Shown piece by piece: positions 1 to 24,507 of a stretch of DNA of 24,507 nt; position 1 is the stretch's first letter; each line of letters begins with the position of its first letter. The notes under the pieces were generated by a model. It had not been told where the DNA came from. It ran no database searches and saw nothing but the letters and a program-made list of their open reading frames with translations. Position numbers and translations under genes: made by a program. The DNA lies in IMG/VR virus record IMGVR_UViG_3300033998_000442, positions 1-24,507 of that record. One strand, written 5' to 3'. The DNA comes from a virus.

Positions 1-405
1 CTATTTTTTTGCAATTTTATAAACTTTCCCAGGAATATTTATTACATCCTTTGGCCATCTGTCTTTATGAATTACAATCGGTGGCTCCGTTTCAAGTATT
101 ATTGTATAGTCTAAAGAATCTATATAAACTTTTTCATTATTTAAATTGGTATAGTAGATGTTGTTTATTTCACAAACTGGTGAAACAGAAATTTTTATTA
201 CTTTAATCGGAAACTCATTTAGTATTATTTCAACTAATCTTTGCTTTATAAACCTTCCAGTAAAATTTTCACAGTATTCAGTAGCTACTTTTATAAGGGA
301 AGTAATATAGGCATCTTCATCACTATGTTCTACTCTAAGATGCCCCTTTACTTCTTCAAGAGTTACTATATCAGGTCCTATTTCTTCTATAACTTTAATA
401 TCCAT
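1..405 (-). CDS. phage head-tail connector protein (phiE125 gp8 / gp6-like)
   Basis: The 134-residue protein begins with a helical segment around LEEVKGHLRVEH (residues 16-27), followed by DEDAYITSLIKVA and the TGRF turn. This pattern is typical of the phiE125 gp8 / HK97 gp6-like connectors that form a ring under the portal. It lies directly after the capsid genes, where this family is expected, and its ATG follows the upstream stop codon by 2 nt, so it is probably translationally coupled. The protein is shorter than the roughly 180-190 residues common for phiE125 gp8 proteins. It stops straight after a run of seven A residues (GCA AAA AAA TAG), where a -1 slip would read on past the window edge. 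It may therefore be a short family member, a frameshifted gene or an indel in the homopolymer. The family call is fairly sure; completeness is not. Confidence 0.75.
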   Translation of the reverse strand: MDIKVIEEIGPDIVTLEEVKGHLRVEHSDEDAYITSLIKVATEYCENFTGRFIKQRLVEIILNEFPIKVIKISVSPVCEINNIYYTNLNNEKVYIDSLDYTIILETEPPIVIHKDRWPKDVINIPGKVYKIAKK

Positions 406-407
406 AA

Positions 408-845
408 CTAATCACTGTACCTTGCACCGGTTAAAATAGCAACTATACTTCCTTCTACCGGTGCATCTACTACTTCTACAGCTTTAATTCTAAGATACTT
501 ATATTCAAGTTTTGCAAGGGCCTGTGAATCTACTTCAATAACATAAGTCTTATTTTCCCCTGCAGCTGTTGTAAAACCTGTTGTATCAGCTAAAATATAA
601 TCTGAAAAATCATCTCCCGATAGAGCTTCTTTGTATCTAAATTCAATTGCTGAAGTTTCTGTCCCTATTTCATCACTACATGCTTCAACTGTTATAGTCT
701 GGGTTCCTGTATCTCCAGTACCTGTTGCAATTACAAAGGTTACATGGTTATAATTTGAAAGGTCTACTGGAGTTGTAGTAACTGTTCCTGCAAAGGCATC
801 AACCTTTGGTGGTAAAATCGTATTTATATGAAATGTTCTATTCAT
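408..845 (-). CDS. putative phage structural protein, decoration-like, unknown function
   Basis: The 145-residue protein is rich in Thr, Val, Ala and acidic residues and has alternating beta-type segments throughout. It has no cysteine motif and no predicted signal peptide or membrane span. I do not recognise the family with certainty. It sits between the major capsid protein and the head-tail connector, where many HK97-type phages carry a small capsid-stabilising or decoration protein, so a virion role is inferred from position and composition. The start is supported by a GGAGGG ribosome binding site 8 nt before the ATG. The next gene starts 2 nt after its stop, which indicates one transcript. 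Confidence 0.6.
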   Translation of the reverse strand: MNRTFHINTILPPKVDAFAGTVTTTPVDLSNYNHVTFVIATGTGDTGTQTITVEACSDEIGTETSAIEFRYKEALSGDDFSDYILADTTGFTTAAGENKTYVIEVDSQALAKLEYKYLRIKAVEVVDAPVEGSIVAILTGARYSD

Positions 846-878
846 TATATTCCCTCCAATTTTATAGTTATTAAATTA

Positions 879-901
879 AGGGACAGCTCAAAGCCATCCC
901 T
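879..901 (-). terminator. hairpin after the capsid gene, weak terminator or mRNA-end stabiliser
   Basis: Read on the - strand, AGGGA-T-GGCT, loop TTG, AGCT-G-TCCCT folds into a 10-bp hairpin with two G-U pairs. The following tract (TTAATTTAATAA) is T-rich but interrupted, so full termination is doubtful. It lies in the 80-nt gap just after the capsid stop codon. It may instead set the 3' end of an abundant capsid mRNA by RNA processing. Confidence 0.4.
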
Positions 902-925
902 GTTTGTTAATTTATAAGTTCTCTA

Positions 926-2227
926 TTACCTATCTGCAAGAGCAACAAATGGTGATAATTTACTACTTCCTTTGTAAGGAGTAAGTGGTTTATCCCAAAC
1001 TGGCTGACCATCTACTCTATATATAAATCTAAATACACTTTCATCATATAAAAATCTTACATGGATAGATGAAGCTGCATTAATACCACCTTTATCAATA
1101 AGAAGATATTGACTAAAGTCAGCAAGTATAATATCTCCAAGAGTTCCCAAACTACTACACTGCTCTATTGGAATTACAGGCCTTCCAAACAGTGTGCTGT
1201 AAGGCTTATCAGCTAGACCATTTGCTGGCATATATACTGGAACTCCACCATCTCCTATTGCAAGGGACATTGTATAAAGCTGAGGTTCTACATCCTGATT
1301 AATAAGCCATACTGCATTTTGTCTACTTCTTCCCCACATTCTAGACCACATTTTCACTATATTTTCTACAGTAATTGTTCCTGCAGCTTGGCCTGACTCT
1401 TTAGCCACCTTTACTAGGGCATCTGAATTTAAAATACCAAGGGGCTGACCTGCACCATTTCCTCTTATGATTGCATCATCAATTTTAAATCCAAATTCTT
1501 CGGCAAACCCTTGCATAAGTACTGATTCAAGGGCAGCTGCATCAGTTAAAAGTTCATCAGTTACATAGCAAAGTCCAGTAAGTTTTTTAAGACTTAAATC
1601 CATTACCCTAAATTTAGGTCTAGAACCTACAAACTGATCAGCTTCATTTTCCCAGTAAGTTTGTATCCCACCCCATCTTGAGCCATTAGCCCTACTTGTT
1701 TCATTAATAGCATTAATTTTAAGGCCATTTGAATTGGTACTAAGGGGGATTTTTCTACATTTTGAAGCAATAACCCCCGTATTATAGGCTCTTTTTAAAA
1801 GCTTAGAAACAAAATCCTGCTGAACTAGAAATCCACCATCACTTGGAACACTTTCAGAAAGCCCTGATGCAGCTCTAGTTGTTAGCCTTGAATCTACTCT
1901 TCCATTAGGAGATGCAGCCCTATATACTGCCATCATCTGTTCACCAAAGCTATTAAATCTTTCTTCATTTTGCGGTAAGTTTGAATTTTGTGGCTCATTT
2001 CTTACTGGTTCTGAATCTCTCATATTAAGTTCTGCTTCTAATCTTTGCTGTCTTTCTTCAAACTCAATTTCTGTTTGTCTTTTGTCGATTTCTGCATTTA
2101 AACTTTTCAGTTTTTGTTCTTCTTCATCGGTTAAAGTTCTATTTTCTTTTTCTACTGTTTCTAGAATATTTCTTGCCTCTTTTATAAGCTCTGCTCTTTT
2201 TTGTTTCATTTCAGCTATGTTTTTCAT
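926..2227 (-). CDS. HK97-family major capsid protein
   Basis: This is the 433-residue shell protein of the virion. Residues 1-75 form a charged coiled coil (KQKRAELIKEAR, EEQKLKSLNAEIDKRQ), the scaffold-like delta domain of HK97 gp5-type proteins that the prohead protease normally removes. After a linker, the capsid fold begins near GGFLVQQDF. It continues through the A- and P-domain signatures LTGLCYVTDELLTDA, GNGAGQPLGILNS and ADFSQYLLID. The ATG at 2227 is chosen because a GGAG site lies 10 nt upstream; an in-frame longer start at 2272 adds 15 residues and overlaps the upstream terminator hairpin. The neighbouring protease and portal genes confirm the assignment. A cleavage site somewhere between residues 80 and 115 is expected but cannot be placed by eye. 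Confidence 0.95.
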   Translation of the reverse strand: MKNIAEMKQKRAELIKEARNILETVEKENRTLTDEEEQKLKSLNAEIDKRQTEIEFEERQQRLEAELNMRDSEPVRNEPQNSNLPQNEERFNSFGEQMMAVYRAASPNGRVDSRLTTRAASGLSESVPSDGGFLVQQDFVSKLLKRAYNTGVIASKCRKIPLSTNSNGLKINAINETSRANGSRWGGIQTYWENEADQFVGSRPKFRVMDLSLKKLTGLCYVTDELLTDAAALESVLMQGFAEEFGFKIDDAIIRGNGAGQPLGILNSDALVKVAKESGQAAGTITVENIVKMWSRMWGRSRQNAVWLINQDVEPQLYTMSLAIGDGGVPVYMPANGLADKPYSTLFGRPVIPIEQCSSLGTLGDIILADFSQYLLIDKGGINAASSIHVRFLYDESVFRFIYRVDGQPVWDKPLTPYKGSSKLSPFVALADR

Positions 2228-2261
2228 TAATTGATCACTCCATTTCCTTAATTTTAGGTAT

Positions 2262-2298
2262 AAAAATAGCACTTACTGATTTTTTTCAGATAAGTGCT
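2262..2298 (-). terminator. intrinsic-terminator-like hairpin between protease and capsid genes
   Basis: Immediately after the protease TAA, the - strand reads AGCACTTA, then CTGA, an A-rich loop, TCAG, and TAAGTGCT. This gives an 8-bp plus 4-bp stem, followed by ATTTTTATA. Stem and U-run meet the form of an intrinsic terminator. Because the capsid gene lies only about 35 nt downstream and has no obvious promoter of its own, the hairpin is more likely partly read through, or it acts as an RNA processing point that protects the capsid mRNA. Confidence 0.6.
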
Positions 2299-2928
2299 TT
2301 AAACTTTACTTAAAATTTCAATTTTTCTTTTATATAAATCTAACTTCTCTTTAGCTTTTATAGCTTTTTTCTGTCTTTCTTCCTCTTTATGCTTTTTAAA
2401 GACCTCATCCATGCTTCTGACCCCTACATCTGTTTGAGGATAGGCAGGATAAGTTACTGGTGATACATCAAAAAGCTTTACCTTGTGAAGTTCTCTTACA
2501 TCCATACCATCTTCAAGTCCCCAGCGGTCCGATTCTACAATAAATCCAAAGGACATTTGGGTAATATCTCCTCTATCAATAGATACTAAGAGGTCTCTAG
2601 CCCACTGGGTATCTGGTGGATGAATGATAACTTTAAGTCCCTTTTCATCTTCCTTAAGCTCTAATGTTCCTGATTTATTTCTACCAAGGACATAATCGGG
2701 ATTATGGTTAAATAGGGCCCTTATATCATCCTTTTCTATTGAATCTTTAAATGCTCCTTTTAGTACCCTTTCTTTGTATGGGAAAAATCCACCTAGTGTT
2801 TCACTCCACTCATTAAATACTGCTGCATGACCTTCGATAGTTCTGACTATTTTATCTTCATCTTCGCTATTAGGCTTACTTTGCACCCTTAGCTCCGTCA
2901 TATTTATGGTCCTTCTCTCCATTTCCAT
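2299..2928 (-). CDS. prohead protease, HK97 family (peptidase S78)
   Basis: This 209-residue serine protease matures the prohead by removing the N-terminal arm of the capsid protein. The S78 signatures are clear: a MERRTIN start region, GHAAVFNE at 33-40, the catalytic histidine in FNHNPDYVLGR (H75), the catalytic serine in ITQMSFGF (S126), and the conserved segment ELHKVKLFDVSPVTYPAYPQT (residues 146-166). The C-terminus is a Lys/Glu-rich helix of about 35 residues. The ATG at 2928 is preferred because an AAGGTGG site lies just upstream and the family usually starts MEKR/MERR. An ATG at 2901 with a GAAGG site is an alternative. It overlaps the portal 3' end by 53 nt, which favours coupled translation. 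Confidence 0.93.
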   Translation of the reverse strand: MEMERRTINMTELRVQSKPNSEDEDKIVRTIEGHAAVFNEWSETLGGFFPYKERVLKGAFKDSIEKDDIRALFNHNPDYVLGRNKSGTLELKEDEKGLKVIIHPPDTQWARDLLVSIDRGDITQMSFGFIVESDRWGLEDGMDVRELHKVKLFDVSPVTYPAYPQTDVGVRSMDEVFKKHKEEERQKKAIKAKEKLDLYKRKIEILSKV

Positions 2929-4177
2929 CAATATCACCACCTTCCTTAGAATCATTTTTTGTCTTTGCAAAGGCACCAGCCATGTTAAGGGGAAGCATAT
3001 TTCCATTAATAAGGTATAAATCTCCACCCTTTTCTTCACTAATTGGATTCATATCCTCTAATTCTCTTATATCATTAGCACTGTACCAGCCATTTTGCCT
3101 ACCTATAGCGTATCCTTCCATCCTTGTTTTGAAATCTCCCCTTAAAAGCCCATCTATAGTAAATTTAGCAAAGTACTTCTTCCTCTCACTAGGAGTTAAT
3201 AAACATTTATTAATAGCCTGTTCCCACCTTACAAGCCAAGGTCTTATGGTATGAACTGCAAATTCTATGGATTGGTGCTCTATATTTGAAAAGGTTGCAT
3301 GTTCTAGGTCTCCAATAAGGTGAGGAGGTACTCTGTATATCCTACATATTTCGTTTATCTGAAATTTTCTTGTCTGTAGAAACTGGGCATCCTCTGGTGG
3401 TATTCCTATTTCATGATATTTCATACCTTCTTCTAGTACAGCTACTTTATGGGAATTTCCTACACCTCTGTATACCTCTTCCCACTGTTTTCGAAGCTTT
3501 TCAGGGTCTTTTAGAACTCCTGGATGTTCAAGTATTCCTCCCGGTCTTGCTCCATTTCCAAAGAATCTTGCACCAAATTCTTCAACTGCAAGTGCTAATC
3601 CTACAGCTTCCCTTGCAGCAGATATGGGAGATATTCCAGTAATCCCATTAAAGGAAAGTCCGGGTATATGAAATATTTTCTCCTTTGAATAAATAATCTG
3701 TTTGCCATCAATAAAATATTTATATCTAATTTTCTTAGTTCCTTTATCCCTCTCCACTACCATCTTATCTGGCTGGAGTGGATAAAGCTCTACAATATTA
3801 CCTGCTCCATCTCGTACTATCTCTGCATATGCATTTCCCCAAAGTAAAAGATGGGCCATCATTGTTTCTCTAAATGAAAAGCTAGTCATCTCTTCATTAG
3901 GCAAATCGTGAAGAATATAGTACAGAGGGTGGTTTATAGCCTTTTCTTTCCCTTTAGTTTTTCTAATATATAGAGGTAGTGGTAAGCTTGCAACAGTTTC
4001 TGCAATTACTCTAACACATGCATAAACAGCTGTTGAAGTTATAGCGTTATATTCAGATACGTTTTTTCCAGCATTAGACTCAGATCCAATATCCTCGGAC
4101 ATTAAAAAAGCCTTGATTTTATCATCAAGACTTAAGTTTCTTTTTTCTATTAATTTGGATATGAAGGGTATTTTCAA
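2876..4177 (-). CDS. phage portal protein, HK97 gp3 family, TTG start
   Basis: This 433-residue protein forms the dodecameric ring at one capsid vertex through which DNA enters and leaves. Family hallmarks are AVYACVRVIAETVASLPLPLY near the N-terminus, LLLWGNAYAEIVRD, GITGISPISAAREA, and PPHLIGDLEHATFSNIEHQS with WLVRWEQAINKCLL in the C-terminal half. The start is placed at TTG 4177: a perfect GGAGGTGA ribosome binding site lies 7 nt upstream, whereas an ATG start at 4204 would translate through this site. The C-terminal 30 residues are Lys/Asp/Gly-rich and probably disordered. It lies between the terminase and the protease in the standard head-gene order. Confidence 0.95.
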   Translation of the reverse strand: MKIPFISKLIEKRNLSLDDKIKAFLMSEDIGSESNAGKNVSEYNAITSTAVYACVRVIAETVASLPLPLYIRKTKGKEKAINHPLYYILHDLPNEEMTSFSFRETMMAHLLLWGNAYAEIVRDGAGNIVELYPLQPDKMVVERDKGTKKIRYKYFIDGKQIIYSKEKIFHIPGLSFNGITGISPISAAREAVGLALAVEEFGARFFGNGARPGGILEHPGVLKDPEKLRKQWEEVYRGVGNSHKVAVLEEGMKYHEIGIPPEDAQFLQTRKFQINEICRIYRVPPHLIGDLEHATFSNIEHQSIEFAVHTIRPWLVRWEQAINKCLLTPSERKKYFAKFTIDGLLRGDFKTRMEGYAIGRQNGWYSANDIRELEDMNPISEEKGGDLYLINGNMLPLNMAGAFAKTKNDSKEGGDIDGNGEKDHKYDGAKGAK

Positions 4178-4250
4178 AAAGTCACCTCCTTCGGTTTTGC
4201 GCATAGAAAAATTACTTTAAATAACTTTAATTCCTTCTTTTAATGTATCA

Positions 4251-4559
4251 TTATTTTACCATTTCATTATACTTAGATCTGATTTTTTCAGCAACTTTAT
4301 CATTTCTCATTTCTTCAACTGAATAAAAGGTTTTCAAGGGTAATAATCCTAATATTATTAATCTAACTGATACAGATGTAGGCCAATATGTGAATACATT
4401 TCTCCTTTTTGATAAATGGCTCAAACTGTTTGCAACAGCAATATATCCTCCATCATTTCTTTTTTCAATAGTAACATCTAATTCCTTTACAACATTATCA
4501 ATATACTCTAACATTTCCTTTACATTATTATCCACATTATTAATTTTATATTTTTTCAA
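4251..4559 (-). CDS. hypothetical moron-like protein between terL and portal
   Basis: I do not recognise this protein of about 102 residues. It is Lys/Asn/Val-rich and has an amphipathic N-terminal half (NNVKEMLEYIDNVVKEL), a central GGYIAVANSLSHLSKRR segment, and a short hydrophobic stretch SVSVRLIILGLLPL. That stretch is too short and too isolated to be confident of a membrane span. TTG 4559 is preferred because AGAGGTG lies 5 nt upstream; the ATG at 4574 has no ribosome binding site. A 12-codon ORF (MELLKNRATKKE) ends on that ATG and could couple translation. It has its own extended -10 promoter upstream (4698-4706) and breaks the usual terL-portal adjacency. Both facts fit an acquired cargo gene (moron) that might be expressed in the lysogen. 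Confidence 0.6.
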   Translation of the reverse strand: MKKYKINNVDNNVKEMLEYIDNVVKELDVTIEKRNDGGYIAVANSLSHLSKRRNVFTYWPTSVSVRLIILGLLPLKTFYSVEEMRNDKVAEKIRSKYNEMVK

Positions 4560-4697
4560 TTTTTCACCTCTCATTCTTTTTTAGTTGCCCTGTTCTTTAG
4601 TAATTCCATAACCTCTACAATAATCTTTACTTTATAAAAATGAAAAATATTTTTATTCTTAGCTATATATACTAATCTTACATCGATCTTTTTTATA

Positions 4698-4706
4698 ATT
4701 ATACCA
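4698..4706 (-). promoter_or_regulatory. extended -10 promoter for the 107-codon moron-like gene
   Basis: The - strand reads TTTTGGTATAAT, a perfect TGnTATAAT extended -10 in AT-rich DNA. No good -35 is visible 17 nt upstream, which extended -10 promoters tolerate. The same TTTGGTATAAT core recurs at 7638-7646 before another small unknown gene. It lies in the 158-nt gap after the terL-side stop codon and can only serve the gene at 4251. Confidence 0.45.
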
Positions 4707-4732
4707 AAATATTATCTTTAAAACATTGAATA

Positions 4733-6325
4733 TCATATCAAAATAATCCCTCTTTCATCATACACAGACTCCTTATCCTCATTCCTTATAGCCCTATCAA
4801 GTGCCATAATCATAGCCACTGCACCATCAATTTTTTCAGTTGATTTTTCTTTATCAGGCTTTATATTTCCAGCTGGATCAGTTCTAACATGTATATTATC
4901 CATCATCCACTTCAAAACAGGATGTCCACCATGGGCTATTTTCTTTTCTAAGGTTAGTTTCATAAGTTCTTTAGTTGGTGGTGACATATCTTTATAACCT
5001 TGTCCGAAAGGAACTACTGTAAATCCTAATCCTTCTAAATTTTGCACCATCTGTACTGCTCCCCAACGGTCAAAGGCTATTTCTTTAATGTTGTACTTAG
5101 TACCTAGCTCTTCTATAAACTTTTCAATAAATCCGTAATGTATTACATTCCCTTCAGTAGTTTTTAGAAATCCTTGTTGCTCCCATATATCATAGGGAAC
5201 ATGGTCCCTTCTAACTCTAAGCTTTAAGTTTTCTTCAGGTATCCAAAAATAAGGCAATACATAGTATTTATCATCACCTGGTATTGGTGGAAAAACTAAT
5301 ACAAAAGCTGTTATATCAATACTACTTGAAAGGTCAAGTCCACCATAACACATTCTTCCTTTTAGTTTTTCAGGATTAACTTCGAAGGAGCACTTATCCC
5401 ATACATCCATAGGCATCCAACGTACTGATTGCTTCACCCACTGGTTAAGTCTTAGTTGGCGAAATAAGTTCTCTTCAGCTGGGTTTTGTTTAGCATTTTC
5501 ACAAGCAATAGCCATTTTTTCTTCAGATACTGTTATTCCTAAACTTGGGTTGGCTTTATACCAAACTTCAGGTGATGTCCAGTCATCATCTTCAGCTGCA
5601 GCATAAATTGTAGGATAAAAAGTAGGATCTACTTTTCTTCCTTCTATAATATCAACTGCTTTTTGATGCACCTCAAATCCAATACTGTGTCTATCTATCC
5701 CCGCCGTTGTAATTAAAAAGTTTAGTGGTTGTCTTCTTGCGTCAGCTGCTCCATGTGTCATTACGTTAAACATTTCTCTATCTGCCACATGTAGTTCATC
5801 ATATAAAACAGCATGTGGATTAATCCCGTGTTTTGAGTAAGCTTCACTTGATAATACTTGGTAAAAAGAATTCATTGCTGGATATACAACTCTCTTTTGT
5901 GAAGCTATAATCTTAAGTCTTTTTTGAAGTGCTGGGCATAGTCTAATCATTTCTATAGCTACTTGATATATCAAACTAGCTTGTGCTCTATCAGCAGCAC
6001 AGCTATAAATTTCTGCACCTCTCTCACCATCTGCTGTAAGCATATATAGTGCTATAGCTGCTCCAAGCTCTGTTTTCCCTTGCTTTTTTGGTATTTCTAC
6101 ATATGTTGTTGTAAATTGTCTGTAACCATTTTCTTTTATTATCCCAAATACATTATGAATGATTTTTCTTTGCCATGGAAGTAAAATAAATGGTTTATTA
6201 TACCATTCTCCTTTAGTATGTTTTAAATTTTCTATAAACTTAACTACAAACTCCGCTCTTTCTTTATCATAATGAGATGTAGGCAGCATAAATCTTGTAG
6301 GTTTAAATTGTAATTCTTTTGTCAT
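4733..6325 (-). CDS. terL: terminase large subunit (TerL)
   Basis: This 530-residue motor cuts concatemeric DNA and pumps it into the prohead. The N-terminal ATPase carries a Walker A-like EIPKKQGKTE (77-86), a Walker B VLYDE (173-177) and a coupling motif ITTAG (205-209). The C-terminal RNase H-like nuclease shows its acidic residues in GGLDLSSSID (D331), IAFDRWGA (D419) and KIDGAVAMIMALDRA (D500). This is the Terminase_1 / HK97-like type, often associated with cos packaging. A GGGGTGATG site precedes the ATG. An HNH-AP2 gene separates it from TerS by only 4 nt on this side. All catalytic residues appear intact. Confidence 0.97.
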   Translation of the reverse strand: MTKELQFKPTRFMLPTSHYDKERAEFVVKFIENLKHTKGEWYNKPFILLPWQRKIIHNVFGIIKENGYRQFTTTYVEIPKKQGKTELGAAIALYMLTADGERGAEIYSCAADRAQASLIYQVAIEMIRLCPALQKRLKIIASQKRVVYPAMNSFYQVLSSEAYSKHGINPHAVLYDELHVADREMFNVMTHGAADARRQPLNFLITTAGIDRHSIGFEVHQKAVDIIEGRKVDPTFYPTIYAAAEDDDWTSPEVWYKANPSLGITVSEEKMAIACENAKQNPAEENLFRQLRLNQWVKQSVRWMPMDVWDKCSFEVNPEKLKGRMCYGGLDLSSSIDITAFVLVFPPIPGDDKYYVLPYFWIPEENLKLRVRRDHVPYDIWEQQGFLKTTEGNVIHYGFIEKFIEELGTKYNIKEIAFDRWGAVQMVQNLEGLGFTVVPFGQGYKDMSPPTKELMKLTLEKKIAHGGHPVLKWMMDNIHVRTDPAGNIKPDKEKSTEKIDGAVAMIMALDRAIRNEDKESVYDERGIILI

Positions 6326-6329
6326 GCCA

Positions 6330-6863
6330 TCACCCCGTATTAGTTAGATGTTCATCTGTGAAATTCAAACGTGCAAATCTACCAAATTTCTTAATAGCTT
6401 CTCTATCTCTAGCAATAGCAGCGTCAACAGCATTATCATATAAACCTAAATAATATTTTTTACCATTGTAATGAATATAAGCTTCATATTTACCAGTATT
6501 CTTCATTAAACTAACACCTATAAACCCTGAAGTATTTGTGCTTCTGATATTTTGATTAAACATATTTTGTTGATGGGTACATATTCTTAAATTACACCTT
6601 CGGTTATCTAGTTTATTTCCTGAAATATGGTCTACATCAAACCCTTTAGTATTACCTAGCAGTATTTTGTGCATTGGGGTTGCTTTTCTTTTTACGTTAG
6701 TAGTTACATAACCACGTTTTGATATATACCAAGTATATCTTTTTACTGTTTCATAATCTGAAGCATCAAATAAAAAAACTTCACCTTTTTTTGTGAAGCC
6801 TTCAAAATATAATCCATTATCAAACATTATAAACCTATTGTTAGACATAATTTTTGATTTCAT
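6330..6863 (-). CDS. HNH homing-type endonuclease with C-terminal AP2 DNA-binding domain
   Basis: The 177-residue protein combines an HNH nuclease (about 60-105) with an AP2/ERF-like DNA-binding domain (112-168). In the HNH part, MHKILLG supplies H65, FDVDHISGNKLDN supplies D78-H79, and RRCNLRICTHQQN supplies N91 and H97. The AP2 part has GFIGVSLMKNTGKYEAYI, KKYYLGLYDNAVDAAIARD and LNF. This architecture is common in free-standing phage homing endonucleases. It is wedged between terS and terL, with its ATG overlapping the terS stop (TAATG), a GGGAGG site, and only 4 nt before terL. Precise insertion without harm to either terminase gene fits a selfish endonuclease. A helper role in packaging is possible but less likely, since a separate terminase-type HNH exists at 11310. 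Confidence 0.9.
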   Translation of the reverse strand: MKSKIMSNNRFIMFDNGLYFEGFTKKGEVFLFDASDYETVKRYTWYISKRGYVTTNVKRKATPMHKILLGNTKGFDVDHISGNKLDNRRCNLRICTHQQNMFNQNIRSTNTSGFIGVSLMKNTGKYEAYIHYNGKKYYLGLYDNAVDAAIARDREAIKKFGRFARLNFTDEHLTNTG

Positions 6864-7342
6864 TACAACCTCCCAGCTTTCCTAAGCATTTTCTCCATTG
6901 GATCATCTGTTTGGGTTTTTTCAGTGTTGACTTTTATTCTTGACCTTGCAGCTGGAGTAAGTCCAAACTCAGAACAAAAGTCCTTCATCACTTTAAGATA
7001 AGTCTGGGCTATAGATACCTGTGGTACCTGCTGAATATATCCTGATGGTGTTTTAAAAATAGTGCCATGCTTTGATAAAAACTCCTCAGCTTCCTTCCAT
7101 CTTGCATAGGCTTGGCAATATCCTGCAAATGCTGCTGCATCCACTTTAGTCAGTACTCCTATTTCTTCTAAAGTCTTAGCCATTCGCTTCCATTCTTTTT
7201 TAGCTTCAGGTTCAAGCCATGACGGACACCTTGGTGCCTTCTTCTCTGGCTTGGGTTCATTATTATTAAGAGGCCTTTTTCCTGGATTGCCTTCTAGAAC
7301 CTTTAAAGCTGTAGGTTTTGGTTTTCTACCTCGTGTCGCCAT
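6863..7342 (-). CDS. terS: terminase small subunit, P27 family
   Basis: This 159-residue protein recognises the packaging site and recruits TerL. The P27-family N-terminus is unmistakable: ATRGRKPKPTALKVLEGNPGKR, interrupted here only for length, followed by a Pro/Lys-rich linker and CPSWLEPEAKKEWKRMA. The helical core contains YCQAYARWKEAEEFL and LTPAARSRI. The ATG at 7342 has GGAGGTGA 5 nt upstream; a longer in-frame start at 7363 would place that site inside the gene. Unlike the usual order, it is not next to the terminase-type HNH gene. About 4 kb of accessory genes separate them. Confidence 0.95.
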   Translation of the reverse strand: MATRGRKPKPTALKVLEGNPGKRPLNNNEPKPEKKAPRCPSWLEPEAKKEWKRMAKTLEEIGVLTKVDAAAFAGYCQAYARWKEAEEFLSKHGTIFKTPSGYIQQVPQVSIAQTYLKVMKDFCSEFGLTPAARSRIKVNTEKTQTDDPMEKMLRKAGRL

Positions 7343-7384
7343 GGGTTCACCTCCATTTATCAAAATAGGAAAAGAGCTGATTTC

Positions 7385-7600
7385 TCAGCTCTTACATTTA
7401 TCAATCTCATTTTGTATTTTATCATCATAATCATCCATCATTTGTTCATCCAAACCCCAAAAACATACTAATTCATCTACCATATCCTTTATCCTATCAA
7501 GATCATCAGAAGCTGCTTCAGGCCCTATTATCTTTATTTTCTCTATAGCTGTTATTTCCAATCCCTTTAGTGTTTGTAATATTAATTTTTTTATTTCCAT
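7385..7600 (-). CDS. small acidic helical protein, paralogue of the 7717 gene
   Basis: The 71-residue protein has no recognised family. It is helical and acidic (DDYDDKIQNEIDK). It aligns along its length with the product at 7717: LILQTLKGLEITAIEK against LIRATLEGLIFTAKEK, a Gly-centred turn, then LVCFWGLDEQMMDDYD against LVMFWDLDESLIDEFE. The shared LV-FW-LDE motif and equal spacing show the two genes are diverged tandem duplicates. The ribosome binding site is GGGGGGATG. It has its own extended -10 promoter (7638-7646). It might be a small regulator or inhibitor; this cannot be decided from the sequence. Confidence 0.7.
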   Translation of the reverse strand: MEIKKLILQTLKGLEITAIEKIKIIGPEAASDDLDRIKDMVDELVCFWGLDEQMMDDYDDKIQNEIDKCKS

Positions 7601-7637
7601 ATCATCCCCCCCATAATAGTTTTTTAAATTTTGTTAT

Positions 7638-7646
7638 ATTATACCA
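7638..7646 (-). promoter_or_regulatory. extended -10 promoter upstream of the 7385 gene
   Basis: The - strand reads ATTTGGTATAATATAAC, with a perfect TGnTATAAT core and only a weak -35. It lies in the 116-nt gap between the two paralogous small genes, about 40 nt before the GGGGGGATG ribosome binding site of the 7385 gene. The core matches the promoter at 4698-4706. Confidence 0.45.
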
Positions 7647-7716
7647 AATTTTTATAGTGTTTTCATTATTGTTTTCTAATTCAATTTTTCTCTTCTATTC
7701 TCCTAGTAATCAATTT

Positions 7717-7911
7717 CTACAATTTACTTATTATCACTGCTTCAAATTCATCTATTAGGCTTTCATCTAAATCCCAAAACATTACTAATTCTTCATAAAC
7801 TTCTTTAAGCTTATTTATATCTTCTTTAGCATCATCACCAAGTACACACTGCTTTTCCTTTGCTGTAAAAATCAGACCCTCAAGAGTTGCTCTTATAAGC
7901 CACTTATTCAT
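7717..7911 (-). CDS. small acidic helical protein, paralogue of the 7385 gene
   Basis: This protein has about 64 residues and resembles the 71-residue product of the 7385 gene (LIRATLEGLIFTAKEK, LVMFWDLDESLIDEF). The ATG at 7911 is chosen because GGGAGG lies 8 nt upstream; an in-frame GTG at 7920 sits directly on this site and cannot be the start. It is preceded by copy A of the repeated hairpin leader, while its paralogue has a plain extended -10 promoter instead, so the two copies appear to be expressed differently. Function unknown. Confidence 0.7.
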   Translation of the reverse strand: MNKWLIRATLEGLIFTAKEKQCVLGDDAKEDINKLKEVYEELVMFWDLDESLIDEFEAVIISKL

Positions 7912-7923
7912 ACTTTGCACCTC

Positions 7924-7972
7924 CCTATGTTTTTGTTATTATATACATCACTCTATACATAGGTAATTGCAA
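7924..7972 (-). promoter_or_regulatory. repeated hairpin leader, copy A (before the 7717 gene)
   Basis: On the - strand a 7-bp stem CCTATGT / ACATAGG encloses a 26-nt loop containing TAGAGTGATGTATA. Compared with copies B and D, the CCTGTG / CACAGG arm has changed on both sides to CCTATG / CATAGG, a compensatory change. The ribosome binding site GGGAGGTG begins at the 3' foot of the stem. The flank here is CTTGCAATTACC rather than CTTGACTTACC. It may be a radC-like cis-regulatory RNA; see the findings. Confidence 0.65.
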
Positions 7973-7997
7973 GACTTTTATTGCCCTTTTGTAGTTT

Positions 7998-8777
7998 TTA
8001 TTCTTCTACTTCATTGCTTTTAACCTTTGATTTTACTTTTCTAAACGCTCCATTGCCCGATAGATTTTTAAGTAGTTCTTTTCTTGCCATCTTATATTCA
8101 TCTCCAATCATTCCCAGCCTTAAGAGCCAGGTTCTAAAGGTGTATTTTTCATTATCTGTAGATTTTACTTTTGCTGAAGCATGCTTTAATTTTTTAGCAG
8201 TTTTATTTAGAATGGATATAAACTGTTTATAAACTTTAATCTTTTCATTATTTTCTTCTTCTCCTTGTAAAAAATTAAAATATAATTTTTTATCATAAAA
8301 ATTAAATTCAATCCCTGGACAGCTATTCTTTCCTATATCTTCAAGAGCAGTTTTAAAATCTTCTAAGGTTTCAATTTTCACTTCATTAATACCTATGGCA
8401 AAATCATCTCTTACTAAATCTTTCTCGATTTCTAATGCTTTTTTAATAAGGTCTTGCTTGCTGTAAATCATGTTAACTAGATTTCTTAAGGTTTTTCCAC
8501 TATGGTCTGCCATTGGTAAAGTAATTACTATATCTTCAGCTGGTATTTTATTAGCTGTTTCAGTTTCTAATTCCTTAGGTGCTACTTTTTCAGGTCCTTT
8601 TAATAACTGTTTAAATTGTACTTCTTCTCCTGAAGATTTTATTATTTTTCCTTCTCTGTCAATGGTGTAAGTTTCATCTTCTGTCTCCACTTGGTATGCA
8701 AAACTTGGTGCTCCTAGATATTTAGATTTTACTCCAAAATGTTCACTTAATTTTTTTACTAGTTCCTTTCTACTCAT
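7998..8777 (-). CDS. conserved mobile-element protein of unknown function
   Basis: This 259-residue soluble protein starts SRKELVKKLSEHFGVKSKYLGAPSFAYQVE. I recall this N-terminus from phage and conjugative-element proteins of Clostridia that databases often label 'virulence-related', without known activity. A short beta region (TYTIDREGKIIKSSGEEV) follows, then a linker, a second domain (about 80-180) containing NLVNMIYSKQDLIKKAL, and a basic C-terminus (KELLKNL, FRKVKSKVKS). No catalytic motif is visible. The GGAGGG ribosome binding site adjoins hairpin leader copy B, and an intrinsic terminator separates the gene from the upstream one. Company with RadC and a ParB-methyltransferase suggests a role during entry or host takeover, for instance against host defence; that is inference only. 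Confidence 0.7.
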   Translation of the reverse strand: MSRKELVKKLSEHFGVKSKYLGAPSFAYQVETEDETYTIDREGKIIKSSGEEVQFKQLLKGPEKVAPKELETETANKIPAEDIVITLPMADHSGKTLRNLVNMIYSKQDLIKKALEIEKDLVRDDFAIGINEVKIETLEDFKTALEDIGKNSCPGIEFNFYDKKLYFNFLQGEEENNEKIKVYKQFISILNKTAKKLKHASAKVKSTDNEKYTFRTWLLRLGMIGDEYKMARKELLKNLSGNGAFRKVKSKVKSNEVEE

Positions 8778-8788
8778 TTAAAATCCCT

Positions 8789-8838
8789 CCTGTGTTTTTG
8801 TTACTATATACATCACTCTAAAACACAGGTAAGTCAAG
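8789..8838 (-). promoter_or_regulatory. repeated hairpin leader, copy B (before the 7998 gene)
   Basis: On the - strand CTTGACTTA is followed by a perfect 10-bp stem CCTGTGTTTT / AAAACACAGG around a 21-nt loop with TAGAGTGATGTATA. The ribosome binding site AGGAGGG overlaps the last bases of the stem. This copy comes directly after an intrinsic terminator (8857-8876). Either the element contains a promoter (TTGACT is -35-like, although the spacing to TATA is not ideal) or transcripts read through. Confidence 0.7.
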
Positions 8839-8856
8839 GGATTTATTTACATAACT

Positions 8857-8876
8857 AAAAAAGGCCTAATGGCCTT
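8857..8876 (-). terminator. intrinsic terminator after the 8875 gene
   Basis: On the - strand AAGGCC, loop ATTA, GGCCTT and then a T run form a perfect 6-bp GC-rich stem with U tract. It overlaps the stop codon of the 8875 gene. It should terminate most transcripts arriving from the right unless translation or an antiterminator interferes. Confidence 0.75.
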
Positions 8877-9192
8877 AATCTAGTTCTAATGCAGTATATC
8901 TTGAGTATGTGTACCCTTCAGAGTTTACTAAAATTTTTTCTCCTGTTTCTTTATTTTTGACTCTTATACATCTTATCTGACCGTTTTTGTTCATTCCTCC
9001 ATCTTCACCCTCTGTAATCCAAGGTTGGTCTTTTAAGAAATTTCGGGTAAACCTTTTAAATTCATTATTGCTAAGATTAACTTCTTTTGTTACTTCATAC
9101 GAAATTCCTTTTCTTCCTATTTTTAGATCCTCGTAAGTTAATGCTTTTAATTCTTCTAAATCAAATGCCTTCCTTATAAATATGGCTTGCAT
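8875..9192 (-). CDS. conserved phage protein of unknown function
   Basis: The protein has about 105 residues. The ATG at 9192 has AAAGGGG 8 nt upstream; a TTG two codons earlier sits too close to this site. The pattern IFIRKAFDLEELKALTYEDL, then FLKDQPWITEGEDGG, then IRCIRVKNKETGEKILVNSEGYTYSRY looks like a conserved small clostridial phage family, but I cannot assign an activity. The C-terminal part reads as a compact beta domain. It is preceded by hairpin leader copy C and followed by an intrinsic terminator that overlaps its stop codon. It lies between RadC-like and 'virulence-related' genes in the accessory block. Confidence 0.7.
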   Translation of the reverse strand: MQAIFIRKAFDLEELKALTYEDLKIGRKGISYEVTKEVNLSNNEFKRFTRNFLKDQPWITEGEDGGMNKNGQIRCIRVKNKETGEKILVNSEGYTYSRYTALELD

Positions 9193-9206
9193 TTTCAAAT
9201 CCCCTT

Positions 9207-9257
9207 TCTGTGTTTTTGTTACTACTATATATCACTCTAAAACACAGATAAGTCAAG
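9207..9257 (-). promoter_or_regulatory. repeated hairpin leader, copy C (before the 8875 gene)
   Basis: On the - strand CTTGACTTA is followed by a perfect 10-bp stem TCTGTGTTTT / AAAACACAGA around a 22-nt loop with TAGAGTGATATATA. The closing pair has changed from C-G in copy B to U-A here, a second compensatory change. The ribosome binding site AAGGGG starts 2 nt after the stem. Confidence 0.7.
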
Positions 9258-9281
9258 AAAAATAGCATTAAACCTAAAACT

Positions 9282-9725
9282 TTACATCATTCCTTTTTCT
9301 TTTAAACTATAATATCCATCTCCTATAATTACATGGTCAAAAACCTGTATTCCTAAAAGCTCACCTGCATTCTTTAATCTTTTAGTTATCCTAATATCCT
9401 CTGGACTGGGTTTAGGATCTCCTGAAGGATGGTTATGAAGTAGTATAATTGATGATGCGTTGCTAAGTAGTGCTCTTTTGAATACTTCCCTTGGATGAAC
9501 AAGGCTTGAGTCTAGTGTTCCTCGACTTACTTCAAAAACACCTATTACTTCATTTTTAGTACTTAATGTTATTATTGAAAACACTTCTTCTGCCATCTCG
9601 TTTAGTTGTAAAATTTCTATTGCTATCTTCCAAACTTCTTTTGGTGAGTTTATCTTTTTGTCGATATCATACCTTGCTGCCTTTTCTTTAACTAATCTTA
9701 TTGAATAGGTTGTAAAAGTTTTCAT
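9282..9725 (-). CDS. RadC-like JAB/MPN domain protein
   Basis: The 147-residue protein consists of the RadC JAB domain without the N-terminal helix-hairpin-helix of chromosomal RadC. The zinc metalloprotease-like motif is intact: H97-N-H99-P-S-G then ten residues to D110 (HNHPSGDPKPSPED), with candidate catalytic glutamates in MAEEVFSI (E46/E47). SRGTLDSSLVHPREVFKRAL is the diagnostic RadC segment before it. Short RadC-like proteins are common on phages and conjugative elements beside anti-restriction genes; the biochemical activity of the family is still unsettled. The start has GGAGG, and hairpin leader copy D abuts it. The neighbouring methyltransferase supports a role in DNA processing on entry into a new host. 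Confidence 0.92.
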   Translation of the reverse strand: MKTFTTYSIRLVKEKAARYDIDKKINSPKEVWKIAIEILQLNEMAEEVFSIITLSTKNEVIGVFEVSRGTLDSSLVHPREVFKRALLSNASSIILLHNHPSGDPKPSPEDIRITKRLKNAGELLGIQVFDHVIIGDGYYSLKEKGMM

Positions 9726-9736
9726 TTTCCAAGCCT

Positions 9737-9787
9737 CCTGCGTTTTAGTGTAGTCTATACATCACTCTAAACACAGGTAAAGTCAAG
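9737..9787 (-). promoter_or_regulatory. repeated hairpin leader, copy D (before the RadC-like gene)
   Basis: On the - strand CTTGACTTTA is followed by the arm CCTGTGTTT, a 23-nt loop with TAGAGTGATGTATA, and the arm AAACGCAGG. As DNA, the 9-bp inverted repeat has one mismatch; as RNA it is a G-U pair, which favours an RNA structure. The ribosome binding site GCAGGAGG overlaps the stem foot. The element begins only 3 nt after the stop codon of the methyltransferase gene. Confidence 0.7.
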
Positions 9788-9790
9788 CCT

Positions 9791-11032
9791 TTATTTTGTT
9801 ATATCAATATCTCTATAAGCTATTTTTTCTCCATCCCTTATTAAAAAAACTTTTTCATCAGTTCCAACATACTCTATATACCTTTTAACAATTACATCAC
9901 AGTATTTTTCATCTAACTCTACACCGTAACATATTCTATCGAGTTGTTCACAAGCAATAATTGTTGATCCGCTTCCTGCAAAAGGTTCTAGAACTATGCA
10001 GTTACTAACTGAACTATTTTTTATTGGATAAGCAATTAAAGGTATTGGTTTTGTAGTTGGATGTAATTTTGATATTGTAGGTCTATCGAAATTCCAAACT
10101 GTAGTTTCTTGTCTTCCTGCATACCATTTGTGTTTTCCTTTCTTTTTCCAACCAAAAAGGCAGGGTTCGTGTTTCCATTGATAAGGACTTCTTCCTAAAA
10201 CTAATGAGTTTTTAACCCACTGACAAACCCCTGATAAATAGAATCCTGCATCTTCAAAGGCCTTTCTAAATATTAGTCCTTTGGTATCTGCATGAAATAC
10301 ATATATTGATGCATCATCTGCCATTACACTTTCCATGTTTTTAAAAGCATCATATAAAAATTTGTAAAAAGCATCATTATCAAGGTTATCATTTTGTATG
10401 GTCCCTGCAGCTCCTTCATATGATACACCATATGGTGGGTCGGTAACCACTAAGTTTGCTTTCTTACCTTCCATAAGCTTCTCATAGGTTTCTGCTTTTG
10501 TACTATCTCCACAGATAAGCCTATGCTTTCCAAGTATCCATATATCTCCTTGTTTTGATATTGGCTCTTCTTCAAGGGCTGCATCTACATCAAAATCATC
10601 GTCTTTTACTTCTTTATCATGAATGTTAGAAAACAAATCTTCTATCTCTGCAGCATCAAATCCAGTAAGGTTTATATCAAAATCCAGTTCTTTTAAATTC
10701 TCTAGTTCTAGGGCCAATAGCTCTTTATCCCATCCTGAATCTAATGCTAGTCTATTATCAGCTAAAATATATGCTTTCTTCTGGGCTTCTGTTAAATGCT
10801 CTACCAAAACACATGGTACAGATTTGATTCCTTCTTCCTTTGCTGCTTCTACCCTGCCATGGCCTGCAATTATATTTTTATCTTTATCGATTAGTATTGG
10901 ATTTACAAAGCCAAATTCTCTAAGGCTGCTCCTAAGCTTTTTTATCTGCTCTTTGCTATGGGTTCTGGCATTATTTGCATAAGGTATAAGTTCATCTATG
11001 GGTAATATTTTTAATTCTTCTGTTCTTTTCAC
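9791..11032 (-). CDS. ParB-like nuclease domain fused to DNA methyltransferase
   Basis: The 413-residue bifunctional protein has two domains. Residues 8-100 form a ParB/Srx-type domain with the GHGRVEAA motif (57-64), preceded by ELIPYANNART and followed by ADNRLAL. Residues 165-390 form an amino-methyltransferase with the catalytic DPPYG (198-202), HPTTKP (324-329) and the AdoMet-binding FAGSGST (351-357). The motif order (DPPY before FAGSGS) indicates a beta-class N4-cytosine or N6-adenine enzyme. No cognate restriction gene is nearby, so it is probably an orphan methyltransferase protecting phage DNA. GTG 11032 is favoured, with a GGTGGTGG site 5 nt upstream; the in-frame TTG at 11047 has none. 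A ParB-methyltransferase is a frequent prophage gene near the terminase. Confidence 0.93.
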   Translation of the reverse strand: MKRTEELKILPIDELIPYANNARTHSKEQIKKLRSSLREFGFVNPILIDKDKNIIAGHGRVEAAKEEGIKSVPCVLVEHLTEAQKKAYILADNRLALDSGWDKELLALELENLKELDFDINLTGFDAAEIEDLFSNIHDKEVKDDDFDVDAALEEEPISKQGDIWILGKHRLICGDSTKAETYEKLMEGKKANLVVTDPPYGVSYEGAAGTIQNDNLDNDAFYKFLYDAFKNMESVMADDASIYVFHADTKGLIFRKAFEDAGFYLSGVCQWVKNSLVLGRSPYQWKHEPCLFGWKKKGKHKWYAGRQETTVWNFDRPTISKLHPTTKPIPLIAYPIKNSSVSNCIVLEPFAGSGSTIIACEQLDRICYGVELDEKYCDVIVKRYIEYVGTDEKVFLIRDGEKIAYRDIDITK

Positions 11033-11072
11033 TTTTACCACCACCAATTTAAAATATATAAAAAAACACCTT

Positions 11073-11137
11073 AAAACCTAAGTTTTTCAACAGGTTTTCA
11101 TAGATGTTGATACTGCTCTAAACCTTGAAAAATCAAG
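11073..11137 (-). promoter_or_regulatory. alternative-hairpin leader before the ParB-methyltransferase gene
   Basis: On the - strand three short arms follow in order: AAGGTTTAGAG (near 11120-11126), AAAACCT (11092-11098) and AGGTTTT (11073-11079). The middle arm can pair with either neighbour, so two exclusive hairpins are possible. The first arm shares GTTTAGAG with hairpin leaders B-D and follows CTTGATTTTTC, as those follow CTTGACTT. It is therefore a possible fifth, divergent member. The second hairpin lies about 40 nt before the start codon. Confidence 0.4.
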
Positions 11138-11164
11138 CTTTTATACGTGCTTGACCTATAATAT

Positions 11165-11215
11165 CCCCCCTCTGGAATTTTGCGAATTTTCACGTGAGGG
11201 GGCCGTCCCGTTCCT
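11165..11215 (+). other. candidate cos / packaging site: GC-rich dyad
   Basis: In AT-rich surroundings, CCCCCTC (11166-11172) and GAGGGGG (11196-11202) form a perfect inverted repeat around a 23-nt AT-rich core with two TTTT runs, followed by GCCGTCCCG. It lies downstream of the terminase-type HNH gene, where cos sites of HNH-TerS-TerL phages are commonly found. The cut positions cannot be read from the sequence. It could also be a simple hairpin. Confidence 0.45.
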
Positions 11216-11261
11216 GCGTCTGTAAGGTGTTGAGATGTTATACCCCCTACCCCTATTCAAG

Positions 11262-11304
11262 TTATCAACACAATATCAACAGCTTATCCACAGGGTTATC
11301 CACA
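11262..11304 (+). other. row of four phased DnaA-box-like sites
   Basis: Two perfect DnaA boxes TTATCCACA lie at 11284-11292 and 11296-11304. They are preceded by TTATCAACA (11262, one mismatch) and ATATCAACA (11273, two mismatches). Start-to-start distances are 11, 11 and 12 bp, so all four face the same side of the helix. The array lies in a 277-bp gene-free gap with the cos candidate. It may be a replication origin element or a DnaA titration or regulatory site. Confidence 0.6.
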
Positions 11305-11309
11305 TAACT

Positions 11310-11687
11310 TTAATAGGTGTACACTTTATTTTTACTTCCCCATCTTCCATCTTCTTTTGCTGTCTTTTTATCATGACAAGACTTACACAAGGCCTGAAGG
11401 TTATCTTCATCCCAAAACAAAGCTTCATTACCATGATGGGGTACAATATGGTCCACTACAGTTGCTGGAGTAAGTCTTCCTTTCTTTTCACACTCTACAC
11501 AAAGAGGATGCTTTGTTAATACCTTTTTCCTTAACCTTTGCCATCTACTGCTGTTATAAAGCTTTTTATATTTTCTATTTCTGTTATATTTCTTCGTCTC
11601 TTCCTTCTGATGTTTCTCGCAATACCTTCCTTCCGTCAGTTCTGGGCAGCCTGGGTAACTGCACATACGCTTTGGTTTTCTCGGCAT
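11310..11687 (-). CDS. HNH endonuclease, terminase-associated type
   Basis: This 125-residue zinc-bound HNH nuclease starts with a Cys/His cluster (C9, C14, C23, H26) and has a basic middle. The HNH core is PLCVEC (C63, C66), VVDHIVPHHG (D79, H80), EDNLQALCKSCHDKKT (N96, C101, C104, H105). Proteins of this type next to cos sites stimulate terminase cleavage in several cos phages, so a role in packaging is likely. The ribosome binding site is AAGGAG. In many relatives terS follows directly; here an accessory block intervenes. Its 5' end overlaps a decayed zinc-ribbon ORF read in another frame (11584-11793). Confidence 0.92.
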   Translation of the reverse strand: MPRKPKRMCSYPGCPELTEGRYCEKHQKEETKKYNRNRKYKKLYNSSRWQRLRKKVLTKHPLCVECEKKGRLTPATVVDHIVPHHGNEALFWDEDNLQALCKSCHDKKTAKEDGRWGSKNKVYTY

Positions 11688-11793
11688 AACTTTTCTCCTT
11701 CTCTGTTTTTTCTTTAAAACAAATAGGGAACATGCAGTACACCTTATTTGGTGTAAGCCATGTTCCCCAAGGGCATTTTTTACATTTTCTTAT
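11584..11793 (-). pseudogene. cysteine-rich mini-ORF with AUA in the start position
   Basis: The frame after a TAA upstream reads RKCKKCPWGTWLTPNKVYC, then MFPICFKEKTEKE and on to a stop at 11584, about 69 codons. The C-x2-C ... C-x4-C pattern looks like a small zinc-binding protein. No ATG, GTG or TTG is available before the cysteines, but GGAG stands 8 nt before an ATA codon at 11791-11793. The simplest reading is loss of an ATG by one transition, with true AUA initiation as an alternative. The second half overlaps the HNH gene and carries no recognisable motif. Confidence 0.4.
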
Positions 11794-11819
11794 TTTTTCA
11801 TCTCCAAATTTTAAGTATT

Positions 11820-11852
11820 AAAAAAGCCCTGAAAAATTCTTATTTCAGAGCC
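11820..11852 (-). terminator. intrinsic terminator after the zinc-ribbon gene
   Basis: On the - strand GGCTCTGAAA, a 7-8-nt loop and TTTCAGGGC pair over 9 bp with one G-U, followed by six T. It lies 19 nt after the stop codon of the 11871 gene and before the HNH gene. It closes the LexA-controlled unit and stands as a barrier to late transcripts. Confidence 0.75.
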
Positions 11853-11870
11853 ATCATTATGTATTAAATC

Positions 11871-12038
11871 CTAAAATCTAACTTTACTCCCACATTCACT
11901 ACACATAATTAAAATCTCCTTTGTGTCGCTAATAACTATGTTAAATTTCTCTGTTATCTTATCATATTCTATGCCATTTTCTAAAATTAATCTTTGTCCA
12001 CAATTACTGCAGACAAGAATAAATTCTCCTTTATCCAA
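11871..12038 (-). CDS. 55-residue zinc-ribbon protein, TTG start
   Basis: The frame encodes MDKGEFILVCSNCGQRLI at the N-terminus, a central DKITEKFNIVISDTKEI segment and IMCSECGSKVRF at the C-terminus. C10-x2-C13 and C46-x2-C49 form a classical four-cysteine zinc ribbon, one knuckle at each end. The TTG at 12038 has GGGGAG 6 nt upstream. It lies 21 nt after the 12060 gene and 19 nt before an intrinsic terminator, so it is the second gene of a two-gene unit starting at the LexA-box promoter. Function unknown; it may bind nucleic acid or a protein partner. Confidence 0.7.
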   Translation of the reverse strand: MDKGEFILVCSNCGQRLILENGIEYDKITEKFNIVISDTKEILIMCSECGSKVRF

Positions 12039-12059
12039 CCGAAACTCCCCTTTAAATTT

Positions 12060-12323
12060 TTATTGTATGTCAGTTAATACCCACTTATATGTATCTGTAT
12101 CAAAGGTTATATCAAATTTTAAAATTTCATCTTCAATCTCGCTTTCACAAGAAAATTTATAAACTTCTTTTCCTTCTAATTCTTCTTTGTTTACTTTATT
12201 TATTTTTTTAACCTTTATTGCCTTTAACTCATCGTTTACTTCAAATCCAAATTTAACAGGATAGGATATTCCTTTCAAGTTTATACTGTCAATCATTTTA
12301 ATTTCTTTTCCTATTACCATCAT
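12060..12323 (-). CDS. LexA-promoter-controlled small protein of unknown function
   Basis: I do not recognise this 87-residue protein. It alternates basic stretches (KAIKVKKINKVNKEEL) with acidic beta-like strands (CESEIEDEILKFDITFDTDTYKW), with no signal peptide or membrane span; a small beta-rich soluble fold is likely. The ATG at 12323 is preferred, since GGGGTG lies 6 nt upstream; ATG 12320 is equally possible, and the GTG at 12332 lies within the binding site. Its promoter (12354-12382) holds a perfect LexA-type box, so it should be expressed after DNA damage. It heads a two-gene unit with the zinc-ribbon gene. A part in prophage induction or in modifying the host SOS response is plausible, without direct evidence. 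Confidence 0.7.
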   Translation of the reverse strand: MMVIGKEIKMIDSINLKGISYPVKFGFEVNDELKAIKVKKINKVNKEELEGKEVYKFSCESEIEDEILKFDITFDTDTYKWVLTDIQ

Positions 12324-12353
12324 ATTCATCACCCCATAATTTTATATAATAAC

Positions 12354-12382
12354 ATTTTATACGAACATTAGTTCGTTGTAAA
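12354..12382 (-). promoter_or_regulatory. sigma-A promoter with LexA box in the spacer (SOS promoter)
   Basis: On the - strand TTTACA (12377-12382), a 17-bp spacer and TAAAAT (12354-12359) make a near-consensus promoter. The spacer holds ACGAAC-TAAT-GTTCGT (12361-12376), a perfect 6-4-6 palindrome that contains CGAAC-N4-GTTCG, the LexA (DinR) box of Gram-positive bacteria. Bound LexA would block polymerase. The start point would fall about 25 nt before the first start codon. Confidence 0.85.
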
Positions 12383-12411
12383 GGTGATTTTTTCATCTAT
12401 TTAAGGCATAG

Positions 12412-12442
12412 AAAAAGCCCTTTAGAGTTTATCTCCTAGGGC
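12412..12442 (-). terminator. intrinsic terminator of the late leader
   Basis: On the - strand GCCCT and AGGGC close an imperfect stem (inner GAG / CTC pairs) and are followed by TTTTTC. It stands about 100 nt downstream of the promoter at 12549-12578 and just upstream of the LexA promoter. Unless overcome, it would limit that promoter to a transcript of roughly 130 nt. Confidence 0.7.
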
Positions 12443-12449
12443 CCATTTT

Positions 12450-12525
12450 ATCAAGAATGCTGCGTTTCCTTGGAATCGAATCGATATAACCTCGGCCTAT
12501 TCAAACAGCATATGGTACTCTTGAT
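12450..12525 (-). ncRNA. structured leader RNA or small RNA
   Basis: On the - strand ATCAAGA (12519-12525) pairs with TCTTGAT (12450-12456), and after a 7-nt bulge ATGCTG (12506-12511) pairs with CAGCAT (12457-12462), giving a 13-bp two-part stem. The 43-nt apical region contains GGCCGAGG and CGATTCGATTCC. It has no start codon with a ribosome binding site. Promoter upstream and terminator directly downstream mark it as either a leader acting on that terminator or a free RNA of about 130 nt. It is not a tRNA: T-arm pairing fails. Confidence 0.55.
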
Positions 12526-12548
12526 TTTTCTATACCTTTACACTTTAT

Positions 12549-12593
12549 ATTGTACTACATTTTAATAGTCGCATTCAATCGCATTTAGTCGCA
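12549..12593 (-). promoter_or_regulatory. putative late promoter with three 10-bp-phased repeats
   Basis: On the - strand TTGAAT (12573-12578), an 18-bp spacer and TACAAT (12549-12554) form a plausible promoter. Across and upstream of the -35 lie three heptamers TGCGACT, TGCGATT, TGCGACT, starting exactly 10 bp apart; on the + strand they occupy 12567-12573, 12577-12583 and 12587-12593. They straddle the stop codon of the DUF1492 regulator. This placement suits an activator binding one face of the DNA, most simply the DUF1492 protein itself. Confidence 0.6.
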
Positions 12594-13001
12594 ACTTTTT
12601 ATTTTTTGAATTTCTTTTAATGCTTTTCCATGAATTCTAAATATTGTACTCCTGTCATAACCCATAGCACTTGCTACATCTTCCCAGCTTTTACCGCATA
12701 TATATCTCATTTCTAAAAGAACTTGGCAAGTAATATCATTTACCTTGTTAATAGTTTCTAGTATTTCTCTTTTTAAATCAACTAACTTATCAATATCATC
12801 ATTTATTTCATGACTTAAATCTATAAGCTTAACAATAGCATTTTCCATAGGACTTGTTATTTTTCCGCCAGATACTTTTTCTTGTGTAATATCCACTGTA
12901 ACTTTTTGGGCCAAACTTTCTAGCCTTTGTTTCTCTTCAAGCTTATTGTTAATCTTTTTATCAAGCCAAATAGCCTGTGATAAATATTCCTTAGCTTTCA
13001 T
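12585..13001 (-). CDS. DUF1492 late-regulator-like protein (sigma region 4-type HTH)
   Basis: The 138-residue protein matches DUF1492 proteins of clostridial and streptococcal phages: MKAKEYLSQAIWLDKKINNKLEE at the N-terminus, a central coiled coil (LIDLSHEINDDIDKLVDLKREI), and a C-terminal sigma-70 region 4-like helix-turn-helix (MRYICGKSWEDVASAMGYDRSTIFRIHGKALKEI, residues about 98-132). Proteins of this kind at this place, between replication and packaging genes, are thought to activate late transcription, like ArpU/Xpf-type regulators. AGAGGTGAT precedes the ATG. The three phased repeats at its own 3' end are the obvious candidate target. DNA binding is inferred, not shown. Confidence 0.88.
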   Translation of the reverse strand: MKAKEYLSQAIWLDKKINNKLEEKQRLESLAQKVTVDITQEKVSGGKITSPMENAIVKLIDLSHEINDDIDKLVDLKREILETINKVNDITCQVLLEMRYICGKSWEDVASAMGYDRSTIFRIHGKALKEIQKIKSCD

Positions 13002-13003
13002 AG

Positions 13004-13216
13004 CTATATCACCTCTATTTTTCCACCATAGTAGGTTTCAATTATATAATGTCTTTTATCTTTATTTAAAGAAAGTATTCTCTCAAGTGCCTTCTTTTGT
13101 CCTAGCTTAAATTCTTCTTTAGTTTTATAAAATCCACACTCAGTTCCTTCACATTTATTTGATTTTAAAATAGTGCATCTTTTATTTTTATAAGCGAAGC
13201 AATCTCTCTCATCCAT
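13004..13216 (-). CDS. small cysteine-rich phage protein, unknown function
   Basis: The 70-residue protein starts MDERDCFAYKNKRCTILKSNKC and continues EGTECGFYKTKEEF. Five cysteines within 30 residues (C6, C14, C22, C27 and C-terminal neighbours in this cluster) suggest a metal-binding or disulfide-free zinc knuckle. A helical tail ends in a short beta hairpin (YIIETYYGGKIEVI). This small family recurs in clostridial prophages before DUF1492-type regulators, but its role is unknown. The ATG at 13216 is supported by GGGGG 7 nt upstream. It sits 2 nt before the DUF1492 gene and follows the helicase with 13 nt between, inside one operon. Confidence 0.7.
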   Translation of the reverse strand: MDERDCFAYKNKRCTILKSNKCEGTECGFYKTKEEFKLGQKKALERILSLNKDKRHYIIETYYGGKIEVI

Positions 13217-13229
13217 TGTTATTCCCCCA

Positions 13230-14591
13230 CTAAGCAACTCTATTTATCCTTGCCCTCACAGCTTTAAGAAGTTCTTCTTGAGTTGCTTCTTTATTTTTTA
13301 GCACATTCATCACATCTTCATCTATGGTTCCTTTAGCTATTAAGTGATGAATAATCACTGTTTCTCTTTGCCCTTGCCTGTGAAGTCTTGCATTAGCTTG
13401 GCTATAAAGCTCAAGGCTAAATGTGAGGCCAAACCAAACTATGATATTTCCTCCAGTTTGTAGATTAAGTCCATGTCCTGCTGAAGCTGGATGGGCTAAA
13501 AGAACCTTTATATTTCCTTTATTCCAATCTTCAATATCTTTTGGTGATTTTAGTTCTCTACACCTTATATTTTTCAAATGCCCTTTGATTCTCATAAGGT
13601 CGTGCTTATAGGTATAAAATACAAGTACCGGTTTACCGTTAGCTGCTTCTATTACATCCTCAAGGGCTTTAAGTTTTACATCATGAACTTCTTTTACATC
13701 TTTGTTTTCATCATAAACAGCCCCATTAGATAATTGTAGAAGCTTGTTAGTAAGAATGGCAGCAGTGTTTGCTACAATATCTGTATCTTTTAAAGGAAGG
13801 AGCAAGTCCTTTTCTAATCTCTTATATTGCCTCATAGCCCTTTCATCAAGATTAACATTTATTATATTTTCTAGTCTTTCTGGAAGGTCCAGATAATCTT
13901 TAGCCTTCATGCTAACGCATATATCCGATAACTTTTTATATATTACTTCCTTAGCACCTTCTTTTGGCTTATATGAAAATATGATTTCTCTATTCCTTTT
14001 ATCCGGGATAAAGTATTTTTCTCTAAATCCTGTTATGGTTTTTCCAAGCCTCTTACCACCATCTAAAAGATATATCTGCGGCCATAAATCAATAAGTCCG
14101 TTAGGTGCTGGAGTTCCAGTAAGCCCTACAATCCTTTTTATAAAGGGTCTTACTTTTCTAAGTGCTTTAAATCTTTTAGCTTTATGGGACTTAAAGCTTG
14201 AAAGCTCATCTATCACAACCATGTCAAAGGGCCAATTCGTTTTATATAAATTAACTAGCCATGCTACATTCTCCCGATTGATTATATAAATATCAGCTTT
14301 TATGTTAAGGGCCTTAATTCTTTCTTTTTCTGTACCCAGCACCTTTGATATTTTTAAGTGTTTTAAATGATCCCACTTTTTAACCTCTTCATCCCATGTA
14401 CTCTCTGCAACCCTAAGAGGTGCTATAACTAATACTTTTACAACATCGAAGTAATCGTATAAAAGTTCATTAATTGCAGTTAGTGTGCATACTGTTTTCC
14501 CGAGGCCCATCTCCATCAAAAGGCCTGCTTTTTCTTTATCTATAATCCATTTTGTTGCGTATTCCTGATATGGATAAGGTGTGTATTTCAA
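13230..14591 (-). CDS. SNF2-family DNA helicase/translocase, TTG start
   Basis: This 453-residue ATP-driven double-stranded DNA translocase has helicase motifs in order: YPYQEYA (Q-like), MGLGKT (Walker A, 28-33), VIAPLRV (Ia), IDELSSFK (Walker B, D128-E129), LTGTPAPN (III, 157-164), a C-terminal lobe with VLVFYTYKHDLMRI, GHGLNLQTG (V) and QANARLHRQGQ (VI, arginine finger). Such proteins stand next to VRR-NUC in many Firmicute phages and may act together on replication forks or junctions. The start is TTG 14591 with GGAGGTGATG upstream; its TTGA overlaps the VRR-NUC stop, so translation is coupled. Confidence 0.93.
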   Translation of the reverse strand: MKYTPYPYQEYATKWIIDKEKAGLLMEMGLGKTVCTLTAINELLYDYFDVVKVLVIAPLRVAESTWDEEVKKWDHLKHLKISKVLGTEKERIKALNIKADIYIINRENVAWLVNLYKTNWPFDMVVIDELSSFKSHKAKRFKALRKVRPFIKRIVGLTGTPAPNGLIDLWPQIYLLDGGKRLGKTITGFREKYFIPDKRNREIIFSYKPKEGAKEVIYKKLSDICVSMKAKDYLDLPERLENIINVNLDERAMRQYKRLEKDLLLPLKDTDIVANTAAILTNKLLQLSNGAVYDENKDVKEVHDVKLKALEDVIEAANGKPVLVFYTYKHDLMRIKGHLKNIRCRELKSPKDIEDWNKGNIKVLLAHPASAGHGLNLQTGGNIIVWFGLTFSLELYSQANARLHRQGQRETVIIHHLIAKGTIDEDVMNVLKNKEATQEELLKAVRARINRVA

Positions 14592-14866
14592 TCCATCACC
14601 TCCTGGATAAATTCTTCTACTCCTTCAAATGAATCTATAACGTAAACTTTAAATCCTAAGCTTTCCAGCTGTTTTTTTCTTTTTAGCTGAATAGGTCTAA
14701 GCTTCTTTCCAGGAGCTTTAAGCTCTACGAAATAAACCTTTCCTCTTGGAAGAAGTATTAACCTATCTGGCACTCCTACCATTGTAGGTGATATGAATTT
14801 TAAGGCCAGTCCACCTTTTCTTTCCACTTCCCGTTTTAATTTAGATTCTATTTGTTTTTCTTTCAT
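14588..14866 (-). CDS. VRR-NUC domain nuclease
   Basis: The 92-residue protein is essentially a single VRR-NUC (PD-(D/E)XK) domain: MVGVPDRLIL with D34, FVELKAPG with E48 and K50, and LRPIQ with Q60. N-terminal ESKLKREVERKGG carries the conserved helix and its Glu. Stand-alone viral VRR-NUC proteins cleave branched DNA such as Holliday junctions, so a role in resolving replication intermediates before packaging is likely. A GGAG site precedes the ATG. It is translationally coupled to the SNF2 gene, and the AT-rich repeat region lies directly upstream. Confidence 0.93.
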   Translation of the reverse strand: MKEKQIESKLKREVERKGGLALKFISPTMVGVPDRLILLPRGKVYFVELKAPGKKLRPIQLKRKKQLESLGFKVYVIDSFEGVEEFIQEVMD

Positions 14867-14900
14867 TTCTTTCTCCTAAATAAAAATAATTAAAATTAAT

Positions 14901-15191
14901 AACAAGATTTTAACGTTGTTCCTAGAAGTAAAATCCTCTCAACACTTGTATTTACAAAGTTTTAAGCAATTTTATTAATTCTTTAATGGAACAAAAGACA
15001 AGATTTTCTTATAGAGTATTCTTAATTATAGAAATTATAGAGTACATATATATCTATATATTCTTTATTTTATTTATTTATATATATAAATCTTGTTCTC
15101 TTGTTCTATATAGTAAATAAATATAGTAATAATCAATATTTAAGATGAGAACAAGATGTCAGAACAAAAACTAAATCTTGTTTTCTTGTTC
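14901..15191 (-). repeat. AT-rich repeat cluster, candidate replication origin
   Basis: This 304-bp gene-free gap has runs of alternating A/T (about 15040-15090) flanked by copies of TCTTGTTC or its complement. Exact copies lie at 15091-15098 and 15099-15106 (tandem), 15149-15156 (inverted) and 15184-15191 (inside the primase 3' end). Near copies lie at 15176 (tandem with the last), 15162, 14988-15007 and 14901. Iterons beside an unwinding-prone stretch and next to the primase-helicase gene are typical of phage origins. The copies may bind the primase-helicase. No DnaA boxes are seen here. Confidence 0.55.
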
Positions 15192-17597
15192 ATTATCCAT
15201 TCTTACATAAATTCTTTGTTTTCCATAAATAGGTAGGTTCATCATCCCATTTTTATTCCCATTATATTTCTCCCAGCCTTCAATCTTTCTGAGAATTGCA
15301 TTTATCTCATAAGAATCTATTTTTCTCATGCTACTTGGCTCTTTTCCAAAAAGTTCACACCAAACCTCCATAGTGCACACTTTATCTCTTTTTAATGTAC
15401 CTACTATTTCTTTACTGAATTCATCCCCTCTTACAAAACTTCTTCTTTCATAAATGTCCATATCATCCCAATTAGTAGGAAGAAGCTTATCTAAATACTC
15501 TCTAATAAGCCCTTCTCTTTCGTCACTTTCAAGAGCATCAATCTGAGCCTTTTCTGCTTCTTTAATAAGACTATCGGGTAGAATCAAAGACTCACCTTTA
15601 TTGTATAAATGGGTAGCTTCAGCCCATATCTGCTTTATTTCTTCAGCCTTAATATCCCAAGGCTTTTCCCCCTTACTGCCTGGCGTCTTGATAGGCCAAA
15701 AACGGCGACCTCCAGTTATATCCCTTAAAAATCCAGTTTCTTGATTAGTAGTTCCTACAATTATACACTGCCTTGGATGATCCTCTACGGTATACCCATA
15801 GCTAGCTCTATACTTATCATCCTGCCTTGATAAAAAGGACTTTAAAGTTTCTTCATCTACTTTACGAATACCAGCAAGCTCTCCTACCTCTATAATCCAG
15901 TAACCCTGAAGTTTTTCTGCTGCTGTCTTATCTCTCATATCTGAAATTGCTAATGAATCACTAAAAAATTTTCCTCCCAGCTTAGCAAAGAGGGTACTCT
16001 TCCCTACTCCTTGAGGACCATTTAATACAAGAACTGTATCAAATTTAGTTCCTGGTTTCATCACCCTTGCTACTGCTGCAACTAAAGTTTTTCTCATGAC
16101 TTCTCTTGTATATTCGTTATCCTCTGCTCCTAGATATTTAATCAAAAGCTCGTCTACTCTTTTTACACCGTCCCACTGGGGTAAACTATAAAGGTAGTCC
16201 TTAACTGGATGCCTAGACCTTTCAACTGCCACCTTAAGTGCTGCTTCTTTAAGTCTTCCTGGAGAATAAAGTTTATATTTTTCATCGATATATCCTGCAA
16301 GAGAAGCTTCATCTGTTTTATTCCACCCGGCTTTTAGACGCTTCCACGGCACCAGGCCCTCCACATCAATACCTCCTCTAAACTCGTTGTAAAAAATTCC
16401 ATTTAATGCAGGATCATGCCTTAGTATCAGTATCATGTTTGTAAGAGTGTTTTTCAGTTCACCTTTGTTGTTAATCTCAAGGTTTGTTTGCCATTCTTCT
16501 TGAAAATCCTCACTGGTCTGTGCCATTCTTTCACTAGCTATCTGTTTTTTTACCTGTGCATCTTTTACTATCATCTCCTGCATAGCTTTATAGGAAGGAA
16601 GCCTTACTACAGGAGTTCCTTCCTTTGCTTCTTCATCAAGCTGACCAAACTTCTGTAGCCTTACAAGGTCAAATGCGTTACAAAGCTTACCACTTATAGG
16701 GTCACTTCCATGATGGGAATAAGCAAATAGTCCTTCTTCATAAACTACAAGTCCTCCAGAAGATGTGCCGGGTATATAAGTATATCTATTTGGGTCTTTA
16801 CATTGTGAGTAAATATCACTTAGAAATTTTTCTATTGCTTCATGTACTGTATAGGTCCTACAGAAAGCTCCTACCAGCCCGTTTTTCTCAAGGGGATTCC
16901 CTTGTCTTTCAGCTTGCTTTTTTATTTTCCTTTTAGTTCTTGAACTTTCTGGCCAGTAGCTTGAGTCCTGCCAGTCAGGATATCTTTTTAAAACTTCATC
17001 AGGGTCAACCCATTTTTCATCTAGCACTTTAAAAATAAATTCTCCATCATATGAAGTTGAAGGCCAGTACATTAACCTATGGGGCTGATAGGTAGTATCA
17101 TCAAAGAAATCTATTCCTAAATCTGCAGCAATACGTCTTGCTATAGCCTGATATTCATCTGGCAAAACTGCTCTTTTTAAGGGAATTACTAGCCTTAATC
17201 TTGGATTTGTAGAACTGTGACTATGGGTTGAATACATAACGCACCCATAGCCAAACATAGTCTCAACACCAGCCCATAAATCTCCTTTTACATAATCTGC
17301 ATCAAGGGTTATAAGTTGCCTCCATACTACACTATCTGCTTTTCTTCTTCCGCCCTTTAAAGTTCCGCCTACAAAGCCACCTACATCTTTTATTTCATCT
17401 CTTTTAGCTTTAGAAAGCTTTTTATACTCTTCATAGGTTTCTGATGTTCTTGTAGTTCTCTCTAGCCTTTTAACTAATTCTGACCACATTATCTCTTTGT
17501 TTTTCCAGCTAAGTTCTTTTCTACTTCTTCCTGTAGCAATGGTTATCATTCCATCGTGCTTTAATGATTTAATTTCCTTTGGATTTAGATTCACCAT
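15171..17597 (-). CDS. primase-helicase: AEP-type primase domain plus VapE/SF3 ATPase
   Basis: This 808-residue replication protein has an N-terminal archaeo-eukaryotic primase-like domain (about 90-185) with LDAD (98-101), STHSHSSTNPRLRLV (the histidine motif) and QPHRLMYWPS. A linker and CT region follow, then a virulence-associated E / D5-like superfamily 3 helicase with GPQGVGKS (Walker A, 527-534), WIIEVGELAG (Walker B), VGTTNQ (sensor) and GGRRFWP (629-635). It probably melts the origin, unwinds and primes. The ATG overlaps the upstream gene by 29 nt with GGAGG in that overlap. Its 3' end carries two tandem copies of the repeat that forms the adjacent candidate origin. Confidence 0.94.
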   Translation of the reverse strand: MVNLNPKEIKSLKHDGMITIATGRSRKELSWKNKEIMWSELVKRLERTTRTSETYEEYKKLSKAKRDEIKDVGGFVGGTLKGGRRKADSVVWRQLITLDADYVKGDLWAGVETMFGYGCVMYSTHSHSSTNPRLRLVIPLKRAVLPDEYQAIARRIAADLGIDFFDDTTYQPHRLMYWPSTSYDGEFIFKVLDEKWVDPDEVLKRYPDWQDSSYWPESSRTKRKIKKQAERQGNPLEKNGLVGAFCRTYTVHEAIEKFLSDIYSQCKDPNRYTYIPGTSSGGLVVYEEGLFAYSHHGSDPISGKLCNAFDLVRLQKFGQLDEEAKEGTPVVRLPSYKAMQEMIVKDAQVKKQIASERMAQTSEDFQEEWQTNLEINNKGELKNTLTNMILILRHDPALNGIFYNEFRGGIDVEGLVPWKRLKAGWNKTDEASLAGYIDEKYKLYSPGRLKEAALKVAVERSRHPVKDYLYSLPQWDGVKRVDELLIKYLGAEDNEYTREVMRKTLVAAVARVMKPGTKFDTVLVLNGPQGVGKSTLFAKLGGKFFSDSLAISDMRDKTAAEKLQGYWIIEVGELAGIRKVDEETLKSFLSRQDDKYRASYGYTVEDHPRQCIIVGTTNQETGFLRDITGGRRFWPIKTPGSKGEKPWDIKAEEIKQIWAEATHLYNKGESLILPDSLIKEAEKAQIDALESDEREGLIREYLDKLLPTNWDDMDIYERRSFVRGDEFSKEIVGTLKRDKVCTMEVWCELFGKEPSSMRKIDSYEINAILRKIEGWEKYNGNKNGMMNLPIYGKQRIYVRMDNEQENKI

Positions 17598-17934
17598 CTA
17601 CCACCTCCAAAGGCTCACATCTTACGTTAAATCTTCTTACTTTAAGTCCTAGCCCTTTAGCCATCTTTATTTCTTCTTTCATTCCTTCCGATATTCTTTC
17701 ACCAAAGGCCCAAAGCTCATTGCATTTTAGAAGTAGGTCTAGTCCCATCTTAATACCTGCTTTTCTCTCTTCGGGAATGTTATCATCAAGGAAAGTTGTA
17801 AAGATTACATGGGGTGCTAATGGTATTCCGCCTTCTCTATAGACAAATCTTGAGTACCTTATTGCTTTTTTTATATTTCCTTCAATATCTCCCTTAAGTG
17901 GAGAACAAACATATATAAATGGTCTTTTATCCAT
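17569..17934 (-). CDS. DUF7768/DUF4406 nucleoside deoxyribosyltransferase-like protein
   Basis: The 121-residue protein has the fold signatures of nucleoside 2-deoxyribosyltransferase-like phage proteins: FIYVCSPLKGDIEGN, then IPLAPHVIFTTFLDDN, CNELWAFGERISEGMKEEI and a short C-terminal strand. In true deoxyribosyltransferases a Glu near SEGM is the nucleophile; E at ISEGM is present. Activity on nucleotides is plausible but unproven for the phage family. The ATG at 17934 with AGAGGAG is preferred over an ATG at 17988 that lacks a good site. It overlaps the primase-helicase start, so it belongs to the replication operon. A 214-nt gap without a convincing gene precedes it. Confidence 0.85.
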   Translation of the reverse strand: MDKRPFIYVCSPLKGDIEGNIKKAIRYSRFVYREGGIPLAPHVIFTTFLDDNIPEERKAGIKMGLDLLLKCNELWAFGERISEGMKEEIKMAKGLGLKVRRFNVRCEPLEVVDGESKSKGN

Positions 17935-18148
17935 ATCTAAACTCCTCTCTTTCCAAGGGTTATACATTGATTTTGTATATCTATTCATGTATTATGTCTT
18001 TTGAGTTTTTTAGAAGAGTAAGACTACACCCCACTCCTTTTCTTTATGCAGATTTGTTAGAACGTTCAATAAATTGAGTATTTGATTTCATACCCTCTAA
18101 ACAATCCTTAGTGGGTGCGGTCCCTCCCTTTTCGTTAGGTACCTATCT

Positions 18149-20095
18149 CTAATCTTTTTTATAAAACTTAGTTTCAAATCCATCAGCTCTTAAAGGTAAT
18201 CCAGGAGCCCAATCAATTGGTCTAGCCATTATTTCTTTTACTTCCTCTAAAGCGCCAAAACTCTTTGGTACTTCTAGAATAACTTCATCATGGACATGGA
18301 ATACAATTCTATATCCTGCTTCGTCTAGCCTTAGCATAGCTTCTGCTAAACAGTCCCTTGCAATGGCCTGAACTATATTTTCAACAAGCTTACCCCCATA
18401 GGTAGGAATTCTTCCCCATTTGCTTCCTTGCTTTGCTCCTTCATAGGTAAGCATTTCTTTATTAAACCTTTCATCTATTTCAATCCTTGGTCTAACGTAG
18501 GCAAGATTTCTTCCTGAAGGAAGTTTTATAAATAAAACTCCACTTTTGTAGTAAAACTTAAGTCCATACTGCATTTTTGCTACTGTTTTTTCTCTAACTG
18601 CCTTTATTGCAGCACTTTCTACATCCCACCAAAGCTTAACAATGTTTGGATTAGACTGTCTCCAAGCTGAAACTAGCTCAGGTAGTTCTTCTTTTTTAAA
18701 TCCCATTTTTATAGCTCCCATAGCTATGAGTGCTCCTTTACTGCCACCATATCCAAGGGCCAGCTCTGCTATTTTCCCTTTTTGTCTTAATGGACTACCC
18801 TTATCAATAGTTTCAATAGGTACTTTAAACATCTGTGAGGCTGAAGCTTCATAAATCTTACCGTGGGAACTAAATACATCCATTCTCCACTTTTCTCTTG
18901 CAAGCCATGCTATAACTCTTGCTTCTATGGCTGAAAAGTCAGCTACAATAAACCTTGACCCTTCTGATGGAATAAAAGCTGTTCTAATTAGCTGGGATAA
19001 AACATCTGGCAGACTATCAAATAAAAGCTTTAAAGTTTCATAATCTCCAGCTTTTAAAAGCTCTCTTGCTAAGGGTAAATCTTTTATGTCATTTCTAGGT
19101 AGGTTGTGGATTTGTACAAGTCTACCTGCCCATCTTCCCGTTCTATTTGCACCATAAAACTGAAGTAGTCCTCTCACTCTTTTATCCTTACACATAGCTC
19201 TATCCATAGCTTCATACTTTTTAACAGAAGTCTTTGACATATCCTGTCTAAGCTCTAACACCCTTTTAATCTTAGGATTTTTAGTTTTTTCAATTAGCTC
19301 TATAACCTTTTCTTTTGATAAACTTTCAATTTTTAATCCTTCCTTTTCAAGCCACCCTTTTAGCTGGACAGGGCTATTAGGATTTTCAAGTCCTGTTAAA
19401 TGGATGGCTTCTTCTAATAGCTTTTTCTGATAGATTTCATCACACTTTATTGCATGGGCTACTAAATCTTTATCAATTAAAACTCCTCTATCATTAATCT
19501 TCTGGTCAAGCTGCCAAAGCCGTATTTCTTTATCTGTTAAAGGATAGCTCTCTAATTTTTTACGTATTGCTCTTTCAACTTCTACGTCCCTTTTGCAGTA
19601 ATCTTTAAAGGTATTCCACTTTTCTATATCGTGTTTTGGAAAGTTTCTAGTTCTTCCTTCATTTGTTTTTGTGGGTTTACAAGGCACTGAAAAGTATCTT
19701 ATAAGGGCCTTTCCTTCCTTCATCTTTTGCTCTGTAAGATTAAGACTCTTAGCTACTCCTTCAAGATTTCCTGGAAGACCTAATATAAGTGCATGAACCA
19801 TGCTACATCTCCACTGTCTAGGCATAATAGGTATATTAAAGTGCTTACTTATACATGTTCTTTCAAAGTTTGCATTAAAAGCAGTTTTAATTATTGATGG
19901 ATTAGTTAATGCCCTCATTACTTCTTCTGGCACCTTTTCCCCTTGTGCTAAATCAACTACTTTTACCTCATTATCATCAAAGGCATATCCAAAGAGTAAT
20001 ATTTCAAAGTCTTCTGATTCGGTGTAGGCGTAGACCCCACACCTTGTGAGGTCTACACTACTGAAGGTTTCAATATCTATAGCTAAAGTTTTCAT
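18149..20095 (-). CDS. phage family A DNA polymerase with 3'-5' exonuclease
   Basis: The 648-residue polymerase has an N-terminal proofreading exonuclease with AIDIET (D7, E9), FNANFE (72-77) and YCKRDVEVE (D170). The polymerase domain carries motif A VADFSAIEARV (D386), the O-helix RQKGKIAELALGYGG (438-452) and motif C VHDEV (H602-D603). It lacks the 5'-3' exonuclease of bacterial Pol I, as expected for phage replicases. Both active sites appear intact. The AGGGT site lies in the short gap after the DUF2815 gene. With the primase-helicase and SSB it forms a nearly self-sufficient replication set, with no sliding-clamp gene in view. Confidence 0.96.
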   Translation of the reverse strand: MKTLAIDIETFSSVDLTRCGVYAYTESEDFEILLFGYAFDDNEVKVVDLAQGEKVPEEVMRALTNPSIIKTAFNANFERTCISKHFNIPIMPRQWRCSMVHALILGLPGNLEGVAKSLNLTEQKMKEGKALIRYFSVPCKPTKTNEGRTRNFPKHDIEKWNTFKDYCKRDVEVERAIRKKLESYPLTDKEIRLWQLDQKINDRGVLIDKDLVAHAIKCDEIYQKKLLEEAIHLTGLENPNSPVQLKGWLEKEGLKIESLSKEKVIELIEKTKNPKIKRVLELRQDMSKTSVKKYEAMDRAMCKDKRVRGLLQFYGANRTGRWAGRLVQIHNLPRNDIKDLPLARELLKAGDYETLKLLFDSLPDVLSQLIRTAFIPSEGSRFIVADFSAIEARVIAWLAREKWRMDVFSSHGKIYEASASQMFKVPIETIDKGSPLRQKGKIAELALGYGGSKGALIAMGAIKMGFKKEELPELVSAWRQSNPNIVKLWWDVESAAIKAVREKTVAKMQYGLKFYYKSGVLFIKLPSGRNLAYVRPRIEIDERFNKEMLTYEGAKQGSKWGRIPTYGGKLVENIVQAIARDCLAEAMLRLDEAGYRIVFHVHDEVILEVPKSFGALEEVKEIMARPIDWAPGLPLRADGFETKFYKKD

Positions 20096-20099
20096 ATCT

Positions 20100-20639
20100 T
20101 TACCCTAAAATATCTTCTTCATCATCATTAATTGCTGTAAAATCATCTTCAGCTCTACTTCTTCCGCCTAACGGCTCTCCATCTTCTAGCTTTTGAAGGT
20201 TTTGAAGACCACAGGCAATTCCTTTATTACCATTAGCATTATAGGCATAAAACACGATAGAAGCTCTTCCATAGCAGCCTGAATAAAACTCTGTTTGGTC
20301 TAATATTGGCTCTACATTTTTATCTACAATACCAGGTTTTGTAGTGCTATTTGCATTTACAAAATAGCTATCTTTATAAGCTTCATCATCGGCTCTATCT
20401 ATATCCCCATCACGAAGGGGAGTTTTTAAATTTGCTGGTATCTTACCTCCAAGCTTTGCTATCCCTTCCTTTTTAGCAGTTTCTATGGCTGCTCTAATTT
20501 TTCTTATTGTTTCTTTATCTGTTTTTGGAATGATAAGGCTTACTGAATATTTTGGGTCGCTTCCATTAATGCTTTTTGGCTCCCACACATTTGCATAGGA
20601 AAATCTTACTTTTCCTGTAATTACTTTTGTATTTTGCAT
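20100..20639 (-). CDS. DUF2815 single-stranded DNA-binding protein
   Basis: The 179-residue protein matches DUF2815, an OB-fold family related to T7 gp2.5: KVRFSYANVWEPK near the start, YSVSLIIPKTDKETIRKI, LRDGDIDRADDEAY, FVNANSTTKPGIVD and IVFYAYNANGNKGIACGLQNLQKL. A short acidic tail (DDEEDILG) ends the protein, as in SSB proteins that contact partners by an acidic C-terminus. It probably coats single-stranded DNA for the adjacent polymerase and may promote annealing. The ribosome binding site is AAGGAG. It lies 20 nt after the DUF2800 gene and 4 nt before the polymerase gene. Confidence 0.93.
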   Translation of the reverse strand: MQNTKVITGKVRFSYANVWEPKSINGSDPKYSVSLIIPKTDKETIRKIRAAIETAKKEGIAKLGGKIPANLKTPLRDGDIDRADDEAYKDSYFVNANSTTKPGIVDKNVEPILDQTEFYSGCYGRASIVFYAYNANGNKGIACGLQNLQKLEDGEPLGGRSRAEDDFTAINDDEEDILG

Positions 20640-20659
20640 ATTTTCATTTCTCCTTTCTT

Positions 20660-21820
20660 TTATTTAAAATCTTCAATTGCATTATTAATTAAGTTTATCT
20701 TGGCCCGTTTGTCTGTTTCAGGTACAAGAGTAGGTTTTCCTTCAGGTTTTACTACATAATCACTTAAAAACTCTTTAAACTTTTTCTTACCTAAAGCTTT
20801 TTCCATTGATGATATTCCTAATAGTTTTTTAGTAAATATCTCATCTTCACTATATCCAGCTTTAATTAAAACCTTTGCTGCTTCTTCAGCATCGGAGTAT
20901 TTTCTTACACTCCTACCTTCAACAAGTTTAAAACCTTCCCACTTCTTTCCTTCATCTACTGCTCTTTTTAAAGCATAGTCATATACATCATTTGTCCATC
21001 TTTTAATTTCTTCTGATTTTTTAAGTACTTCAGATATTTCTTCATCTGATAATAAAGCTGGATCTTTAAAATCATGTTTTGCTATTTCTAAATTTTCTTC
21101 TGCCCTTTTTCGACAGGTAAATCTTACTTTGCAAAACCTACAGTGCTCCCCTACTTTAAACTCTCCTTCTCCATTAATAGCCATTTGAGCCCTTGGTTTT
21201 ACGAAGGTTTCTCCCCATCTTATAAGTTCATCTACTGACATCTCTTCTGTAGATATATGGTCAAGTCTAGGTTGACAAATTGTCATTTTTACTGTACTAA
21301 TATCATATAGGCAACCAAAATGATGGATTGCCCCAAGGCCGTAGAGACGCATTTGGGTGTTGTTTTTAGCCTCTACGGTCACCCCTTTTCCGTATTTAAG
21401 GTCAATAATTTCAAGGATACTATCAGTAATAATGACAAGGTCGCCTGTTCCAAATCCTTCTGGAACCCATGGGCTAAAATCAAGCTTTTGTTCAAGAAGC
21501 ACCACTGAATCCTTTGTCTTAGCTTTAGCTTCATTTATTTTCTCAAGGGCATAATCTATATAAGTTTCTAGGCTTTGAACCATTTCTTTAGAGTAAAGAG
21601 GATGCTTAGTCATCTCTTCCATTTTAGTGCAGTAATCCTTTTGTTTTATAAAACCTAATGTATAGCTAATAAAATGCTCTGCTAAAGAGTGAGCAAGGGT
21701 TCCTTCCTCCGCATATATACTTGTTTCTTCAGGACAGTTTTCTTCAAGTCTTGCACTTGGCGGACACATAAGCCATCTTTTAGAACTTGAAGCAGATAAA
21801 AGTGCATGATCTTTTTTCAT
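20660..21820 (-). CDS. DUF2800 RecB-like nuclease with putative Fe-S cysteines
   Basis: The 386-residue protein is of the DUF2800 family, PD-(D/E)XK type. GTLAHSLAEHF supplies the N-terminal His motif; GFGTGDLVI (D127), EIIDLKYGKG (D140, K142) and TQMRLYGLG complete the nuclease core. C19 near the N-terminus and C227-x2-C230-x5-C236 in the C-terminal part repeat the four-cysteine arrangement that holds a 4Fe-4S cluster in Cas4 and AddB. It likely acts as an exonuclease in recombination with the DUF2815 protein. The start has GGAGG and the ATGA overlap couples it to the preceding gene. The metal cluster itself is inferred. Confidence 0.93.
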   Translation of the reverse strand: MKKDHALLSASSSKRWLMCPPSARLEENCPEETSIYAEEGTLAHSLAEHFISYTLGFIKQKDYCTKMEEMTKHPLYSKEMVQSLETYIDYALEKINEAKAKTKDSVVLLEQKLDFSPWVPEGFGTGDLVIITDSILEIIDLKYGKGVTVEAKNNTQMRLYGLGAIHHFGCLYDISTVKMTICQPRLDHISTEEMSVDELIRWGETFVKPRAQMAINGEGEFKVGEHCRFCKVRFTCRKRAEENLEIAKHDFKDPALLSDEEISEVLKKSEEIKRWTNDVYDYALKRAVDEGKKWEGFKLVEGRSVRKYSDAEEAAKVLIKAGYSEDEIFTKKLLGISSMEKALGKKKFKEFLSDYVVKPEGKPTLVPETDKRAKINLINNAIEDFK

Positions 21821-22149
21821 TGTATTTCCTCCGCATCCTTTAAAAGCTTCTCATAATACACAGGGTCAATTTCACTTAATTTACTCCCACCATATTTTTT
21901 AATAAGCTTTTTGACACTTTCCTGTTTTCCTGTTTGGGCGAGAGTTGCTAATTTAGTTCTTACTTTTTCTAAAGTAACAGCAACAGTTGATTGTACTTCT
22001 GATTTATTATCAGTAGTATCTTCCTTTAAATCATTTTTAGATTCTTTAGAATCAGCTTCAAGTGACTTAGTTGGTATTACAGTTGTTAACTTTTCAATAG
22101 CACTAACTAGCTCTGGAGCCTTTACATTTAACTCAATTTTAATATTCAT
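21817..22149 (-). CDS. hypothetical early phage protein
   Basis: The 110-residue protein has a conserved-looking start (MNIKIELNVKAPELVSAIEKL) followed by a low-complexity Ser/Lys/Asp/Thr linker (about 28-55). A helical C-terminal domain ends QESVKKLIKKYGGSKLSEIDP. The C-terminal part reads like a small SAP-like or helical nucleic-acid-binding module. Relatives in clostridial prophages sit before DUF2800 genes and carry no assigned function; some are labelled with an rRNA-biogenesis name that I consider mistaken. AGAGGTGA precedes the ATG. Both ends overlap neighbours by ATGA, so it is translated as part of the early operon. Confidence 0.75.
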   Translation of the reverse strand: MNIKIELNVKAPELVSAIEKLTTVIPTKSLEADSKESKNDLKEDTTDNKSEVQSTVAVTLEKVRTKLATLAQTGKQESVKKLIKKYGGSKLSEIDPVYYEKLLKDAEEIQ

Positions 22150-22385
22150 AATACTTCACCTCTTTTGTCAGTTTGTTTACTTTTTCTTAGAATAAGATTC
22201 TCTAACTTTTCTTCTGGAAATACTCTAAGTAGACTAGACATTACTTTTCTGCCTGCACCACGTCTACCAGATAAGACATTACTAAGAGTTCCCTTAGGAA
22301 TATTCATACGTCTTGCGAGTTCGTTTTGAGTCCAGCCATTTACTTGTAGCTTTTTTTGAATCATTTCTTGATTAATTTGCATCAT
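22146..22385 (-). CDS. small XRE-type HTH regulator
   Basis: The 79-residue protein has a helix-turn-helix at about 15-40: GWTQNELARRMNIPKGTLSNVLSGRRG. After this comes a basic stretch (AGRKVMSSLLRVF) and a short Lys-rich tail. It may regulate early genes or act as an antirepressor-type control protein. The ATG at 22385 has GGTGAG just upstream, while the TTG at 22400 has none. It is the first gene of the long leftward operon after a 286-bp gene-free stretch, and overlaps the next gene by ATGA. Confidence 0.85.
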   Translation of the reverse strand: MMQINQEMIQKKLQVNGWTQNELARRMNIPKGTLSNVLSGRRGAGRKVMSSLLRVFPEEKLENLILRKSKQTDKRGEVL

Positions 22386-22671
22386 TTTCTCACCATCCAA
22401 TAGGTTTTATAATCAACTAATAATTTGTTTCACCCCCTTAATACTTCTATTTTCTTTCTCTCTGTTATCTCTTCACTTATTAACAAATGAGGATAGTAGT
22501 TTGGTGAACAGATTTTAAAAAAGTTATTTAAGTTTTTATCTGGCTATCATTGTTAAATGTTTTAAGGATGGTGAAAAATGACTTGAGTATAATCTTTTGA
22601 GTTTGGTTTAGTACTTGTCTTTGATGTGGATATTGATTAATTTATATCACCTGCATTTTCTTAAAACACTT
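22386..22671. other. gene-free stretch, no supported feature
   Basis: I see no coding frame with a ribosome binding site on either strand, no strong terminator and no convincing -35/-10 pair in these 286 bp. An isolated AAGGGGGTG on the - strand (22431-22440) resembles a ribosome binding site, but the short frames after it stop within a few codons. It may be a leader, or the remnant of a deleted gene. Confidence 0.4.
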
Positions 22672-22920
22672 TTAGTCATTAACTTTTAGTTGTATTTTCT
22701 TTTTATTTTTATCACTATCAGTTGTATTTAAGGGTAAAAAAATATCTTCAAGTGAACATTTGTATAACTCTACCATCTTTAAGGCCAATTCAATACTCGG
22801 CTTCTTATATCCTCCTTCCATTTGATAAACCATACCAGTGCTAATATTTAGTTTTTTAGAAACTTCTTTAGCCGTTTTATAACCTGCCTTTTTTCTTAAA
22901 TCTGTAAGATGATTTCCCAT
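22672..22920 (-). CDS. Cro-like XRE regulator
   Basis: The 82-residue protein has an N-terminal helix-turn-helix (LRKKAGYKTAKEVSKKLNISTGMVYQMEGGYKKPS, about 8-42) and a compact helical end (LALKMVELYKCSLEDIFLPL). It lacks a long oligomerisation domain, as in Cro-type proteins. It is divergent from the CI-like gene and preceded by AAGGAGGTGAG. The codons for its last 17 residues hold two copies of the putative operator (22680-22727), so coding and binding sequence are shared. It would act as the lytic-side repressor of the switch. Confidence 0.9.
   Translation of the reverse strand: MGNHLTDLRKKAGYKTAKEVSKKLNISTGMVYQMEGGYKKPSIELALKMVELYKCSLEDIFLPLNTTDSDKNKKKIQLKVND
22680..22727 (+). promoter_or_regulatory. 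two operator-like repeats inside the cro-like gene
   Basis: TCACTATCAGTTGTAT at 22712-22727 is identical to the copy at 23051. TAACTTTTAGTTGTAT at 22680-22695 matches it at 13 of 16 positions. The two start 32 bp apart, about three helical turns. They fall in the 3' coding end of the cro-like gene, where a repressor could bind downstream of the leftward promoter. Confidence 0.55.
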
Positions 22921-22941
22921 GTACTCACCTCCTTGAAAAAA

Positions 22942-22969
22942 ATATTATCACACTTAGAAATAGAATCAA
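22942..22969 (-). promoter_or_regulatory. leftward early promoter of the cro-like gene
   Basis: On the - strand TTGATT (22964-22969), a 16-bp spacer and TAATAT (22942-22947) lie about 20 nt before the start codon, with AAGGAGGTGAG in between. GATAAT, 2 nt upstream of TAATAT, is an alternative -10. The operator copy at 22981-22996 lies just upstream of the -35. Confidence 0.5.
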
Positions 22970-22980
22970 AACACAAAATA

Positions 22981-23066
22981 TCACTGTTAGTTGTATAAAT
23001 TCTTAGTTTTACTTGTTTATACTTTGTTTTTCTAAGATTTTCTAATCATTTCACTATCAGTTGTAT
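22981..23066 (+). promoter_or_regulatory. two operator-like repeats in the divergent switch region
   Basis: TCACTGTTAGTTGTAT (22981-22996) and TCACTATCAGTTGTAT (23051-23066) share 14 of 16 positions, in the same orientation, 70 bp apart. Each has an ACT-N3-AGT core dyad. They flank the middle of the intergenic region and match the copies in the cro-like gene, as expected for the operator set of a phage switch. Confidence 0.7.
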
Positions 23067-23080
23067 ATTTTTAGGGGTTA

Positions 23081-23110
23081 TTGCCAATATTATAACTATA
23101 AGTTATAATA
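23081..23110 (+). promoter_or_regulatory. repressor promoter overlapped by a perfect 9-5-9 dyad
   Basis: TTGCCA (23081-23086), 17 bp and TATAAT (23104-23109) form a strong promoter for the CI-like gene. TATTATAAC (23088-23096) and GTTATAATA (23102-23110) are perfect inverted repeats with a 5-bp centre and cover the spacer and -10. A bound protein would shut this promoter. The dyad is unrelated to the 16-bp repeats, so a second regulator, or autorepression through a different mode, is likely. Confidence 0.75.
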
Positions 23111-23128
23111 TAATTAGAGGTGATTATT

Positions 23129-23485
23129 ATGTTAGGTAATGTTATTAAAGAATTAAGGAAAAAACACAAGATTACCCAAGCTGAATTGGCTAATAAAATA
23201 GGCGTTACCACCTCATCTATTGGTATGTACGAAACTGGGGTTAGACAACCTAGTTATGATGTACTATGTAAATTGGCAGAGTATTTTGATGTTTCAGTGG
23301 ATTATTTGCTTGGAAGAAAGTCAGATACTAATAAAAATAAAAGTAAAAAAAATAATTTTGCCGATTTAGATCCTGCTTATTTTAGGCTTTCTAAGGAAGC
23401 TCAAAAAGAGGGTATTTCTCCTGAAGACATTAGATTGGCAATTGATTTTATCAAAAGATCAAGGGAAAAAATTAAAGGTGATTAA
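23129..23485 (+). CDS. CI/ImmR-like XRE repressor
   Basis: The 118-residue protein has a canonical HTH_3 domain: LRKKHKITQAELANKIGVTTSSIGMYETGVRQPS (about 8-42), LAEYFDVSVDYLLGRK, a Lys/Asn linker and a helical C-terminus (SPEDIRLAIDFIKRSREK). It has no LexA-type S24 peptidase domain, so it cannot cleave itself. The ImmA-like peptidase 5 nt downstream probably inactivates it, as ImmA does for ImmR in ICEBs1. The ATG at 23129 has AGAGGTGA; a GTG three codons earlier sits on that site. It should maintain lysogeny by binding the 16-bp repeats and/or the dyad on its own promoter. Confidence 0.93.
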   Translation: MLGNVIKELRKKHKITQAELANKIGVTTSSIGMYETGVRQPSYDVLCKLAEYFDVSVDYLLGRKSDTNKNKSKKNNFADLDPAYFRLSKEAQKEGISPEDIRLAIDFIKRSREKIKGD

Positions 23486-23490
23486 CGACA

Positions 23491-24507
23491 ATGGTAATAA
23501 AGGGCTTTATAGAACCTGACTTTCTTAGAACGATTGTTGAAAATAAACTTAAATCTTTAGGAATTACTAGAAAAGATTATCCACTAAAATCTAGAGATAT
23601 TATTGATTTATATTGTCAAAAAGGTGAATTAGAACTAGAGTACATTCGTTTCAATTCAATAAAAATTGGAGGCATCTTATATAAAGACCCACGAAAAAGT
23701 TTTATGGCTCTAAATTCTAACCGTTCTAAAAAGGGTCAAAATTTTGATGGAATGCATGAGTTAATACACTTTTGGTTCCATCCCTATACTGAATATTTTT
23801 GTAATGATAACAACCGAAAAGTTTTTTACTATAAAGGTTTTGAGTGGCAAGCTAATGAAGGAGCTGCAATAGCTTTAATGCCTGAAGACCTTTTTATCGA
23901 AAAGTATATTGCTTTCAATGGCGAAATAAGTGCTCTTTCAGATTTCTTTTTAGTAGGAGAAATGGCAGTTGTTTATAGAATGATAAATTTAGGGCTAGAT
24001 GATAAGTTTGTTTTTCTACAAGATTCTAATCGTGATATTTTAAAACAGTATAACGCTCTTATATGTCCCGTATGTCATAACTCAGAAATTAATATCAATT
24101 CTCTGTATTGCAGTATTTGCGGTCAATTTTTAGATGCCTTGATAATTAAGGAGGATGATTACTTGATATATAATGATGGTGTACAGATGGATGAAAATAA
24201 AAAAATGGTAAAATGTCCTCGCTGTGATAATAAAGAGTTTAGTAGCAATGCTAATTTTTGTAGAATATGTGGACTAGCTACTCAAAATAAGTGTGAGGGG
24301 TATTATGATCAGGATTTTGACGAGTATATTGAACATGACTGTCCTGGAAATGCAAGATACTGCGAAATTTGTGGAAGACCAACTACCTTTTTTAAAGAGG
24401 GTGTTCTTAAACCTTGGGATAAAGCTAAAAAGGAATTAGATTCTATAAATGATAATCCATTTAATGAAGCAGCCGTAACTGATTATGATTTTGATATTCC
24501 ATTTTAA
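23491..24507 (+). CDS. ImmA/IrrE-family metallopeptidase with C-terminal zinc ribbons
   Basis: The 338-residue protein has an M78 peptidase domain (about 10-170) with HELIH (89-93) and the downstream FEWQANEGAAIALMPE segment, where E118 or E123 may complete the zinc site. The usual E-x-E-A-[ND] reads E-W-Q-A-N here, a possible variation. The C-terminal half carries three zinc-ribbon-like units: C192-x2-C195 with C207-x2-C210, C242-x2-C245 with C257-x2-C260, and C268, C284, C291-x2-C294. It follows the repressor by 5 nt and ends at the window edge with a stop codon. It probably cleaves the repressor on an induction signal; the ribbons may sense that signal or bind a partner. Confidence 0.93.
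   Translation: MVIKGFIEPDFLRTIVENKLKSLGITRKDYPLKSRDIIDLYCQKGELELEYIRFNSIKIGGILYKDPRKSFMALNSNRSKKGQNFDGMHELIHFWFHPYTEYFCNDNNRKVFYYKGFEWQANEGAAIALMPEDLFIEKYIAFNGEISALSDFFLVGEMAVVYRMINLGLDDKFVFLQDSNRDILKQYNALICPVCHNSEININSLYCSICGQFLDALIIKEDDYLIYNDGVQMDENKKMVKCPRCDNKEFSSNANFCRICGLATQNKCEGYYDQDFDEYIEHDCPGNARYCEICGRPTTFFKEGVLKPWDKAKKELDSINDNPFNEAAVTDYDFDIPF

Follow-up and report, generated by a model that had tools for sequence, protein, structure and literature searches.

A putative prophage switch peptidase with three zinc ribbons and an SSB-like C-terminal tip

Main finding

In a 24,507-nucleotide virus contig (IMG/VR record IMGVR_UViG_3300033998_000442, positions 1 to 24,507; hereafter the window), we found that the ORF at 23491-24507 (+) encodes an ImmA/IrrE-type (M78) peptidase that is followed by three zinc ribbons and ends in DFDIPF, a motif that matches the C-terminal tip of bacterial single-strand DNA-binding protein (SSB). 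The gene lies directly downstream of a CI-like repressor gene, and its product probably destroys that repressor. Among 60%-non-redundant proteins, 31 of 62 M78 proteins with the ribbons and 6 of 8 stand-alone ribbon proteins end in this way, compared to 0 of 58 M78 proteins without ribbons and 2 of 943 other gene-like ORFs. These data suggest how some dormant phages could notice DNA damage.

The peptidase and its immunity region

To ask whether the gene is intact, we examined the reading frame and its domains. The ORF is complete, from ATG to TAA, and encodes 338 aa. Pfam searches placed Peptidase_M78 at residues 48-163 (23632-23979 (+); E 5.3e-12, above cut-off) and DZR double zinc ribbon at residues 192-261 (E 6.8e-7, above cut-off). 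Twelve Cys form ribbon 1 (C192, C195, C207, C210; 24064-24123 (+)), ribbon 2 (C242, C245, C257, C260; 24214-24273 (+)) and an atypical ribbon 3 (C268, C284, C291, C294; 24292-24375 (+)). All twelve Cys are invariant in 7 of 7 sequences in our first alignment; in a wider alignment, some members have no Cys but a His near the place of C284, and 'C or H' is the safer description there (ligand geometry was not measured). The ribbons are followed by helices and a flexible linker (residues 296-332; 24376-24486 (+)) and by the tip (residues 333-338; 24487-24504 (+)). The observation of an earlier note, that an ImmA-like peptidase is fused here to three zinc-ribbon units, holds. Its description of almost half the protein as cysteine-rich is a little generous, since the ribbons span residues 192-295 (31%), whereas everything after M78 is about half. 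The note did not mention the C-terminal tip.

Directly upstream of the peptidase gene is a CI/ImmR-like HTH gene (23129-23485 (+); HTH_3, E 3.7e-19), the presumed substrate. Its ORF opens at GTG 23120, but ATG 23129 is the likelier start, and the C-terminal part of the product is weakly SinI-like (E 1.1e-5, below cut-off). It faces a divergent Cro-like HTH gene (22672-22920 (-)). The same layout, an antirepressor/Cro gene facing a repressor, then the peptidase and often an integrase, occurs in Latilactobacillus phage TMW 1.706 P1, Bacillus phage SDFMU_Pfc, Streptococcus phages Javan249 and Javan235 (Javan235 has no integrase within the stretch examined), and prophage-like regions of B. glycinifermentans and Cytobacillus plasmids. 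Since the window ends with the peptidase gene, the sequence downstream was not covered. When we looked at 62 ribbon-tailed peptidases, 60 had an upstream ORF, and in 58 of these 60 loci (window included) an HTH_3 gene lies directly upstream.

The earlier note also proposed that EWQAN (residues 118-122; 23842-23856 (+)), found in place of the usual E-x-E-A-[ND], may change activity. A change in activity is not supported, and we reject EWQAN as a functional defect. HELIH (residues 89-93; 23755-23769 (+)) is intact, with H89, E90 and H93 invariant in 50 of 50 aligned sequences, and Q120 is the norm of a whole M78 lineage with HELIH..EW[QE]ANEGA. E118..N122 aligns with E-T-L-C-N of IrrE and with E-A-Q-A-D of CapP, so that CapP has Q at the same place and the conserved Glu is kept; this Glu is the third metal ligand in M78 peptidases, although coordination was not examined in atomic coordinates. 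Structure prediction of the complete protein, which the note had put forward as a check, gave an AlphaFold2 model (47 sequences, mean pLDDT 83.4) that matches CapP (7t5t; Z 14.9, 159 aligned, rmsd 3.5), PprI with ssDNA (8sln; Z 12.9, 156 aligned, rmsd 3.2) and IrrE (3dti; Z 12.5, 159 aligned, rmsd 3.5) over residues 1-189. PprI is activated by ssDNA, and the same is reported for CapP (PMC10904395). In contrast to IrrE/PprI proper, we found no C-terminal GAF-like domain: residues 184-338 carry the Cys4 ribbons and short helices in a model of mean pLDDT 88, and there is no GAF match at E up to 1.

The ribbon module is exchanged between peptidases

Ribbons 2 and 3 form a module of about 80 aa with invariant C-C-C-C-N-C-R-C-C-G in 31 of 31 tails aligned. 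A search of viral contigs with the single window protein found nothing, whereas a search with part of these tails found 55 viral loci in IMG/VR. In a cultured-phage collection, 4 of 50,697 records carry the module by two further module queries. In all loci together (60% non-redundant, loci numbered L001 onwards below), we classified proteins with HMMs and counted 62 with M78 and the module, 8 with the module alone and 58 with M78 alone; three proteins matched neither HMM and were left out, giving 128 of 131 counted. One protein that a regular expression had placed among tip-bearing M78 proteins without tail (L184) is ribbon-tailed by this classification. In contrast, the long ribbon-tailed peptidases of L161 and L167 (481 and 485 aa, no tip) escaped the regular expression and are not among the 62; counting them would give 31 of 64 with the tip. 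The ribbon cysteines are not a chance arrangement: the pattern C..C-C..C-C-C..C is kept in 70 of 70 tail-bearing proteins, partly by construction because an HMM selected them. A search for the fold of the module gave no informative PDB match, and a missing match shows nothing. Some copies differ in ribbon number. Peptoniphilaceae and related copies (L042, L044, L074, L075, L079-L084, 431 aa; L011, 473 aa) have 8 CxxC, i.e. extra ribbons in the tail, and EW[QE]ANEGA-lineage M78 proteins of 249-259 aa (L113, L116, L117) have a single short ribbon and no C-terminal module.

To determine whether the module moves between peptidases, we compared the M78 and tail parts separately. L135 (EWQAN lineage) and L190 (HEIGH lineage) share 72% over 223 aa of tail but have different M78 domains, while L135 shares 62% identity over its M78 part with L151, which has no ribbons. 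In the tail tree, L135 with L190 and L132 with L015 pair at 100/99 across lineages, although this tree has few columns and many of its forks are open. In the M78 tree, the window protein sits with L132 and L133 among ribbonless EWQAN proteins, away from the 57 other ribbon proteins. A single clade of all 62 ribbon-tailed M78 proteins has AU p 0.033, which is borderline against one origin of the tail. One origin within the EWQAN lineage (five ribbon proteins) is not rejected (p 0.4), so we do not claim three independent gains there, and our conclusion that the ribbon and tip module recombines between M78 lineages rests on the L135/L190/L151 and L132/L015 comparisons. Loss of the ribbons in relatives had been named in advance as evidence against a role for them, and it is found in part: close M78 relatives without ribbons exist, so the ribbons are modular, yet where ribbons are present their Cys are kept.

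The tip is enriched on ribbon proteins

The window protein ends VTDYDFDIPF, and residues 328-338, the last 11, are disordered in the model (pLDDT below 50). Published SSB tips are DDDIPF (E. coli) and DDDLPF (S. aureus; PMC5531588). Host and phage SSBs recovered from our loci end similarly (DDSDLPF, DDGRIPF and the like) in 9 of 10; an SSB frame was found for 10 of 22 loci and the others were not examined further. The window protein has the acidic residues followed by [IL]-P-F at the very C-terminus of a flexible tail, but it has no OB-fold domain (no PF00436 match at E up to 1).

To quantify the tip, we required [DE]x(0-2)[ILVFM]P[FY] at the end of the protein. The counts given above correspond to Fisher p 6e-13 against M78 proteins without ribbons and 1e-45 against other ORFs. 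The two other ORFs that end this way (L146:556-1194 (-) and L154:15-608 (-), ending DDDLPF / EDDLPF) are both phrog_18107 proteins of unknown function and are candidate phage proteins with an SSB-like tip. In contrast, a phage Gp2.5-like ssDNA-binding protein in the window (20100-20639 (-); phrog_112, E 7.7e-72) ends DDEEDILG, acidic but without PF. Among the 70 tail-bearing proteins, conservation rises only in the last four residues: P at -2 in 44, F at -1 in 41, L/I at -3 in 41 and D/E at -4 in 36. Information per column is flat (about 0.4-0.7 bit) up to -6 and rises to 2.2 and 2.0 bits at -2 and -1, whereas ribbonless M78 proteins show no such rise. Among the 55 loci found with the ribbon module alone (the query ends before the tip), 53 had an ORF and 32 of those end in the tip, redundancy included. 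In Latilactobacillus phage TMW 1.706 P1, a phage of this family, the tip is EALPF.

The tip stays at the terminus when the tail changes. The distance from the last CxxC to the end varies from 26 to 139 residues among 37 tip proteins, and in L132 and L015 a domain of about 100 aa intervenes between ribbons and tip. This extra domain (L132:4856-5266 (+), L015:4826-5239 (+)) hits PF11490 (PolC N-terminus II) only below its cut-off (E 6.8e-3 and 3.3e-4), and we treat it as a lead. Of seven loci with a ribbon-tailed peptidase plus a second ribbon protein, in four (L101, L160, L161, L167) only the second protein bears the tip and in L169 both do; however, in L027 the peptidase has the tip and the second protein does not, and in L007 neither passes the rule. 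In both L161 (3409-4620 (+)) and L167 (3357-4559 (+)), a TcmP gene (three-Cys-motif partner, TIGR04474) directly follows the stand-alone ribbon and tip gene.

The tip is not universal. Of the 62 fused proteins, 31 lack the strict tip. Some near-misses end PF without a nearby acid (NSPF, NNLPF, NGLPF), and three end PFD or PFI (L073, L165, L190), which should spoil a free terminal Phe. By lineage, the tip is found in 28 of 46 proteins of lineage a, 2 of 5 of lineage c and 1 of 11 of lineage b (RRLNFT motif, mostly Clostridia genomes; L101, L102, L105, L106, L109, L112, L114, L076 and others). Of the five EWQAN relatives with ribbons (window included), only 2 have it. Among six close Peptoniphilaceae copies the tip shows no special codon constraint, but the data are too few to be informative. 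Nevertheless, the tip is absent from 58 of 58 ribbonless relatives.

A model for the switch

Taken together, these data are best explained, with middling confidence, by an ImmR/ImmA-type lysogeny switch of a temperate Bacillota phage, in which the CI/ImmR-like repressor keeps the phage silent and the adjacent metallopeptidase destroys or disarms it. In this view, the C-terminal half of the peptidase is an exchangeable docking module whose flexible acidic tail copies the SSB tip and probably binds the SSB-tip pocket of host genome-maintenance proteins. In B. subtilis, the SSB C-terminus is the docking site for at least 12 such proteins, and PriA, RecG, RecQ, RecO, RecJ, DnaE, SbcC, RarA, XseA, Ung, YpbB and YrrC bind it (PMC3000357). 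The peptidase would be held at exposed ssDNA or stalled forks, ssDNA there would switch it on, and cleavage of the repressor would induce the prophage without a RecA-cleavable CI. Our analysis demonstrates the fusion, the intact active-site residues, the repressor next door, the fold kinship to ssDNA-activated peptidases, the enrichment of the tip and the exchange of the module; that the tip binds host proteins, that ssDNA activates the peptidase, that the repressor is cleaved and that the prophage is induced are inferences. Neither tip binding (including the binding pockets) nor repressor cleavage or induction upon DNA damage was assayed here, and no experiment shows that this peptidase cleaves the repressor; Rir of S. 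thermophilus disarms its repressor without cleavage (PMC7907104). In S. aureus, SsbA does not stimulate PriA and SaPriA lacks the known pocket (PMC5531588), so partners may differ. A broader reading is tentative, somewhat less likely than not, but is not excluded: a widespread class of prophage switches would sense host replication and repair by imitating SSB, docking repressor-destroying peptidases onto the SSB interactome and reading ssDNA or fork distress without RecA, and in some members the extra domain resembling the PolC N-terminus II region would add a second replisome contact.

The interpretation in the earlier note, that the ribbons may turn the peptidase into a sensor of nucleic acid, redox state or a small protein, is partly supported: the ribbons are an added module on an ImmA-like peptidase next to a CI-like repressor, and a sensor or docking role is the best reading. 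The note also suggested a zinc-ribbon protein under LexA control as a speculative partner. An exact LexA/DinR-type palindrome, GAACATTAGTTC, does lie at 12363-12374 (0.18 expected), about 30 bases upstream of a 90-aa ORF (12060-12332 (-)), which precedes the 55-aa two-CxxC protein (11871-12038 (-)). Neither product has a confident family match, and beyond this SOS-like box we found no evidence that links them to the peptidase.

Alternative explanations

Among the alternatives, all of which we consider unlikely, direct nucleic-acid sensing survives best. The ribbons could bind ssDNA (or RNA) themselves, with the acidic tip as an intramolecular tail that covers that surface until DNA displaces it, as with acidic tails of SSB-type proteins. 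PprI senses ssDNA with residues of its peptidase and C-terminal domains (PMC10904395), the ribbons occupy the place of that C-terminal domain, and the ribbon-1 region is basic on average in the family (+3.5). However, ribbons 2-3 are net acidic (family mean -3.5; window -3), the ribbon-1 region of the window protein is acidic too (-5), and no known nucleic-acid-binding fold matched the module. We therefore favor a protein-docking or spacer role for the ribbons, without excluding direct DNA binding for relatives with a basic ribbon 1.

A redox/zinc switch, in which oxidation of the ribbon cysteines changes the fold or releases zinc next to the active site and switches the peptidase on, is doubtful. 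The module has 12 conserved Cys, and IrrE is proposed to be activated by zinc released from cysteine thiolates on oxidation (PMC7907104); however, this reading does not explain the SSB-like tip, the stand-alone ribbon and tip proteins or the exchange of the whole module between peptidases. Equally doubtful is an ordinary ImmA-like antirepressor with a structural or dimerising tail, in which the PF ending is a family quirk without partner binding. Half of the fused proteins lack the strict tip and M78 relatives exist without any ribbons, but the sharp conservation of only the last four residues, the absence of the tip from ribbonless relatives and its retention after an inserted domain and on split genes argue against this. 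Least likely, the tip could serve to compete with host SSB for repair proteins (counter-defence or recombination control in the lytic cycle), with its link to the peptidase secondary, as the stand-alone ribbon and tip proteins might suggest, but the gene sits in the immunity region right behind the repressor in 58 of 60 loci and 7 of 8 stand-alone copies lie directly behind a ribbon-tailed peptidase gene (the eighth, L199, lies behind a separate HExxH fragment).

Relation to known systems

How ImmA-type peptidases learn of stress is stated as unclear (PMC7907104) and was still open in 2025, when activation by ssDNA alone or by another protein on ssDNA was proposed for pneumococcal ImmAR prophages (PMC12637031). 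A recurring SSB-tip mimic on such peptidases names a concrete partner set, the SSB interactome. It would also be a case of SSB mimicry used for signalling, and it marks PHROG 19315 and the stand-alone ribbon and tip proteins as linked to genome maintenance. ImmA-type switches are already known, and what differs here is the ribbon module and the tip; in the literature we examined (including PMC10904395, PMC12637031, PMC6872733, PMC7907104, PMC9030533, PMC5531588, PMC3000357 and PMC10164576, with few subscription papers), we found no description of an ImmA-type peptidase with either. The statistics are strong, whereas the mechanism is a hypothesis.

The window protein belongs to PHROG 19315 over residues 58-319 (E 1.6e-34), and stand-alone tails also match this family, for which the library gives no function or tip. 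It shares with the bacterial SSB C-terminus an acidic-[IL]PF ending in a disordered tail, but here the ending is carried by a peptidase and zinc-ribbon protein. As in ImmR/ImmA of ICEBs1 and the phage repressor/M78-peptidase pairs (MpaR of Listeria, Rir of S. thermophilus), an HTH repressor gene is followed directly by an M78 (DUF955/COG2856) peptidase gene with HExxH; induction in those systems is by repressor cleavage or disarming (PMC6872733), and no ribbon module or SSB-like tip is described for them in what we read. Finally, the window protein shares the fold of CapP (of CapH/CapP) and of PprI/IrrE (with DdrO) over about residues 7-189; however, where the C-terminal part of PprI is a GAF-like domain, the window protein has zinc ribbons plus the tip.
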